From Alcaligenaceae bacterium (GTDB taxonomy: Bacteria; Pseudomonadota; Gammaproteobacteria; Burkholderiales; Burkholderiaceae_B): a stretch of 64,000 nt of DNA. The number at the start of each line of letters is the position of its first letter. Position 1 is the stretch's first letter. The position numbers and the translations under genes are program-made. Shown here one piece after another: positions 1 to 64,000 of this stretch. The notes beneath the pieces are model-generated. The model did no database searches, was not told the origin of the DNA, and saw only the letters and a list, made by a program, of their open reading frames with translations. The stretch is taken from the NCBI GenBank assembly GCA_013416395.1, contig JACCEP010000005.1:124001-188000 (forward strand). Direction: 5' to 3'.

Positions 1-240
1 TTTACTCGTAATGCATGGGTTGGCGCTGCGCTGGCCATTGGCTTTTATACCGGGCGCGAGCACGCTCAGCGGGAGTACAAAATAGGTGACCCCTCGCATC
101 TGATGCCGTGGGAGGCGTTTGACGTGTGGAACTGGTCGCTGGATGCTCAGCTAGACCTTTTCTGTCCTATCGCCGCAGCGGTCGCTGCGGCATTGCTGAT
201 TTCATTTCTTGCACGTAGACGGCGTAGCTCCGCGCTGTGA
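1..240 (+). CDS. C-terminal part of a phage-type membrane protein (partial)
   Basis: The frame is open from base 1 to a TGA at 238-240, so the start lies outside the window. The 79 visible residues run through a short hydrophobic stretch ending in GFYTGREHAQREYK, a Trp-rich polar part, a second hydrophobic helix (about residues 53-71) and a basic tail RRRRSSAL. The segment GREHAQREYKIGDPS resembles small membrane proteins I recall from tailed-phage genomes, so this may be the edge of a prophage; that is recall, not a search. No RNA or attachment site is visible next to it. Exact function unknown. Confidence 0.6.
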   Translation, partial: FTRNAWVGAALAIGFYTGREHAQREYKIGDPSHLMPWEAFDVWNWSLDAQLDLFCPIAAAVAAALLISFLARRRRSSAL

Positions 241-350
241 CCGTACTTAGGGTGTTGGATTGAGCGCGGCCACCTGCAGCCGTACTCGTGAACCAATGCG
301 CATGGTCATGTGACGCCGTGTTTACGCGCAATGCTATGTCCGGTGTTGGG

Positions 351-1601
351 TCAGGCTGCTTCTGCTTCGGCTGCCACAAGAACCTTTCGATGCTCATAGC
401 TGCCCGCCGCCGTAAACAGGACGTCAGTGGATGAGTTGAGTGCAGTTTCAGCCGAGTCTTGAAGCACGCTGATAATAAAGCCTGCGCCAACGACCTGCAT
501 GGCCAGCTCATTGGGAATGCCAAACAGGCTGCATGCAAGTGGGATAAGCAGCAACGAGCCGCCCGCTACCCCTGACGCACCGCAGGCGCAGATGGCGGAC
601 AGCACGCTTAAAAGCAGGGCTGTTGGCAGATCGACCGTGATGCCCAACGTATTGGCCGCTGCCAGTGTCAGCACGGTAATGGTAATGGCTGCACCCGCCA
701 TGTTAATGGTTGCACCCACTGGTATAGATACCGAATAGGTATCTTGCGGTAGGCCAAGCTTTTTGCACAAAGCCAGGTTGACGGGGATGTTGGCGGCGGA
801 GCTGCGCATGAAGAATGCGGTGATGCCACTTTCGCGCAGGCAGGTAAACACCAGCGGATAAGGGTTTTTGCGTATTTTTGCGGATACGATGAGCGGATTT
901 ACCACCAAGGCAACAAACACCATGCAGCCGATCAAGACAGCCAGCAGGCGTACATAACCCAACAACGCGTCGAAGCCAGTTTCTGCAACCGTGGAGGCAA
1001 CAAGCCCGAAAATGCCTATGGGCGCAAATCGAATAACGATTTTTACGATAAATGACAAGGCTTGCGATAGGTCGCCCATGACGTTTTTGGTGGCGTCATG
1101 CGCATGACGCATGGACAGGCCTATAGCAATGGCCCAGGCGAGGATACCCATGTAATTGGCATTGATCAGTGCATTAATGGGGTTGTCGACCACGTTAAAC
1201 AACAGGGTGCTGAGCACTTCGCTGACATTGCCGGGAGGGCTGAGCGCCTGTGTAGTGGCTTTTAGCTGTATGGTGAGCGGAAACATATAGCTTGCAACCA
1301 CGGCCACCAATGCAGCCAGGAACGTGCCAATGAGGTACAGAACCACAATGGAACCCATGCGGGTCTGTTGCCCGTGGCGCTGGTTGGCAATGGATGCGGC
1401 GACCAGTACAAATACCAAAATTGGCGCAACCGATTTGAGGGCGTTGATGAACAGGTCGCCCGCTAGTGATGTTTTCAACGCCAGTTCGGGCGATAAAATA
1501 GCCAGCACTACGCCGGCAGCCAAACCGATGAGAATCTGAACGACGAGACTGCCATTCAAGATAAATTTCATGACAGGGTTTTGTTTACCCGTATGATGCA
1601 T
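351..1601 (-). CDS. sstT: Serine/threonine:Na+ symporter SstT
   Basis: A 416-residue membrane protein of the dicarboxylate/amino acid:cation symporter family that imports serine and threonine with Na+. It is colinear with E. coli Sst[19 protein letters not shown] near the N-terminus, the re-entrant serine-rich loop [12 protein letters not shown], the [16 protein letters not shown] segment and the C-terminal [15 protein letters not shown]. The start at 1601 is chosen because GGAG lies 8 nt upstream; an earlier in-frame start at 1634 and a later ATG at 1571 lack a good ribosome-binding site. Length agrees with the family. It stands alone on the minus strand. Confidence 0.95.
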
Positions 1602-1887
1602 TACGTAACTCCAGGGTTGGGCCGGTGGGCCCACAATGACGAATTTTTTGCTTCCCTCTTGGTGCGGATATGCACAAGGAGAATGACGTCATTGACTGGG
1701 ATGACGACGCCCATTGCGTCTTGTACCGGAGGGGCGCCCAAAGTGGGCGGATTTGTGCAGAGCGGCATTTTACCACTTGGCCTTTTTGGGGCGGCAGCCT
1801 GTGCGATGTGCTCAGCGTGCGTCATGCCTGGTGTGCGTGATTGTGGCCCGCATGACCTGATTCGGCGTAGAAATAGTCAGGCTATTT

Positions 1888-2829
1888 ATGGGTAAAGCCT
1901 TCCGTTTGCCGCCCCTGCTGGTCTCATATGGGTATTTAGCACTGAGTATGTCGCTGGTGGGCACTTACATTGCTCTGACCAAGCCGCTCGCGGTTATCTT
2001 CCCGTTGTTTCTGTTGGCCTGGATGCGTTTTGGCGTAGGCGGCATCGCCATGTTGCGCTGGTTGCGCAGGCCTTCGTCCGAGCCTTTATTGTCTCGCACC
2101 ACCCACGGGCTGATCTTTCTCGAGTCATTTTTGGGTAACTTTCTTTTTACCGTCTGCATGATTGCTGGCGTTCGCCTGACTAGTGCAGTAACTGCGGGGG
2201 TCATTCTGTCGTTTATCCCGGCAGCCGTGGCGATAATGAGCAGGCTCTTTCTGAAGGAAGAGGTCAGCGCCAGAGTTTGGGGGGCTGTGGCCTGCGGGGT
2301 GATTGGCATCGGTCTGCTTTCAGTAGGGCCGTCAGAACACGTTGGCACCGGCCCAGTGCTGGCCGAGAGCGCGGGCTCGCAGGTCTGGGTTGGCTATTTA
2401 TTGCTGCTGGTGGCGGTATTCTGTGAAGCTTCGTACGCGGTCATTGGCAAGAAGCTTACGGCCGTCATGAGCCCGCGACGCATTAGTGCGGTGGTTAACT
2501 TGTGGAGCTTGGTGTTGACGACGCCAGTCGGCCTATACGCCGCCCTGCATTTTGATTTTTCTGTTGTGACGTCAGGCACTTGGGTGCTTGTTGTGTTTTA
2601 CGGCCTGGCCGCCAGCGTATGGACAGTATGGCTCTGGATGACGGGCTTGCAAGGCGTACCCGCTTCGCGGGCGGGTGTTTTTATGGTGATGATGCCTTTG
2701 AGCGCAGCGCTGGTTGGCGTGGTGGTGCTGGGCGAAACGCTGGGCAAGACGGAGTTTATGGCGTTTGGGCTTGCATTGGCCGGTCTGCTGCTGGCGACCT
2801 TGCCTATGCACCGGAAACCAGCAGCTTAG
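1888..2829 (+). CDS. EamA/DMT-superfamily transporter
   Basis: A 313-residue inner-membrane protein with about ten hydrophobic segments arranged as two EamA repeats, typical of drug/metabolite transporters that export amino acids or other small metabolites. Visible features include the AVTAGVILSFIPAAVAIMSR stretch closing the first half and VFMVMMPLSAALVGVVVLGE in the second, both at the usual EamA positions. Substrate cannot be deduced. The ATG is preceded only by a weak AGG. Its stop codon overlaps, tail to tail, the stop of the small gene on the opposite strand. Confidence 0.88.
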   Translation: MGKAFRLPPLLVSYGYLALSMSLVGTYIALTKPLAVIFPLFLLAWMRFGVGGIAMLRWLRRPSSEPLLSRTTHGLIFLESFLGNFLFTVCMIAGVRLTSAVTAGVILSFIPAAVAIMSRLFLKEEVSARVWGAVACGVIGIGLLSVGPSEHVGTGPVLAESAGSQVWVGYLLLLVAVFCEASYAVIGKKLTAVMSPRRISAVVNLWSLVLTTPVGLYAALHFDFSVVTSGTWVLVVFYGLAASVWTVWLWMTGLQGVPASRAGVFMVMMPLSAALVGVVVLGETLGKTEFMAFGLALAGLLLATLPMHRKPAA

Positions 2830-3017
2830 TCTTGCTCGTCGGGGTCTATTTCAGCGTCAGGAAACATCTCGCGCAGCGTGCGTGGTCTATCTTCATGGGG
2901 CGAAAATGTGGTGATTTCGATCTGGCGGTCAGATCTGCCGGTGTCGTGTTTCAGCAGAAAAAATGCGCTGATGCGTCGCTGGTGCAACTGACGGGCATAG
3001 CGGCTAAGTGGTTTCAT
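2826..3017 (-). CDS. Small basic conserved-looking protein (63 aa)
   Basis: I do not recognise the family. The protein is hydrophilic, with a basic N-terminal half (MKPLSRYARQLHQRR) and an acidic C-terminus (DAEIDPDEQD). A strong ribosome-binding site (CGGAGG, 10 nt before the ATG) supports it as a real gene despite its size. It converges on the DMT transporter and the two stop codons overlap. No membrane segment, signal peptide or cysteine is visible. Confidence 0.55.
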   Translation of the reverse strand: MKPLSRYARQLHQRRISAFFLLKHDTGRSDRQIEITTFSPHEDRPRTLREMFPDAEIDPDEQD

Positions 3018-3231
3018 TTTTGCAAAGCCTCCGTAAATAATGGTGTGTAATTCATTTTCTGTCTGAATACCCTAGCACAAAGCAGGATTAAATCACGTAT
3101 GGCCTTGCTGCAGGCTGCAGCGTCAAGATCGCGAACCCGTGATTTGGGTGGGCACCAAAAGGGGCGAGTGCAAACCTGGGCACATAAGTTGCTTGATGCA
3201 TTGTCGCCATTTGGCACTCAAGGAGAATACG

Positions 3232-3501
3232 ATGCGCTTTCTTTTACTATTACCTGTTGCTGCCATGCTGGCGGCTTGCCATACCGCGCCGGTCGCAGAC
3301 CCTCAGGCTGAAGATGAATGTAGAGCGTCCCAGCATCAGGAGCTTGTCCGTTCCCGGGCTGCTGATATTAACCCGGCTTCGCTTCCCGCTGGTACTCGAA
3401 TTATCTACCCCGATACGGCAGTTACTCGCGACTATCGGAGAGATCGTATGAATGTTTATGTAAACGATCAGGGCGAGGTCACACGGGTTGACTGCGGGTA
3501 A
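3232..3501 (+). CDS. I78-family peptidase inhibitor lipoprotein
   Basis: An 89-residue secreted lipoprotein. The first 15 residues are a hydrophobic signal ending in the lipobox LAAC, so the mature protein would begin at Cys16. The mature part has the I78 (potato-inhibitor-like) pattern: a Gly-Thr-Arg-Ile-Ile core, TRDYRRDRMNVYVND, and the terminal TRVDCG with a Cys that can pair with the Cys of DECRAS. Known members inhibit serine proteases such as elastase and subtilisin. The start at 3232 has AGGAG 7 nt upstream; the longer frame from 3139 lacks one. It stands alone. Confidence 0.88.
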   Translation: MRFLLLLPVAAMLAACHTAPVADPQAEDECRASQHQELVRSRAADINPASLPAGTRIIYPDTAVTRDYRRDRMNVYVNDQGEVTRVDCG

Positions 3502-3899
3502 ATAGCCAATTTTCGGCCGAGTTTGCGCGGTGCAATTTGAATAGCCCGACCCGCCATGGTGCCAATGAGGTCTATTGCCAGCGCCATCAGCGCGCGTACA
3601 AGAAGGGGAAGGTGCTCCAATTGGCCTAGGCATCATACATGGCACCTATGCGTAACGGCCCAACGACGACCAAGAGATATCTCACAAATTGTGCCATACC
3701 GGAGAGTGCGGCAGCTTGGGCGGAGCTGCCCAATCCCATACTGACGAGTGCGCTTCAGGAGCGCATATGAAGTAATAGCCTTTCGCTTCTTGCTATTAAT
3801 TTTTATGCCAATTCGGTATACAGGGGAGCAGCAGGGCAACCTGATTTCGATGATTTGGAGAATAGTTTATTGGCCTGGCACCTTAGGGTGACGCTCCGA
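3502..3899. other. Intergenic region without a convincing gene
   Basis: About 400 bases between the I78 lipoprotein and the LysR gene. Short open frames exist on both strands but none combines a ribosome-binding site with a protein-like sequence. I see no tRNA-like fold or strong terminator. Confidence 0.5.
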
Positions 3900-4787
3900 T
3901 TAATGCTTGAATTGTTCTTCGAGAAAAGAAATAAAGGCGCGTACGCGTGGTGCCAGAGCGCGACCATGGGGATACAGTACATACATTACGTCATCTGTCA
4001 CTGCTTCGTAGTCTGGCAGCAGGCGCAGCAGTCGACCTGCAGCAATGTCCGCGCCAATATGGAATTCGGCTAACCGCACAATCCCGAGCCCCTCCAGAGC
4101 CAGCGTCCGTAGTAGCTCACCCTGGTCAGCACCCAGCGACCCATCGATATTGATGGTTTCTGCTACACCGTTTTTGGAAAATGTCCATATATTCCAATGA
4201 TGCCGTACCGTGAAATTGAGGCAACGATGCGACAGCAGATCTTGCGGCACAAGAGGCACTCCATGTGCAGCCACGTAATCAGGCGAAGCAGCGACGATCC
4301 AGCGTCTTATATAGAGTTGTTTGCCAACCAGCGACAGTTCAGTCGGATTTCCACTATGTATCGCTACATCAATGTCTTTCTTGATAAAGTTGCCGCGTTC
4401 TGTTCCGATCACGAATTCGATATGCAGGGCGGGATGCTGTGCCAGCAAGGCCGGTAACATCGGTGCCAGCTGGTATTTGGCCACCGTTAGGCTTGTGTGT
4501 ACTCGTAAAAGTCCCGACACATGGGAAGCCTCAGGATTGACAGCATGCTCGGCGGAAGCCATCGCCTCGGTTACAGCCTGTGCGTGGCCGAGAAATATCT
4601 GACCTTCGTGCGTCAAGCGGATGGTGCCACCGATGCGGTCAAACAGACGCACTGCGAGCCGGGCTTCCAATCGAGCCATGATCTTGCTGATTGCCGACGG
4701 GGATCGGAGCAGCTTGCGTGCAGCAGCGGAAAAGTTGCCTTCTTGCACAACGCACAGAAATACTTCGAGTTCGGCGTATTTATCCAT
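3900..4787 (-). CDS. LysR-family transcriptional regulator
   Basis: A 295-residue LysR-type regulator. The N-terminal winged helix-turn-helix is clear (residues 1-60: ELEVFLCVVQEGNFSAAARK, then SPSAISKIMARLEARL), followed by a linker and a periplasmic-binding-like effector domain ending in the usual Arg/Phe-rich tail ALAPRVRAFISFLEEQF. It is divergently transcribed from the AtuA-type pair, with 136 bases between the starts, the classic arrangement for a LysR protein controlling its neighbour. Effector unknown; the pair's substrate is the likely candidate. Confidence 0.92.
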   Translation of the reverse strand: MDKYAELEVFLCVVQEGNFSAAARKLLRSPSAISKIMARLEARLAVRLFDRIGGTIRLTHEGQIFLGHAQAVTEAMASAEHAVNPEASHVSGLLRVHTSLTVAKYQLAPMLPALLAQHPALHIEFVIGTERGNFIKKDIDVAIHSGNPTELSLVGKQLYIRRWIVAASPDYVAAHGVPLVPQDLLSHRCLNFTVRHHWNIWTFSKNGVAETINIDGSLGADQGELLRTLALEGLGIVRLAEFHIGADIAAGRLLRLLPDYEAVTDDVMYVLYPHGRALAPRVRAFISFLEEQFKH

Positions 4788-4923
4788 ATTTGATTCGCCT
4801 ATGAATTCTCCTCACACCGTCTGTTCCTCCAGAGTGCTGGTTATAGCACGGTCACGTCGCTAGACTGTTTTCTCCGACTCAAGAAAGCTACGAGGTCGGC
4901 ACTTAGAACAAGGAGAGCAGGCA

Positions 4924-6279
4924 ATGAGTAAAACAATCCGAGTTGGATCTGGCGCTGCATGGTGGGGAGATCGGGTTGAGCCAGCAAAGCTTAATGCCGA
5001 ACAGGGCCAGTTAGATTACTTGTGCTTCGAGACCATGGCCGAGGCGACCGTCTCGGCGGCTCAAGTGCGCAGTCGCCGAGACCCTACTTTCCCCGGCTAT
5101 GACACATACCTGGATGAAAGAATGCGAGCTGTGCTGCCAGCCTGCATAAAAAATGGTACCTGTATTATTTCTAACCAAGGCTGGATTAATCCCGAAGCTG
5201 CTGCGCGTCGCATTGTGGAGTTGCTGGAGGAGTACGGCCTTCGGGGTGTGAAGGTGGCTGCAGTTACAGGCAGTCTCATCACTGATCGTGTGCTATCACT
5301 GACAGATCGCATTCTGGAAAACGATGAGCCCACACACACGCTGGAATCTTCGCTGATTTCTGCGGAAGTCTATCAGGGCGCAGAGCCCATTGTCCAAGCA
5401 TTGCGGGAGGGCGCTCAGATTGTGGTGACGGGCCGTGTGGCTGACCCATCCATCTTCATGGCCCCCATGATGTATGAGTTTGGCTGGGATCCGCTGGACC
5501 ACGTGCGTGTTGGGGCTGGCAACGGAATTGGACATTTGTTGGAATGTGGCGCTCAGGTCACTGGCGGATACTTTTCCGATCCTGGTTTCAAGGACGTTCC
5601 CGAGCCCTGGAATTTTGGCTTTCCGATTGCTGAGGTTCAGGAGGATGGCAGCGCCATTTTCACCAAAGTGGCTGGCACCGGCGGTATGGTGAGCGTACAG
5701 ACCGTGAAAGAGCAAATGCTGTATGAGGTGCATGACCCAGCTAATTATCTGACGCCCGATGTGATCGTGGATTTCACACAGGCACGAATTGAGCAGGTGG
5801 GACCGGATCGTGTGCGCGTGAGCGGGTTGACCGGTAAACCGCGCCCAGCCACGCTCAAAGTGTCTATCGGTTGTACCGAAGGTTTCATTGGCGAAGACAT
5901 GTTCTTCTATGCGGGGCCAGGGGCGTTGCGCCGTGCTGAGTTAGCCAAACGTATTCTGCAGGAACGGTTCAAAATCGTGAACTTGCAGGCTGACGATGTC
6001 CGCATAGACTTTCTGGGCGTAAATGCTATCCATGGTGAAGCAACACCCGATAACGTGCCCGAGCCCTATGAAATTGCCGTACGTGTTGCCGCTCGTACTC
6101 AGTCAAAAGAAGAGGCGACAAAGGTGGGGCGGGAAGTCGATGGCATGGCTGTTTCAGGAGTCGCTCACACTGGCAAGCGGGTCCCTCACCAGGACCGCAC
6201 ACGAGAAATTATTGGTGTTTGGTCTTCACTTGTTCCTCGCGAGCAGGTTCCTGCGTTCATCACCTACTTTGAGAGTTGA
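4924..6279 (+). CDS. Acyclic terpene utilization AtuA family protein (DUF1446)
   Basis: A 451-residue soluble protein of the DUF1446/AtuA family. Recognisable parts are the N-terminal VGSGAAWWGDRVEPA, GGYFSDPGFKDVP, the KVAGTGGMVSVQTVKEQMLYE segment and the DFTQARIEQVGPDRVRVSG stretch. AtuA is needed for acyclic terpene (citronellol/geranyl) breakdown in Pseudomonas, but most DUF1446 proteins, including this one, sit in uncharacterised carboxylic-acid catabolic clusters. AGGAG lies 8 nt before the ATG. Its partner starts 3 bases after the stop, so the two form an operon under the divergent LysR gene. Confidence 0.85.
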   Translation: MSKTIRVGSGAAWWGDRVEPAKLNAEQGQLDYLCFETMAEATVSAAQVRSRRDPTFPGYDTYLDERMRAVLPACIKNGTCIISNQGWINPEAAARRIVELLEEYGLRGVKVAAVTGSLITDRVLSLTDRILENDEPTHTLESSLISAEVYQGAEPIVQALREGAQIVVTGRVADPSIFMAPMMYEFGWDPLDHVRVGAGNGIGHLLECGAQVTGGYFSDPGFKDVPEPWNFGFPIAEVQEDGSAIFTKVAGTGGMVSVQTVKEQMLYEVHDPANYLTPDVIVDFTQARIEQVGPDRVRVSGLTGKPRPATLKVSIGCTEGFIGEDMFFYAGPGALRRAELAKRILQERFKIVNLQADDVRIDFLGVNAIHGEATPDNVPEPYEIAVRVAARTQSKEEATKVGREVDGMAVSGVAHTGKRVPHQDRTREIIGVWSSLVPREQVPAFITYFES

Positions 6280-6282
6280 GTC

Positions 6283-6636
6283 ATGCATGTCTTACTACAA
6301 CATGTTGCCCATGCACGCTCGGGCGACAAAGGCAATACATCGAATATCTCTGTATTTGCCTATGAGCCCGAATTTTATGAACTACTTAAGCAGCAGTTGA
6401 CTGCGGAACGGTTCAAAGAGCACTACCGCGGCGCCATCAAGGGTAATGTCACTCGCTACGATGTTGATGGCTTGCACGCGATGAACTTTGTCGCTGAGGG
6501 CGCGCTTGGCGGTGGGGTATCGCGCAGCTTGTGTCTCGACAATTACGGTAAGGCATTGTCGGCCGCCATTTTGGGATTTGAAGTGGAAGTTCCCGATGCA
6601 TTACACAGCAAATTGCGAGGCCAGCATCTGCTTTGA
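6283..6636 (+). CDS. AtuA-associated ferredoxin-fold protein
   Basis: A 117-residue protein that corresponds to the small AtuA-like domain found fused to, or encoded just after, DUF1446 proteins. The N-terminal HARSGDKGNTSNISVFAY (the conserved RSGDKG motif) and the later LGGGVSRSLCLDNYGKALS (GG.SRSL.D..GK) are diagnostic of the family. It starts 3 bases after the preceding stop, so translation is probably coupled and the two products likely act as one complex. The following receptor gene has decayed, so the operon now ends here. Confidence 0.85.
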   Translation: MHVLLQHVAHARSGDKGNTSNISVFAYEPEFYELLKQQLTAERFKEHYRGAIKGNVTRYDVDGLHAMNFVAEGALGGGVSRSLCLDNYGKALSAAILGFEVEVPDALHSKLRGQHLL

Positions 6637-6638
6637 TT

Positions 6639-7065
6639 CGGACGTTAGTTTCTTTTTTTGTTGCACGGCCTGACTTCAAAACATTTAACGAATTTCTTGA
6701 TTATGCGAAGAAGCACCCAGGCTCCGTGAGCTTTGGCTCCACCAGCCTGGGCGCTGGCGGTCACCAGCAAAGAGCGCTGGCCATCGTTTCCAGACGTTCC
6801 CAGCATGGCTGAGTCAGGCGTCCCGGGCTACGAACTGTCTGCGTGGTTCGGATTGTTGGCGCCTGCCGGCACGCCCGATGATATCGTCAAGACGCTCAAC
6901 GTTACAATCGCTGCGGCACTCAAGGAGCCAGAAGTTAACAACAAACTCGCTGCGATGGGAGCTCAGCCGGTCGACAATACGCCGAAGCAGTTTGCCGCAA
7001 GAATAAAAGCTGAGGTTGCCCGCTGGATCGATGTTGTTGGTAAAAACGAGATCACGCAACGATAA
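6639..7065 (+). pseudogene. Bug/TctC-family solute receptor, truncated and internally deleted
   Basis: The remains of a periplasmic receptor of the tripartite tricarboxylate (Bug) type. Bases 6639-6767 read as VARPDFKTFNEFLDYAKKHP and on to GSTSLGAGGH, the middle of such a protein. From about 6751 the next frame reads ALAVTSKERWPSFPDVPSMA through SAWFGLLAPAGTP to a normal C-terminus. Roughly 110 N-terminal residues and the segment between GGH and ALAVTS are missing. Both flanks of the internal gap pass through the same bases (about 6750-6767) in different frames, as expected of a short-homology deletion. The gene probably once supplied the uptake receptor for the AtuA-type pathway upstream. 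Confidence 0.85.
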
Positions 7066-7428
7066 AGGTGGCTGTTTGTCTTCATACGCATTGTGCGAAG
7101 GCCATACTGTTTTGTAGTGGCAAACTTATGACTTCCAGGAAAATAATGCACCCGTGACGCGGCACGGCGCCAAGAAAGCTATATCGACGTTTGCGGCATG
7201 CGAATACTCCCATTGTGTCCGCAGCGGTGTCCGGTTTTCGAACGTAAGCTGCCTGGAGCTTGCGAAAGCCGCAAGCTCTGAGTGTCTCGTGGTGCTTGTC
7301 CGCTTTTTTTTAGCTTGCACCACGCTGGCGATACCTCCGTTGAGAGGCTTCATGCGTATTTTTAGCTGGTAAGAAGTTAAAGTGTTTGCTATAACAGTGG
7401 CTATAACTTATTGACGAGATTGAATAAA
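7066..7428. other. Intergenic region without a convincing gene
   Basis: About 360 bases after the Bug relic. The overlapping frames at 7126-7353 (minus) and 7154-7372 (plus) lack protein-like character and ribosome-binding sites. A weak inverted repeat (7288-7295 with 7317-7324) around a T8 run is present, but its loop is long. Confidence 0.45.
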
Positions 7429-7689
7429 ATGCCTATTAAAATTTATGCACGGTATGGCATGGCACTTTTTCTTATCGCGCTTGTTTCGGGCTGTTCTTCG
7501 GGGCGTTCCAGCGCATCGCGTGGTGGCGGCGACCAGGTTGCGGCTTCCAGCAGCGAGTGCAGGTGGAACCGCAGCAAGTGTCTTTATGAAGGGTCGTATG
7601 AGCCAGGGGAGCGGGAGTATGCAGAGAAGGAAGCCAGGCGCCTGAATCAGGCGGTATCAAGAAGCCTGAGTCGTCGCTCCATCTGGTAA
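7429..7689 (+). CDS. Small lipoprotein of unknown function
   Basis: An 86-residue protein with a signal peptide (about residues 1-21) ending in a lipobox, LVSGCSSG, so it is probably an outer-membrane lipoprotein. The mature part is short, Ser/Gly-rich, with two further cysteines (ECRWNRSKC) that could form a disulfide, followed by a charged helix (EPGEREYAEKEARRLNQAV). I chose the ATG at 7429 over the upstream TTG at 7411 because it begins a normal signal peptide; the ribosome-binding site is weak (GAGA). Family not recognised. Confidence 0.6.
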   Translation: MPIKIYARYGMALFLIALVSGCSSGRSSASRGGGDQVAASSSECRWNRSKCLYEGSYEPGEREYAEKEARRLNQAVSRSLSRRSIW

Positions 7690-7832
7690 CAGGGCGCAGT
7701 TTGGCTTGTGGCAAGTATGACGCGCTGCTACTCGTAGCGCCAAGTGTGTGAGCGTCAATTATTTGACTGACGTGTCTGTGGCAAAGAGTCGCTCACGCTA
7801 CCCCAAGAAAACCTTGGGTACGAGAGCGAGTA

Positions 7833-8222
7833 TTAACGGCGTCGGCTCTTGCGAGGAGGCGCAGGGCGAGGGTTGCCGACATGACTGGCCATCCAGTGCT
7901 CGGTTTTGGCGTCTTTGTGCGTTGCCCAGTCTGCTCCGATTTCTACAATTAAGAACCCACGTAAGTTTCCAAGCCCGATTTTTGCATCGACGGCTAGCGC
8001 TGCCTTCTGGATCTCTGAAGCCACGAGTCCGGTCTCTACAACGATGCCTATTCCTCTGGAATCAACCCAAATCGCGAATGCTTTTTTATCTACTTCGTTT
8101 TGAATGTTTTTGTGAATCTGCTGCACTAAAGCAAGATTTTCTTGCGATGCCGCAATAAGAACCATATAGCGCCTGGTGTCATCAGTCGTTTCGGTATCGT
8201 CGCCGAAAGGGTTCTCAGCCAT
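7833..8222 (-). CDS. Hypothetical soluble protein (129 aa)
   Basis: A protein of mixed alpha/beta character with no signal peptide or membrane segment. The central region (RYMVLIAASQENLALVQQIH, then WVDSRGIGIVVETGLVASEI) has regular hydrophobic alternation, and the tail is basic (RPAPPRKSRRR). The start at 8222 has AAGGA about 7 nt upstream; a TTG two codons earlier (8228) is less likely. The family is not recognised. The phrase IWVDSRGIGIVV suggests a small ligand- or nucleotide-binding fold, but that is only an impression. Confidence 0.6.
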   Translation of the reverse strand: MAENPFGDDTETTDDTRRYMVLIAASQENLALVQQIHKNIQNEVDKKAFAIWVDSRGIGIVVETGLVASEIQKAALAVDAKIGLGNLRGFLIVEIGADWATHKDAKTEHWMASHVGNPRPAPPRKSRRR

Positions 8223-8622
8223 GGTCAATCCTTTTTCAAAAGTATCAAGAGGTCAAAGGCGTAATTTTAACGGGGAAGGGTGAGCGTTTGGCGCGACAGC
8301 AATAAGTCGACTAACGGCTGAAGCAAAATGGGTTAATAGCAAAGATGCGAACATGGAACAGATTTTCCTGTTGTTGCACTACTGCTAAAGATTCGCCCAT
8401 GCTATCCCGGACTGGCGGTTTTGTTACCTTCTGATGATCTGTCATTGAATTGTCCCTAGGGTTATTCACAGGTTCTGGGGATAAGTTTAGGGTGGAATTC
8501 TTGCAAAAAAGACGATCTTGTATATTCAAAGGCGCACGCCACTGTAAAGTTTGTAGATTTATTCGTTTTGGATAATCATCATGGTAGTATCTGCTTACAT
8601 TAAATAAAAAGAGACAGACGCT

Positions 8623-9009
8623 ATGCGTGTATTTGCCTCGGTCGGCATTCTGGTTTTTATCGTTGGGTGTTCTGGCGTGGAAGCGAAGAAAGGCCCCAGC
8701 GTCGACAACTTTATCGCGCCAATGACCTTTGACGAAGCTTATCGGCGGCTGCAGGCGTATAGCCGCCAATGTCTTTCAGAATTCGAAACGAGTGGCGGGC
8801 TGCTTATGCACAGCTATTCAGGCGTACTGCAGGTTTCGGATCCAACGCGTCGCGACACGGGAGAAGCATCGTTGAAAGCGTATGTTTCTGGCCGTTATGA
8901 GAAGACATCGGACGTTGTCATCTCGGTGGATGGGGTGGGCGTGTTTGACCAAAAGCAGCTCCAGGCGCTAAGGCGTTCTGTCGAGTCTGGCACGCCATCT
9001 TGCAGGTAG
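8623..9009 (+). CDS. Lipoprotein of unknown function (128 aa)
   Basis: A signal peptide with lipobox (ILVFIVGCSG) predicts lipid modification at Cys16. The mature domain (about residues 40-128) contains FDEAYRRLQAYSRQCLSEFE and a closing SVESGTPSCR, giving two mature cysteines that may pair. It resembles small Bordetella lipoproteins of the BPTD_2524 type in layout, but I am not certain of this. The ATG at 8623 follows an A/G-rich stretch (AAAAAGAGACAGACGCT). The gene is monocistronic and converges on the HMCES-type gene. Confidence 0.72.
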   Translation: MRVFASVGILVFIVGCSGVEAKKGPSVDNFIAPMTFDEAYRRLQAYSRQCLSEFETSGGLLMHSYSGVLQVSDPTRRDTGEASLKAYVSGRYEKTSDVVISVDGVGVFDQKQLQALRRSVESGTPSCR

Positions 9010-9089
9010 CCCAGCAGGGCTTATTTTGAGAGTGATACAGGTGTTGCGCTGAAGCGCCTACTCGACCGTTTAGCGGGCCATCTGAATGA

Positions 9090-9755
9090 TCACAGTAATG
9101 GCCCGCTGGTATCTGCCATTTGGTACCGAGAATCTCCCATCTTCCGTGTAACCTCCCACCACTGAAAAGCCGATTCTGGCCGGGCTGTGGATAACAGCGG
9201 CAGGGCTTGATCAACCGGTAGCTCAGGGTCCAGCCAGGTTAGCGCGTCTTCCACACTCAAGCAGATCGGGCGACGGTCGTGAATATCTACCATGCCACCG
9301 GCAGCGTCGTCGGTAATAATGGCAAAGCCGTTTTCTGCGAGCATTTCCTGACCTGGCTGCCAGGCCGTGATACCCGCCATAAGAATAGGATGGCCGTCCT
9401 TTGAGGTGATGAACCAGGGTTGTTTGTCACCTGTCCACTCATACCAGCCGTCAACGGGCAGAATAATGCGCCTGGATAGCAGCGGCTTCCAGAAGCGTGA
9501 GCCTTTGAGCACGGTGTCGAGCCGGGCGTTACTGGCGGGCCCCCGCGTATAACCTGGCCATGAGGGTTTATATCCCCAAAACAGGGTATCCGCCTGTTCG
9601 GCACCGTCGCCCAGTCGGTGCAGCACCAGTGGCCTGGTGCCGGGCGGTACGTTAGGGCTGCCTTGGTAGCCGCCCCAGACATGCTCAAGCGGGTTCCAGC
9701 GCGTATAGTCGAAATACTGCGCTGGATCGTTAGTTTGCTTTACTCGTCCGCACAC
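9090..9755 (-). CDS. SOS response-associated peptidase family protein (HMCES/YedK-like)
   Basis: A 221-residue member of the SRAP family, which crosslinks to abasic sites in single-stranded DNA and shields them. The catalytic Cys2 (MCGRVKQ) becomes N-terminal after Met removal. The other conserved positions are present: Asn in SPNVPPGTRPLV, the SNARLDTV segment, Glu in LPVDGWYEW, and His in DIHDRRP. Length fits the family. The gene stands alone on the minus strand, and a 9-bp inverted repeat (9072-9080 with 9099-9107) overlaps its 3' end. No LexA box is evident upstream. Confidence 0.93.
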   Translation of the reverse strand: MCGRVKQTNDPAQYFDYTRWNPLEHVWGGYQGSPNVPPGTRPLVLHRLGDGAEQADTLFWGYKPSWPGYTRGPASNARLDTVLKGSRFWKPLLSRRIILPVDGWYEWTGDKQPWFITSKDGHPILMAGITAWQPGQEMLAENGFAIITDDAAGGMVDIHDRRPICLSVEDALTWLDPELPVDQALPLLSTARPESAFQWWEVTRKMGDSRYQMADTSGPLL

Positions 9756-9912
9756 GGGCTACTCCTACGGTAAATACGATCCCTGATAGTAGCGTTAGGC
9801 TCTGAATACTTCAAAGCCCGTAATCATCATGGCGTATTTGCAGATGAGGTCGTGCATTTCAGACAGCTTAAGGCCGGGAGTGAAGGAGCCGGAAATGGCC
9901 GGCTTCTTGGCG

Positions 9913-10740
9913 TTAGCTTGGCGCGAATTCGAAGCGGGTAATGGTGACCGATTGCGGCCTGGCGGGTGGCGCGCCATGCATTAGCCAAAGGTTAAGATGC
10001 AGACGCTCGCAACTTGTGTTGGTGTGATCGGGGATCAGTGGTTTGACGCCTGGAATATTACTTGGCATCCATTCTGCAATCATGTTCTGCTTTGGAGGCA
10101 GATTGGCCAGTGACCAATCACCGGCATAGCAGGCGAAGTACGACACAACAGTAAAGCCTGGATCGACATACCAGTGGTTGACAATGGTGATCGCTTTGGT
10201 TCCGGGCGGAATTTTGAAAAAATTTACCGGATGGGGGTTGGAGTCATAGGGCTGCAGCGTAAATTGGGCATTCCCGACACCGCTGCGAAGCACCTCAAGA
10301 AAGTCGATCTCGCGATGCGTGTTCGGGCCATTAGTAGGAGGCGCCTCTGAATACTGGTAAAGGAAAGCGCCGAAGATTGCATTGGCATCGAGGTCTGAGA
10401 AAGATCCGGCATCAGCCTCTGCAGTAATGAGATATTTACCGTAGCCGAGTTTGTCCATCAGCACCAACTCGGAGGTACGCCAGACCGACTTATCGTTGCC
10501 ATCATTAGGCAGGATTTGCAGTTGAATCCCTCTCGCCGTCTGTTGGATAATCTTCGGATCGAAGATTGACTTGAACGGCTCGTAGGCGTAAGTACCCTGG
10601 CCGTCCGTCCAGTGATAATTGATCCACCAGTTTCTTCCGGCGAAGGTAATAAATGGATTGCCTCCGGGGCAGTAAAGGGTCGCTTTCGGGTTGTTGGTGT
10701 TGCTTGGCTGGAAATACGAATCGTCGTCGTACGCTGACAT
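9913..10740 (-). CDS. GH16-like concanavalin-fold protein without signal peptide
   Basis: A 275-residue protein whose centre carries REIDFLEV, matching the glycoside hydrolase 16 active-site pattern ExDxxE with Glu144, Asp146 and Glu149. Around it are features expected of a laminarinase-like jelly roll: the Trp-rich WWINYHW, repeated beta-type segments and a C-terminal ITRFEFAP strand. GH16 enzymes cut beta-1,3/1,4-glucans or galactans and are normally exported, yet no signal peptide is visible from the chosen start. That start (10740) has a strong AGGAG about 7-8 nt upstream; an in-frame start at 10800 does not add one. Substrate unknown; a non-catalytic lectin role is possible. Confidence 0.65.
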   Translation of the reverse strand: MSAYDDDSYFQPSNTNNPKATLYCPGGNPFITFAGRNWWINYHWTDGQGTYAYEPFKSIFDPKIIQQTARGIQLQILPNDGNDKSVWRTSELVLMDKLGYGKYLITAEADAGSFSDLDANAIFGAFLYQYSEAPPTNGPNTHREIDFLEVLRSGVGNAQFTLQPYDSNPHPVNFFKIPPGTKAITIVNHWYVDPGFTVVSYFACYAGDWSLANLPPKQNMIAEWMPSNIPGVKPLIPDHTNTSCERLHLNLWLMHGAPPARPQSVTITRFEFAPS

Positions 10741-10800
10741 GATGTTTCTCCTAAAACGAACGTCACAGATGGACGTGCGTTTTCCTTTTCTAGAGAACAC

Positions 10801-11231
10801 TGGTTGTTATCGACACGAATCTGCAAGGTCCGAAACCAGTGTCGCCGATCCTTGCCTAATGGTGTGATCTTAACGGGGGATTCCCAGATGGGTCACAGTG
10901 TTCTGGATCACTGTTCATGTCGTTGACTTAATCTTACAGCGCAGCCGTCGTAATAGGCAGTTATATAAAATTTATCTGGCGGCTGGCATATATCGGCATA
11001 TTTATTTGTGGGGCCTGCTTGTGTTTGCCATGAGATTGCTCGTGGCGGATATTTATTTGAGCATCTGAACCAGCAATTACTCGCTGCGCTGCTGGAAAAC
11101 GTCGGTCAGCCGCCACCACTATCCAAGAGATCGATAATCAATTCGCCTGCCAGCGGCAAGACGGATTGATGGGTGAGCATGTATTATTCTTAGAAACGAG
11201 TGTTTTAACGAATCAACCTAAGGAGACGGCA
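10801..11231. other. Intergenic region, possible decayed frame
   Basis: About 430 bases. On the plus strand, roughly 11000-11170, a frame without a start reads GGYLFEHLNQQLLAALLENV and ends at a TGA near 11168. It looks more protein-like than chance but I cannot assign it. AT-rich DNA at 10960-11010 may hold promoter elements for the gene at 11232. Confidence 0.35.
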
Positions 11232-11426
11232 ATGGCAGATCAGAATTGGGGTTACGAATTCGATATGAAAGAACTCGAGCCGGGGCAATTTCAGGCGTCT
11301 TATTGGTTAATTAGCCCTACGGGTGAGCTGACCGAACCCGTGTTGATGCCGGTAAATGCGTCGCGGGAGGATGCACTGGATGAGGCTCAGGCGGCAGGAA
11401 AGACAGCGGCGGCCAGCAAGAGCTAA
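11232..11426 (+). CDS. Small conserved-looking protein (64 aa)
   Basis: A compact acidic protein beginning MADQNWGYEFDMKELEPGQF and ending in an Ala/Lys-rich tail. The middle (SYWLISPTGELTEPVLMPVN) has the alternation of a small beta-sheet. AGGAGA lies 6 nt before the ATG at 11232, a clear ribosome-binding site; the frame upstream to 11166 lacks one. No signal peptide. I do not recognise the family. The decayed GNAT frame reads antisense across its 3' half. Confidence 0.62.
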   Translation: MADQNWGYEFDMKELEPGQFQASYWLISPTGELTEPVLMPVNASREDALDEAQAAGKTAAASKS

Positions 11427-11730
11427 CCATCTGTTGATGTGCCAAAAATAGAACTATGATTTCGCTCAGCGGATGTTCGCGCAACAGCTGTAAACCTCGC
11501 TTTTCAAACCAGTGGTGTGCGTAAGGGTTTTTATTGTAGGCGGCAATTTCGACATAGCCGTTGCGAATATAAAGCTTTTGAGCTTCAGAAAGTGTGCGGT
11601 GCGTGTCCATCTGCAGCACATTTACGCCTGCGGCAGCGGCATGTTTTTCGAGCGATTCCAACAGGCGCTGGGCAATGCCAAGGCCACGTATAGAAGGGGC
11701 TACCCATATGCGCTTGATTTCACCATAGCC
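11317..11730 (-). pseudogene. GNAT-family N-acetyltransferase, N-terminally truncated
   Basis: The reading frame gives the C-terminal half of a GNAT acetyltransferase: EIKRIWVAPSIRGLGIAQRL (strand 4 and the acetyl-CoA pyrophosphate loop R-G-L-G-I-A), then MDTHRTLSEAQKLYIRNGY and YNKNPYAHHWFEKRG near the usual end. The first 70-80 residues are absent. An in-frame TAG at 11731-11733 lies directly upstream, and the dienelactone hydrolase gene starts at 11748 on the other strand. At the 3' side the frame continues past the expected stop into Pro-rich sequence antisense to the 64-residue gene, so the original end is also damaged. Confidence 0.75.
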
Positions 11731-11747
11731 CTACCAAAGGAGATGTC

Positions 11748-12635
11748 ATGCCTAGATTGACAGCGAAAGACTTTGCCCCCGAACTGCTTCAGCTTTACGA
11801 CTTTTACGCACACGGAAAGATTACGAAGCGGCAGTTTCTGCAACAGTCTGCCAAATTTGCGGTAGGTGGCCTGACTGCATCGGCGCTGCTGGCGTCGATG
11901 AGCCCGGATTACGCCTTGGCACAGCAGGTTTCGTTCACTGATCCAGACATTATCGCCGAATACATTAACTACCCATCTCCTCGGGGGCATGGCAACGTGC
12001 GTGCCTATCTGGTCAAGCCGAGCAAGGCTGCGGGCAAGTTGGCCGCTGTTGTGGTGGTTCACGAAAACAGGGGCCTGAATCCTTATATCGAGGACGTAGC
12101 GCGTCGGCTGGCAAAAGAAGGCTTTATCGTGCTTGCGCCAGATGGCTTGAGCTCGCTGGGCGGCTACCCGGGTAATGACGACAAGGGGCGCGAGCTTCAG
12201 CAACAGGTTGATCCGCAAAAGCTGATGAACGATTTTTTTGCCGCCATCGAGTTTATGACGGTATTTGATGGCACCAGCGGAAAAGCAGGCATCACAGGCT
12301 TTTGCTATGGAGGCGGCGTCGTCAATGCCGCATCTGTCGCCTACCCTGAATTGGCTGCTGCCGTCCCGTTTTATGGTTTGCAGGCGAGCCCCTCAGATGT
12401 ACCGAAGATTGGCGCGCCATTGCTGTTTCACTTCGCTGAGCACGACGATCGTGTTAATGCGACCTGGCCGGTTTATGAAGCAGCCTTGAAGAAGGACGGT
12501 AAAACCTACGAAGCGTATGTCTATCCAGGCACGAATCACGGTTTTCATAATGACTCTACGCCACGATACGACAAGGACGCCGCTGAACTCGCATGGCGCA
12601 GGACGGTAGAGTGGTTCAAGCGCTATCTTGCATGA
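11748..12635 (+). CDS. Dienelactone hydrolase family protein (YghX-like)
   Basis: A 295-residue alpha/beta hydrolase with an N-terminal extension (about residues 1-60) containing a hydrophobic segment GGLTASALLASMSPDYALAQ that may act as a signal or anchor; a twin-arginine motif is not clear. The catalytic domain shows the nucleophile Cys in GITGFCYGGG, an acidic residue in FAEHDDRVN and the His in YPGTNHGFH, the Cys-Asp-His triad of the family. Members hydrolyse lactones or esters, but the substrate here is not deducible. AAGGAG lies 6-7 nt before the ATG. It resembles E. coli YghX in layout. Confidence 0.85.
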   Translation: MPRLTAKDFAPELLQLYDFYAHGKITKRQFLQQSAKFAVGGLTASALLASMSPDYALAQQVSFTDPDIIAEYINYPSPRGHGNVRAYLVKPSKAAGKLAAVVVVHENRGLNPYIEDVARRLAKEGFIVLAPDGLSSLGGYPGNDDKGRELQQQVDPQKLMNDFFAAIEFMTVFDGTSGKAGITGFCYGGGVVNAASVAYPELAAAVPFYGLQASPSDVPKIGAPLLFHFAEHDDRVNATWPVYEAALKKDGKTYEAYVYPGTNHGFHNDSTPRYDKDAAELAWRRTVEWFKRYLA

Positions 12636-12720
12636 CGCTTTAGTAACGCTTCTGTATATAACCTGGGGTCAATGAATTGGTGTGTCGGCAAGATGTGCGT
12701 CGTGCAGCAGCAGAAAGCAG

Positions 12721-12748
12721 ACGAACCGCCGAGGTAGAGGCGGTTCGT
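12721..12748. terminator. Perfect 10-bp hairpin between convergent genes
   Basis: Arms ACGAACCGCC (12721-12730) and GGCGGTTCGT (12739-12748) pair perfectly around an 8-nt loop. It lies between the convergent dienelactone hydrolase and Ivy genes, where a terminator is expected. Neither side has a clear T-run, so it may instead be an mRNA 3'-end stabiliser. Confidence 0.5.
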
Positions 12749-12851
12749 AGTCGAGATGGGCGCATGGGGCGCGCTTTCAGGCTGTAGCGTCGTCTGCCAA
12801 AGATTCGTCAACGCTATCCAGGGCTGGCTGTTACATTGGCCTCGCTCGATC

Positions 12852-13283
12852 TTAATATAAGTGCTTGCCAATGGCGCCGGCCCGAACGGTGTCGGTATCG
12901 CCTAGCCATGTAATGGCGCTCTCTGTGAGCGTTAGGTCTTTGAATTGGCTCCGAATGAATGCGCCGGATACGAATTTATTGTTTTCGCGATCGTACAGCA
13001 ACACATACACTTCAGCGGGACAGTCATTCGGTTTGCATCCCCTGTAAACGTCGTAGACTTTGCCGCCAACGGCCTCAATTTCAGGGGTTGTCGTAACGCC
13101 AAAGCTCTCGACCCATGGGGCGTCGGGCGTGATCGGTTTCATGATACGTTGAAATTCGGCAGCTAGCGCATTGTCAGCCCCTGCAGCTTCCGTAATGTTT
13201 TTGCCGTCGATCTCAGCGGCTGTCGCCGGTGCTGTCAGCAACGTAGAGAGAGCGAGAATGGAAATGTGAAATGCCTTGTTCAT
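12852..13283 (-). CDS. Ivy-family lysozyme inhibitor
   Basis: A 143-residue periplasmic protein with a standard signal peptide (cleavage expected after ATAA, about residue 23). The diagnostic inhibitory loop of the Ivy family, C-K-P-x-D-C, is present as RGCKPNDCPAEVYVLLYD; the cysteines form the disulfide that presents the loop to the lysozyme active site. The downstream ITWLGDTDTVRAGAIGKHLY is a plausible Ivy C-terminus. Ivy proteins inhibit c-type lysozyme and protect peptidoglycan. AGGAG precedes the ATG. The gene is monocistronic. Confidence 0.9.
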   Translation of the reverse strand: MNKAFHISILALSTLLTAPATAAEIDGKNITEAAGADNALAAEFQRIMKPITPDAPWVESFGVTTTPEIEAVGGKVYDVYRGCKPNDCPAEVYVLLYDRENNKFVSGAFIRSQFKDLTLTESAITWLGDTDTVRAGAIGKHLY

Positions 13284-13402
13284 CTGCGCTCCTAAAATAT
13301 TTAATCTAATAGCTTAAAACAGCGCTAACTCGGCAGCAAGTGCACTGGGCTGTAATGTTCTGCTGACGAATCTGGAGGCTTGCATGCAAAGCGAGCAAGG
13401 GG

Positions 13403-13570
13403 TTACTGATCGTCGCGGGACTCTTTGCTCTTCCCTTTGTCGTTCGAGTTTTTCAAAGGCGACTCTATTCCCAACTCTGCATGGGCGTCCTCTTCGCGTT
13501 TGGCCTTGGGTGGCCCCTTGATGTCGATAGGTGTACTGGTTTGGCCTGGTGTAAGTTTGGCGTGTGTCAT
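13403..13570 (-). CDS. Small hydrophilic protein (55 aa)
   Basis: A Lys/Glu/Asp-rich peptide beginning MTHAKLTPGQTSTPIDIKGP and ending in a charged tail (NDKGKSKESRDDQ). It has no cysteine, membrane segment or signal, and is probably disordered. The start at 13570 has GGA 7 nt upstream; ATGs at 13582 and 13600 are alternatives. I do not recognise it. Composition alone makes it plausible, so confidence is modest. Confidence 0.4.
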   Translation of the reverse strand: MTHAKLTPGQTSTPIDIKGPPKAKREEDAHAELGIESPLKNSNDKGKSKESRDDQ

Positions 13571-13693
13571 TGCGTGTTCCATCTTGTAAAGTGCGCGCAA
13601 GCAAAATTAGCAGCTTGCGTTCCCGTGCCGACAAAAGAAACCCGTCGAAGTGGGCTGGGTGGCTTTGCCTCTAGCTTTTTCGATGGTGCGGGT

Positions 13694-13885
13694 TTAAAGC
13701 GTAAGCACGTTGTAATTCATCTCTGGAGGGATTGGCTGACCTTGGCCGGGATCGCTTGGGTCGGCAGGCACCGTGCCCGGTAGGTCGGGATTCTCGGGGT
13801 TTGGTAATGGTTGCCCGGGTTTAGGCGGCACTTCGGTACCAGGCGCTCGTTCAGGGTTGGGCCTATGGACGGTAGGATGTAGCAT
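13694..13885 (-). CDS. Small proline-rich protein (63 aa)
   Basis: About a quarter of the residues are proline, in an extended sequence with PKPGQPLPNPENPDLPG and DPSDPGQGQPIPPE, followed by MNYNVLTL. The strong ribosome-binding site AAGGAG, 7 nt before the ATG at 13885, argues for a real gene. No signal peptide. Similar short Pro/Asn-rich proteins occur in Burkholderiales, but I know of no function. Confidence 0.6.
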   Translation of the reverse strand: MLHPTVHRPNPERAPGTEVPPKPGQPLPNPENPDLPGTVPADPSDPGQGQPIPPEMNYNVLTL

Positions 13886-14184
13886 GGAGGACTCCTTCGC
13901 GATGTCTCGCTTTATAGACTGAGAATGCCATCGAATTTGCATAGTTGGAGCTAAGCAAGTTATATGCCTAAAGACGAAAGAAAAGCCATCCACAAACATA
14001 CGACCATCTGTGTCTTTCGAGCGTACCAGAGCTGTTGACGTAGGCAATGAAACGCCACATGCTCACAGTTACGCACGAGATGCTGCAGATTATTGCCATG
14101 CTTATACAAGGCGACGACGCGATCAGGCAGTAGGATGGGGATTGGGATCAACGTGTATTAGCCCTTCAAACCATTTAATCGCTT
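13886..14184. other. Intergenic region without a recognised gene
   Basis: About 300 bases between the proline-rich gene and the TerC-CBS gene, both on the minus strand. Open frames on either strand lack ribosome-binding sites. Nothing else is evident. Confidence 0.4.
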
Positions 14185-15753
14185 TTATGCATGATCAAGC
14201 GGGATGACTCGCTCATCATCAACACGCGTCACCGCCAGTGTGGCAATACGGCGGTTAGTAATCTCCATTACCTCAAAACGCAGGCCGCCAAGCTGTATCG
14301 TGGCGCCCTTCTCAGGTAGCGAGCCGAACCGTTCCAGGAGCAGCCCAGCGACAGATGAATATCCATCTCCCTCAACCAGCAAGGCATCTGTTTGCAATAC
14401 CTGGGCGAGATAATGCAGATCGGTCGCACCGTCGACTTGCCAGCGGCCAGGGGCGATTAATTGAATGGTTGGTTGTTCATCCTCATCTGGAAACTCGCCG
14501 GCAATCGCTTCCAGAACATCGATGGGAGTAAGCAGCCCTTGAATGGTGCCATACTCGTCGGTTACCAGCACGAGTTGCCCGCGAGATTTTTTGAGTGTTT
14601 CAATGGCATTTAATACGCCCGTCAACTCATGAACAATAATGGGCTCTCGCAGGCTTGGCAGCTTGCTCAAGTCAGTGCCGTCGGTCAGATCGGCCATCAG
14701 GTCTTTGGCTCGGGCGACACCCAATATATTATCGAGCTGGCCGCGACACACGGGGAAAAAGCCATGAGGCGTTTCGCGCAAATGCTGAAGTATTCGTGTC
14801 GGCTCATCGTCCAGGTTGATCCAGGAGATATCTGCACGTGGCGTCATAATAGAGCGAATCGAGCGTTCACCCAATGTTAATACGCCGCTCACCATGCTGC
14901 GTTCTTCGGCTCCAAACGCAGAGTCCTCCATCTCGGCATCGGCCTCTGATGTGGAATCTGTCGCCTCGGAGCGCTTTTTGCTGCCGAGCATGCGCAATAC
15001 CGCCTCTGCCGTACGATCCCGCAAAGGCAAGCGCGCCTCGTTCTTCAGTAGGCTGCGTCGTGCAAGCTGATTGAAAAACTCAATCACAATGGAAAATCCG
15101 ATCGCTGCATACAGATAACCCTTGGGGATCTTGAAGCCCAATCCTTCCGCTGTCAGACTAAGCCCAATCATTAACAAGAAGCTTAGGCACAACACCACGA
15201 CAGTGGGGTGCGCATTTACAAAGCGCGTGAGGGGCTTGGACGCCCACATCATCATACCCATGGAGATCAGCACAGCAGCCATCATGACGGGGAGTTCATC
15301 GACCATCCCGACGGCCGTAATGACCGCATCCAGGGAAAATACGGCATCCAGAACCACAATTTGTGTGACCACCACCGCAAAGCCTGCATACACTTTGGAA
15401 TTACTCTGCGCGTGCGTCGTGCCCTCCAAACGCTCATGCAACTCGGTGGTGGCCTTGACCAAGAGGAAAATGCCGCCCAGAAGAAGAATCAGATCTCTTC
15501 CTGAGAACGCTAAGGTTCCCACGGAAAACAAGGGGGTGGTCAGGGTCACGAGCCACGACACAATCGTTAGCAATCCCAGTCGCATGAGGAGTGCCAGCGA
15601 TAAGCCAATCAATCTTGCTTTATCGCGTTGATGCGGCGGCAGTTTGTCGGCCAGGATCGCGATAAAAATTAAGTTGTCGATGCCGAGTACGATTTCGAGT
15701 ACGACAAGAGTCAGCAGACCCACCCAGATATTGGGGTCTAAAAGCCATTCCAT
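14185..15753 (-). CDS. TerC-family membrane protein with CBS pair and CorC/HlyC domain
   Basis: A 522-residue protein in three parts. Residues 1 to about 230 form the TerC membrane domain, with conserved acidic sites in [14 protein letters not shown] and [18 protein letters not shown] charged linker with [19 protein letters not shown] follows. Two CBS motifs ([15 protein letters not shown] and [20 protein letters not shown]) come next, then a C-terminal CorC_HlyC module ending in [10 protein letters not shown]. The architecture matches E. coli YoaE/YegH, thought to act in metal-ion export or homeostasis. The start at 15753 ([20 protein letters not shown]) is the family start; the longer frame to 15834 adds unrelated sequence. 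Confidence 0.92.
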
Positions 15754-15858
15754 ATATAAGCCTAATAAAAATAAGTAAAGCCACAATACCGTGTCGGCAA
15801 AGGAGGACGGACGAGCACAAGCATGTGAAGGCACAACATTTGATACGTGGTTAATCGA

Positions 15859-16191
15859 TCAAATACGCGGCGGCTTTATTACAGGAAGATAGACTAATGG
15901 GAACGCGAGGGGGCGGTAATCTGGCCAGCGCTCAGCCGATAGGGTGCTATGCGCGTATAGCGTTGCACTACTCACTGAGTCGCTGATGTCAGCATGCACC
16001 ACTTGTTGAGGGTTCGACTCATCGGACAATGACGTTGAGCGCAGCAAGACTGCATCGGTGTTCGTTGATGCGACATCGATGGCTTCGACAAGAGAAATGG
16101 GGTGCGGGCCTGTGCGCAAGTCTTCTAAAGACTCAGCCAGGACTTGGATGGGGAGGAGAATTAGTAAAAAAATGACGATAAATCGTCGCAT
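15859..16191 (-). CDS. Secreted hypothetical protein (110 aa)
   Basis: A clear signal peptide (MRRFIVIFLLILLPIQVLAE, cleavage after VLA) precedes about 90 residues that are Ser/Thr/Asp-rich, with a hydrophobic end AFPLVYLPVIKPPRI. No cysteine remains after processing. I do not recognise the family. It lies about 100 bases upstream of the TerC-CBS gene on the same strand, so they may be co-transcribed. Confidence 0.55.
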   Translation of the reverse strand: MRRFIVIFLLILLPIQVLAESLEDLRTGPHPISLVEAIDVASTNTDAVLLRSTSLSDESNPQQVVHADISDSVSSATLYAHSTLSAERWPDYRPLAFPLVYLPVIKPPRI

Positions 16192-16388
16192 ACTCGCAAA
16201 TGCAAATTAATAATGCATTGAGTATAGCGCGAGACGTTTTTTTGTTAGACGGGACGCTCCGTGGCGGTGAGAATACTGGCTGACGCTGTTTCCGCACGTT
16301 GGGCAATCCAGATGTGGAATGCGATTTGATACATCACACTCACTGCGTTCGGTGTCAAGAACGGTAAGTAACTTTGAGAGAGTCAAAT

Positions 16389-16970
16389 ATGGGCAAGACG
16401 CGGTTAGAGGCGTTCAGTGACGGTGTGATGGCCATCATCATTACCATCATGGTCCTGGAACTGAAAGTGCCGCATGGTACAACGCTAGCCTCGCTGAGCC
16501 CGGTGCTGCCGCACTTGCTCAGTTACGTGCTCAGCTTTGTTTATGTGGGCATCTACTGGAACAATCATCACCACCTCTTCCAGGCGGCGGACCGCGTTTC
16601 GGGTAGTGTGCTTTGGGCAAACTTGAACTTACTGTTCTGGCTTTCTTTGCTGCCATTCGCCACTGGCTGGATGGGTGAGAACCATTTTGAAGCGCTCCCG
16701 TCTGCAGCTTACGGCTTTATTCTGCTGATGGCGGCTCTTTCTTTTTATGTGCTGCAACGGCGTATTATCATGGTTGATGGGCAGCCGCCACTGCTTGCGC
16801 ATGCCCTGGGTTCAAACTGGAAGGGCAAGGCCTCTCCGTTGTTGTACCTTGCCGGTATAGCTGCTGCCTTTTGCGCACACTGGGTAGCGCAGCTCATTTA
16901 CGTAGGGGTCGCGATCATGTGGCTCGTTCCCGATACGCGTATAGAGCGAACACTTAGCCCGAAAAAATAA
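16389..16970 (+). CDS. TMEM175/DUF1211-family potassium channel-like protein
   Basis: A 193-residue membrane protein with about six hydrophobic helices. The N-terminus has the family signature of bacterial TMEM175 proteins, RLEAFSDGVMAIIITIMVLE (R-x3-FSDGV.AI..T.LVLE), which in characterised members lines the K+ pore. The VGIYWNNHHHLFQ segment is also typical. Start 16389 (GAGAG 8 nt upstream) is preferred to the TTG at 16374. It probably forms a tetrameric K+-conducting channel in the inner membrane; physiology unknown. Confidence 0.88.
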   Translation: MGKTRLEAFSDGVMAIIITIMVLELKVPHGTTLASLSPVLPHLLSYVLSFVYVGIYWNNHHHLFQAADRVSGSVLWANLNLLFWLSLLPFATGWMGENHFEALPSAAYGFILLMAALSFYVLQRRIIMVDGQPPLLAHALGSNWKGKASPLLYLAGIAAAFCAHWVAQLIYVGVAIMWLVPDTRIERTLSPKK

Positions 16971-17040
16971 GTGGGGTTCGCGCAGGCTGCATATAGGTAC
17001 GCAAGTCAGGTGATTGATGTGCTGGCCGGGGATGAAACAA

Positions 17041-17204
17041 AGCATTTGAGGCGGGTCGGCTGACCAAGGAGCGACAACCCCAAAGTGCTGGGCAGCCTGC
17101 GATATGACGCGGACATCATAGATGCATTTAAGGCCGGCGGCGAGGGCTGGCAAACACGCATGAATAGCGCGTTACGTGACTGGCTCCGGTTGCATTGGGT
17201 GTAA
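17041..17204 (+). pseudogene. BrnA-like antitoxin remnant with frameshift
   Basis: Bases 17073-17204 read as 43 codons, beginning DNPKVLGSLRYDADIIDAFK and continuing AGGEGWQTRMNSALRDWL, the ribbon-helix-helix C-terminus of BrnA-type antitoxins. Upstream (17042-17068) another frame reads AFEAGRLTK, close to the usual basic lead-in. Removing one G at about 17069 would rejoin the two as GRLTKSDNPK. In the present frame a TGA at 17061-17063 blocks translation. No BrnT toxin is recognisable upstream, only the end of the TMEM175-type gene, so this is a broken toxin-antitoxin relic next to a tRNA. Confidence 0.65.
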
Positions 17205-17344
17205 GCGAAAACAGGTTTATCTGAGGCTGAACAAAACTCTGGGAAGAATGAATATCAAGGTTCGCTTGCCGAAAAATGACGGATGTAGCGTGCCAGAATA
17301 CTGTTTTTATATACGGTTTTGTACTGTATCGCGGACACAAAAAA

Positions 17345-17368
17345 AGCCCACCAATACTAGGGTGGGCT
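17345..17368 (-). terminator. Rho-independent terminator, second after the tRNA
   Basis: Arms AGCCCACC and GGTGGGCT pair around an 8-nt loop. On the minus strand the stem is followed by seven T. It is the second of two tandem terminators downstream of the minus-strand tRNA gene. Confidence 0.72.
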
Positions 17369-17420
17369 GTTCATGCTCTGCTCATCTTGTGGCAAGATTT
17401 CTCCCACCACAATAACAAAA

Positions 17421-17446
17421 CGGGTTCCCGTTTTACCGGAAACCCG
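17421..17446 (-). terminator. Rho-independent terminator of the tRNA gene
   Basis: On the minus strand CGGGTTTCCG and CGGGAACCCG form a stem with one mismatch around GTAAAA, followed by TTTTGTTATT. It begins 9 bases after the CCA end of the tRNA. Confidence 0.75.
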
Positions 17447-17455
17447 CATAAATAC

Positions 17456-17534
17456 TGGTGCCCCCCCCGTGAGTCGAACACGGCACCAACAGATTATGAG
17501 TCTGCTGCTCTAACCAAGCATGAGCTAGAGGGGC
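17456..17534 (-). tRNA. tRNA with CAU anticodon, probably tRNA-Ile2
   Basis: The minus strand folds as a cloverleaf: acceptor GCCCCTC with GGGGGGC (one T-G wobble), D-stem GCTC/GAGC, anticodon stem GCAGA/TCTGT with loop CTCATAA, variable loop TGGTG, T-stem CCGTG/CACGG with loop TTCGACT, discriminator A and encoded CCA. The anticodon CAT fits elongator Met or the lysidine-modified Ile2 species. The variable-loop region and anticodon arm look closer to E. coli tRNA-Ile2 than to tRNA-Met, so Ile2 is favoured. The D-loop (ATGCTTGGTTA) is 11 nt, about 2 nt longer than the usual form, giving 79 nt in total. Confidence 0.88.
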
Positions 17535-17717
17535 GTATCGAAAGAATGCCTGCTGCAACTTGGCAAAACTCTGTCGATAAGCCCGCAATTATTGCACAAC
17601 CTGCCGCTTTTTGCCTAGCAGGCCGACAAGTCGCCAAACATAGGCCGCTTCAGGCTGACTGTGTTATTCAACAATGGTATCGTTGCCCCAAATAACTATT
17701 GGTGACCGGAGTTTGTA

Positions 17718-20700
17718 ATGCGTCTTGCCATCGGGGCTTTGCTATCGTGTGTTTTGTATTTGCCTTCTGCATGGGGGGCACAAATTGTTCAGTTTTCCCC
17801 ACAGGGCACGGTTGCCAATATTGAGCGGGTCAGCCTTACTTTTGATAAAGATGTCATCGCATTCGGTGACAATCAGGTGGCGCCGCCGGTAAGTCTGACG
17901 TGCGATGACGCTGAAGCAGATGGCCACGGCCGCTGGACAGACTCTCGTCGTTGGTATTTTGCTTTTTCCAATACCCTAGGCCCAGGTGTACGGTGTACGG
18001 CACAGCTTAACCCAGCTTTTAACGCACTAAATAATGAAGCCGTTACCGGCAACACCCGCTTTAGTTTTCAGACGGGCGGGCCGTATGTAACCAGTACACG
18101 GCCGTATGGCAATCAGGTGGATGAAGATCAGGTGTTTGTGTTGCGTTTCAACGGAGAAGTTGATCCGCAAACGCTGGTGGCCAATTCGCGCTGTCTGGTC
18201 GAGGGTTTGGGTGAGGCCGTGCCCGTTCGGCTTATTACCGGCCAGGCGCGCACGGACATACTCGAAGCAACTTATTATTCTCGCGCTACTGCCGTTGATA
18301 CGCCTGCCATGCAACTGCTGCAATGCAAGCGCACGCTGCCCGCCGAAGCCGACGTGCAGTTGCAGGTCGGGCCAGGCGTTGCAACCCCGTCGCGCGGCCA
18401 GCAGGCAGGTGTGCCGACTCTGGAGCCCCAGACCTTCGACTACACCGTTCGTGAGGCTTTCAAGGCAAGCATGACGTGCATGCGCGAAAACTCCGGCCAG
18501 CCATGCAATCCCGTAACTTCCATAGACGTCAGGTTTTCGGCACCGATTACCCGCGCCGAGGCCAGCAAGATCCGCCTTAAAGTAGGCGATGCTGAGCGTT
18601 CACCGAAGCTCGATAGTGATGATGATGACAACAACGAGGACCAAGGGCGGGTATTGTCACGGGTTACTTTTGCAGGCCCCCTGCCAGAAAGCGAGGCACT
18701 GGTGCTCAATCTGCCTGAAGGCCTCACCGATGACGCAGGCCGCCCACTTACTAACGCCGATCAGTTTCCTTTGGCTTTCCGCACGGCCGAGTTTCCACCC
18801 TTGGTTAAATTTGCCGCCTCGCCATTCGGAATTATTGAGCGCTTTGCCAACGTAGCTCCAGGAGGCGATGAAGCGAGTGATCCGGCCAGCATGGCGGTTA
18901 CGCTGCGCAATGTTGAGGCTGAGCTGCTGACACGTGAATTGCGACAGTCGGCTGGCAAAGTGTCTGACTACACGGTAAAAGACGACAAAGAAGTGCTGCT
19001 GTGGTTGTCGCGTCTGAACAGGCTGGATGAAAACCATTGGTCTGCTTCCCAGTACAAAGCCATTATGGCTGGGCGCAAACCCAAGTCTGACGATGGCGAT
19101 CGTATTGACTCCCGCCAGGTTTCGGCACTGAGCGGGCGCGAGGGTGTGCGTACGCTGCAGCTTCCTGGCGCTGGTCAACAGGGGCCAAGGCCCTTCGAGG
19201 TAGTAGGTGTGCCGCTGGTAGAGCCTGGTTTCCATGTTCTTGAAATTGAATCCGCAAGGCTGGGGAAATCGCTGATTGAGTCCGGAAAGCCCATGTACGT
19301 GCGAACGTCGGCGCTGCTTACTAATCTTGGGGTGCATGTCAAGACGGGGCGTGATGACACACTTGTGTGGGTGACCACACTTGATGATGGCAAGGTTGTG
19401 CCTCAGGCATCGGTTGCAGTGCTCGATTGCAATGGCAAGGAGCTGGCGCGCGGTGAAACAGACGCAAACGGTATATGGCACCATCATGAGCCCTTGAGTG
19501 ACGACAACCGCTATTGTTCGGACACGGGGCTTAGCGGTCTTTACGTGTCGGCGCGCATTGATGCCAGTCATGCTCAGGCGCGTGGCCGTGCTGATTTTTC
19601 GTTCGCACTCACTAACTGGAATGACGGGATCGAGTCGTGGCGTTTCAATGTGCCGACCGACACTCGCGTCACCCCAACAAGGGTTGTGCACACGGTGTTC
19701 GACCGTACGCTGCTGCGAGCCGGTGAAACCGTATCCATGAAACATTTTGTACGCGACCAGACCCGCAATGGTTTGAGCGTGCCGCACGACGCGCTACCCA
19801 CCATGCTGATTATTGAGCATCAGGGTTCTGATCAGCGCTATGAAATTCCCGTTAAGTGGGATGAAACCCCAACCGGAGGGCTCTCTGCGACTAATCAATT
19901 TGCAATCCCCGAAACGGCCCGGCTAGGCGTGTATTCGGTCACACTAAAGGGCAAGAGGGATGACTATTGGTATGAGCCGGGCGAGTTCAGGGTTGAGGAA
20001 TTTAAACTGCCTTTACTGACTGGGCATGTGAAGCTGACAGGCCCTTCGGGTGAGGTGCCCCTTGTGGCGCCAGCTAACCTGACGGCAGACATACAGATTG
20101 CCTATGTAGCGGGAGGCTCGGCCGGCAAACTGCCCGTGACGCTTTCGGGAGTCGTGCGAGAACGCCATGTCAGCTTCAGTGAGTATGATGAATTTTCATT
20201 TGACGTGCCGGATGAGTCTGCGACAGACGAACGCGCCGAAGAGGATGAGGGCAATGAGGATGAGCAGGGCGATCAACAGAATCGCGCTGGTGCGCCAAAG
20301 CTGTTTCTTGATAAGCAAAAAGTGGTGCTGGACGGACAGGGCGGCGCACGGTTTCAGATTGACGCGTTGCCAACCATTACTCGACCCCAAGAGTTTTTGA
20401 CTGAAGCCAGTTTTTTTGACCCGAACGGTGAGCTTCAGACGCTGTCTCAGATGACGCCGGTATGGCCAGCTGCGGTGCAGGCAGGTATTAAAACCGAAAG
20501 TTGGCAACAAGCCGGTAAGCCTGCAAAGGTTGAGGTGCTGGCGCTTACGCTGACGGGCAAGCCACAGGCGGGGGTGGATATGTCGGTCAGTGCTGTGGCC
20601 CGCAAAACCTACTCGGTGCGCAAGCGCTTGGTGGGCGGTTTCTACAGTTATGACAATCACACCGAAACGACTGATTTAGGCGTGCAGTGTGACGGTAAGA

Positions 20701-23700
20701 CCGATGACAAGGGTAAGCTGGCTTGCGAAATAAACCTGACTGAGCCTGGTTCAATCCAGCTTGTGGCTACGGCCAAAGACGATCAGGGACGCGCTTCGCG
20801 TGCAGCACGAACGATATGGATTACCGGTGCAGGCGACCTGTGGTTTGGCGGCAGCAATGATGACCGTATCGATGTGATTCCGGCTCGCAAAGACTGGAAG
20901 CCGGGTGAAACGGCAGAGTTCCAGGTGCGTATGCCATATCGACACGCCACGGCCCTGGTGGCGGTCGAACGTGAAGGCGTACTGAAGACGCAGATCGTTG
21001 AGCTGAAAGGTTCAGATCCTACGATTCGCATTCCCATCGAGGCAGAGTGGGGCCCCAATGTGTATGTTTCTGTGCTGGCTTTGCGAGGGCGGGTGCGCGA
21101 GGTGCCCTGGCAGTCTTTCTTTAGCTGGGGGTGGCGTAACCCCGGGGTCTGGTATGACGCGTTCAAAACCAAGGGAGACACTTACTCGGCACCCACGGCG
21201 CTGATCGATCTGGCCAAGCCTTCGTTCAGGTTTGGTCTGGCTGAAATACGCGTGTCTGATGACCTGGACAAGCTTGACGTAAAAGTAAGTGCCAACCACG
21301 AAACTTACCAGGTGCGGGATAAAGCGCAAGTCACCATACAGGTGACTACGCCCGATGGTAAGCCTGCGTCTCACGGTACTGTGGCGTTTGCGGCGGTTGA
21401 TCAGGCGCTACTTGAGTTGGCCCCCAATACCAGCTGGAACTTGCTCGACGCCTTGCGCCAGTTGCACAGTTATGGGGTAGAAACCGCGACCGCCCAAATG
21501 CAGGTTGTGGGGCGTCGCCATTATGGACGCAAGGCGTTGCCGGCTGGCGGTGGGGGCGGAAAGAGCCCTACGCGCGAGTTGCTTGATACGCTGCTTGTGT
21601 GGAAGCCCTCGGTCGAACTTGATGCCGACGGCAAAGCCACGATTGAGGTGCCATTGAACGATGCCATTACGCGTTTCCAGTTGGTGGCTATTGCCGACTT
21701 TGGTGCAGAGCGTTTTGGTACGGGTTCGACACAAATCGTCAGCACTCAAGACCTGCAGATTATTCCAGGTTTGCCCGCGGTCGCACGCGAAGGTGATCGC
21801 TATCAGGCTATGTTGACCTTGCGCAATGCCACCCAGCATGACATGCAGGTGAGCGTGGGGGCCTCCTATAAAGGTAATGGGGTTGCGCCTGGCTCGTTGC
21901 CGACTCAAGAGATGGTGTTGGCGGCGGGTTCTGCAGGTGTAGCCGTGTGGGATATCCAAGCTCCGGAAAGCAACCTGTTTATTGACACCACATCGCTGGC
22001 CTGGACGTTTGAAGCACATGAAACGCGGGGTGACAAGCCTGCCGCTGATCGCCTCGCATTTACGCAGAAGCTGCTTCCTGCCGTACCTGTTCGTACGCGA
22101 CAGTCCACGTTGTTGTCTGTGGATGCGGCCAAGCCTGCGGTCAGGCTGGAGGTGTCGCCGCCAGCAGGCGCTCTGGTCAATGCTGATGGGGTGCCACGTG
22201 GTGGTCTGCAGGTGCATCTGCAATCCACGCTCGCGGGTGGCCTGCCTGGGGTCAAAGAGTGGTTTCAGGCTTACCCCTACACTTGCCTGGAGCAGGTGAG
22301 TTCACGCGCCATCGGGCTGATGGACACCACTACGTGGGCTGGCATTATGCGTCGGTTGCCGGATTACATGGATGCAGATGGGTTGGTTTCCTATTTTCCG
22401 GGGGCACGCTACGGCAATGAAGTACTTACCGCCTACCTGTTAGTGATCAGCCACGAGGCACAGGCACTGGGCATGCCATTCGAGATCCCGTCTGCACAGC
22501 GTAACCAAATGCTTGACGGTTTGCAGGCCTTTGCGCAAGGCAAGCTAAAGCGCGAGCGCTGGTCACCTACACGTGATCTGTATATGCGCAAGCTGACGGT
22601 TCTTGAGGCGTTGTCCCGCTATGACCGGTTTACGCCAAACATGCTGGACAGCATCGCCATTACGCCTGACCGCTGGCAGACCTCGGCCATTATTGACTGG
22701 CTAAGCTTGTTGCAGCGTGTGCAGAGCATTCCTCAGAGGCCACAGCGTATTGAACAGGTGGGGCATGTGCTGCGTGCACGCCTGGCAGCCAGTGGCACCA
22801 CGCTCACGTTTGCACAAGATAGCCTGAATGATTCCTGGTGGATGATGCAGGGCGGCGACGCTAACCTTGCGCGACTGATGATTGTGGCACTCGATGCCAA
22901 CCAATGGGATGACGACATGCCTCGTCTGGCGCAGGGCCTGCTTGGCTTGCAGCGTCGTGGCGCATGGCGCACAACCACGGCCAATCTTCTGGGTACGCTG
23001 GCCATTGAAAAGTTTGCGCGCAAGTTCGAGCGTGAGCCGGTGTCGGGAACGGTGCGAGTTGGTCTGGCATCGGGGTCGCTGCGCACCTTTGATTGGGATA
23101 CCGCCAAGGCCAACCAGGGCGTGCGCACATTTGATATGTTGCAGCCCTGGAGCAAAGCCAAATCAGACGCGCTCGCCATTATTCCTAATGGCGGGGGCAG
23201 CGCCTGGGCGACGGTACGCTCGCTTGCGGCCGTGCCGACGCTTAAACCTTTGGTATCGGGCTATGAGCTAACGCGCAGCATCAAGCCTGTTACACGTGCA
23301 GTGCCTGATGTATGGTCGCGTGGTGACGTGTATCGGGTGACATTAACGATACGTGCCGAGGCACCTATGACCTGGGTGGTGCTCAGTGATCCTATTCCAG
23401 CCGGAGCGATCGTGCTTGGCAGCGGGCTGGGGCGTGACTCATCCATTTCAACCATGGGTGAAAAAGGCAGCACGGGCTGGTTTGGCCCTAGCTTTATCGA
23501 GCGCAGCTTTGAGGCCTACCGTGCTTATTATGAATATTTGCCCAAGGGTACAACTACCATCGACTACACCGTGCGGCTAAATACGGCGGGCAGTTTCAAT
23601 TTACCGTCTACGCGCATTGAGGCGTTGTATCAACCTGACGTTTTTGGCGAGTTTCCGAACAAGGAAAACATGGTGGTCAAGCCTGCCGCAGAAGAGGGGC

Positions 23701-23768
23701 AAGCTGCGAACCAGCCAGAAAATGAGGACGGCAAGGTCAAACGTGCAGCCGGGGCAGGTGGAACCTAA
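17718..23768 (+). CDS. Bacterial alpha-2-macroglobulin family protein (2016 aa)
   Basis: A very large secreted protease trap. A signal peptide (about residues 1-21, ending SAWGA) directs export; no lipobox Cys follows it, unlike lipidated E. coli YfhM. Ig-like macroglobulin domains fill the first 1,200 residues, including the MG2 region FDRTLLRAGETVSMKHFVRD and, after residue 1,250, the A2M segment LLVWKPSVELDADGKATIEV. The thioester motif YTCLEQV holds Cys1523 and Gln1526, so covalent trapping is expected, followed by the alpha-helical thioester domain and the MG10-type C-terminus. It lies 3 bases before pbpC, the usual pairing. An acidic insert near residue 840 (DERAEEDEGNEDEQGD) and a charged tail are unusual. 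Confidence 0.93.
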   Translation: MRLAIGALLSCVLYLPSAWGAQIVQFSPQGTVANIERVSLTFDKDVIAFGDNQVAPPVSLTCDDAEADGHGRWTDSRRWYFAFSNTLGPGVRCTAQLNPAFNALNNEAVTGNTRFSFQTGGPYVTSTRPYGNQVDEDQVFVLRFNGEVDPQTLVANSRCLVEGLGEAVPVRLITGQARTDILEATYYSRATAVDTPAMQLLQCKRTLPAEADVQLQVGPGVATPSRGQQAGVPTLEPQTFDYTVREAFKASMTCMRENSGQPCNPVTSIDVRFSAPITRAEASKIRLKVGDAERSPKLDSDDDDNNEDQGRVLSRVTFAGPLPESEALVLNLPEGLTDDAGRPLTNADQFPLAFRTAEFPPLVKFAASPFGIIERFANVAPGGDEASDPASMAVTLRNVEAELLTRELRQSAGKVSDYTVKDDKEVLLWLSRLNRLDENHWSASQYKAIMAGRKPKSDDGDRIDSRQVSALSGREGVRTLQLPGAGQQGPRPFEVVGVPLVEPGFHVLEIESARLGKSLIESGKPMYVRTSALLTNLGVHVKTGRDDTLVWVTTLDDGKVVPQASVAVLDCNGKELARGETDANGIWHHHEPLSDDNRYCSDTGLSGLYVSARIDASHAQARGRADFSFALTNWNDGIESWRFNVPTDTRVTPTRVVHTVFDRTLLRAGETVSMKHFVRDQTRNGLSVPHDALPTMLIIEHQGSDQRYEIPVKWDETPTGGLSATNQFAIPETARLGVYSVTLKGKRDDYWYEPGEFRVEEFKLPLLTGHVKLTGPSGEVPLVAPANLTADIQIAYVAGGSAGKLPVTLSGVVRERHVSFSEYDEFSFDVPDESATDERAEEDEGNEDEQGDQQNRAGAPKLFLDKQKVVLDGQGGARFQIDALPTITRPQEFLTEASFFDPNGELQTLSQMTPVWPAAVQAGIKTESWQQAGKPAKVEVLALTLTGKPQAGVDMSVSAVARKTYSVRKRLVGGFYSYDNHTETTDLGVQCDGKTDDKGKLACEINLTEPGSIQLVATAKDDQGRASRAARTIWITGAGDLWFGGSNDDRIDVIPARKDWKPGETAEFQVRMPYRHATALVAVEREGVLKTQIVELKGSDPTIRIPIEAEWGPNVYVSVLALRGRVREVPWQSFFSWGWRNPGVWYDAFKTKGDTYSAPTALIDLAKPSFRFGLAEIRVSDDLDKLDVKVSANHETYQVRDKAQVTIQVTTPDGKPASHGTVAFAAVDQALLELAPNTSWNLLDALRQLHSYGVETATAQMQVVGRRHYGRKALPAGGGGGKSPTRELLDTLLVWKPSVELDADGKATIEVPLNDAITRFQLVAIADFGAERFGTGSTQIVSTQDLQIIPGLPAVAREGDRYQAMLTLRNATQHDMQVSVGASYKGNGVAPGSLPTQEMVLAAGSAGVAVWDIQAPESNLFIDTTSLAWTFEAHETRGDKPAADRLAFTQKLLPAVPVRTRQSTLLSVDAAKPAVRLEVSPPAGALVNADGVPRGGLQVHLQSTLAGGLPGVKEWFQAYPYTCLEQVSSRAIGLMDTTTWAGIMRRLPDYMDADGLVSYFPGARYGNEVLTAYLLVISHEAQALGMPFEIPSAQRNQMLDGLQAFAQGKLKRERWSPTRDLYMRKLTVLEALSRYDRFTPNMLDSIAITPDRWQTSAIIDWLSLLQRVQSIPQRPQRIEQVGHVLRARLAASGTTLTFAQDSLNDSWWMMQGGDANLARLMIVALDANQWDDDMPRLAQGLLGLQRRGAWRTTTANLLGTLAIEKFARKFEREPVSGTVRVGLASGSLRTFDWDTAKANQGVRTFDMLQPWSKAKSDALAIIPNGGGSAWATVRSLAAVPTLKPLVSGYELTRSIKPVTRAVPDVWSRGDVYRVTLTIRAEAPMTWVVLSDPIPAGAIVLGSGLGRDSSISTMGEKGSTGWFGPSFIERSFEAYRAYYEYLPKGTTTIDYTVRLNTAGSFNLPSTRIEALYQPDVFGEFPNKENMVVKPAAEEGQAANQPENEDGKVKRAAGAGGT

Positions 23769-23771
23769 GTC

Positions 23772-25958
23772 ATGAGTAAGGCCGTGGCAAACCTTGCTGT
23801 TAGAAGCTGTGTTGCGCTGGCACTGGCCATCGGCTGTGCCGGGCCGTCGCTTGCCGTGCCATCGTTCAAGCAGGTTAAGAGCGACTATGCTGCCTCTGAT
23901 GTGCTGGTGCAAGACCGGACAGGGCAACTGCTTGAACGGGTACGGCTTGATTTTTACGCAAGGCGTGGAGACTGGATTGCCCTGGATGATGTATCCGTCG
24001 CCCTGCAGCGTGCTGTGATCATGTCGGAAGACCGACGCTTTTATTCGCATGGCGGCGTTGATTGGCAGGCCATGGCTTCAGCAGCCTGGGACAACCTCAT
24101 TAACACGCAACGCCGCGGTGCGTCGACACTCACCATGCAGTTATTGGGGTTGATTGACCCTGCGTACAGTCGCGGGCCAGGTGGGCGCAGTGTCAGCGAC
24201 AAGATTGATCAGGCATTTGAGGCGCGTCGGCTGGAAGATGATTGGAGCAAACCCCAGATTCTGGAAGCCTATCTTAATTTGGTTGCATTTCGCGGTGAGC
24301 TCGAAGGTGTGGATGCGCTGTCGCACGTGCTTTTCCAGAAGGATCCCAGTGGGCTGAATATGCGCGAGGCTGCGCTGGCGGCTGTACTGTTGCGCGGCCC
24401 CAATGCCCCTGAGCCTGTTCTGGTGCGGCGCACCTGCGCGCTTCTGGGAGAAATGGGGCAGCCAGCCGAATGCACCGGTTTGCGCGATTTCGTCTATCTG
24501 GTTTTGCAGCGTAAGTCGGCGCCGTGGGCAGGTCGCCGCGGGTTGGCACCGCATTTTGCGCGGCTTGCTCTACAGGGGCTTGATAAGTCTGCGCTGAGGC
24601 CGGGTCAGGTCGTAAGTACATCGCTCAATGCAGAGCTTCAGCGTTTTGCGCTGCATTCGGTTGCGCTCAGGCTGCGCGAACTTGATATGGCAAATGTGCG
24701 TGATGCGGCTGTGGTCGTATTGGACAATAGTAGTGGTGAAGTGCTGGCCTATGTGGGCTCTTCGGGTGGGCTTTCGGGCGCCACATATGTTGACCATGCA
24801 AGATCGCGCCGCCAGGCGGGGTCAACCCTCAAGCCATTCTTGTATGCGCAGGGGTTGGAGCAGCAACGGCTTACGGCTGTGTCGTTGCTTGATGACGGGC
24901 CGCTCAATCTTTCTACTGGCAGCGGTCTTTATATTCCGCAAAACTATGATGAGCAGTTTTCAGGCTGGGTCAGCGTGCGTACGGCGTTGGCGTCGTCGCT
25001 GAATATTCCCGCTGTCAGAGTGTTGACCATGGTTACGCCGGATGCGTTTGCGCGTCTGCTGGTGCGGCTGGGCCTGCCGTTGGAGGAAACCGGTGACTTT
25101 TATGGCTACAGCCTGGCCCTGGGCAGTGCTGATGTAAGCCTGTTGACGCTTACCAATGCTTATCGTGCGCTGGCTAATTTGGGCACAGTATCCAAGTCAC
25201 GGTTGCTGCCGGTTGCCGAGGGAAGAGCAGACCAGGCACAAACCGTGATGGCGTCGGGTGCGGCCTGGATTGTGGGTGATATTCTTTCCGACCGGCAGGC
25301 GCGTGCGCGTACGTTTGGGCTCGACAGCCCATTGTCCACCCCCTTCTGGACGGCGGTTAAAACAGGCACCAGCAAAGATATGCGTGATAACTGGTGTATG
25401 GGTTGGTCTGATCGCTACACCGTGGGTGTCTGGGTCGGCAATAGCGGTGGTGCCAGTATGCGTGAGGTGTCGGGCGTCTCCGGGGCTGGCCCTATCTGGC
25501 ACGACATCATGACGTATCTGCACCGTGGGCAGGGCAGCCGTCAGCCAGCCATGCCCGCTTCTGTCAGTACCGGGCAGGTTAGCTTCGAGCAAGGCATTGA
25601 GCCGACACGTCAGGACGTGTTTCTGGGCGATACGCAAGTACAGCGGGTTGAGCTGGCACGCAGCCAATTGACGACCAACCAGGGCACACCACGTATTACG
25701 CAACCGGCTGATCAGGCTATTCTTGCGCTAGACCCGGACATTCCATGGAAACATCAGCGCGTCTGGTTGCACGCTGCCAACATTGCGGCGGGCATGGCTA
25801 AAAATGTATCGTGGCGTGTGGATGGCCACATCATCGGAAGTGGTGCCCGCATTGCCTGGGCGCCTGAACCAGGTAAGAAACGCATAGAGTTATTGGACGG
25901 ACAAGGCAGGGTGGTTGATACCGTTATGCTGGAGGTGCGTGATGTACGGATCCGTTGA
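23772..25958 (+). CDS. pbpC: Penicillin-binding protein 1C
   Basis: A 728-residue bifunctional peptidoglycan synthase. A short N-terminal hydrophobic segment anchors it. The glycosyltransferase-51 domain carries catalytic Glu86 in MSEDRRFYSHGG and the RRGASTLTMQL motif. The transpeptidase has Ser351 in AGSTLKPFLY (SxxK), the SLN triad in ASSLNIPAVR and Lys530 in VKTGTSKD. The last 90 residues form the PBP1C-specific C-terminal domain. Coupling to the macroglobulin gene upstream (3-base gap) is conserved across proteobacteria. It has been read as repairing the wall at places where proteases have breached the outer membrane and been trapped. Confidence 0.95.
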   Translation: MSKAVANLAVRSCVALALAIGCAGPSLAVPSFKQVKSDYAASDVLVQDRTGQLLERVRLDFYARRGDWIALDDVSVALQRAVIMSEDRRFYSHGGVDWQAMASAAWDNLINTQRRGASTLTMQLLGLIDPAYSRGPGGRSVSDKIDQAFEARRLEDDWSKPQILEAYLNLVAFRGELEGVDALSHVLFQKDPSGLNMREAALAAVLLRGPNAPEPVLVRRTCALLGEMGQPAECTGLRDFVYLVLQRKSAPWAGRRGLAPHFARLALQGLDKSALRPGQVVSTSLNAELQRFALHSVALRLRELDMANVRDAAVVVLDNSSGEVLAYVGSSGGLSGATYVDHARSRRQAGSTLKPFLYAQGLEQQRLTAVSLLDDGPLNLSTGSGLYIPQNYDEQFSGWVSVRTALASSLNIPAVRVLTMVTPDAFARLLVRLGLPLEETGDFYGYSLALGSADVSLLTLTNAYRALANLGTVSKSRLLPVAEGRADQAQTVMASGAAWIVGDILSDRQARARTFGLDSPLSTPFWTAVKTGTSKDMRDNWCMGWSDRYTVGVWVGNSGGASMREVSGVSGAGPIWHDIMTYLHRGQGSRQPAMPASVSTGQVSFEQGIEPTRQDVFLGDTQVQRVELARSQLTTNQGTPRITQPADQAILALDPDIPWKHQRVWLHAANIAAGMAKNVSWRVDGHIIGSGARIAWAPEPGKKRIELLDGQGRVVDTVMLEVRDVRIR

Positions 25959-25974
25959 TGGAGGGTTTTGCTGG

Positions 25975-25994
25975 TTATGTGATGCGTCACATAA
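25975..25994. promoter_or_regulatory. Palindrome TTATGTGA-N4-TCACATAA, candidate operator
   Basis: Perfect 8-bp arms with a 4-nt centre lie 17 bases after pbpC and about 200 bases before the next gene. The spacing (TGTGA-N4-TCACA) fits neither the CRP (N6) nor the FNR half-site pattern. A second, looser inverted repeat (TGCAC...GTGCA) follows directly. No T-run, so it is more operator- than terminator-like. Confidence 0.4.
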
Positions 25995-26192
25995 TGCACC
26001 AAAATAATGTGCAATCCGTCAGAATACGGCGTCGTCAGACCTGCAGGGTTATGTGGCTATGTGGCTTTGTGTTTTTTGGGTTATATAAACATTTAAGCCT
26101 TTCTACATATTGACAGATATTGACGGCAACGACTTCTGGCAACTGGTACACTTTTCTGATTATTGTTTTACATTTGAGAGTGGGGAGTATCT

Positions 26193-26861
26193 ATGATGAC
26201 AGCTCGTACCTTGGCCCGTATTCTTGCGCCGATTAGTCTGGCCGCTCTGGCTGCCTGCCAGACGACCGGTCCCACACAGAAGCCAGCGCAGGGCCCATCT
26301 GCCGAAACAGCTTCACCAGCCGAGACCGCTCCCACCCAGCCTCAAGCACAGGCGCAACCTCAGGCGCAAGCCCAGGGTGCCGCTGTCGCTGTGTTCCTGG
26401 CAGATACCGCCGACCGCACAGGCTGGACGCCCGTTGAGGTTGATGCCGGCAAGCTTTATGTCAACCCGCAGCCCGTGCTTACGCGCGATGATCTTTCAGG
26501 AGTACAGGCGGGTTCTAGCAAAGATGGCACAGGTCTGCTGGCTCTCCAGCTAAATGCGTCTGGCAAAGCCAAAATTGCCGATGCCACCACCAAAAACCCC
26601 AACCTGCGGCTTGCGCTTGTTGTAGGGCGCACCATGCTTGCTGCTCCGGGCTACACAACGCCCGTCACCTCTGATCAATTAATTTTCGCGGTGGGTAGCG
26701 AGCAAAATGCCACAGCGGCTGCACGGGCAATTGCCGGTGTACCGCAAGATGGCACGGGCGACACACAGCAGCCGATGCAGCAGCAACAACAGCCTGCTCC
26801 ATCGGCAGCGCCAGCGCCCGTTCCAGCTCCAACTCAAATGCCGCAAGGCGCACCGCGTTAA
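26193..26861 (+). CDS. Lipoprotein with SecD P1-like domain and Gln/Pro-rich ends
   Basis: A 222-residue lipoprotein: signal peptide with lipobox LAACQTT (Cys22), then a Gln/Pro/Ala-rich linker. A folded domain (about residues 66-190) follows the pattern of the SecD periplasmic P1 head: VNPQPVLTRDDLSGVQAGSS, LALQLNASGKAKIADATTKN, LALVVGRTMLAAPGY and a closing NATAAARAIAG. The C-terminus is again low-complexity, with runs of Gln and Pro. SecD uses this domain in protein export; here it is alone, tethered to a membrane by lipid. GGGGAG precedes the first of two adjacent ATGs. Confidence 0.72.
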   Translation: MMTARTLARILAPISLAALAACQTTGPTQKPAQGPSAETASPAETAPTQPQAQAQPQAQAQGAAVAVFLADTADRTGWTPVEVDAGKLYVNPQPVLTRDDLSGVQAGSSKDGTGLLALQLNASGKAKIADATTKNPNLRLALVVGRTMLAAPGYTTPVTSDQLIFAVGSEQNATAAARAIAGVPQDGTGDTQQPMQQQQQPAPSAAPAPVPAPTQMPQGAPR

Positions 26862-27100
26862 ATCAGTGCTTGGTCATTTCTGCAAAGGTGGGTATTGGCC
26901 CATCCTTTAAGGGGTAAAAGGCAAAATTCCGTACTTTTTTTCAAGTTGTTTTAACTCGGTTTTTTGCCATTTTTCCAAGATGCAAGCTATGCATTGCGGC
27001 GTTTTTAGCTAAAAATACGTACGTAGTGCAATAGCGACAAGCCGCCAGTATTTATGCGCAAGCCGGTCGCTGTTCAACATATGCCCGCTCGGCCCAGCCC

Positions 27101-27132
27101 ACATGCCAGCCTGACCGGCCTGGCTGGCATGT
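27101..27132. terminator. Perfect 11-bp hairpin in the intergenic region
   Basis: Arms ACATGCCAGCC (27101-27111) and GGCTGGCATGT (27122-27132) flank a 10-nt loop. On the plus strand TT follows the stem. Together with T-rich DNA at 26930-26975 it is the main structure in the 360-base gap (26862-27225) between the lipoprotein and the small membrane protein. It could end the lipoprotein transcript. Confidence 0.5.
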
Positions 27133-27225
27133 TTCATACGCATATGCTCAATAGCGGCGTGGTGCACTGTGTCGCGCTACACTCAAGCGTACCGATAACC
27201 TTCACGCGCAAGCGCAAAGCGATCC

Positions 27226-27618
27226 ATGGACAACTCTCCATCCAATCTTGTTAGCGTGCAGGCCCTTGGTCGCACCTTAACACTGGGCTTCAAGTTCGTG
27301 GCTTGGCTAAACGGGCTAGGTTTACTGTTGACGATAATGCTATCCATGGGTGTGACCATGGAGGTGTCTGCCGTCTGGTATCGACTACCGCTGGCCGCTT
27401 ATCTATCTGGTCTTGCGCTGGCCGGGCTTGGGCTGCTTTGGTCCTGTCCTGCTCAAACCAGCCTGCTTTATCAATTGTCCCGATCTTATAAAACGCGCGG
27501 CCATTGGGTGCCGTTGTTTTGCACGCTTCTGGCATACGCATTAAGCATGATCGTCTTCGTTATGGGCTGCTGGGCCTTGCAGAGTTTATTTGAAGCGGTG
27601 CAGTCGTCCATGCAATAG
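27226..27618 (+). CDS. Small inner-membrane protein (130 aa)
   Basis: Three hydrophobic segments are visible at about residues 22-43, 53-73 and 96-120, separated by short polar loops. The N-terminal 20 residues are polar and probably cytoplasmic. The family is not recognised and no functional motif is seen. The ribosome-binding site is weak. It precedes the HTH-ATCase gene on the same strand but is separated by about 260 bases, so it is probably a separate unit. Confidence 0.6.
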   Translation: MDNSPSNLVSVQALGRTLTLGFKFVAWLNGLGLLLTIMLSMGVTMEVSAVWYRLPLAAYLSGLALAGLGLLWSCPAQTSLLYQLSRSYKTRGHWVPLFCTLLAYALSMIVFVMGCWALQSLFEAVQSSMQ

Positions 27619-27838
27619 CACCTTCTTTGCGCTGGCGTCCCGCCGGGCTGCAGGTGTTGGCTTTGGTCAGCGCAGCAAATTTTGACTGCGGCTGGCATCC
27701 TAAGCTTGGGGGTTTACCGCGTGGCGAGTCACCGCGCAGCGCACGTTCTATGCTGCGTATATGCGTGATGTGAAATGCTTGCTGTTGTATTTATAGAGAA
27801 ACCGCAGAAAACACTCGCAGAATATCGTGGGTGTTTAT

Positions 27839-27863
27839 AAAATATACGCTCTGCGTATATTTT
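27839..27863. promoter_or_regulatory. Perfect palindrome upstream of the HTH-ATCase gene
   Basis: Arms AAAATATACGC and GCGTATATTTT are perfect inverted repeats around TCT, ending 12 bases before the ATCase ATG at 27876. A further GCGTATAT half-site occurs at 27755-27762. Position and symmetry suggest an operator overlapping the promoter or leader. Since the gene itself encodes a helix-turn-helix, autoregulation is a natural hypothesis. Confidence 0.6.
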
Positions 27864-27875
27864 CAGGGTTTTGTC

Positions 27876-29171
27876 ATGACTGTCTCGCAACAGGTATTTC
27901 TACGCGACGCGATGCGCCGCCTTAATCTCACTCGTGATGTGTTCGCGGGGCGAATTGGTGTCAAGCGTCGTGCGCTAGACACTTGGTTGCTGCCTGAGGG
28001 GTCACAAGAATATCGCGCCATGCCTGAGGTCGTTTCACGCTTTGTAACTGAAATCGTCGAAAACGAAAGCTTGCTGCAAAAATATTCGCATAGCACCGCA
28101 CAGTCGGGGCCCTTGCGCAATCGTATTGCGTTCGAAGGCAAACACCAATTGCTGTCAGTGGATCAGTTTAGCCGTGAGTCGGTTGAAGACTTGTTTCGCA
28201 TCGCTGACCACATGCAGCCCATTGCACGCCGTCAAAAGATCTCGCGCGTACTTGAGGGTGCAGTGCTTGGTAACCTGTTTTTCGAGGCGAGTACACGCAC
28301 GCGGGTCAGTTTTGGCGCAGCATTTTGCCGTTTGGGTGGTTCAGTGTGCGACACCACGGGGTTTACGTTTTCATCCATGGCCAAAGGCGAGTCTATTTAC
28401 GACACCAGCCGTGTAATGAGCGGCTATGTTGATGCCATGGTAATACGGCACCCAGAGAAAGGCTCTGTGGCCGAATTTGCACGGGCGACCAATATCCCGG
28501 TGGTCAACGGGGGTGACGGCCCTGGTGAGCACCCCAGTCAGGCATTGCTTGATCTGTACACCATACTTACCGAATTCTCGCGGTTGGGCAAACTGTTGGA
28601 TGGTGCCCATATTGCGTTGGCAGGCGATCTTAAATACGGTCGCACGGTACATTCGCTCATTAAGCTATTGGCGCTTTATCGCGGCCTTAAATTTACCCTG
28701 ATTTCGCCAAAAGGGCTCGAAATGCCTGACTACATTGTCGAAGAGACAAGCACGCGGGGGCATGTCATCGAACAAACCCATTCGCTTGAAACAGGCCTGG
28801 TCGGCGCTGATGTCATTTATGCGACGAGGGTGCAGAAAGAACGATTTGCTGCCGAAGAGCTTGAAGGGTACACACCCGACTTCCAAATTAACAAAGCCAT
28901 TGTTGACAAATGTTGCGGGCCCGATGTCATTGTTATGCACCCATTGCCGCGTGATAGCCGCGAAGGGGCCAATGACCTTAGCGTTGATTTAAACCACGAC
29001 CCCAGGTTGGCCATATTCCGCCAAACTGATAATGGTATTCCGGTGCGCATGGCTATTTTTGCAGTGCTGCTGGGCGTTGAAGGGCTGGTGCAGCATTCTC
29101 TGCGTGACGTTACCTGGAGCCCCCCATCGCACATAGGGCCCGATGACAGTGTATTTCACGGTATGTACTAG
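27876..29171 (+). CDS. Aspartate carbamoyltransferase with N-terminal HTH-like extension
   Basis: A 431-residue protein, about 120 longer than ordinary PyrB. Residues 80-410 are the transferase: carbamoyl-phosphate motif FFEASTRTRVSF (S139-T-R-T142), SSMAKGESIYDTSRV, the HPSQALLDLYT box and VIVMHPLPRD. The enzyme makes carbamoyl-aspartate for pyrimidines. Residues 5-60 resemble a helix-turn-helix: LRDAMRRLNLTRDVFAGRIG, then VKRRALDTWLLPEGS. I chose the ATG at 27876 because the longer frame from 27831 would run through the palindrome. Such HTH-fused ATCases are, to my knowledge, found in beta/gammaproteobacteria. No regulatory-chain gene (pyrI) is nearby. Confidence 0.88.
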   Translation: MTVSQQVFLRDAMRRLNLTRDVFAGRIGVKRRALDTWLLPEGSQEYRAMPEVVSRFVTEIVENESLLQKYSHSTAQSGPLRNRIAFEGKHQLLSVDQFSRESVEDLFRIADHMQPIARRQKISRVLEGAVLGNLFFEASTRTRVSFGAAFCRLGGSVCDTTGFTFSSMAKGESIYDTSRVMSGYVDAMVIRHPEKGSVAEFARATNIPVVNGGDGPGEHPSQALLDLYTILTEFSRLGKLLDGAHIALAGDLKYGRTVHSLIKLLALYRGLKFTLISPKGLEMPDYIVEETSTRGHVIEQTHSLETGLVGADVIYATRVQKERFAAEELEGYTPDFQINKAIVDKCCGPDVIVMHPLPRDSREGANDLSVDLNHDPRLAIFRQTDNGIPVRMAIFAVLLGVEGLVQHSLRDVTWSPPSHIGPDDSVFHGMY

Positions 29172-29180
29172 CAGTACACG

Positions 29181-29216
29181 ACAAGCGGGCGCAGGGAAAT
29201 CACTGCGCCCGCTTGT
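29181..29216. terminator. Bidirectional terminator between ATCase and rdgC
   Basis: A perfect 14-bp stem, ACAAGCGGGCGCAG with CTGCGCCCGCTTGT, around GGAAATCA lies between two convergent genes. It is GC-rich and symmetrical, so it can serve both directions, though T-runs are short. Confidence 0.82.
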
Positions 29217-29231
29217 GTAAAGCGGTAAAGC

Positions 29232-30143
29232 TCAGGCCGCGACGTCTTGCTTGCGCTCGCCGCCCAAAGCCTCGATAAGTGCATCAATAAGACGGGCAAG
29301 CTCACCCGACATCAACGTAAAGTCAGAGTCAAATTGCTCGGCTTCGTTATGCGATGACGCGTCTTGCCCTTCTTTGATCACATCTAAAGGCGCTACGCGC
29401 TTGACGTCCAGGGCTTCTGTCAGCACAAACGACACACGGTCGGCCCAGGTCATGGCCAGGCGGGTGCACTGCTTGCCTGTCTGCACATGCTTGCGGACAT
29501 CATCAATTTCAATGCTTTGGCGCACATAGCGTACAGTGGCGCCGCTGTCGCTGGTGGAGCGCAGTTCGGTGTCTTGATCGATGCTAAAGCCAGCAGGCGC
29601 TTCATCGCTGATCAACCAGTCGGTCATGGCGGCCGCCGGAGAGGCCTCAACGTAGAGTGGTGACACAGGAAAGCTGTCTAGGCATTTGGCCAGCAAGCCC
29701 AGCACTTCGTCGCATTTTGCAGAAGCCGCCGCATCAATGATCAGCCAGTGGTTGCGGGTATCCAGCCACACATGGGTGTCGCGATAAATACTGAACGCTT
29801 TAGGCAAAAGCGCGTCAGTGACTTGCTCTTTGATTTCTTTCATCTGCTTGCGACCAGGCTTGAAACCTTGCTGTTCTTCGATTTCTTGTGCCTTGGCCTT
29901 GGCAAACTGATTGATCACGGTGGTGGGCAGCAATTTTTTTTCAGCCCTAAGCGTAATCAGATACTGACCGTCAAGCGCGTACACCAAGCCGCTATCCTCG
30001 CGGGGAGGTATCCACCCCAGGCTTTGCATGTCGCTGCTGCCGCCTGGCTTGAATGCCTGCTGGGCGAGTGCTGATTCGAGGGTGTCTGGGGTGCATTTCC
30101 AGGAGGAGGCTAGACGGTAAATTTTGAGATTTTTAAACCACAT
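29232..30143 (-). CDS. rdgC: Recombination-associated protein RdgC
   Basis: A 303-residue nucleoid-associated protein that forms a dimeric ring around DNA and restrains RecA. It begins with the family hallmark [11 protein letters not shown] and keeps LGWIPPRE, the [20 protein letters not shown] helix, [20 protein letters not shown] and the [18 protein letters not shown] segment. Length is normal. It stands alone on the minus strand, converging with the ATCase gene. RdgC and RecA interplay is known in E. coli; recA lies 4.6 kb away. Confidence 0.95.
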
Positions 30144-30630
30144 AATGTCGTATGTCTTTGATGAATGGCCCGAGCGTGCCAGCCTGTCAGGCAGGCGCGC
30201 CCTTGGGCAGAAAACCGGACCGTTGATTGTAAGCCCTATTTGCGATTGGCTTTGCCGGGCTTGTATGGAGTTGTCACGATTTGAAAGCTGTCGGCTTGCA
30301 CCGTGGCAGTGAACCCGTGTCGGTGCTTGTGTTAGCCATGGGTGTGAGTATCTTTGAAAGCGCAGTGCGCAGAATCACCTGAAGTGATAGTAGCCTGGTG
30401 TGTGGGTAGTGGCTATGGGGCCAAAAAAAATGGCCCGGGATGCCTTTGGCATTGGGCCATTCGAAGAAGCACCTGTACTGCGCTAAAAAAGCTTGCGGGG
30501 GGCACAGTAAAGGCGATAAAAGAGTTGTCGCGCAACCAGGCCGGGGGATCAGACGCCTGTGTTGCATGCAGCCCCTTCTATACAGGTAATTTTAGGCGTA
30601 TAGGCTGACGTAGGCCTGAATCAGGCAGCG
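30144..30630. other. Intergenic region holding one minus-strand terminator
   Basis: About 490 bases between rdgC and the end of the transporter gene, without a credible protein-coding frame. The transporter terminator at 30429-30461 is the only clear structure. The 170 bases between transporter stop and terminator could be a 3' UTR or hold a small RNA; nothing in the sequence decides this. Confidence 0.45.
30429..30461 (-). terminator. Rho-independent terminator, probably of the transporter operon
   Basis: Nested stems AATGGCCC/GGGCCATT and ATGCC/GGCAT form a long hairpin. On the minus strand it is followed by a run of T. It lies 170 bases past the transporter stop. Confidence 0.75.
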
Positions 30631-32325
30631 TCAGGCATTGATGTCATTGTCCTTGGTTTCTTTGACAAAGAGAGTACCCACCACAAGCGTAATAGACGCA
30701 ACAATAATGGGGTACCACAGACCGTCATAGCTGTTGCCAGTGGCCGCTACGATGGCAAATGCAGCGGGTGGCAAAAACCCGCCAAACCAGCCGTTTCCAA
30801 TGTGATAAGGCAGGCTCATCGAGGTATAGCGAATACGCGTCGGAAACATCTCCACCAGCATGGCGGCTATCGGGCCATACACCATGGTGACCAGTATCAC
30901 CAGAAAGGTCAGCAGCCCGACGACAGCCACGTAGTTAATCTGCAGCGGATCGGCGGCTGCAGGATAGCCGTGCTGGCGTATAGCGTCGGTAAGCGCGTGC
31001 CGCAGCTGGGTTGACTTCGACGCATAGTCGGCCTTACTCATTTCCTGGCCTTCGAACGACTCGTATTCGTCGTTGCCAATGCGTACTCTTGCAACAGTGC
31101 CCGGCGGAGCGGCCTCGTTGGTGTAATTGACGGCACGGCTGGCCATAAACGATTTGAGAATATCGCACGAGCTATTGAAGGAGGAAGTACCCATTAAATT
31201 GAACTGAAACGAACACGTGGCAGGGTCAGCGGTTACTACGACTGGGGCGGTGGCCTGAGCGCGTTCGAGCGCCGGGTTGGCAAAGTGGGTAATTGCCTTG
31301 AAAACAGGAAAATAGCTTAAAGCGGCAATAAGGCATCCGGCCATAATGATGGGTTTGCGGCCAATGCGGTCTGAAAGTGCGCCAAACACCACGAAAAATG
31401 GGGTGCCCAGAAGCAGGCCCAGGGCAATCATTACGCTGGCCGTATTGGGCTCCACAGCCAGTGTTTTCGTCAGGAAAAACAAGGCGTAAAACTGGCCCGT
31501 ATACCAGATCACGGCCTGGCCAGCCGTCAAGCCCACCAGTGCAAGCAAAACAATTTTAAGATTACCCCACTGTCCGAAGGATTCCTTGATCGGCGCGTTT
31601 GACCCTCTGCCATCCGCCTTCATTTTTCGAAAGGCAGGTGATTCATTCAGCCGCATGCGTATCCACACTGAAATAACCAGCAGTACCGAAGAAATCAGAA
31701 ACGGAATGCGCCAGCCCCAGTCTAGAAAAGCCTCTTCACTGAGCGAGCGTCGTATGCCCAGCGTGATGATTAAAGACAAGAAGAGCCCCATGGTAGCTGT
31801 GGTCTGTATCCAGCTTGTGTAAAAGCCACGGCGATTTTGAGGCGCATGCTCTGCCACATAGGTAGCAGCGCCACCATATTCGCCTCCCAGGGCCAGGCCC
31901 TGGAGCAGGCGCAGGCCGATCATGATTGCTGGTGCAGCCATGCCGATGGAGGCATACGAAGGCAACACGCCCACCAAAAAAGTGGACATACCCATAATCA
32001 GAATGGTGATTAAAAACGTATATTTGCGGCCAACCATATCGCCCAGTCTTCCAAAGACCAGGGCGCCGAAGGGACGCACGGCAAAACCCGCAGCAAATGC
32101 CAGCAGTGCAAAAATAAAGCCGGCAGTTGGGTTGACCCCCGAAAAAAAATGCAAGGCAATAATGGAGGCCATGGAGCCGTAAAGGTAAAAGTCATACCAC
32201 TCAAACACGGTTCCCAGTGAAGAGGCGAAAATGACCTTGCGCTCTTCGGCAGACATGGGGCGACCGGTTGCTGCGGGGGCCCCCGTGAGTGTGCTGCCGT
32301 CTGGCGTGGCCATGCTCCTTTCCAT
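30631..32325 (-). CDS. MFS transporter, metabolite:H+ symporter (MHS) family
   Basis: A 564-residue inner-membrane transporter of the ProP/ShiA-like MHS family. It has VFEWYDFYLYGSMASIIALH in helix 1, the A-type motif FGRLGDMVGRKYTFL after helix 2, GGEYGGAATYVAEHAP, and the repeated motif GALSDRIGRKPIIMAG. A soluble insert of about 120 residues with two cysteines (ATCSFQFN, NSSCDILK) interrupts the second half and should face the periplasm; this is longer than in ProP. Substrate is probably an organic acid or osmolyte, not deducible here. It is the last gene of an operon with the response regulator and kinase, so the system may control its expression. Confidence 0.88.
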   Translation of the reverse strand: MERSMATPDGSTLTGAPAATGRPMSAEERKVIFASSLGTVFEWYDFYLYGSMASIIALHFFSGVNPTAGFIFALLAFAAGFAVRPFGALVFGRLGDMVGRKYTFLITILIMGMSTFLVGVLPSYASIGMAAPAIMIGLRLLQGLALGGEYGGAATYVAEHAPQNRRGFYTSWIQTTATMGLFLSLIITLGIRRSLSEEAFLDWGWRIPFLISSVLLVISVWIRMRLNESPAFRKMKADGRGSNAPIKESFGQWGNLKIVLLALVGLTAGQAVIWYTGQFYALFFLTKTLAVEPNTASVMIALGLLLGTPFFVVFGALSDRIGRKPIIMAGCLIAALSYFPVFKAITHFANPALERAQATAPVVVTADPATCSFQFNLMGTSSFNSSCDILKSFMASRAVNYTNEAAPPGTVARVRIGNDEYESFEGQEMSKADYASKSTQLRHALTDAIRQHGYPAAADPLQINYVAVVGLLTFLVILVTMVYGPIAAMLVEMFPTRIRYTSMSLPYHIGNGWFGGFLPPAAFAIVAATGNSYDGLWYPIIVASITLVVGTLFVKETKDNDINA

Positions 32326-32357
32326 TATGTCTCCTCACATATGATTGTTTTTTTAAG

Positions 32358-33866
32358 CTACAGGGTCTGGCTTGGCAAGTTCTTGATGCGGCTAAAGCTC
32401 ACTCTTATTCTGGTGCCTCGTGCGTGGGTCTCATAGTCGCCCGAGGTAGGCATAAACTCGACTGTTGCTTCGTGGTATTCGGCAATTTCTTTCACGATGG
32501 GTAGCCCCAGGCCACTTCCATCGACGTTGGTGCCTAAAACCCGATAGAAACGATCAAAAACGCGCTCACGCTCCTCTACCGGGATGCCTGGGCCAGTGTC
32601 CTCCACCTCAAGATAGGCTGACAGCGCGTCGCCGCCCGTTCGTATGGTGACCTTGCCGCCACTGGCGCTGTAGATAATGGCGTTCTCAATGAGGTTGTTC
32701 AACATTTCAGCGAGCATCAATGGGTCGCCGTGAATATGGACGGGAAAAGGTGCGCACTCAAAGCCCAGGTCGATGTGTTTATTAATGGCTGTATCGACCC
32801 ATTGTGCAGACTGCTGTTCTGCAAGCGGGTTCAGATCAATTTGCTCAAGCCCGAGCCCGCTGAGGTTGTCCGGGTTTTCGGCGCGGGCCAGTGCAAGCAT
32901 CTGGTTGACCAGCCGTGTGGCACGATCTGAACCACGTATAAGTTGCTGGAGGCTGGCATCCATTTTTTCAGGACTGCGTTCACGCAGGGCGAGTTCGGCC
33001 TGCGTGCGCATACCGGCCAGAGGTGTTTTTAACTGATGGGCCGCATTGGATACAAATCGTCGCTGGGTTTCATGTGCTGCCGTCAAGCGCTGAAGCAGGC
33101 TGTTCATGGCGGCGATAAGGGGTACGATTTCAGCGGGAGCGAGCTCGGCCGTGATCGGTGAGGTGTCGTTGGCTCGACGAGCTCGTATGCGTTCCTGCAA
33201 AATAGTAAGAGGCTCCAGCCCTTGCGTCAGCCCCAGCCCCGCCAGCAATGCCGCCAGGGGCAGCACAATAAGCTGCGGGGTCAGCATACCGGTGAGAATC
33301 TCTTGCTGCAGACGTGCGCGCATTTGATTGGATTGCGCAACAACAGTTAAAAACGGCAGACCGGTCGAATCAACACCGCCCCACACGTAGGCCACGCGAA
33401 CGCTGTGACCGTCCATGCTTTCGTTGTTCACGCGCACTTTATCCATGTCATATGACCAGTTAGCGGGCAGTGGAATGGCGTGGTTGCCATCCAGCGAGTT
33501 GCCATTAGCATCGCGCACGTCCCAGTAAATCAGGTGCTCCGGGTCGCCGTGAAGCAGATTGATTACGAAGGGCGAAAGCTGCGCGCCTTTAAGAATGTTC
33601 TGTTGTTCAATCTCGTGTCGTACCATACGCAGATGGTCAGTCAGTGCACGGTCATAAGGTGCATTGGCAATATTCTGTGCAATGAAATACGTGATGACCA
33701 GACCTATGGTCCAGAGCAAAAACAGCGGGCCGAACATCCAAAGAATAATTTTGTTCAGCAAAGAGCGATTATTTTTGGTTTTTTTGCGTCGAAATGGTCG
33801 ATGCCAGGAGAAGCCTGTGTCGGCCTGTTCGCGTGCCTGGTCGAGGATGTCGGGGTCGATCAGCAT
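32358..33866 (-). CDS. Sensor histidine kinase (TctE/QseC-like)
   Basis: A 502-residue membrane kinase. Residues 40-64 are the first membrane helix, then about 130 residues of periplasmic sensor, a second helix at 193-215 and a HAMP-like linker. The phosphoacceptor is His277 in AAHQLKTPLAGMR. The ATP-binding domain has NNLIENAIIYS (N box), VEDTGPGIP (G1) and GSGLGLPIVKEIA (G2). It lies 17 bases after the response regulator gene. The sensor domain is of the two-component-kinase N-terminal type seen in tricarboxylate sensors, so a carboxylate ligand is possible but unproven. Confidence 0.93.
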   Translation of the reverse strand: MLIDPDILDQAREQADTGFSWHRPFRRKKTKNNRSLLNKIILWMFGPLFLLWTIGLVITYFIAQNIANAPYDRALTDHLRMVRHEIEQQNILKGAQLSPFVINLLHGDPEHLIYWDVRDANGNSLDGNHAIPLPANWSYDMDKVRVNNESMDGHSVRVAYVWGGVDSTGLPFLTVVAQSNQMRARLQQEILTGMLTPQLIVLPLAALLAGLGLTQGLEPLTILQERIRARRANDTSPITAELAPAEIVPLIAAMNSLLQRLTAAHETQRRFVSNAAHQLKTPLAGMRTQAELALRERSPEKMDASLQQLIRGSDRATRLVNQMLALARAENPDNLSGLGLEQIDLNPLAEQQSAQWVDTAINKHIDLGFECAPFPVHIHGDPLMLAEMLNNLIENAIIYSASGGKVTIRTGGDALSAYLEVEDTGPGIPVEERERVFDRFYRVLGTNVDGSGLGLPIVKEIAEYHEATVEFMPTSGDYETHARGTRIRVSFSRIKNLPSQTL

Positions 33867-33883
33867 GCAGTGCCGGCACGCCT

Positions 33884-34573
33884 TCAGGCGGTAACCGATT
33901 CATCCCGATTTTGGGTTTCCAGACAATAGCCCAGGCCGCGCACTGTCACAATACGAGCCCCACTGGGTTCGATTTTTTTGCGCAGTCTATGTATGTAGAC
34001 TTCGATTGCGTTAGGGGTAACTTCGTCGCCCCATTCGCACAATAGATCGACAAACTGGTTCTTGCTAATCATGCGTCCGGTGCGTGAAAGAAAGACCTCC
34101 AGCAAGCTGGTTTCGCGCGCAGAAAGCTCAAGTGGCTGGCCGGCAATAGTGGCTGTCCGGCCATTAAGGTCAAAGCTGAGCTTTTTGTGCGTGAGTAACG
34201 TGCTGCTTGTTCCGGCGCTGCGCCGGGTCAGTGCGCGAGCACGAGCCTCAAGCTCAGACAACGCGAATGGCTTGGCCATATAATCGTCGGCACCAAGATC
34301 CAGCCCTTTAACCCGTTGCTCAACCGTGTCGGCGGCCGTTAGAATGAGTACCGGTAAGGGTGTGTTGCGCTGACGCAGCTGCCGCAGCACGGTAAGGCCG
34401 TGCATGCGCGGCAGGTCGAGGTCGAGAATAAGCAGGTCGAAAGCCTGCAGCTGCAGTGCACAATCTGCGCTGTGGCCATCGTTTACGACGTCGACGGTGT
34501 AGCCATCGTAGCGCAATGAACGGGAGAGTCCGTCAGCAAGAATACTGTCGTCTTCTGCAATAAGTATGCGCAT
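33884..34573 (-). CDS. OmpR-family response regulator
   Basis: A 229-residue regulator. The receiver domain has the acidic pair Asp8/Asp9 (AEDDSIL), phosphoacceptor Asp51 (LLILDLDLPRMHG), Thr in LILTAAD and Lys in YMAKPFALSE. The C-terminal winged helix carries ELSARETSLLEVFLSRTGRM and the recognition helix AIEVYIHRLRKKIEPSGARI. It is the first gene of the regulator-kinase-transporter operon and is divergent from recA. A perfect palindrome 24 bases before its ATG is a plausible self-binding site. Confidence 0.95.
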   Translation of the reverse strand: MRILIAEDDSILADGLSRSLRYDGYTVDVVNDGHSADCALQLQAFDLLILDLDLPRMHGLTVLRQLRQRNTPLPVLILTAADTVEQRVKGLDLGADDYMAKPFALSELEARARALTRRSAGTSSTLLTHKKLSFDLNGRTATIAGQPLELSARETSLLEVFLSRTGRMISKNQFVDLLCEWGDEVTPNAIEVYIHRLRKKIEPSGARIVTVRGLGYCLETQNRDESVTA

Positions 34574-34596
34574 GTCGGTAGGGGTTATGCCCTCAA

Positions 34597-34613
34597 AATG
34601 GGGTTACCCCATT
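34597..34613. promoter_or_regulatory. Palindrome AATGGGGT-T-ACCCCATT before the response regulator
   Basis: Perfect 8-bp arms with a single central base, too tight to be an RNA hairpin, so more likely a protein-binding site. It lies 24 bases upstream of the response regulator start and about 50 bases from the recA promoter on the other side. Confidence 0.5.
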
Positions 34614-34663
34614 CTGGCATGTATTGCCCGGTAAGACCACTCAGGGATAACGAGATGCCTGTT

Positions 34664-34693
34664 TTGTATATCTGGTTATTTGTACAGTATAAT
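34664..34693 (+). promoter_or_regulatory. recA promoter
   Basis: TTGTAT (34664-34669) and TATAAT (34688-34693) separated by 18 bases form a good sigma-70-type promoter 92 bases before the recA start. The LexA box lies between them. Confidence 0.75.
34672..34687. promoter_or_regulatory. LexA (SOS) box of recA
   Basis: CTGGTTATTTGTACAG fits the gamma/betaproteobacterial LexA consensus CTG-N10-CAG exactly. It occupies the spacer between the -35 and -10 elements, so bound LexA would block RNA polymerase, as in E. coli recA. Confidence 0.88.
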
Positions 34694-34724
34694 TTGATGC
34701 AATAATCCCATTACCCATCAATCC

Positions 34725-34749
34725 ATGGCGCCAGGTTATCTGGCGCCAT
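34725..34749 (+). terminator. Terminator-like hairpin in the recA leader
   Basis: ATGGCGCCAG and CTGGCGCCAT pair perfectly around GTTAT, and CTTTTG follows. It sits between the recA promoter and start codon, 36 bases before the ATG. It could attenuate transcription, protect the mRNA 5' end, or stop transcripts reading in from upstream. The sequence alone does not decide between these. Confidence 0.55.
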
Positions 34750-34785
34750 CTTTTGAATCACTCGCATTTTCAGCCAAGGACCTCC

Positions 34786-35862
34786 ATGGACGACAAACAA
34801 AGCAAAACCGCTGGTGAACGCAGCAAGGCGCTGGCTGCCGCACTTTCCCAAATTGAAAAGCAGTTTGGCAAGGGCTCGGTCATGCGTTATGGCGACAATT
34901 CGGTCTCGCATGACATTCAAATCTGCTCGACCGGGTCGCTGGGGCTTGATATTGCGCTCGGCGTCGGGGGTTTGCCACGCGGTCGTGTCACCGAAATCTA
35001 CGGCCCAGAGTCTTCGGGCAAAACCACACTCACACTGCAAGTCATTGCCGAAATGCAAAAAATCGGTGGTACGTGCGCCTTTATTGATGCAGAGCATGCG
35101 CTCGACGTCCAATACGCCGCCAAGCTGGGCGTAAACCTTGACGACCTTCTTATTTCGCAGCCCGACACCGGCGAGCAGGCGCTTGAGATCACTGATGCGC
35201 TGGTTCGCTCAGGCTCGGTTGACCTTATAGTCATCGACTCGGTAGCCGCTCTGGTGCCCAAGGCCGAAATCGAAGGCGACATGGGCGACTCGCTGCCCGG
35301 TCTGCAGGCTCGCCTCATGAGCCAGGCGCTGCGTAAGCTTACTGCCAACATCAAGCGGGCCAATTGCATGGTTATCTTCATTAACCAAATCCGCATGAAA
35401 ATCGGCGTCATGTTCGGCAGCCCCGAAACCACAACAGGCGGTAATGCACTCAAGTTTTATTCAACAGTGCGTCTCGACATTCGACGTATCGGCGCCATCA
35501 AAAAGGGCGATGAAGTCGTTGGCAACGAAACCCGCGTCAAAGTTGTTAAAAACAAAGTGGCGCCGCCGTTCAAGCAAGCTGAGTTCGACATCATGTATGG
35601 GGCTGGCATCTCCCGCGAAGGCGAAATCATTGATCTCGGTGTTCAGGCCGGCATTGTCGACAAGGCAGGGTCATGGTTTAGCTACTCGGGTACGCGCATT
35701 GGGCAAGGCAAAGACAATGTCCGCGAGTACCTGAAAGAGCATCCCGACATGGCATTCGAAATCGAAAACAAGGTGCGTGAAAGTCTGGGCGTTGTGGCTC
35801 AGGTAGCGGCCACTGCTCGCAAGCCAGTGCCTGTCGAATCAGAGGCACAGTCCGAAGACTAA
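34786..35862 (+). CDS. recA: Recombinase RecA
   Basis: A 358-residue DNA-dependent ATPase that forms filaments on single-stranded DNA, drives strand exchange and triggers LexA self-cleavage. Walker A is GPESSGKTT (about residues 73-81) and Walker B is in [12 protein letters not shown]. The loops [20 protein letters not shown] and [20 protein letters not shown] contact DNA. The C-terminus is acidic (SEAQSED). The ATG at 34786 has AAGGA 5 nt upstream; the longer frame from 34753 would begin within the leader. It is followed by recX. Confidence 0.98.
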
Positions 35863-35886
35863 AAAGGGCAGCTTGCCCGGTAGCCT

Positions 35887-36615
35887 ATGTCCCGCCACGA
35901 CGATGACTTCGAAACGCTCGCCAACAAACCCGCCCGACAGGGCGGCGTAAAGGGCGAGCGGGCCCGGGCTGCATCAGGTTCGGCGCGGGCCGATGCCGTC
36001 GGCCCCAGTGCCGGCGCTGTCGTTGATAATTCAGCACATGGCTCGGCTGGTCAGGTTTCACGCTCAACCAGTCGTTACGATACCGAGCACGATCAGCCTG
36101 ATGATGAAGCCTCGGTTTATACACGCACGTCCACTCAGCGCAGTAGCCGCCAAGCGTCGCGCTCAAGCAGAGCGGGCCCCAGCTTAAAGGCCAGGGCTAT
36201 CGGCTATTTGTCACGCCGTGAGCATTCGCGCACAGAGCTGCAGCGCAAGTTATTGCCTTATGCTGAAGAGCCTGAATCGCTCGAGGCTTTGCTCAATGAT
36301 CTTGAGCGCGAAAACTGGCTTTCCGATCAGCGCTTTGCACAAAGTCTGGTAAATCGTCGTGCCGAGCGACAAGGCACACAGCGCATAGTGCAAGAGCTGC
36401 GCCAGCATGGCCTGCCTGATGATGCAGTCAGCCGTATCGGCGAGCAACTGCGCCAAACCGAGCTAGAGCGCGCTCAGGCCGTATGGCAAAAAAAATTCGA
36501 TCAGCTGCCTGCCGATTCCAAAGAGTACGCACGGCAGTTTCGTTTTCTAGGCTCGCGCGGGTTCGATCCCGAGACCATACGCCGTATTCTGGGTGACATA
36601 CCCTACGGCCCGTAG
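35887..36615 (+). CDS. recX: Recombination regulator RecX with long N-terminal extension
   Basis: The last 145 residues are RecX: LKARAIGYLSRREHSRTELQ, LERENWLSDQRFAQSLVNRR, a third three-helix repeat with FLGSRGFDPETIRRIL. RecX binds in the RecA filament groove and limits its activity. About 97 residues precede this domain, rich in Ser, Ala, Arg and Asp and without hydrophobic core (SRSTSRYDTEHDQPDDEAS), so probably disordered. Ordinary RecX is about 150-170 residues. It lies 24 bases after recA, so the pair is likely co-transcribed under the SOS promoter. A later internal start cannot be excluded. Confidence 0.92.
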   Translation: MSRHDDDFETLANKPARQGGVKGERARAASGSARADAVGPSAGAVVDNSAHGSAGQVSRSTSRYDTEHDQPDDEASVYTRTSTQRSSRQASRSSRAGPSLKARAIGYLSRREHSRTELQRKLLPYAEEPESLEALLNDLERENWLSDQRFAQSLVNRRAERQGTQRIVQELRQHGLPDDAVSRIGEQLRQTELERAQAVWQKKFDQLPADSKEYARQFRFLGSRGFDPETIRRILGDIPYGP

Positions 36616-36634
36616 CAGTCTCTTGTGCAGCGTG

Positions 36635-37564
36635 TTATTGCGTGCTTTTAATGCCAGACAAGGTCTTAAAACACGTATCACGCGCCTGCGTTAAAAAAGC
36701 ACGCACGTAGTCTGCGTCCATGTCTTCGGTGCGTATTGCCGCATAAAGCGTACGCCATACTCCATGCTCACCCAAATGGCAGATGCGCAGCCAGCCCTGA
36801 TTTAAGTATTCAGTCAGTGCCCAATTTGGCAGGGCGGCCACACCGCGCTGGCTGGCAATAAGCTGCGCAATCACAGGCGTTAGTTCAGCCTTGCGTATTG
36901 CGGCGGGCTCGACGTCTGCAGGTTCCAGAAATGCGGTAAAGACATCAAGTCGTTCCCGTTCGACCGGGTAGGTAATTAATACCTGATCCGCCAGTTGCTG
37001 AGGCTCAATATATTTGTATTGCGACAGCGGGTTGGCCGCCGCTACGGCAAGCACCAGTTCATATTTGAACAGTGGCACATATTCAACTGCAGGATTAATT
37101 TGCGGGTCTGACGTAATGACCACGTCTAGGTCGCCCCGAACCAAGGCAGGCAAGGGCGCAAAGGAAAACGCCGCCGATAGATCCAGCTCGACGTCGGGCC
37201 AGCCCAGCCGGAAGGCGTCGAGTGCCGGCATAAGCCACTGAAAGCAAGAGTGGCACTCTATGGCCAGGTGCAACCTGCCTGTGCGCCCAGCAGCAAGGCG
37301 TTGCAGTTCGCGCTCAGTGGCTTTGATTCGCGGCAGCACGTCGTCTGCCAGCGCCAGTACACGCAGACCCGCAGTGGTCAGGCGAGCGGGGCGCGTGCGT
37401 CGGTTTAACAACGGAGTTTTAAGCCTTACTTCCAGGTCACGCAGTTGGTGAGACAGTGCCGACTGAGTGACATGCAGTCTTTCGGCCGCCTCTTGCAGGC
37501 TGCCTGCGTCGCGTATGGCACTTAGTGTTTCGAGGTGGCGGACTTCAAGCATGGAAGACGCCAC
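36635..37564 (-). CDS. metR: LysR-type regulator of methionine synthesis, MetR
   Basis: A 309-residue LysR protein. The DNA-binding domain is LEVRHLETLSAIRDAGSLQE through LHVTQSALSHQLRDLEVRLK (residues 4-50), and the effector domain follows with QRGVAALPNWALTEYL near the end. It is divergent from metE, with 180 bases between, the arrangement of E. coli metR-metE. MetR activates metE with homocysteine as co-activator. Two near-consensus MetR boxes lie in the shared intergenic region. Confidence 0.93.
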   Translation of the reverse strand: MASSMLEVRHLETLSAIRDAGSLQEAAERLHVTQSALSHQLRDLEVRLKTPLLNRRTRPARLTTAGLRVLALADDVLPRIKATERELQRLAAGRTGRLHLAIECHSCFQWLMPALDAFRLGWPDVELDLSAAFSFAPLPALVRGDLDVVITSDPQINPAVEYVPLFKYELVLAVAAANPLSQYKYIEPQQLADQVLITYPVERERLDVFTAFLEPADVEPAAIRKAELTPVIAQLIASQRGVAALPNWALTEYLNQGWLRICHLGEHGVWRTLYAAIRTEDMDADYVRAFLTQARDTCFKTLSGIKSTQ

Positions 37565-37641
37565 TTAATGCGCCAAAGACACCCACTGCAATTGGCAGAG
37601 TGAGCCGGCTATGCTTTCTTTGGCCTGATCTAGCATTAATA

Positions 37642-37654
37642 TGAGTAAAATTCA
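37642..37654. promoter_or_regulatory. MetR-box candidate 1
   Basis: TGAGTAAAATTCA matches the MetR consensus TGAA-N5-TTCA with one mismatch. It is in the metR-metE intergenic region, about 90 bases before metE. Confidence 0.55.
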
Positions 37655-37672
37655 TTTTATACATGGTGTATT

Positions 37673-37685
37673 TGATTTTGATTCA
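37673..37685. promoter_or_regulatory. MetR-box candidate 2
   Basis: TGATTTTGATTCA matches TGAA-N5-TTCA with one mismatch, 18 bases from the first box. Paired sites are usual at metE promoters. Confidence 0.55.
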
Positions 37686-37744
37686 ATAAATTATACGGGC
37701 ACAATGAATTTCTGAACAATTTATTCAATCAATGGTGGTTTAAC

Positions 37745-40039
37745 GTGACGTTTACTCATAATTTAGGTTTTCCGCGCATAGGCGTCCAACGCGAGCTCAA
37801 ACGCGGCCAAGAGGCTTACTGGGCTGGCGACATTAATCAGCAAGAACTCGAAACCGTAGGGCGTGAGTTGCGCGCGCGGCACTGGGAGGCTCAGGCCAGC
37901 AGCGGTTTGTCACTTATTCCTGTGGGTGATTTTGCCTGGTATGACCACGTGCTTGAATGGACCACGCTGTTGGGTGCCGTGCCCGCCCGCTTTGGTCAAC
38001 CTTCTGATCAGCCCGTCTCGCTTGATACGCTTTTTCGCATGGCGCGTGGCCGCGCACCGTCGGGTACACCAGCGGCCGCGTGTGAAATGACCAAATGGTT
38101 TGACACCAACTATCACTATATCGTGCCAGAGCTGGTACCCCAGCAAACCTATCGCATCGCCCGTGAGGCCTTGTTTGATCAGGTTCGTGAGGCGATCGAG
38201 TTGGGCCACCATGTCAAGCCTGTTATTCCAGGCCCCTTGACCTGGCTGTGGCTGGGCAAAGGTGATGCATTCGCGCAGGGTGCTGGCGACCCGGCCAAGC
38301 TGGCATTGCTCGACAACCTCTTGCCTGTCTATGTCGAGGTGCTCGAACGCCTGCACACGCTAGGGGTTGAGTGGGTACAGATCGACGAGCCAATTCTTGT
38401 TCAAGACTTGCCCGATGCTTGGAAGCAGGCATTTGGCCGCGTGTACCAAACGTTGTCATCAAGCGGTGTGTCGATCTTGCTGGCCACCTATTTTGAAAGC
38501 CTGCAAGATAACGTAAGTGTGCTCAAAGGCTTGCCTGTGCAAGGCGTGCACGTCGATCTCGTACGTGCTCCCCAGCAACTCGAAAGCGTGCTTGAGGTGC
38601 TTGATGCGCAGCAGGTGCTCTCGGTGGGCGTAATTGATGGCCGAAATATCTGGCGCTCAGACCTCGATGCACTTACAGAAAAACTGCGTAGCCTGGCCAG
38701 TCAGCGTGGTAACAAGCTTTGGCTGGCGCCTTCTTGTTCGCTGCTGCACGTACCTGTTGATCTTGATGCCGAGCAGGCTCTGGACGCAGAACTTAAAAGC
38801 TGGCTGTCGTTTGCCACCCAGAAGCTTGATGAACTTCGTCTGCTCGCCGCGGCCGTTTCGGGCACCGACGACCCCGCTATTGCCAAAGCGCTGCAGCAGC
38901 AGCGTGACGCTCTGCAAGCCCGTCGCTCGTCCAAACGCATTCATAATACCGTGGTGCAGCAACGCCTCGCCCAGTCAGATGCAGTGTCGCGCACTCGTGC
39001 GCCGTTTTCATCCCGCATCGTTCTTCAGAAAGAGCGGCTGGGGTTGCCCGCATTTCCGACCACAACCATAGGCTCCTTTCCGCAGACCATAGAAATTCGC
39101 AAACAGCGCCGCGACTGGAAGCAGGGCGTGTTGGGTGATGCCGCCTACGAAAAGGCCATGCGTGAAGAGATTGAGCGCGTTGTCCGTTTCCAGGAAGAAA
39201 TCGGTCTCGACATGCTGGTACACGGCGAGCCAGAGCGCAACGATATGGTCGAATACTTCGGTGAGCTGTTGGGTGGTTTCGCATTTACCCAAAATGGGTG
39301 GGTGCAGAGCTACGGTTCGCGTTGTGTAAAGCCTCCCGTCATTTTTGGTGATGTAGCGCGCCCTGCTGCCATGACGGTAGCCTGGTCGGCCTATGCGCAG
39401 TCACTTACCAAAAAGCCGGTCAAAGGCATGCTGACAGGGCCAGTAACCATATTGCAATGGTCTTTCGTGCGCGATGATCAGCCACGTGAAACCACGTGCC
39501 GCCAGCTTGCACTGGCGTTGCGAGACGAAGTCAATGACCTTGAGGCGGCGGGCATTGCCGCCATTCAGATCGACGAGCCGGCCTTCCGCGAAGGCTTGCC
39601 CTTGCGCCGTGCTGACTGGCAAACGTATCTCGACTGGGCGGTAGACTGCTTCAAGCTTTCAACCAGCGGGGTGCGCGACGACACGCAGATACACACGCAC
39701 ATGTGTTATTCCGAATTTAACGACATCATCGAGTCGATAGCGGCCATGGATGCTGACGTCATTACCATCGAGACGTCACGCTCCAACATGGAGTTGTTGC
39801 AGGCGTTTGAAGACTTCCATTACCCCAATGACATCGGCCCAGGGGTCTACGATATTCATTCGCCCAACATTCCGGCCCTTGACTGGATGGTTGATTTGAT
39901 GAAAAAGGCGGCTACAAAACTGCCTGCTGAACAGTTGTGGGTTAATCCCGATTGCGGCCTGAAAACGCGTGGTTGGGCCGAGACACGTGCCGCGTTGACA
40001 GCCATGGTGAAAGCAGCCGAAACACTGCGCTATACTTAA
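37745..40039 (+). CDS. metE: Cobalamin-independent methionine synthase MetE
   Basis: A 764-residue enzyme that moves a methyl group from methyl-tetrahydrofolate polyglutamate to homocysteine. The N-terminal half has [20 protein letters not shown]. The catalytic half begins at [20 protein letters not shown] and contains zinc ligands in [12 protein letters not shown] (His, Cys) and [11 protein letters not shown] (Cys); a conserved Glu/Asp pair is in [14 protein letters not shown]. Full family length. The start is GTG at 37745 and aligns with the family N-terminus; no ATG lies nearby. Controlled by the divergent metR. Confidence 0.97.
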
Positions 40040-40072
40040 AGGGTTTTTCGTCCTATACGTAACTACCCCTAA

Positions 40073-40648
40073 ATGCCATTGCCTCCTCCCGATACTGCGC
40101 GCGAGCCGCTACATACACGCTCTATTCGTGTGAACTCGTTCGCACGGGACGACGGCCTTTGGGATATCGAAGCCGAACTCATTGATTTCAAGGCCTACGA
40201 TTATTCCAAACACTCCGGCGCGATTCAACGCGCCGGAGTGCCTTTTCATCACATGCACTTGCGCATCACGATTGACGAGCAATTTACTATCGTCAAGGCC
40301 GTGGCCGCTTACGACGCTGCCCCCTACAATCAGAATTGCACGGCGATTACGCCCGATTATGGGCAGCTTGCCGGCATGAATCTTTTGCGCAATTTCAGAA
40401 ATGCCGTTAAAGAGCGTTTTGGGCGTGTGGCGGGCTGTACGCACTTAACCGAGTTGTCTTTTGTATTGCCAACGGTGGCTGTTCAAACTATGGCAAACCA
40501 GCGGCATCAGAAGCGCAAAGAGGTCGGTGACACCAGGCGTCCGTTTCAGCTTGAGGGGTGTCATGCGCTCAGGCTCGACGGTGAAGTTGCGCGCGAGTAC
40601 TACCCCCAGTGGTATGTCACGCCCAAGGTTAAGGCGAAATGCGTGTAG
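40073..40648 (+). CDS. DUF2889 family protein
   Basis: A 191-residue cytoplasmic protein. The pattern HTRSIRVNSFARDDGLWDIE, AELIDFKAYD, PFHHMHLRITID, the CTAITPDYGQLAGMNLLRNF segment and GCTHLTELSFVLPTVAVQTM is that of DUF2889, common in Burkholderiales and without known function. It follows metE by 33 bases and may be transcribed with it. The coding sequence contains a perfect 12-bp inverted repeat at 40211-40240. Confidence 0.85.
   Translation: MPLPPPDTAREPLHTRSIRVNSFARDDGLWDIEAELIDFKAYDYSKHSGAIQRAGVPFHHMHLRITIDEQFTIVKAVAAYDAAPYNQNCTAITPDYGQLAGMNLLRNFRNAVKERFGRVAGCTHLTELSFVLPTVAVQTMANQRHQKRKEVGDTRRPFQLEGCHALRLDGEVAREYYPQWYVTPKVKAKCV
40211..40240. repeat. Intragenic 12-bp inverted repeat
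   Basis: CACTCCGGCGCG and CGCGCCGGAGTG pair perfectly around ATTCAA, followed by CCTTTTC, inside the DUF2889 gene. It has the shape of a terminator but interrupts a coding region, so it may modulate transcription or simply reflect codon choice. Confidence 0.65.
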
Positions 40649-40724
40649 GGGCACATCCATCGGCGGGCCAGCGGGTTATGGGTTCTGGCACGTTTTTCTT
40701 TCTCTATGTTCAGACAGGTAACAA

Positions 40725-41885
40725 ATGAAAATTCACGAGTATCAAGGCAAGGAACTGCTGAAGAAATATGGCGTTACCGTGCCGCGCGGGTTTCCTGCAT
40801 TTTCCGTTGACGAAGCCGTCGCTGCCGCTGAGAAGCTGGGCGGGCCGGTTTGGGTTGTCAAGGCGCAAATTCATGCAGGTGGTCGGGGCATGGGCGGGGG
40901 CGTCAAGCTCGCCAGGTCCATTGACGAAGTTCGTCAACTGGCCTCTGACATTCTGGGCATGCAGTTAATTACCCACCAGACTGGGCCAGAAGGCCAGAAA
41001 GTCAATCGCCTGCTCGTGGAAGAAGGCGCTGACATCAAGAAAGAATACTACGTTGGCATCGTAACTGACCGTGCTTCACAGCGCGTTTGCGTCATGGCCT
41101 CCAACGAAGGTGGTATGGAAATCGAACAGGTTGCCGAAGCCACACCCGAAAAAATCCTTAAGGTTTTTGTCGACCCCAAAGCCGGCCTCACTGATAACGA
41201 AGCTGCCGAACTTGCACGTGGCATTGGTATTCCGGAAGCCTCCGTGACCAAAGCAGCTGTCGAGTTTCAGAAACTGTACAAGGTGTATTGGGATACCGAC
41301 GCTTCGCTGGCAGAAATAAACCCGTTGATACTCACAGGCTCGGGCGACATTATCGCCCTTGATGCCAAATTTAATTTTGACACCAACGCGTTGTACCGCC
41401 AGGAAGAAATCGTTGGCTACCGCGATCTGGCCGAAGAAGACCCCGCCGAGATCGAAGCCAGCAAATATGACCTGGCGTACATTCAGCTTGACGGTAACAT
41501 CGGTTGCCTGGTCAACGGTGCCGGTCTGGCCATGGCCACAATGGACACCATCAAATTGTTCGGTGGCGAGCCTGCCAACTTCCTCGACGTGGGCGGTGGC
41601 GCGACAGCTGAAAAGGTTACCGAAGCCTTTAAGATCATGCTGGGCAACGAAGGCGTCAAGGCCATTCTGGTCAATATTTTTGGCGGCATCATGCGCTGCG
41701 ACGTCATTGCTGAAGGTGTTATTGCGGCATGCAAGGCGGTCAACCTGAACGTGCCGCTGGTCGTACGCATGAAAGGCACCAATGAAGCGCTGGGCAAGAA
41801 ATTGCTAGCCGAATCAGGTCTGCCTATCATCAGCGCCGACACCATGGCCGAAGCCGCGACCAAAGTCGTTGCCGCAGCGAAATAA
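40725..41885 (+). CDS. sucC: Succinyl-CoA synthetase beta subunit
   Basis: A 386-residue ATP-grasp subunit of the TCA-cycle enzyme that converts succinyl-CoA to succinate with ATP or GTP formation. It starts [20 protein letters not shown] and has [20 protein letters not shown] (nucleotide site), [20 protein letters not shown] and [17 protein letters not shown] with the conserved GGIMRCD. The alpha subunit follows 22 bases later. Confidence 0.97.
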
Positions 41886-41907
41886 GAATACAGCCGAGGA
41901 TTTCTAC

Positions 41908-42789
41908 ATGTCGATTCTGATCAACAAAGACACAAAAGTCATTACCCAGGGCATTACTGGCAAGACCGGGCAGTTCCACACCCATATGTGCCGCGAGTAC
42001 GCCAACGGTGCAAACGCATTTGTTGCAGGTGTGCACCCCAAGAAAGCAGGGCAAAACTTCGAGGGCGTGCCGATTTTCGCAACCGTCAAAGAGGCCAAAG
42101 AGGCAACTGGCGCAACCGTATCGGTTATCTATGTTCCACCAGCAGGCGCTGCGGCCGCCATCTGGGAAGCCGTTGAGGCCGATCTGGATCTGGTTATCTG
42201 CATTACCGAAGGCATTCCCGTTCGCGACATGCTCGAAGTGCGTAACCGCATGCGTGACCAGAACAAGAAAACGCTGCTGCTCGGGCCTAACTGCCCCGGC
42301 CTGATCACACCAGACGAAATCAAGATCGGCATTATGCCGGGCCATATTTCCAAGAAAGGTCGCATCGGTGTAGTAAGCCGCTCAGGTACGCTTACCTACG
42401 AAGCCGTAGCGCAGCTCACCGAGCTGGGCCTGGGCCAATCCACGGCTGTCGGTATTGGTGGCGACCCCATCAACGGCCTCAAGCACATCGACATCCTCAA
42501 GATGTTTAACGATGATCCTGAAACTGACGCAGTCGTCATGATCGGTGAAATCGGTGGTCCTGATGAGGTTGAAGCTGCACGTTGGGCCAAAGACAACATG
42601 AAAAAACCTGTTGTGGGCTTTATTGCGGGCGTTACGGCGCCGGCAGGCAAACGTATGGGGCATGCAGGCGCCCTGATCTCGGGCGGCGATGATACTGCTG
42701 ATGCCAAGCTCAAAATCATGGAAGAGTGCGGTATTCGTACCACGCGTGACCCATCCGAAATGGGGAAACTGCTAAAGTCGGTACTCTGA
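41908..42789 (+). CDS. sucD: Succinyl-CoA synthetase alpha subunit
   Basis: A 293-residue CoA-binding subunit. The N-terminal Rossmann domain has TKVITQGITGKTGQFHT, and the phosphorylated histidine is in GKRMGHAGALISGG. The link IGEIGGPDEVEAARW is conserved. The start at 41908 has GAGG upstream and matches the family (MSILINKDTKV); the longer frame from 41869 overlaps sucC. Forms the heterotetramer with SucC. Confidence 0.97.
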   Translation: MSILINKDTKVITQGITGKTGQFHTHMCREYANGANAFVAGVHPKKAGQNFEGVPIFATVKEAKEATGATVSVIYVPPAGAAAAIWEAVEADLDLVICITEGIPVRDMLEVRNRMRDQNKKTLLLGPNCPGLITPDEIKIGIMPGHISKKGRIGVVSRSGTLTYEAVAQLTELGLGQSTAVGIGGDPINGLKHIDILKMFNDDPETDAVVMIGEIGGPDEVEAARWAKDNMKKPVVGFIAGVTAPAGKRMGHAGALISGGDDTADAKLKIMEECGIRTTRDPSEMGKLLKSVL

Positions 42790-42809
42790 TCACGGCATTC
42801 AGGTAACAA

Positions 42810-42831
42810 GAAAGGCCCGCAGGGGCCTTTC
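42810..42831 (+). terminator. Terminator of sucCD
   Basis: GAAAGGCCC and GGGCCTTTC pair perfectly around GCAG, followed by TCTTCGCTT. It lies 21 bases after the sucD stop. Confidence 0.75.
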
Positions 42832-42879
42832 TCTTCGCTTATATGCGCCGTTACGACGCAAACCTTCACAGGTAAGCCC

Positions 42880-43599
42880 ATGCTCGAAACCTTGCAAACG
42901 CTTCATTGGGGCGCTGTATTCCAGATCATTCTTATTGATGTGCTTCTGGGCGGCGACAATGCTGTTGTTATTGCACTGGCCTGTCGCGGGCTCGAGCACA
43001 GTAAGCGGATGCAGGGCATATTGTGGGGGACAGCAGGGGCTATCATACTGCGAGTGTTGCTGATTGCATTTGCGCTAACCCTGCTTGCCATCCCATTTCT
43101 CAAGATAGTTGGCGGCGCGCTGTTGTTGTGGATAGGCATCAAGTTGCTGGTGCCGCAAGAAGACGAGCATGGCAACATCAAGGGCGGAACCACTGTTTGG
43201 GCTGCGATCAAGACCATTATTATCGCTGACTTCATCATGAGCCTGGACAACGTTGTTGCCATTGCTGGCGCTGCACAAAGCACGCAACTCGATCACCAGA
43301 TGTACTACGTCATCTTCGGGCTTATCGTCAGCGTGCCTATCATTGTCTGGGGCAGCACACTGGTTCTCAGGCTGATCGACCGATTTCCCCTGGTCGTCAC
43401 GTTCGGTGCTGGCTTGCTGGGTTGGATAGCAGGGGGTATGCTGGTCTCAGATATTTTCATCATCCAGCAATTCGGTGAGATCACTGTACCCGCCCTGTAT
43501 GCGGCACATGTCGTCGGTGCAGTGCTCGTCATTGCCATAGGAAAATGGGTAGGGCTGCGTAAAGCGCCCACCAAGGAAAATGCAAATGGGTCTGTTTAA
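42880..43599 (+). CDS. TerC-family membrane protein
   Basis: A 239-residue protein with about seven membrane helices. The conserved acidic motifs are IILIDVLLGGDNAVVIALAC in helix 1 and IADFIMSLDNVVAIAGAAQ in the middle. Family members take part in metal-ion efflux (Mn, Ca) or load metal onto secreted enzymes; the exact role here is unknown. Unlike the TerC protein at 14185-15753 it has no CBS domains. Its 3' end overlaps the start of a 41-residue membrane peptide gene, which suggests translational coupling. Confidence 0.9.
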   Translation: MLETLQTLHWGAVFQIILIDVLLGGDNAVVIALACRGLEHSKRMQGILWGTAGAIILRVLLIAFALTLLAIPFLKIVGGALLLWIGIKLLVPQEDEHGNIKGGTTVWAAIKTIIIADFIMSLDNVVAIAGAAQSTQLDHQMYYVIFGLIVSVPIIVWGSTLVLRLIDRFPLVVTFGAGLLGWIAGGMLVSDIFIIQQFGEITVPALYAAHVVGAVLVIAIGKWVGLRKAPTKENANGSV

Positions 43600-43711
43600 A
43601 TCATCCAGCCGAAAGAAACCTTATGAATCCGGTCTTTCGCTGTTGCAAGGGCTGGGCATTCTGGCCATTATCGGTATTGTTCTTGTAGTCATTATTAACT
43701 ATTTCAGCTAG
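43586..43711 (+). CDS. 41-residue single-pass membrane protein
   Basis: The ATG at 43586 lies inside the last codons of the terC-type gene in another frame, with AAGGA 8 nt upstream. The product starts [16 protein letters not shown], a basic cytoplasmic head, followed by one hydrophobic helix ([18 protein letters not shown]). It is too short for standard gene-calling thresholds. Overlap with the TerC gene points to a partner role or small regulator of it. No family recognised. Confidence 0.65.
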
Positions 43712-43718
43712 CGGGTTT

Positions 43719-44666
43719 ATGTCAGAAACACCTAAAAAGCTGGTCATCGCAACGCGTGCGAGCCGGCTCGCACTGTGGCAGGCCGAGCATGTACGTGATC
43801 GCTTGCGTGAGCTATATCCCCTTTGTGAGGTCAGCTTGCTGACCATGTCCACCCGGGGTGACCAGATTCTTGATCGAAGTCTTTCCAAAATCGGCGGCAA
43901 GGGGCTGTTTATCAAAGAGCTCGAAACTGCGCTGCTTGATGGTCGTGCCGATCTCGCCGTTCACTCGCTTAAAGATGTGCCGGTAGACATGCACAGCCCC
44001 TTTCTGCTGTCTGTCATACTTGAACGCGACGATCCGCGTGACGCCTTTGTTTCAAACCAGTTTGCAGATCTTGATGCGCTGCCATCAGGCGCTGTCGTTG
44101 GTACCTCAAGCCTGAGGCGAGAGTCTCAATTGCGCAAGCGCTACCCACATCTCGTTGTGAAGCCATTGCGGGGCAATCTTGACACGCGCTTATCCAAGCT
44201 TGATAGCGGTGACTACGCCGCCATTATTCTTGCTGCTGCTGGCCTTCGCCGACTTGGGCTGGGCGCACGCATAAAAAGCTGTCTGTCGATAGAGCAAAGC
44301 CTGCCTGCGGCAGGCCAGGGTGCTCTTGGCATTGAAGTGCTCGAATCGCACACTGATCTGCAGCGCTGGCTGGCCCCACTGGGTGATCACCCCACGACTG
44401 CCTGCTCGTTGGCTGAAAGAGCGGTGTCGCGAACGCTGGGCGGATCTTGTCAGGTTCCGCTGGCCGCATACGCGCAGCTCGACGGTGACATGCTTCATGT
44501 GCGGGCGCTCGTGGCAGAGCCTGACGGCTCGTGCGTACTTTTTTCTGAAACCCGAGGCCCGACCGATCAGGCAGAAAAATTAGGGCGCGAAGCGGCTCAA
44601 ACCTTGCTGGAGCAGGGGGCTGACAAAATATTGGCCAAGCTGCAATTGCCAGCTTCCCTCGCCTGA
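43719..44666 (+). CDS. hemC: Hydroxymethylbilane synthase (porphobilinogen deaminase)
   Basis: A 315-residue enzyme joining four porphobilinogens to hydroxymethylbilane in heme synthesis. Visible are the N-terminal [36 protein letters not shown], the [12 protein letters not shown] motif with its catalytic Asp, [11 protein letters not shown], and the dipyrromethane-binding Cys in [13 protein letters not shown]. First of hemC-hemD-hemX-hemY. Confidence 0.97.
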
Positions 44667-44681
44667 GGCCAGTACGGCAAT

Positions 44682-45494
44682 ATGGCCGCGACCATTGACG
44701 CCAGCGTTGTTCTGACAAGGCCGCAAGATAAAAATCAGTTGCTGGCCCAACGCCTTGATGCTACAGGGCTGCAGGCGATTTGCCTGCCTGCCTTGTGCAT
44801 TTCAGACATTCTGGATCCCGGGTTTGTGGTCCCGCCGCCAACCCGCTATGATCTGGTGGTGTTTGTCAGTGGTCGCGCCGTTTCACTTTATATGCGAGCG
44901 TTGGCGCAGGCCTCGTCAGCAGTCCGGTGGCCGTCAGACACCTTGGCCGCCGCTGTGGGCCTTGCGACCGCCATGGCTGTTACCGAAACCGGTGTGGTGC
45001 CAGTTGAAAATGTGCTGTACCCAGACATCACGCAGCCGCAAGACTCAGAAAATCTCTGGTCATTGCTCAATACGCGTATAGACAGCATCGACAAGGCCTT
45101 GATAGTACGAGGCGAGCACGGGCGAGAATGGCTTGGCAGTCGGCTGGAAGAGGCGGGGGTCAAGGTGGATCGCCTGGCCGTCTACCGTCGCGAAGCGGCT
45201 GTCTGGAACAATCATCAACACGAACAATTGGCACTGGCCTTGTCTTCTGCGCGGCCTTGCGTGTTTTTGCTGACCAGCAGTGAGAGCGTTGATGCGGTTT
45301 TTGCTAATATTTGTCGCTTCGGGCTTGAACAGGCATGGCAGCGTTGCAGGTTTGTAGTAATACACGAGCGTATCGCTAGCCGCTTACAATCATTGCTCGG
45401 TGCCAGTGGTCAGGGCTCGCCGTCAATGGTAAAACTATGCCAGCCTGATGACGAGGCTATTTTTCAGGCCATCCTCCGGGCGGCATCGCCTTAA
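44682..45494 (+). CDS. hemD: Uroporphyrinogen-III synthase
   Basis: A 270-residue enzyme that closes hydroxymethylbilane into uroporphyrinogen III. Sequence conservation in this family is low. Recognition rests on ASVVLTRPQDKNQLLAQRLD at the N-terminus, the YDLVVFVSGRAVSLY segment, ALIVRGEHGREWLGSRLEEA and FLLTSSESVDAVF, and on position directly after hemC (15 bases) and before hemX. Confidence 0.92.
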   Translation: MAATIDASVVLTRPQDKNQLLAQRLDATGLQAICLPALCISDILDPGFVVPPPTRYDLVVFVSGRAVSLYMRALAQASSAVRWPSDTLAAAVGLATAMAVTETGVVPVENVLYPDITQPQDSENLWSLLNTRIDSIDKALIVRGEHGREWLGSRLEEAGVKVDRLAVYRREAAVWNNHQHEQLALALSSARPCVFLLTSSESVDAVFANICRFGLEQAWQRCRFVVIHERIASRLQSLLGASGQGSPSMVKLCQPDDEAIFQAILRAASP

Positions 45495-45521
45495 GAATCC
45501 ACCTGGGATTACAATCGCGCC

Positions 45522-47303
45522 ATGACAGATAAAAAAACCGAGCTTCAACCAACACCATCTTCCGCACCGGGCATGACTCCGGTCGAAACGCAGTCGGGCG
45601 CCGATAGTGCTGTGTCCAAGAACGAAAGACCGGCAGACAGCATAAACCGCGCTAACACGTCATCCGATACGTCGGCTGCCGGCAAACCGAGTGCAGCCAC
45701 AACGGGCTCTGGCGTATCCGGGCCCGGCGTCACGTCCAAAACATCTTCCCCCTCGGGGAGTCGTACAGCATCAGGTGGCAGTGGCGGCCCTGGGACGCCT
45801 GGTGGCCTTTCTGCCTCCTCACCCTCCAAACCATCTCGTCAGCGCAGCATTACAGGGCCTGTGCTCGTGGTTGTGGTGCTACTGGCGCTGGTTATGGCAG
45901 CGGCCTGGTGGTACCAACGTCAAGAATTCCTGCGTACGTCGACCGAGCTCCAGAGCCAGGTGCGGCGTAGCGCCGACCAAGCCAGTCAGGCCGCTGAACA
46001 AGCGCGTCAGGCGCTGGCCAAGGTCGAACAACAGGCCCGTAAAATGGCCTCGTTAGAACAAGCCGTCGATGCCGCACGTGATCAATCAGATGGCCTGGAA
46101 CGCGCATTCCAGACGCTGACCGACAGTGGCTCCGAACTGGTGTTGCTTAATGATATCGAGCATTTGCTCACTATCGCTCAGCAGCAGTTGCAGTTAAGCG
46201 GCAATATTGCCAATGCCATCATCTCGCTCGAAACCGCCCAGGCTCAGCTTGCCCGAGCAAATCGTCCCGGCCTGGCATCGTTGCAACAAACTATTAATGG
46301 TGATCTCGATCACCTGCGCGCTGCCACCACCGTTGACATCGCCATGCTGTCGTCGCAGCTTGATGAACTAGGGCAGCTGGTCAGCAGTGCGCCTTTGCTT
46401 ATGCCTGACGACGCAGCACCTGAGCCGTTAGATCACACATCTGCGTCAGCGGCGTCGCAAGCAGCCGACAATGGCAGCGAAGCACCTGTTGACCCTGATG
46501 CGCCATGGTGGAAAAAAAGCATGCACGTGGCTTCAACATGGTCGCGCGAAGCATGGTCAGCCATTGGTCAAGACCTTGGGCAATTCATTGCTGTGCGCAG
46601 GGTCGATGACACGACGGCATTGTTGATGTCTCCCGAACAGTCTGCACGCTTCCGCGAAAATTTGCGCATGCGTATTATGACGGCACAGCTCGCCCTTATG
46701 ATGCGACAGCCCAAAATCTGGCAAACTGAAACGGCAGCGTTGGTGCAAGCCATAGAAACCCGGTTCGACCAGCAAGCACCGCAAAGCCGCAGGGCGGTCA
46801 AGCTGGCACGCCAATTTGCTGACACATCTATTGCTGTGCCCGTGCCTAATGTCGACAACAGCCTGCAGGCTGTTCAAACCTTGCGAGATCAGAAAAGCAA
46901 GTCTGAGCGTTTGGGCACCGGCGCGCCTGAAACTGACCAGTCTGGTACTGACAACGCGAATGGGGCTGCACCGAGCTCCAGCCCCCGTGGTGCAGCAGAT
47001 AATGTAGGCACAACAGGTGCACATACACATCCTGCGACGCCAGGGGATCAAACGGCAACCACACCCTCGGCGTCGACCACATCTCCCACTGCTAAGCAGC
47101 CTGCGGCCAGCGAAGCTCGCCCTCAGCCTGACACCAGTGCACCTGCGCAAAATGACGGTTCTGTGACGAGCGATGCTTCAACGACTGAAGTGGCGCCCGC
47201 TGCAGGCGCAGCCGCCGATACCGATACGTCTGTGTCTGCGCTGCTCGGCGTGTCCGCCCGGTTGGTGGCTGGCACGACACCCTTGTTCGCGTTGCAGGGG
47301 TAA
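45522..47303 (+). CDS. hemX: HemX-type membrane protein, uroporphyrinogen methyltransferase-like
   Basis: A 593-residue protein of the HemX family. The first 105 residues are Ser/Gly/Pro-rich and cytoplasmic; one membrane helix follows (TGPVLVVVVLLALVMAAAWW). A coiled coil (about 145-200, QASQAAEQARQALAKVEQQA) leads to the HemX domain with EHLLTIAQQQLQLSGNIANA and the RVDDTTALLMSPEQ segment. The C-terminal 150 residues are again Ala/Thr/Ser-rich, making the protein longer than E. coli HemX (about 390). Methyltransferase activity is unproven for this family. Confidence 0.9.
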   Translation: MTDKKTELQPTPSSAPGMTPVETQSGADSAVSKNERPADSINRANTSSDTSAAGKPSAATTGSGVSGPGVTSKTSSPSGSRTASGGSGGPGTPGGLSASSPSKPSRQRSITGPVLVVVVLLALVMAAAWWYQRQEFLRTSTELQSQVRRSADQASQAAEQARQALAKVEQQARKMASLEQAVDAARDQSDGLERAFQTLTDSGSELVLLNDIEHLLTIAQQQLQLSGNIANAIISLETAQAQLARANRPGLASLQQTINGDLDHLRAATTVDIAMLSSQLDELGQLVSSAPLLMPDDAAPEPLDHTSASAASQAADNGSEAPVDPDAPWWKKSMHVASTWSREAWSAIGQDLGQFIAVRRVDDTTALLMSPEQSARFRENLRMRIMTAQLALMMRQPKIWQTETAALVQAIETRFDQQAPQSRRAVKLARQFADTSIAVPVPNVDNSLQAVQTLRDQKSKSERLGTGAPETDQSGTDNANGAAPSSSPRGAADNVGTTGAHTHPATPGDQTATTPSASTTSPTAKQPAASEARPQPDTSAPAQNDGSVTSDASTTEVAPAAGAAADTDTSVSALLGVSARLVAGTTPLFALQG

Positions 47304-47306
47304 GCC

Positions 47307-48827
47307 ATGAAAGCCTTAATCTGGACAATTCTCGTTTTTATTGCTGCTGTTGCACTGGCACTGGTGTTGCGCGAGCATAGCGGCAACGTACTCATCATTG
47401 CACAACCATGGCGCATTGAGCTCTCACTGACGCTGGCTGTGCTCTTGCTGCTGGCCCTCTTTATTATTTTGTACGTATGCCTGCGGGTTCTGGCATGGAT
47501 TAGCGGCGGCCCCGAGCGCTTCCGTTCGTGGCGTAGCGTGAGGGCACAGGAGCGTGATCATGAGCTGCTTGAAAGTGGATGGATCAAAATTCTTGAGGGG
47601 CGTTATACCGAAGCCGAGAAAGATCTCTCAAAATTACTGGGCCGCACGCGCTCAGGTGGCAGAAAAGTATTGGCAGGCCTGGCGTCTGCCCGTGCCAACC
47701 ATCATCTGGGTGAATACGGCCGCCGTGACGATGCACTAGCGCTGGCTAAAACAAGCGCGGCAGGCAACCCAAGGCTGGGTGAGGCCACAGCTATTGTTGC
47801 CGCCGAAATGTGTCTTGACCAAAACCGTCCGCAAGAGGCGCTAGAGTTACTAAAGCCCCTGCAAGACGCCAGTTCACGGTATTTTCATGCTACAAAACTG
47901 TTGCTTCAAGCCCATCTTCAGCTGCATAACCACGACCGCGTCTACGAGCTGACACGCGTTCTGGCTCGCCGCGGCGTCATCGACAAAGCCGAGGCTGCAC
48001 AGCTCATAGAAACGTCTGCGGCGGCGCGCCTTCGTGATGGTGGGGTTGAAGGCTTCAAGAGCATTTGGGGTGATCTCAAGGCTGACGAGCGTACCTTGCC
48101 CGATATTGCGTTGGCGGCAGCTACCATACAAACGGGGCAGGGCAATTATGACGAGGCCTCCCGTATCTTTGAGGCGGCGCTTAACATTAAGCCTGAATCG
48201 CGCCTGCTAAGCGCCTATGCGCAATGCCCTCCTGAGCAGGTGGCCCGGCGTCTCAGCAAGGCCGAAGGCTGGGTTAAAAGCCATCCCAATGACCCCGCGC
48301 TGCTGTCGGCGCTGGGTAAGCTTTGCCTTACCGGTGAGCTGTGGGGGCAAGGCGAACGCTATCTGCTGCGCAGCATGAAGCTACGCAGCGATATGCGTAT
48401 TCATGCGCTGCTAGGTACCCTTTATGACCGTCTGGGTCGTACAGACGATGCCATGAAACACTGGCGTCTGGCGGCAGGAGTGGTTGGTGCGCTGCCCGTG
48501 CTTCCAGCTAACAAAGCGCTGCCAGCCGCTGATACTCGTGGCGATCCGACAATGGTCGAAGCAGGAAAAGTTGGCCGCATGGGTTTTTCACACGATTACG
48601 TCGTGCCCATGGCGGCAAGCGCTGCCGACTTTATCATGGATGATGATACTAAAATCCCCGAGCCGTCTGCACCGCATGACAAAGTGCCACCTGCTGGTGG
48701 GGCGGGGGGGGGTACCGCCAAAAACGACACCGCTGATTTTGATGAATATTTCGACAGTGCGCCCATTCCTGGTGTCGATCTGTCACAAACGTCTGATCGT
48801 CCTCGTAGCGGTTCCGGACGAGACTGA
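47307..48827 (+). CDS. hemY: HemY-family heme-biosynthesis-associated TPR protein
   Basis: A 506-residue inner-membrane protein with two N-terminal helices (LIWTILVFIAAVALALVLRE and LALFIILYVCLRVLAWI), then about 330 residues of TPR-like helices with LLGRTRSGGRKVLAGLASAR, typical of HemY_N. In E. coli HemY lies in the same order after hemX; its role is structural or regulatory rather than enzymatic. The C-terminal 80 residues are acidic and disordered, including a Gly-rich stretch. Starts 3 bases after hemX, so coupled. Confidence 0.92.
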   Translation: MKALIWTILVFIAAVALALVLREHSGNVLIIAQPWRIELSLTLAVLLLLALFIILYVCLRVLAWISGGPERFRSWRSVRAQERDHELLESGWIKILEGRYTEAEKDLSKLLGRTRSGGRKVLAGLASARANHHLGEYGRRDDALALAKTSAAGNPRLGEATAIVAAEMCLDQNRPQEALELLKPLQDASSRYFHATKLLLQAHLQLHNHDRVYELTRVLARRGVIDKAEAAQLIETSAAARLRDGGVEGFKSIWGDLKADERTLPDIALAAATIQTGQGNYDEASRIFEAALNIKPESRLLSAYAQCPPEQVARRLSKAEGWVKSHPNDPALLSALGKLCLTGELWGQGERYLLRSMKLRSDMRIHALLGTLYDRLGRTDDAMKHWRLAAGVVGALPVLPANKALPAADTRGDPTMVEAGKVGRMGFSHDYVVPMAASAADFIMDDDTKIPEPSAPHDKVPPAGGAGGGTAKNDTADFDEYFDSAPIPGVDLSQTSDRPRSGSGRD

Positions 48828-48860
48828 TTTTTTCTCATTTACAGTAAGGCTGAAGCAAGC

Positions 48861-49397
48861 ATGAGCTTAGATCGAGTACCTGCCGGCGATAACGCGCCGG
48901 CCGAATTTAATGTTGTGGTCGAAATTCCCATGAATGCCGACCCGGTCAAGTATGAGGTTGATAAAGACTCTGGCACCGTGTTTGTTGACCGATTCTTGCT
49001 CACCGCCATGCACTATCCATGCAATTATGGCTACATTCCTCAGACTATCTCTGATGATGGTGACCCGGTCGACGTGCTGGTTCTTGCCCCTTTTGCCATT
49101 CAGGTTGGCGCAGTTATCCGTGCACGTGCTATTGGTGTGCTCAAAATGGAAGATGAAGCAGGCGGCGATGCCAAGCTTCTCGCGGTGCCGGTTGATAAAA
49201 TTTATCCGCCGTACCGCAATATAAAGACGCCACAAGACCTGCCTTCAGAAGAGCTTACCCGCATTCAACACTTTTTCGAACACTACAAAGATCTCGAAGC
49301 CGGCAAGTGGGTAAAAATGCAAGGCTGGGAAGGCCCTGAAGTCGCACTCAAAGAAATCTCCGAAAGTATTGCACGTTACCAAACTGGAGCAGCTTGA
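48861..49397 (+). CDS. ppa: Inorganic pyrophosphatase
   Basis: A 178-residue family I pyrophosphatase that hydrolyses PPi to drive biosynthesis. The active site is visible: KYEVDKDSGTVFVDR, the metal-binding DDGDPVDVLVLAP, and VDKIYPPYRNIKTPQDLP with the catalytic acidic residues. Length is that of bacterial hexameric enzymes. The stop codon abuts the ATG of the next gene. Confidence 0.97.
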   Translation: MSLDRVPAGDNAPAEFNVVVEIPMNADPVKYEVDKDSGTVFVDRFLLTAMHYPCNYGYIPQTISDDGDPVDVLVLAPFAIQVGAVIRARAIGVLKMEDEAGGDAKLLAVPVDKIYPPYRNIKTPQDLPSEELTRIQHFFEHYKDLEAGKWVKMQGWEGPEVALKEISESIARYQTGAA

Positions 49398-50102
49398 ATG
49401 GATACCGTTATCCCCTTTCCTGAGCAGCCTTCGCTCAAGGTTGCAAACTCGGCTTCTGTGTTTCCCGTGCGTCGCGTTTACTGTGTGGGGCGCAATTATG
49501 CCGAGCACGCTAAAGAAATGGGTTTCACGGGCCGTGAAGATCCATTCTTCTTTTGCAAGCCGGCTGACGCCTTGTTGCAGGTGGCTGACGGCGAAACCGG
49601 TCTAATGCCTTACCCGCAGCAAACCAGCAATCTGCATCATGAAGTTGAGTTGGTGGTTGCCTTAAGCGCGGGTGGTCGTCATCTCACACCCGAGCAGGCC
49701 CAAGCGTGTATTTGGGGCTATGCCATTGGGCTAGACATGACACGACGTGACCTGCAAGGCGAAGCCAAGAAGCAGGGGCGGCCATGGGAAGTTGGCAAAG
49801 CTTTTGATGATTCGGCCCCCATTGGTCCTTTGCATGCCCTTAGCGAGACGGGTGTACTGGAGTCTGGCAGCATCAGCCTGAACGTTAATGGTCAAGCTCG
49901 TCAGCACGGTAATCTGTCAGATTTGATATGGAGTGTTGCCGAATCACTCGCCTACCTCTCCAATTTGTTCGAACTAAAAGCGGGCGATCTTCTCTTTACG
50001 GGTACGCCCGAAGGCGTAGCTGCAGTTGTTGAAGGTGATGTAATGACGGCCGCCATTGAAGGTTTGGGCGAGTTGCGCGTTAAAGTAGGCGCCCCAGCCT
50101 AG
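49398..50102 (+). CDS. Fumarylacetoacetate hydrolase family protein
   Basis: A 234-residue FAH-fold enzyme. It contains VYCVGRNYAEHAKEMGF, HHEVELVVALS (metal-binding Glu-x-Glu), WGYAIGLDMTRRDLQGEAKK, KAFDDSAPIGPL and LLFTGTPEGVAAV. Members act as acylpyruvate hydrolases or oxaloacetate decarboxylases; the length (about 220-235) and the motif VGRNYAEHAKEM are closest to acylpyruvase/FAHD1-type proteins. It begins immediately after ppa (TGAATG), so the two are translationally coupled. Confidence 0.92.
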   Translation: MDTVIPFPEQPSLKVANSASVFPVRRVYCVGRNYAEHAKEMGFTGREDPFFFCKPADALLQVADGETGLMPYPQQTSNLHHEVELVVALSAGGRHLTPEQAQACIWGYAIGLDMTRRDLQGEAKKQGRPWEVGKAFDDSAPIGPLHALSETGVLESGSISLNVNGQARQHGNLSDLIWSVAESLAYLSNLFELKAGDLLFTGTPEGVAAVVEGDVMTAAIEGLGELRVKVGAPA

Positions 50103-50203
50103 GCAATTTACTGTACCGCAGGCCGATGATAAGGTGATTTTGTTGGCCTGCTGACGGTTTCGCCCATGTCGGCATCTCCGAATTGGCGAGGCACGTCGTA
50201 CCG

Positions 50204-50246
50204 TGCATGATGCTCTCCTGATCGTCAGACAGGAGAGCATCATGCA
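50204..50246 (+). promoter_or_regulatory. 17-bp perfect hairpin covering RBS and start of the Flp-like gene
   Basis: TGCATGATGCTCTCCTG (50204-50220) and CAGGAGAGCATCATGCA (50230-50246) pair perfectly around ATCGTCAGA. The right arm contains AGGAG and the ATG at 50242, so both would be hidden in the folded mRNA. TTTT follows the stem, so it can also be read as a terminator of the upstream ppa operon. Confidence 0.75.
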
Positions 50247-50532
50247 TTTTCGTCATCGTAATTACGCACAGCGTCGCAGGCACGGCCAACGCGGGCAGGC
50301 CATGTCCGAGTATTTAATCGTGGTCGCACTCGTGGCCGTCGCAGCCATCGCGGTCTACCAGTCTTTTGGCCAGGTTTTGCGTTCGCAAACTGCAGCCATG
50401 GCCCGTGAACTTGCGGGTGAAGACGGTTCCAGGCAGTCTCGTCAGGCGCGGGCAGCAGCCCAGTCTGCCGTCAAGCAAACAAATTCAAAAACACTCCAGT
50501 CGTTCACGGGTAACGCCAAGGGCGGCAAATAA
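50242..50532 (+). CDS. Flp-type pilin or pseudopilin
   Basis: A 96-residue protein with a basic leader (HFRHRNYAQRRRHGQRG) and the hydrophobic segment GQAMSEYLIVVALVAVAAIA. Cleavage after the Gly before Gln would place Glu-Tyr at +5/+6, as in Flp pilins. After the helix come about 50 polar residues rich in Gln, Arg, Ala, longer than in classical Flp pilins (about 60 aa in total). It opens the tad-like locus. The start at 50242 is inside the hairpin; a GTG at 50203 in the same frame is an alternative. Confidence 0.75.
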   Translation: MHFRHRNYAQRRRHGQRGQAMSEYLIVVALVAVAAIAVYQSFGQVLRSQTAAMARELAGEDGSRQSRQARAAAQSAVKQTNSKTLQSFTGNAKGGK

Positions 50533-51866
50533 TGGGGCGAGCCAGTGTGTTACCTGGCTCGCAAGCAGGGCAGGCGCTGGTGCTTGGCATGATTATGGTC
50601 GGCCTGCTTGCGGCGGCCATGTTGCGGTATGTCATGGTGGGCCAGGTTGCCACCGCCAAATCTCGTCAGTTCCATGCACTTGACGCCGCAGCATACAGCG
50701 GCGCACAAGTACAGGCGCGCGCGCTTAACATGCTTGCGTATATTAACCGGGCACATACCGGTCACCAGGTTGCCATGGCGCATCTGGTTACCCTGGGCTC
50801 CTGGTCGTTGCTGGGTGATGCGCAGGCCCGGCAGGTGGCCGTAGGCAACCCACCCCACTATTTGCTTGGCATGTTGTTTGGCCCTTCGCATGGGGCCGCT
50901 TATGCTGCTGCACGTCGTGCAGTGGGGCTTAAGCGCCTTGCAGCAACACAGGGTGAACTGGCTGCTGCCTATGCGTCACATGACAAAACCGTACGTGAGG
51001 TGCTGGTGGCAGTGCAGCACGAGATTGTGCGTGGATTGCCCGCTGTACGCGATCATGCCATACGCCACATACTTGCACGCAATTATCCCGAACTTCCTGA
51101 TGACTTCAGGTTTAACTTAAGTATAGATGCCGACGCCTGGCCCGGTTATGTCCAATTGCAGTCAGGGCAAGGCGCATTGCGGCAACTGGTTCGACAGGCG
51201 GCTGGCTTGTATGGTTTTCTTGGTCGGCGTCACCAAACCGGCTTTAATACCTGGGCCGTGCATCCGGTTTGCGCGGTATTGCGCCATCAGCTTCGACGTC
51301 GTGGCTCAACCTATCTTGATCGACAAGGTATCTGGCAGTCCGTAGACACTCAGTCATTTCATGCCCTGCGGTTCAACCGTTGGGTAGGGTGCTATTACCG
51401 CGAGTATCCAATGGGCTGGGGTTGGATTCCAGCCAGATCTTCCATACCGCTATCCCAACCACATGTTACCAATGCGCCCGAAAATTTCTCTAATCGTGAT
51501 TTTTGGCGCTGGGTTAGTGAGGCGACCAACTGGGACATTATCACGGGCACGGGTAACCCATTGGCCACCTCGCGTGCGGCATCTGCACGGCAACGCTGGC
51601 AGGGTGGTGGCTTGCCAGCGCACTTTGATACGTCTTCTACGGCAGCACGTCGACCTCTACTTTTTGCGCTAACACTAAGGCATCCAGGGCCAGAGGGGCT
51701 CTTAATCACCACGCAGGCGGCTGGCCAGAGCTTTTTTGCAAGACCTCATAGCCGCGCAGATGGTGGGCACGAGCGCGCCAATCTGTTTCATCCTTATTGG
51801 CAGGCCCGGTTGGCGTCGCATCCTGACGCGCCGGGCAATACCAGGTTTGGAGGGGTACATGAGTAA
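50532..51866 (+). CDS. TadG-like pilus assembly protein
   Basis: A 444-residue protein with one N-terminal membrane helix (AGQALVLGMIMVGLLAAAML) and a large periplasmic domain rich in His, Arg, Trp, with two to three cysteines (VHPVCAVLRHQ, WVGCYYRE). The N-terminal pattern matches putative Flp-pilus-assembly TadE/G-like proteins, but position +5 is not Glu, so processing by a prepilin peptidase is doubtful. The ATG overlaps the stop of the pilin gene (TAATG), so translation is coupled. Confidence 0.7.
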   Translation: MGRASVLPGSQAGQALVLGMIMVGLLAAAMLRYVMVGQVATAKSRQFHALDAAAYSGAQVQARALNMLAYINRAHTGHQVAMAHLVTLGSWSLLGDAQARQVAVGNPPHYLLGMLFGPSHGAAYAAARRAVGLKRLAATQGELAAAYASHDKTVREVLVAVQHEIVRGLPAVRDHAIRHILARNYPELPDDFRFNLSIDADAWPGYVQLQSGQGALRQLVRQAAGLYGFLGRRHQTGFNTWAVHPVCAVLRHQLRRRGSTYLDRQGIWQSVDTQSFHALRFNRWVGCYYREYPMGWGWIPARSSIPLSQPHVTNAPENFSNRDFWRWVSEATNWDIITGTGNPLATSRAASARQRWQGGGLPAHFDTSSTAARRPLLFALTLRHPGPEGLLITTQAAGQSFFARPHSRADGGHERANLFHPYWQARLASHPDAPGNTRFGGVHE

Positions 51867-52707
51867 CGGCAGCACATTTGGCAGGCAGTGGCACGCCGGT
51901 GGCCAAACCGGGGTTCTTCATCGTCAGGCCGGGCAGGCCATGGCAGAAGGCGTGGTGGTGTTTGGCTTGCTCCTTGCCTTCTTTGTGGCCACAGGCTGGT
52001 TGGGCAGGCTGCAAGACATAGCCATGACGGCACAGCATGCCAGCAGCCTTGCTGCGTTTATGGTTGCACGCAGTGACCACACGCCTCAACAGCATCGCGC
52101 TATCGTTCGGGCAGACAGGTTTTTTCTTGGCCAAGATGCTCAGCGTTGGCTTGATCTGCAAGGCCATTCTCTGGTGCATGGTGCGCATGCGCCGCACGTA
52201 TTGTCCGCACAATATGGCCAGTTACCGGCCCATGCTCAGCCAGGGGGTACGGGTACCTACGCCAGGGGGTTGCGGCATGACTGGGGCATGGGCAATCACT
52301 CTGTCGTGACGGCAACTGTGCGCATGCCCTGGCGCGGGCCCGGTGGTGTCATAACCCCCGTGAGTTCAGGTTCGAGCATTCAAGAGGCCACTACAAGCAT
52401 CCCTGATGATTCTACTGCTGGTTTGGCCAATGATAAATTTTTGCACCGTCACACTGTTCTGCTGGCGGGGGCCGGCCATGCGAGTCATGACGATGGTGTG
52501 GCTGCGCGCACAGGCCACTCTTGGTTCGCCTGGCGGCGCAGCGCTCAAGCTTCGCTACGCTTGGCTGAAAGAGTGAGTCGGGTGATGGAGCCCGTCGACG
52601 CAGCCTGGCATCGCCCATCTGTCACCACAGATTGGATCGCTCGGTGGGCGGGTAGGGTGCCCCGATCACATTTGACGTCTGCTGCGTCAAGCGCCTCAGC
52701 ACACTGA
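51859..52707 (+). CDS. TadE-like pseudopilin
   Basis: A 282-residue protein. After about 22 residues comes AGQAMAEGVVVFGLLLAFFV, a TadE-type pseudopilin segment with Glu at +5 after the Gly. The remainder is periplasmic, His/Ser/Gly-rich. The start at 51859 has GGAGG upstream and overlaps the previous stop by 8 bases; the longer frame from 51736 reads antisense-like sequence. Minor pilin or assembly protein. Confidence 0.7.
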   Translation: MSNGSTFGRQWHAGGQTGVLHRQAGQAMAEGVVVFGLLLAFFVATGWLGRLQDIAMTAQHASSLAAFMVARSDHTPQQHRAIVRADRFFLGQDAQRWLDLQGHSLVHGAHAPHVLSAQYGQLPAHAQPGGTGTYARGLRHDWGMGNHSVVTATVRMPWRGPGGVITPVSSGSSIQEATTSIPDDSTAGLANDKFLHRHTVLLAGAGHASHDDGVAARTGHSWFAWRRSAQASLRLAERVSRVMEPVDAAWHRPSVTTDWIARWAGRVPRSHLTSAASSASAH

Positions 52708-52709
52708 GC

Positions 52710-53561
52710 ATGCGTGCTGATATGTGTCGATTTTTACTCATACTGGCAGAGATAAGGGTTGTGCTGGTTCTTACACGGCTGTGGGCGGCATGGTTGTTCT
52801 GCGCACATGCCTTTCGTTATTTGGCCTCATGCGTGTTGCTATGGCTAGTACTTCTTCTCAGGGTTATTTGCCTGACATCCGGCTATGCGCTACTGTCTTT
52901 CGGTTCGGCCCACGCCGACGTGGCGTCACGTCTTAATACCATGCAGGTGCCAGGCCTTGTTTGGCAGCCTGTTCAGCCTATTGATGTGGCGGCCATTCCT
53001 TTGCATATAAAGCCGTTTACCGCAACGCAGTCGGTGGCCCGGGTGGCCGAAGCGCTGGCAGATCATCAAGACGTGTTCCAACGCATACTGGTATCGCCTG
53101 GGTTGGCCATACTTTCTGGGGTAAGCGAAGAAGCGCACTGGCTGGCCGAGATATGGCGCGTAAGCGAGCACGCAGAAAGCAGTGCCGGCCGGGTTTCTGT
53201 TCTGTCTTTTGCGGGCTTGCCAAACTTGCCAGTGGCAGACCACCACGCATACTCGTGGCTACCAACGCACGCTACCAAGCTTGCGCAATGGGGCGATGGC
53301 ACGGTAGGGCCACCCTCACGGGCTGCAGAGCTTGCGCGAGGCGTAATACAAACCCTTTATCGCATGCCTGCGTCGGCAGCTATTTCGCGTCATCAGCTTG
53401 CTTCACGCTTGCGTAGCCAAGGCTGGTCAGCATTGCTTCCTATGTCTTCGGAGTTGAGCGTCCAGTCGTGGCAACTATGGCAGCAACACGGCGAGGAGCT
53501 GTTTCTGTTCTTTCTGGATACGGCGCAGGGCTTCTTTCTCTATGTTCACCATACCCGATAA
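52710..53561 (+). CDS. Unrecognised protein of the tad-like locus
   Basis: A 283-residue protein with two N-terminal hydrophobic stretches (about residues 6-36 and 38-70) ending FGSAHADVASR, where a signal peptidase could cut after AHA. The periplasmic part has no cysteine and no familiar motif; near its end is WSALLPMSSELSVQSWQLWQ followed by a hydrophobic LFLFFLDTAQGFFLYVHH. It lies 2 bases after the TadE-like gene and 14 before cpaB, so it belongs to the operon. It is not one of the standard Tad components I know. Confidence 0.65.
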   Translation: MRADMCRFLLILAEIRVVLVLTRLWAAWLFCAHAFRYLASCVLLWLVLLLRVICLTSGYALLSFGSAHADVASRLNTMQVPGLVWQPVQPIDVAAIPLHIKPFTATQSVARVAEALADHQDVFQRILVSPGLAILSGVSEEAHWLAEIWRVSEHAESSAGRVSVLSFAGLPNLPVADHHAYSWLPTHATKLAQWGDGTVGPPSRAAELARGVIQTLYRMPASAAISRHQLASRLRSQGWSALLPMSSELSVQSWQLWQQHGEELFLFFLDTAQGFFLYVHHTR

Positions 53562-53575
53562 TCAGGAGGTCTCTT

Positions 53576-54595
53576 ATGCGGTTTTCGCGTATAAACCCTT
53601 CCTTGCTGGCGTTGACGCTTGCCATCGCCGCTGGCCTGTGTGCAGCCTGGGCGGCACGTCAATACTTGCATGGCCGTCAGTTGCAGCTTGAGGCGATCAG
53701 CAGGGTTGCCACCATTGACAGGCTGGTGGCGGCTATTGATCTGGAGGCCGGTACGGTACTTGAGCTTGACCATCTTGCAGTAAGGCCTTATCCAGAAGAG
53801 CTTGCTCCCAGCGATAGCTTGCCGCCAGACCGCCACACAGAACTCTTGGGGGCTGTGTTAAAGACGCCATTGCTGGCTGGGGATCTGCTGCTCCCCGTTC
53901 ACGCTGATGCGACCCACGATACGGCATTTTCTCGTGTACTTTCTGCTGGGCGTCGGGCGGTCACCATGCCTGTTGACGCCATCAACTCAGTTTCGGGGCT
54001 ACTTAAGCCTGGTGATCTGATTGATCTGTATGTATCTTTTGACCATCAACGGCGTCGCATTACCGCGCCGCTGCTGCAGGGTGTACTGGTGCTGGCAACC
54101 GGGACCAGTACCACGCAAGCCCCCGCAGCTGCCCACTATGCAGATGGCTATAGCACCATTACGCTTGATACCGCACCTGAAGATGCCGTAAAGCTTGTTG
54201 CTGCAAGGCAGGGCGGTACGCTTACCGCGGTGCTGCGCTCGCCGTCTGACGACGCGGCAACAACGGTTGCGGCTCGCGGCGATCTCGCTGGTTTGCTGGG
54301 CGTAAACAGGCCAGCGTCATCGGCATCGACCAAAGTGCGGGTCATTTATGGAAATACAGCCGTGCGTAATGTGCCGGCGCTGGTTCCAACCCCTGCAGGT
54401 GCGCAACAAGCGGGTGGTCTTTTCCAACTACCGCATGTTCCTCCACTGGCAAGCGCATGGATGCACGCTCCGACGGGTGCTGCCCCCTCATCTATACAAG
54501 ACGGGGTAGCAGCTTTGCATAAGCTTGCCCTTCAAGACGGCAATCAACACGAGACATGGGTTGATGATTCCGGCCATCTGGCAGATGTTGAATAA
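53576..54595 (+). CDS. cpaB: Flp pilus assembly protein CpaB/RcpC
   Basis: A 339-residue periplasmic protein anchored by an N-terminal helix (LLALTLAIAAGLCAAWAAR). The SAF domain (about residues 45-115) has VAAIDLEAGTVLELDHLAVR and LLAGDLLLPVH. The RcpC domain follows with GRRAVTMPVDAINSVSGLLK and PGDLIDLYVSF. CpaB links the inner-membrane platform to the secretin. AGGAGG lies 6 nt before the ATG at 53576; the frame extends to 53468 without a site. Confidence 0.88.
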   Translation: MRFSRINPSLLALTLAIAAGLCAAWAARQYLHGRQLQLEAISRVATIDRLVAAIDLEAGTVLELDHLAVRPYPEELAPSDSLPPDRHTELLGAVLKTPLLAGDLLLPVHADATHDTAFSRVLSAGRRAVTMPVDAINSVSGLLKPGDLIDLYVSFDHQRRRITAPLLQGVLVLATGTSTTQAPAAAHYADGYSTITLDTAPEDAVKLVAARQGGTLTAVLRSPSDDAATTVAARGDLAGLLGVNRPASSASTKVRVIYGNTAVRNVPALVPTPAGAQQAGGLFQLPHVPPLASAWMHAPTGAAPSSIQDGVAALHKLALQDGNQHETWVDDSGHLADVE

Positions 54596-54606
54596 AGGAT
54601 CAAATC

Positions 54607-56241
54607 ATGTTTCTGCGCAGTGTTTCCCTCGTTCTTTCTATGAGTGGCTATGGCTCTCTTCAAAACAGGTTCTTTGGGCAGTTTTGTGGGTCTTTAACAA
54701 ACATGATGGCCCGCTGGGCACGCCTGTTGATGCTGGGTTGGTCGCTGGCAATTGCTGCGCCCGCCGAAGCAGTACAACAGACCTTGCTAAAACTACAGGT
54801 GGGCGAGGTAAAAGTGCTGGCGCTTCCCGATGCGGCGCGAGTTGCGGTGGGCGATGGCCATGTTGTTCATGCGGTCGCCACCGATGACAAAGAAGTCATT
54901 ATTTTTGCTCGTAACGAAGGTTCTAGTGTCGTGCAAATATGGTCTGGGGACGGCAGACGACGTGAGTATCGGGTCGAGATAGCGCCTGAGGGTGCAAGAC
55001 AGGCGCAGAATGAGTTGCAGACGCTGCTTTCTCGCATACCCGGCGCACGCACAAGCGTTATGGGTGACAAACTCCTCGTCGAGGGTGATCTCTTGTCTGA
55101 TGAAGACCGGGCGCGTGTTGCCGTGCTGGCTCAGCGTTATCCGCAACTCGTTGATCTAACTGGTCAGGTAGGCTGGGACAGTATGGTGCTTCTTGATGTG
55201 CAGGTTGTTGAAGTGCCACGTTCACGCATGCGTGAGTTCGGATTGCGATGGCCTGGAACATGGTCAGGTGGCGTAACAACCGGCGTGCTGTGGGATACCG
55301 GAACCCGCAACCTTCAGGCGCGGCCGGGTGAGTCTGTTTTTCCTGGCCCCTATCCAAGCAATACTGTTGCGGGCTATTTTGGGCTAAATGCTTTGCTGTC
55401 GGCACGCATACAGGCGTTGGCGCAATCTGGTGAGGCAGTGGTGCTGGCGCAGCCTCAGCTTCTGGCGCGCAGTGGTGCTACGGCAGAGTTTCTCGCGGGT
55501 GGCGAGGTGCCCTATTCCACGGTTGACGCCGATGGAAACAGCCGTACCGTATTTAAGCCTTACGGGGTCTCGTTGCGTATTACACCGCAGCTTGAACGTG
55601 GTGGTGTGGTGCGCTCTCGTATTGAGGTTGAAGTCAGTGCCGTTGACAATGGCATGCCGGCCATCAATGGTCCGTCGCTTAAAACCCGCCGTGCTGTCAC
55701 CGAGTTTAATGTACGCTCGGGGCAGACGTTGGTACTTGCCGGTTTCTTGTCGCGCGAGTCTTCCGCTCAAAACGACGGAGTTCCCGGCCTGGCGCGTTTG
55801 CCGCTTATGGGTGGGCTGTTTCGTGCAAACCGACATCAGCGGGTGGAAACCGAACTGGCTGTTTTTGTTACGCCGCTGTTGGTGTCAGCGGAGCATCCAG
55901 GCTTTACAGATCGCATAGAGCGCAGCCGCCACATTCTTAACGCAACGTTCCCGGCCCCTCCACTGCTTAACTCCTTTTCGCCCGTGTCTGCCGACCTTCC
56001 TGAGTCTGCGATGTCTGATAGTACAGGGTGGAATCCTTGGGCAGGGCAGGGGTCTCAATGGCAAGACCAGCCCGATAAAGCGCAGATTGCCGTTGTCGGC
56101 ATGTCGCCTGTCGCTGCGGGAAACACCGCTCATACAGCCAAAGATGAAGCGCTGACGCATACCTCCGGTGCGCTGTACTTTTCACACGGTGCGCCGTCGT
56201 GGCAACACGCGGGGAAAAACCGTTACGACTTCAAGGACTAA
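54607..56241 (+). CDS. cpaC: Type II/IV secretin CpaC/RcpA
   Basis: A 544-residue outer-membrane secretin. A long leader with hydrophobic segment ends in IAAPAEA (about residue 55). The N-domain has LQVGEVKVLALPDAARVAVG and a BON-like region. The secretin core includes VVLAQPQLLARSGATAEFLA, GGEVPY, FKPYGVSLRITPQLERG and RSGQTLVLAGFLSRE. The last 90 residues are low-complexity. The multimer forms the exit pore for the pilus. A start nearer residue 33 (MMARWARLL) may be the true one, since a 55-residue leader is long. Confidence 0.9.
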   Translation: MFLRSVSLVLSMSGYGSLQNRFFGQFCGSLTNMMARWARLLMLGWSLAIAAPAEAVQQTLLKLQVGEVKVLALPDAARVAVGDGHVVHAVATDDKEVIIFARNEGSSVVQIWSGDGRRREYRVEIAPEGARQAQNELQTLLSRIPGARTSVMGDKLLVEGDLLSDEDRARVAVLAQRYPQLVDLTGQVGWDSMVLLDVQVVEVPRSRMREFGLRWPGTWSGGVTTGVLWDTGTRNLQARPGESVFPGPYPSNTVAGYFGLNALLSARIQALAQSGEAVVLAQPQLLARSGATAEFLAGGEVPYSTVDADGNSRTVFKPYGVSLRITPQLERGGVVRSRIEVEVSAVDNGMPAINGPSLKTRRAVTEFNVRSGQTLVLAGFLSRESSAQNDGVPGLARLPLMGGLFRANRHQRVETELAVFVTPLLVSAEHPGFTDRIERSRHILNATFPAPPLLNSFSPVSADLPESAMSDSTGWNPWAGQGSQWQDQPDKAQIAVVGMSPVAAGNTAHTAKDEALTHTSGALYFSHGAPSWQHAGKNRYDFKD

Positions 56242-56245
56242 CCCT

Positions 56246-58096
56246 ATGCTCGAGTTAGATGTTCGCCTGCAGAACGGCACAATTCGTCGTGTTGCCCTGT
56301 CACTCCCCCTGGATATTGGCCGAGCGCCTGAGTGTGGGCTTACCTTGAAATCATGGAGGGTCGCGCGACGGCATGCACGTATTGAGCTTAGGGCGGCCGG
56401 TATGTTTATTGTCGACACCGGTACGTTGATCGGTACGTTTGTTAACGAGCGGCACGTAGCAGATTATGGGCCGCTGCAGCCTGGCGACGAAATCATGATT
56501 GGTCCCTACTTGCTGCGGATTCATGCTTTCGAAGAACAGGTCTCGCCCTCATTGGGTCAGCAGGCCTGCACCATGTCGGCACAGCTTGCTGCAGATACGC
56601 TTGTCAGTAACAACCAGCAGTTAGCGATGTCTGGTCCTGCTCCATCTGCTTTACCAGATTTGGCGGAACTGTGTGTGCATACGCAGAAGCCAATTTCGGG
56701 CGCAGAGGGGGGCACGCATCAAAGCATTAATGGTGCCGCGAATGAAAGCCATCTAATCACGCAGCGTATGTGCATGACGTCGAACGATGGGCATCAGGTC
56801 TCGCCTGAACGCGAGGCCATGGCTGCAGCCATGGCGCTGCACCGGCGGCGCCTGCATGGGCAGCTGCTTGAGGCGCTTGACCTGCGTCGTCGCGATGTGT
56901 CCAGCCTTAGTGATGCCGCTTTGCGCGCCGAGGCGAGCACTGTCTTGCATCAGATTATCGAGGGCGATACGTTGCTGCCAATCTGGGCAGATCGAGCCCG
57001 GCTGCTTGATGAGGTTGTCAACGAAGCCGTTGGCCTGGGTCCCCTCGAGGCCTTGCTTGCCGATCACCGTGTCAGTGAGATTATGGTGAATCGCCATGAT
57101 GAGCTGTTTATCGAAGTGGAGGGGCGGTTGCGCCGTCATCCGGCGTGTTTCAGTAGTGAGCAGGCCGTGCGTGAGGTGATGGAGCGTATTGTGGCCCCCT
57201 TGGGCAGACGCATTGACGAGAGTTCGCCCATGGTTGACGCACGCTTGCCCGATGGCTCGCGCGTCAATGCAGTCATCGCGCCGATTGCCTTGCGCGGTAA
57301 CAGCCTCACGATAAGAAAGTTTCCGGATCGACGGTTGGGCATGCAAGATCTGGTCAGCGCGGGCTCGCTCAGTGCTGACATGAGCATGTTTCTCGCTGCC
57401 TGCGTTCGTGCACGCAAAAATATTGTTGTGTCCGGTGGCACGGGCTCTGGCAAGACCACATTACTCAATATTTTGTCCAACTGCATTGCCGATGGCGAAC
57501 GTGTTATTACCATTGAGGACGCGGCCGAGTTGCGTTTGGAACATCCGCATCTGGTGGCGCTCGAGGCCAGGCCTGCCAACACCGAAGGGCGTGGGCAGGT
57601 GAAGATCCGTGATCTGGTTCGTAACGCATTGCGCATGCGCCCTGATCGTATCGTAATCGGAGAGTGTCGTGGCGAAGAAGCGTTTGACATGCTTGCTGCG
57701 ATGAATACCGGGCATGAGGGCTCACTAACCACGCTGCATGCCAATAGCCCACGTGATGCGTTGGCGAGGCTGGAAACCATGGTCTTGATGGCGGGTATGA
57801 GTTTGCCGTTGTCTGCGGTTCGTGAGCACATCTCGGCCAGTATCGATTTTATTGTGCAGCAGTCCCGACTGGGTGAAGGCCGGCGTCTGGTCACCTCTAT
57901 TGTTGAAGTTACTGGCATGGAGAGTGGACGAATCCAGACGCAGGAAGTATTCCGCTTCAGGCCGGGTCCGCCTCCTGGCTTTGAAGGCTGCGGGGTGGTG
58001 CCCGAATGCTTTCGAGGCAGCGACGGCCTCGTTTCTTTATCTGTATCCATGTTTGAAAACCGTTTTATGCCTGCCTGGACGGACAGCCCTTCTTGA
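56246..58096 (+). CDS. cpaF: FHA domain-CpaF fusion ATPase
   Basis: A 616-residue cytoplasmic protein. Residues 1-100 form an FHA domain: IGRAPECGLTLKSWRVARRH, with GTFVNERHV (phosphothreonine-binding Gly/Arg/Ser/Asn pattern). A linker of about 90 residues follows. Then comes the CpaF/VirB11-type hexameric ATPase: VSEIMVNRHDELFIEVEGR, DARLPDGSRVNAV, Walker A GGTGSGKTT (Gly397-Thr405, Lys403), and MRPDRIVIGECRGEEAFDML. It powers pilus assembly. The FHA domain is absent from Caulobacter CpaF; the locus lacks TadZ/CpaE, so it may supply the localisation or phospho-control function. Start 56246 is preferred over the upstream frame. Confidence 0.92.
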   Translation: MLELDVRLQNGTIRRVALSLPLDIGRAPECGLTLKSWRVARRHARIELRAAGMFIVDTGTLIGTFVNERHVADYGPLQPGDEIMIGPYLLRIHAFEEQVSPSLGQQACTMSAQLAADTLVSNNQQLAMSGPAPSALPDLAELCVHTQKPISGAEGGTHQSINGAANESHLITQRMCMTSNDGHQVSPEREAMAAAMALHRRRLHGQLLEALDLRRRDVSSLSDAALRAEASTVLHQIIEGDTLLPIWADRARLLDEVVNEAVGLGPLEALLADHRVSEIMVNRHDELFIEVEGRLRRHPACFSSEQAVREVMERIVAPLGRRIDESSPMVDARLPDGSRVNAVIAPIALRGNSLTIRKFPDRRLGMQDLVSAGSLSADMSMFLAACVRARKNIVVSGGTGSGKTTLLNILSNCIADGERVITIEDAAELRLEHPHLVALEARPANTEGRGQVKIRDLVRNALRMRPDRIVIGECRGEEAFDMLAAMNTGHEGSLTTLHANSPRDALARLETMVLMAGMSLPLSAVREHISASIDFIVQQSRLGEGRRLVTSIVEVTGMESGRIQTQEVFRFRPGPPPGFEGCGVVPECFRGSDGLVSLSVSMFENRFMPAWTDSPS

Positions 58097-58106
58097 AGAG
58101 GTTTAT

Positions 58107-58952
58107 ATGATCGTGCTGTTTGTTCTGGCCAGTGCAATCGCAGTCGCCGCCAGTGGCTGGCTGTTGCTGCATTGTTTGGCACGGGCCTACCTCCGATACC
58201 GGCAGCGTTTTGACACTTATATCGCAGGTGGCATGGAAGAGCTTTTTCTTTTCCCTGATCCGGGTAGGCTTTGGATAGCCAATCTTGTACTGTGTACGGT
58301 GGCAGGTGTGGTGGGTTACCTGCTGACGGGCGCCATATGGATCGCCGCAGCGATGGCGTTTGTGATGCTGGCAGTGCCGCGCTACGGCTTGCGATCTGCA
58401 CGTCGGCGGCGATGGGCGCGTTTTGAAACGCAGCTACCCGATCTGCTCATGGCACTGGCGGCGGCGCTCAGGGCGGGTGCCGGCTTGCAGTCAGCGTTGA
58501 GTTCGCTGGTGCCGCAGTCACCGCAGCCACTTAGGCAAGAATTTGGCCTGCTTTTGCGACAACAGCGGCTCGGTGTACCGCTGGACCAAGGCCTCGACAG
58601 TCTGTTGTTGCGTATGCCTGTTGAAGGTGCACGCCTTGTTGTGTCGGCGCTCAAGATTGCTACGCGAAGTGGTGGCAGTCTTGCTGCCACACTGGATGGT
58701 ATGGCCGCTACGCTTAGAGCGCGCTTGCATATGCAGGCACGAGTCCAGGCGTTGACTTCCCAAGGGCGTCTGCAGGCATGGCTCATGGCCGCCATGCCTC
58801 CTGTTTTGGCCATGGTTTTGCATTATCTCGATCCCGACGCCATGCAGCGGCTATGGGCCACCCCCATCGGTTGGACAGCACTGGCCGTTATTGTGGTGCT
58901 TGAAACAGTGGGCATATTGCTTGTGCGTCGTATTGTCACCATCCAGATTTAA
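58107..58952 (+). CDS. tadB: Platform protein TadB
   Basis: A 281-residue inner-membrane protein of the T2SSF/TadB family. There are N-terminal helices at about 2-22 and 52-88, the cytoplasmic core with TQLPDLLMALAAALRAGAGLQ and ALKIATRSGGSLAATLDGMA (the GG motif of T2SSF), and C-terminal helices. It forms the inner-membrane platform with TadC. The start at 58107 lies 10 bases after the cpaF stop; the long upstream frame is a shadow. Confidence 0.9.
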   Translation: MIVLFVLASAIAVAASGWLLLHCLARAYLRYRQRFDTYIAGGMEELFLFPDPGRLWIANLVLCTVAGVVGYLLTGAIWIAAAMAFVMLAVPRYGLRSARRRRWARFETQLPDLLMALAAALRAGAGLQSALSSLVPQSPQPLRQEFGLLLRQQRLGVPLDQGLDSLLLRMPVEGARLVVSALKIATRSGGSLAATLDGMAATLRARLHMQARVQALTSQGRLQAWLMAAMPPVLAMVLHYLDPDAMQRLWATPIGWTALAVIVVLETVGILLVRRIVTIQI

Positions 58953-58962
58953 AGGGTCCATT

Positions 58963-59835
58963 ATGTTATTTGCTATCAGTTGGATCATGGCCGGCCTGTC
59001 GCTGTTTCTGGCTGTATGGTTTGTGGCAAGACCATGGGCGCTGCAATCTGTGGCAGGCCCGACGCCTCAACGACGCATGTTGGCCATGGCGTGGCCGTGG
59101 CTACAGGTGCTGGGGCGGGCGTGTGATCCATTTATTCCTGCTGCCATGCGCCAGTATCTGAGCAAACAGATTGAGTTGGCCGGCCTTGATCCGATCTGGA
59201 AGTGTCGGCATATCGTTGCGCTGCAATGCTTGTCTGCGGGGCTTGCTTGGGCCATGTGTGCCATGGTGCTTTATGGTTTTGTGCAGGTGCCAACGGGCCA
59301 TGCGCTTGGGTTGAGCATGGCGATGGCAATACCGTGCGCATGGCTTCCGTTACAGCGCGTGCGTGAGCGTGGGCGGCAGCGTCAGGCGCATATTTTGCGA
59401 GAGTTTCCTTTTATGCTCGATATGACCGTATTGTGTGTCGAGGCAGGGTTAAATCTTCAAGGCGCCTTGCAACAGGCAGCACTCCACGGGCCCGATGGCC
59501 CTCTGCGTGCCGAGTTGCGACATGTACTGGCCGACGTTCGTGCCGGTGTGACGCGGGAGCACGCCTTGGCGCAGATGGCAATACGTACGGATCTGCCACC
59601 TGTGCGTGCGTTTGTGACTGTTGTCGAGCAGGCGGGGCGCATGGGCATGAACCTGGCGCCGCTTTTGCGAGCTCAGGCAGATCAGCAGCGCGCTGAACGT
59701 TTTTTGCGTGCAGAGAAGAAAGCCATGGAGGCACCGGTAAAGCTGCTTTTTCCGCTGGTGTTTTGTGTGTTTCCGGGCACCTTCATCATTATTGCGTTTC
59801 CGGTGGTTTCCAGGCTGCTGGATGCGGGGTTCTAG
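58963..59835 (+). CDS. tadC: Platform protein TadC
   Basis: A 290-residue partner of TadB, also with the T2SSF fold: REFPFMLDMTVLCVEAGLNL, ALAQMAIRTDLPPVRAFVTV with the conserved QAGRMGMNLAPLLRAQADQQ, and a terminal helix KLLFPLVFCVFPGTFIIIAF. It begins 10 bases after tadB. Start 58963 fits the helix MLFAISWIMAGLSLFLAVWF. Confidence 0.9.
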   Translation: MLFAISWIMAGLSLFLAVWFVARPWALQSVAGPTPQRRMLAMAWPWLQVLGRACDPFIPAAMRQYLSKQIELAGLDPIWKCRHIVALQCLSAGLAWAMCAMVLYGFVQVPTGHALGLSMAMAIPCAWLPLQRVRERGRQRQAHILREFPFMLDMTVLCVEAGLNLQGALQQAALHGPDGPLRAELRHVLADVRAGVTREHALAQMAIRTDLPPVRAFVTVVEQAGRMGMNLAPLLRAQADQQRAERFLRAEKKAMEAPVKLLFPLVFCVFPGTFIIIAFPVVSRLLDAGF

Positions 59836-59841
59836 TCGTCC

Positions 59842-60165
59842 ATGAAACTGATGTCTGCCCGTTCATTTTCTGCACGTTTGTTCGGTCTGCTTGGCCGTCC
59901 ACGCCTTGATGCACATACCGGGCTTTATCTGCCAGGTTGTCGCAGCATCCACACGTTTGGCATGGCTTATGCCATTGATGTGTTGTTTGTTGACCGATAC
60001 GGCCATGTGTTCAGGCGCATTGATGCGTTGCCGCCTTGGCGGGTTGCCATCTGTATTCGGGCGGATGGCGTGGTTGAACTGCCCGCAGGCTATTGTGCGA
60101 CGCATGCTGATTATGCAATCGGCGTGGCCCATGCTGTGCGTGAGGCAACATCTGCCGCATCTTGA
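59842..60165 (+). CDS. DUF192 family protein
   Basis: A 107-residue protein with the DUF192 pattern: GRPRLDAHTGLYLPGCRSIH, HTFGMAYAIDVLFVDRYGHV, and VVELPAGYCATHADYAIG. The family is of unknown function, often near tad and other surface genes. Unlike many members it has no signal peptide. It begins 6 bases after tadC and closes the operon. The stop overlaps the first unit of a heptanucleotide tandem repeat. Confidence 0.85.
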   Translation: MKLMSARSFSARLFGLLGRPRLDAHTGLYLPGCRSIHTFGMAYAIDVLFVDRYGHVFRRIDALPPWRVAICIRADGVVELPAGYCATHADYAIGVAHAVREATSAAS

Positions 60166-60217
60166 ACCCCGAATCCCGAGCCTCGAACCTCGAACCCCGA
60201 ATATCGAACATCGATCA
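60162..60217. repeat. Heptanucleotide tandem repeat array
   Basis: Eight 7-base units can be read with consensus TCGAACC: TTGAACC, CCGAATC, CCGAGCC, TCGAACC, TCGAACC, CCGAATA, TCGAACA, TCGATCA. The units are imperfect except for two identical neighbours. The array begins on the stop codon of the DUF192 gene and runs into the intergenic space before the convergent membrane protein gene. Confidence 0.65.
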
Positions 60218-60301
60218 AGCACCAGGCATCAGGAGTTGAACAGCAAACGTCGAACATCAACACTATCAGCCTCGCGCCGTGACGCCTGCGCAGCCCCAAG
60301 A

Positions 60302-61075
60302 CTAGCGATCAGAAGGGTAATTGGCGCCGAACACGCTAATGTAAGCAGGGTAAAAACTGCAATATAAGACTGCTGCCACAATGATGTTGACTGGCGTCAG
60401 CATTATTTGTACAGCGCCCGGTGAGAGCCCCATGCCACTAATAAGGGTGCCTGCCATCTGGATGGCAAAGAAAATGGCGGCCCAGGCAGTACCGTACGCC
60501 AGAAAAGGCCATTTATTGCGCCAGCATGCCACCATCGAATAAAACAGGGCCTGCGACATTTTGATGCCGTGCCAGCCGATTAGCGCGGGTGCGTGCCAGA
60601 ACAGCGCTGAAATAACCACATACAGCAGGCCAAAGGCAATAAAGGGCCCGCGCATGGCCTGAAACAATGCGTGTTCGTTAATAACCCCTTCGCTGTCAAT
60701 GGCGCTTGAAAGCGTGTCCATAAATGGCAATGTTGCGAGAAAACCGGCTGCTATACAAAATGCGAGATAGGCCAGGCCCAAGCCAAGTAAGGCCTTGCGG
60801 GTGTCCATGGCGCGTAATGGGGCAAGCCACATGGGTAGTTGCATGGGCTTGCCTGCGACAATGGTACGGCAGGCACAAAGCGTAATAAATGTGAGCATGG
60901 GCGTAATGGCAATCAGCGCCATCTGGCCGATAATCGGGATGAGGTAGCTGACCGTGATCAGAAAGCCCGTGACCAGGCTCCAGAAAAACATGGCCATGGG
61001 CTGGCTTCTGAAAATAGTGAAACCGTCTAGTATCCAGCGCCAGCCTGCAGAAAGAGGCAAGGTTGCAGCTTGCAT
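60302..61075 (-). CDS. BPSS1780-family membrane protein
   Basis: A 257-residue inner-membrane protein with about six helices. LSAGWRWILDGFTIFRSQPM near the N-terminus is the family hallmark, followed by LITVSYLIPIIGQMALIAIT and LFWHAPALIGWHGIKMSQAL. Function is unknown. The start at 61075 (MQAATLPL) is the family start; the longer frame to 61306 overlaps the homoserine kinase gene antisense-free and is not plausible. It lies 13 bases after that gene on the same strand, so they share a transcript. Confidence 0.88.
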   Translation of the reverse strand: MQAATLPLSAGWRWILDGFTIFRSQPMAMFFWSLVTGFLITVSYLIPIIGQMALIAITPMLTFITLCACRTIVAGKPMQLPMWLAPLRAMDTRKALLGLGLAYLAFCIAAGFLATLPFMDTLSSAIDSEGVINEHALFQAMRGPFIAFGLLYVVISALFWHAPALIGWHGIKMSQALFYSMVACWRNKWPFLAYGTAWAAIFFAIQMAGTLISGMGLSPGAVQIMLTPVNIIVAAVLYCSFYPAYISVFGANYPSDR

Positions 61076-61088
61076 GATGAGCCTAATC

Positions 61089-62054
61089 TTAAAGTGCAGG
61101 AGCAGGCGTCGAGCGCCGCTCCTGGAGAATGCGTTCGAAATGGCGCGGGTCGTGGGGTTTGAGAGTTTGCGCTGGACGAGGCAGATAGTAGTCGTACAGG
61201 CGAGATACCCAGAATCGCAATGCGGCCGCTTGCAAAAGCGAGGGCCATGCGAGTTTTTCTTCGTCGGTGAAGGGGCGTATGCCCGCGTAGGCAATGAGCC
61301 AGGCACTTAGGCGCTCGGTGTCAAAAACACCGGTGGCACGATCTATACACCAATCATTGACGCTAACTGCTACGTCGAACAGCCAGGCGTCGCAACCTGC
61401 AAAATAAAAATCAATGATGCCGCCCATACGTGGCATGTCGAACGTACCGTCAAACAGTACATTATCGCGGAACAGGTCACAGTGAGCGGGGCCGCGTGGC
61501 AGGGCTTGATACAGAGGCGTTGCGGCGAACCGGGTTTGTTCATCAAGCGTTTGCAGGATCATCTGGGCCTGGTGTTTGCTTAGAAACGGCAATACCTTTG
61601 GTATGGTTTCCTGCCACCATGACAAGCCACGCAGATTGGGCTGTTCAAGCTTGAAATTGCGCCCCATGAGGTGAGCCTGGGCCAGGGTGGCACCTGCAAG
61701 CGCGCAGTGTGCTGCACTGGGCGAGGCCTCGTACCCACCAGACAGTTTTGACACGATGGCGCAGGGTTTGCCGTGCAGTCTGGTTAGCAGACTGCCATCG
61801 CGCAATGCCTGGGGGTGGGGCACAGGTACGCCGCCTGTCGCCAGATGGTGCATGAGTTCGATATAAAATGGCAGCTGTTCGAACGTTAACACCTCAAACA
61901 CGGTCAGCACATATTCGCCCGTGGTGGTGTTAAGAAAATAATTGGTGTTTTCGATCCCGGCGGTTATACCTCGTAAAGAAACAAGGTCGCCAAGAGTGTA
62001 GCGGGTAAGAAGCTCGCGCGCGTCGCTGTCGCTGACGGGGGTGAAAACGGCCAT
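61089..62054 (-). CDS. thrB: Homoserine kinase (APH-fold type)
   Basis: A 321-residue kinase that phosphorylates homoserine for threonine synthesis. It is of the aminoglycoside-phosphotransferase-fold type found in pseudomonads and betaproteobacteria. Features are RGITAGIENTNYFLNTTTGE, YVLTVFEVLTFEQLPFYIEL, the catalytic GPAHCDLFRDNVLFDG (HxDxxxxN) and MGGIIDFYFAGCDAWLFDVA with the metal-binding Asp. The start at 62054 (MAVFTPVSD) is the family start. A terminator-like hairpin lies about 40 bases upstream. Confidence 0.95.
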   Translation of the reverse strand: MAVFTPVSDSDARELLTRYTLGDLVSLRGITAGIENTNYFLNTTTGEYVLTVFEVLTFEQLPFYIELMHHLATGGVPVPHPQALRDGSLLTRLHGKPCAIVSKLSGGYEASPSAAHCALAGATLAQAHLMGRNFKLEQPNLRGLSWWQETIPKVLPFLSKHQAQMILQTLDEQTRFAATPLYQALPRGPAHCDLFRDNVLFDGTFDMPRMGGIIDFYFAGCDAWLFDVAVSVNDWCIDRATGVFDTERLSAWLIAYAGIRPFTDEEKLAWPSLLQAAALRFWVSRLYDYYLPRPAQTLKPHDPRHFERILQERRSTPAPAL

Positions 62055-62083
62055 GGGGCGGTAAACTCTGGAAAAAAACAGGG

Positions 62084-62110
62084 CTAAAAAAAGGCCCGCT
62101 AATACGGGCA
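62084..62110 (-). terminator. Terminator-like hairpin upstream of thrB
   Basis: On the minus strand GCCCG-TATTAG-CGGGC is followed by C and seven T. It is between any thrB promoter and the thrB ATG. It could be an attenuator, or the end of an unseen upstream transcript. The stem is only 5 bp, so strength is moderate. Confidence 0.5.
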
Positions 62111-62339
62111 CTTGATTTTAGTCGATCAAGGCCGTCCCTGCTTGGCGTGCCACGGTCCTATGTAGGTGTGCTGCCGGGCGCAAGGCTGCGACAGGCAATA
62201 AACTCTGCCGTGTCGCGTCTTCGTGACTCACAATATGGCAGCCAAATTCTCGTCGCGGCACCTAATGCCACAGCCCCGGTGCCCGCGTTATCCAACGGCA
62301 AATCTTAAAATGCCCGACAATAGTGTCTGCTTCTGATTA

Positions 62340-63365
62340 GTGTTTCTTCACGTGACTGATTCTTTACCGCCTGTAGTTTTCCCTAGCCTCTCTGGCTGGC
62401 GCCTTTGCGTCGCGCCCATGATAGACGTAACTGATCGGCATTGCCGTTTCTTCCATCGCCTGTTGGCGCCGAGCGCGCGTCTCTATACTGAAATGATCAC
62501 CACCGGTGCGCTGATGCACGGTGATGTGTCGCGGCATCTGGATTTTGACGTGGCCGAGCACCCGGTGGCTCTGCAGTTGGGCGGAAGCGAGCCTGACGCC
62601 CTGGCGCGTTCGGCGCGTCTGGGCCAGCAGTGGGGCTATGACGAGATAAATCTTAATTGTGGCTGTCCATCAGAACGGGTGCAGCGCGGCGCGTTTGGTG
62701 CATGCCTTATGGCCGAGCCCAATCTGGTGGCTGATTGTGTCAAAGCCATGCAAGATGTTGTGTCAGTTCCGGTAACGGTAAAACACCGGCTTGGGCTGGA
62801 CTACGATGATTCATACGGTTTTGTGCGCGACTTTGTCGGAACGCTTCATCATGCAGGCTGTCGTGTATTTGTCGTGCATGCGCGTAATGCAGTGCTCAAG
62901 GGGTTATCGCCCAAAGACAACCGGCAGATCCCTCCTTTGCGCTACGATGCAGCTCGCCAACTCAAGGCCGACTTTCCTGACAGTGTTTTTGTGCTTAACG
63001 GCGGCATAACAGAAGCCGAGCAATCGAAGTTGCTTCTGAGCGAGTTTGATGGCGTAATGTTGGGTCGTGCTGCCTGGCATCAGCCGGGCGTTTTGTCCGA
63101 GATTTCGCAGCTTGTCGGTGAACCTTCGAGTTTGACGCCGGACGAGGTGGTGGAGGCGATGATGGCCTACGCGGAGAGCCAGCACGGGCAGGGCGTGCCG
63201 CTGCGAATGATAACGCGGGCCATGCTGGGCTGGATGACGGGCAGGGCGGGAGCGCGCCAGTGGCGGCGCACCCTTTCGGATCAGTCGTTGCTGAATAAAA
63301 ACGATGCCCGCCTGATAGGGCGGGCATGGGAAGATTTGCAACAACGTGTAGCCCCGCCAGCGTAA
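62340..63365 (+). CDS. dusA: tRNA-dihydrouridine synthase A
   Basis: A 341-residue flavin enzyme that reduces uridine to dihydrouridine in the tRNA D-loop (U20). It has VAPMIDVTDRHCRFFHRLL, the catalytic Cys in EINLNCGCPSERVQ, GACLMAEPNLVADCVKAM, VTVKHRLGLDYDDSY, FVVHARNAVLKGLSPKDNR and VMLGRAAWHQP. DusA rather than DusB/C is indicated by MIDVTDRHCR and GLSPKDNR. No ATG is near the family N-terminus: GTG at 62340 or 62352 is used, without a clear ribosome-binding site. Confidence 0.95.
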   Translation: MFLHVTDSLPPVVFPSLSGWRLCVAPMIDVTDRHCRFFHRLLAPSARLYTEMITTGALMHGDVSRHLDFDVAEHPVALQLGGSEPDALARSARLGQQWGYDEINLNCGCPSERVQRGAFGACLMAEPNLVADCVKAMQDVVSVPVTVKHRLGLDYDDSYGFVRDFVGTLHHAGCRVFVVHARNAVLKGLSPKDNRQIPPLRYDAARQLKADFPDSVFVLNGGITEAEQSKLLLSEFDGVMLGRAAWHQPGVLSEISQLVGEPSSLTPDEVVEAMMAYAESQHGQGVPLRMITRAMLGWMTGRAGARQWRRTLSDQSLLNKNDARLIGRAWEDLQQRVAPPA

Positions 63366-63422
63366 ATGCGTGGGCTGGCTGGTTTATGCACCCCTGGCAT
63401 GAGCTGCAGGGCGCGATCGTTG

Positions 63423-63881
63423 TCAGCCTTGAGCGGATTCGCTGTCTGACGGCCAGTCGCGAATATACGCCTTGAGCATGTTGTTTTCAAACTGCTGGGC
63501 AGATACGATGGCCTGTGCCATGTCATAAAATGACACGACGCCCATAAGCGTAGGGCCATCCATAACTGGCATATAGCGGGCATGCTTGTCGAGCATAAGC
63601 CGCTGCACCTCTTCAAAGCCTGTATTAGGCGAAACACTGACCGGTGCGTCATCCATAATGCTGCGAACGCTATGCGAGCCTGTATTGCCGTCGTTGGCAT
63701 GCAGATGGCGGATAAGTTCGCGAAAGGTAAGCATGCCAGCAAGCTGGCCGTGTTCCATAATGACCAGCGAACCGATATCTTGCTCGCTCATGGTTTGCAG
63801 CGCCTGAAGGATGGACGTGTCAGGCGTGGCGGTGTACAGCGTGTTGCCTTTCACGCGTAAAATTTCACTGACTCTCAGCAT
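63423..63881 (-). CDS. CBS-domain protein
   Basis: A 152-residue protein consisting of a CBS pair: TPDTSILQALQTMSEQDIGS with VIMEHGQLAGMLTFRELIRH, then SVSPNTGFEEVQRLMLDKHA and MPVMDGPTLMGVVSFYDMAQ. Such stand-alone pairs bind adenosine nucleotides and sense energy status; the partner is unknown. AGGAGG is 6 bases before the ATG. The upstream gene's frame overlaps its start. Confidence 0.9.
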   Translation of the reverse strand: MLRVSEILRVKGNTLYTATPDTSILQALQTMSEQDIGSLVIMEHGQLAGMLTFRELIRHLHANDGNTGSHSVRSIMDDAPVSVSPNTGFEEVQRLMLDKHARYMPVMDGPTLMGVVSFYDMAQAIVSAQQFENNMLKAYIRDWPSDSESAQG

Positions 63882-64000
63882 GATTTCCCTCCTCGCTGTG
63901 ATTCTGCAGCTTTATTTTTGTATTGTGCACCAATACGGGGTTTTCTGATAGTGCCGTGCCCGTCTCGAACAGGGTTTCCAGCCGTACGGCTTCACCAGCC
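63865..64000 (-). CDS. End of an unrecognised gene (partial)
   Basis: A frame open from the window edge on the minus strand ends at a TGA overlapping the CBS-domain start. It reads AGEAVRLETLFETGTALSEN then PVLVHNTKIKLQNHSEE. The sequence is protein-like (amphipathic helix, then strand) and the 17-base overlap with the CBS gene is typical of coupled genes. Too little is visible to name it; another frame gives a shorter alternative. Confidence 0.4.
   Translation of the reverse strand, partial: AGEAVRLETLFETGTALSENPVLVHNTKIKLQNHSEEGNHAESQ

Follow-up and report, generated by a model that had tools for sequence, protein, structure and literature searches.

A predicted helix-turn-helix head on an aspartate carbamoyltransferase and a conserved putative operator at the promoter of its own gene

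An aspartate carbamoyltransferase (ATCase) gene from a Burkholderiales genome encodes an N-terminal head predicted to be a helix-turn-helix (HTH) domain, and a palindrome overlapping its promoter, here called O1, is conserved in nearly all examined relatives that have the head and missing from the examined ones that lack it. The best reading is that this HTH-ATCase is a biosynthetic ATCase that also serves its own promoter as a dedicated repressor, binding and repression being inferred; that it controls the promoter through O1, again with binding inferred, we hold to be about 85% probable. Computed here are the HTH fold, the conservation of the operator, its co-occurrence and co-absence with the head, its overlap with the promoter, the small number of other targets and the conservation of a second site. 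Two criteria were applied: a DNA-binding domain on the enzyme, which is met by prediction only, and a conserved putative operator at the enzyme's own promoter that tracks the head, which is met as far as sequence comparison can tell. The features lie as follows in the window, by which we mean the whole stretch of 64,000 nucleotides that was analysed.

27755..27762, no strand: auxiliary half-site GCGTATAT upstream of O1 (sequence match)
27814-27819, + strand: possible weak -35 element, CTCGCA (by eye)
27836..27843, + strand: likely -10 region TATAAAAT, entering the left arm of O1 (-10-like hexamer; relatives)
27839..27863, no strand: O1, promoter-overlapping palindromic putative operator with 11-bp arms and a 3-nt centre (conservation; no binding data)
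27876..29171, + strand: HTH-ATCase gene, whole (NF008853/PRK11891 match; sole ATCase gene found in the genome)
27876..28061, + strand: codons 1-62, predicted XRE/HTH_3-type DNA-binding domain (profiles of relatives, predicted structure)
28062..28145, + strand: codons 63-90, linker; location of O2 in relatives (low pLDDT at 65-76)
28082..28100, no strand: position of O2, an intragenic putative operator (CDS +206), degenerate in the window (10 of 18 letters, synonymous-null p 0.09)
28146..29072, + strand: codons 91-399, aspartate carbamoyltransferase (motifs FFEASTRTR, HPSQ, RVQKER and HPLP present)
29181..29216, no strand: perfect 14-bp inverted repeat 3' of the stop codon, a possible terminator before the convergent rdgC (inverted-repeat search; no terminator scan)

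The fusion is an already annotated family, hence not new: the product of 431 residues, with ATCase at residues 91-399, matches NCBIfam NF008853/PRK11891 at 827.6 bits (cut-off 560) over residues 1-430 of 431, N-terminus included. The four catalytic motifs listed above are conserved across 31 aligned sequences. ATCase activity of the window protein is inferred, its gene being the sole ATCase gene found in the genome, where the second carbamoyltransferase (L003) is an ornithine carbamoyltransferase. In 102 of the 106 family genomes above the cut-off (two of these headless), no further ATCase is found at E 1e-50, so that the enzyme is presumably biosynthetic there; at least two ATCases occur in 14 of 16 genomes hand-picked from a second sample. 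With the 14-bp inverted repeat and the convergent rdgC downstream, the gene looks monocistronic.

Elsewhere in the window we note: (i) frames at 17718-25958, which we take to resemble an alpha-2-macroglobulin-type protein and penicillin-binding protein 1C, a common pairing; (ii) a small protein at 26193-26861 whose tail is rich in Gln, Pro and Ala and which weakly matches a SecD segment (E 5e-5); and (iii) a perfect 10-bp inverted repeat at 34725-34749, just upstream of a recA-like frame.

The first-pass annotation had claimed a perfect palindrome directly before the ATCase and a half-site further upstream, and both are there. The palindrome is the perfect 11-3-11 repeat AAAATATACGC-TCT-GCGTATATTTT, separated from the ATG (27876) by 12 bases (27864-27875), and the half-site precedes it by 79 nt. 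O1 is the sole match in the window at up to three mismatches (0 matches in 100 shuffles), and nowhere else in the 5.08 Mb genome does its exact sequence recur. At 7 distinct places the window contains a perfect inverted repeat (arms of at least 10 bp, loops up to 8); such repeats are thus not rare, the O1 palindrome alone is weak evidence, and conservation is what counts. Exact upstream half-sites occur in 14 of 94 loci including the window, 17 sites in all against 1.6 expected.

The -10 assignment rests on position and recurrence. A -10-like hexamer occurs at that place in 116 of 126 loci, compared with 8 of 126 control windows, although it consists partly of operator letters; the consensus is TAaAATATaCGC for the -10 region and tAaAATATaCGC around O1. 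Against the assignment, a simple promoter scan chose a different pair, 27834-27861 (one found, against a mean of 0.3 in shuffles), and only 48/126 loci had a -35 that scored 9 of 12. A recurring GTTGTATTTTGTC-like block, seen by eye at 27781-27793 and in relatives some 55-70 bases ahead of the operator centre, occurs in many Alcaligenaceae-type genomes and is unexplained.

For conservation, upstream regions were scored against the operator consensus ATATACGCAnTGCGTATAT, a site being at least 13 of 18 letters within 120 bp of the start. The family sample comprised 151 genomes, and in 106 of them the PRK11891 cut-off was passed. Set 1 has 106 loci, namely 105 above the cut-off plus G014, with G093 excluded for a gene cut by a contig end; 103 of them bear the head. 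Set 2 comes from a scan of named genomes that gave at least 588 relatives, of which the best 80 were taken; they belong to Burkholderia, Paraburkholderia, Achromobacter, Bordetella, Pandoraea, Collimonas, Variovorax, Comamonas, Pseudomonas, Uliginosibacterium and others. It partly overlaps set 1 (11 of 62 upstreams are identical to set-1 upstreams), and one locus whose contig begins within the gene (L175) was left out of the count.

The first-pass annotation had proposed comparing the upstream DNA of relatives, and the comparison came out in its favour. Among head-bearing loci, the operator reaches 13 of 18 in 97 of 103 in set 1, covering 32 of 33 genera, and in 59 of 62 in set 2; at least 15 of 18 letters are matched in 94/103 set-1 loci, while shuffled upstreams reach 13 in 0.45% of cases and 15 in 0/3300. 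No operator was found before any of the 45 HTH-less ATCase genes examined; it was absent from all 3 headless relatives (L112, L113, L114), from all 17 Halomonas-type and other HTH-less homologues, and from all 25 ordinary pyrB genes (best score 11). A profile search of HTH-less loci detected no head remnant below E 0.2, with one match at E 0.2.

The three headless relatives are small-genome members of the same ATCase lineage, without head and without operator, and probably represent a natural co-loss. The six set-1 misses are five 0.8-Mb genomes of one genus (g8) and one metagenome-assembled genome (MAG); heads have diverged in the three g8 genomes that were aligned, so the missing operators mostly fit the reading. 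Low scores despite a head were given by P. gingeri (L170, 11), L182 (12) and a MAG (8-10) represented by L103 and L137, apparently the same contig (12141 bases each). Co-variation between recognition helix and operator was looked for by eye; it is not clean and is not claimed.

As to wider spread, a class-level draw of 274 genomes gave only the window's own above the cut-off, but the genome-contig scan found HTH-ATCase members in Pseudomonas and others. P. gingeri, P. asturiensis and P. viridiflava (L170, L171, L173) have the HTH-ATCase plus another ATCase. Two of these three have an operator-like site of at least 13, which suggests that gene and operator moved together.

The other half of the case is the head, for which the first-pass annotation had claimed an HTH, and structure prediction bears this out. 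The first ~62 residues of the ATCase are predicted to fold as an XRE-type HTH: AlphaFold places helices at 5-16, 20-27, 31-37 and 51-69 of residues 1-70 (mean pLDDT 85.0, pTM 0.65), and the full-length model has a mean pLDDT of 77.6 with low values at 65-76. Profile evidence comes from the relatives. The window N-terminus has no Pfam match at E up to 1, nor in a second search at E up to 5; of 33 N-termini in the alignment, 14 hit HTH_3 with an E no worse than 0.01 (best 8.8e-5) and 27 at E up to 5, the window's own sequence not being among them. T19, R20, G28, R32, L34, D35 and W37 are invariant in these 33, and the recognition helix is nearly invariant.

A Foldseek search of the PDB with residues 1-70 ranks structures of the autorepressor Aca1 at the top, followed by HigA, HipB, lambda repressor and others. 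The top two, both with Aca1 bound to palindromic DNA, have E 0.041 and 0.086 and TM 0.71 and 0.75. None of the Foldseek matches of the head falls under E 0.001, so kinship to any single repressor is not clear, though the fold is. No believable sequence relatives of the N-terminus were found in the PDB, and among the best 60 of 71 matched carbamoyltransferase chains all alignments start at query residue 84 or later. Across 81 family genomes a head profile matches ATCase genes only, except for one match at E=0.006; other proteins with the same HTH were sought in these genomes and none was convincing.

Going beyond the first-pass annotation, a second operator-like site, O2, is present within the coding sequence in many relatives. 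The first was seen in G003 during a one-mismatch search. The region +150..+270 reaches at least 13/18 in 77 of 164 HTH-bearing loci, compared with 2/164 and 0/164 in two control regions, and 99 of the 111 intragenic sites at 12 or more lie exactly at +206. These counts exclude L182, whose gene is cut by a contig end; L120-L137, mostly of set-1 genera, are omitted from the O2 spacing, synonymous, half-site and -10/-35 counts.

The window genome itself has a weak O2 and an upstream half-site instead, while O2 is stronger in the environmental genera Castellaniella and Candidimonas. In general, extra half-sites outside O1 accompany 17 of 51 weak-O2 loci, compared with 7 of 95 strong-O2 loci (Fisher p 1e-4, ancestry uncorrected), a pattern suggesting a need for a pair of sites, whatever the position of the second one. 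O1-O2 spacing is 233-280 bp with no single helical phase, and strict helical phasing of the pair was not seen. Five loci (L162, L165, L166, L167 and L178, from Xenophilus, Paracidovorax, two Comamonas and a Burkholderiales MAG) are without an intragenic operator; upstream they carry a pair of neighbouring operator-like sites, 24-45 bp from each other.

Since O2 lies in codons, its apparent conservation could instead be protein constraint on the linker motif KYTQSV, an explanation that bears on O2 alone and that we find possible but doubtful. KYTQSV is conserved as protein in many genomes, and O2 falls below 12/18 in 51 of 146 loci. But the O2 codons exceed synonymous expectation: under codon resampling with the same choice of offset, per group, the observed mean is 12.0 and the null 9.9, and p<0.05 is reached in 80/146 loci with offsets treated alike and in 71/146 with a fixed offset, where about 7 are expected by chance. 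(Picking the best offset in the data only gave 85/146, a figure superseded by 80/146.) The palindrome is, moreover, kept despite residue changes, as in STQSVH, STQSVY, YTQRVY and STPSVH.

In the mechanism we propose, the head of one subunit would pair with that of another and bind the palindrome O1. Enzyme that has become abundant would occupy O1 over the -10 region and shut the promoter. As O1 runs over the -10, bound enzyme would block RNA polymerase, and negative feedback would set the ATCase level. Cooperative or bridged binding by an oligomer with multiple HTH domains may make use of a second site, either upstream or in the linker codons, and several heads per oligomer would favour such second-site binding. 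Binding, repression, cooperativity or bridging, and modulation by substrate or nucleotide are all inferred, and the lack of any binding or expression data counts against the reading. The autoregulation read from the fusion by the first-pass annotation is supported in so far as an HTH fold is predicted and the palindrome tracks the head; the ligand it suggested (carbamoyl phosphate or a nucleotide) and the sign of control remain inference.

A more elaborate form, offered as speculation that we think unlikely to hold in full, is that the oligomer senses its own catalytic state: closure of the trimer, driven by substrate, would rearrange its several HTH domains, and the oligomer would bridge the promoter palindrome and the linker-codon palindrome. 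If true, a single gene would be enzyme, sensor, repressor and operator.

Could O1 be the operator of an unlinked regulator, with the HTH-like head serving only assembly or enzyme allostery? XRE-like folds can be structural, carbamoyltransferases often have partners, and no binding experiment speaks against it. But O1 goes with the HTH from genus to genus, as far as Pseudomonas, and loci without the head lack it; other genomic sites are few, and the recognition helix is nearly invariant; we give this explanation little chance.

There is as little to recommend a reversal of sign or a wider reach, i.e. that the HTH-ATCase activates its own gene instead of repressing it, or acts on further genes. 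HTH proteins can activate, the sign is not readable from sequence, Burkholderia-type genomes have a second ATCase so that roles may differ there, and the window's own genome has 5 further places at three mismatches, compared with 2 for the control. The position of O1 over the -10 is, by contrast, typical of a repressor. In a 31-genome search at one mismatch, all 14 gene-carrying family genomes, the 0.8-Mb G007 not being counted among them, have a site before the gene, and the further sites in the 14 number 7 (one being the gene's own inner site), not above the 9 of the reversed control. A wider regulon was dropped, the further sites being near control level.

The 31-genome search gave one site in each of three other genomes. 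That in G429, from another family of the order, was matched blindly and directly precedes an HTH-bearing frame of 486 codons. The other two, in G011, a non-carrier, and in G428, which is 68% complete, are without a head match and count against the reading. A three-mismatch operator match at 63462-63482 of the window (G000:C41:187462) is probably chance.

Autoregulation through a DNA operator, the reading we prefer, also agrees with the pattern of variation among 94 sites, in which left TnTnCGC and right GCGnAnA vary little or not at all, the positions between them admit non-pairing letters, and letters that would break an RNA pair occur in 25 sites at pair 2 and in 38 at the innermost pair (28 of them T-T); symmetric invariants with broken pairs are better explained by a DNA-binding protein that is itself symmetric than by an RNA stem. 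A leader RNA hairpin acting in attenuation or translational control, perhaps protein-bound, is rejected as the main explanation and keeps hardly any credibility: the palindrome is near the start codon, the window copy would fold (-11.4 kcal/mol, z -2.0) and that of L046 folds strongly (z -5.0), but many sites break the pairing, L012 forms a short stem only (three sequences folded), overlap with the -10 means that part may not be transcribed, and there was no Rfam match at gathering threshold, nor did 27620-27900 contain a terminator-like site.

In textbooks, ATCase exemplifies metabolic feedback by allostery; a large Burkholderiales group seems to have shifted its control to transcription by means of a DNA-binding head. 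ATCase is a trimer, with no obvious fit to a two-fold operator, which counts against the reading; confirmation would make clear how an enzyme that is a trimer works with two-fold operators, and would provide an instance of an operator kept within protein-coding linker codons.

Among known systems, NF008853/PRK11891 resembles the window protein over its whole length including the N-terminus, and its family line gives the enzyme name only, without a stated DNA-binding role or operator. Among the papers listed by searches of the open-licence literature (PMC texts only), none is on a DNA-binding ATCase. What is new is the palindrome over the -10 that tracks the HTH, the finding of this HTH only on ATCase, and the second, intragenic copy. 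Aca1, HigA, HipB and lambda repressor have the folds closest to the head, some of them on palindromic or operator DNA according to their titles; Aca1 and other small XRE-type repressors have 10-25% identity to the head, but no enzyme is fused to them. Feedback on pyrimidine synthesis is also exerted by the E. coli PyrB-PyrI ATCase and in the PyrR-controlled pyr genes, through an allosteric subunit, attenuation or an RNA-binding regulator, and there the ATCase is not known to carry a DNA-binding domain.

According to a 2015 review (PMC4581275), Burkholderia has two ATCases, of which one is ~430 residues long and contains an HPLP motif. The review gives as unknown whether one of them is catabolic and leaves the role of the long form open. 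The operator makes that role directly testable.

The metabolic enzymes PutA and BirA bind DNA through different folds, ribbon-helix-helix and winged helix. Both double as transcriptional repressors, of the put and bio operons (PMC6978683). They are other enzymes with other folds, and in the HTH-ATCase the second operator may sit in the gene's own codons. PepA of E. coli is a hexameric trigger enzyme (a dimer of trimers) that represses carAB (PMC6245113). It wraps ~230 bp of DNA, which it contacts at two sites; catalysis is dispensable, and a canonical DNA-binding motif is lacking. PepA, like the HTH-ATCase, is an enzyme that represses a pyrimidine-pathway promoter, repression being inferred for the HTH-ATCase; PepA acts on carAB without a canonical motif, whereas the HTH-ATCase would act on its own gene through a fused HTH and a palindromic operator. 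By analogy, PepA may be taken as the nearest precedent for the two-site geometry.
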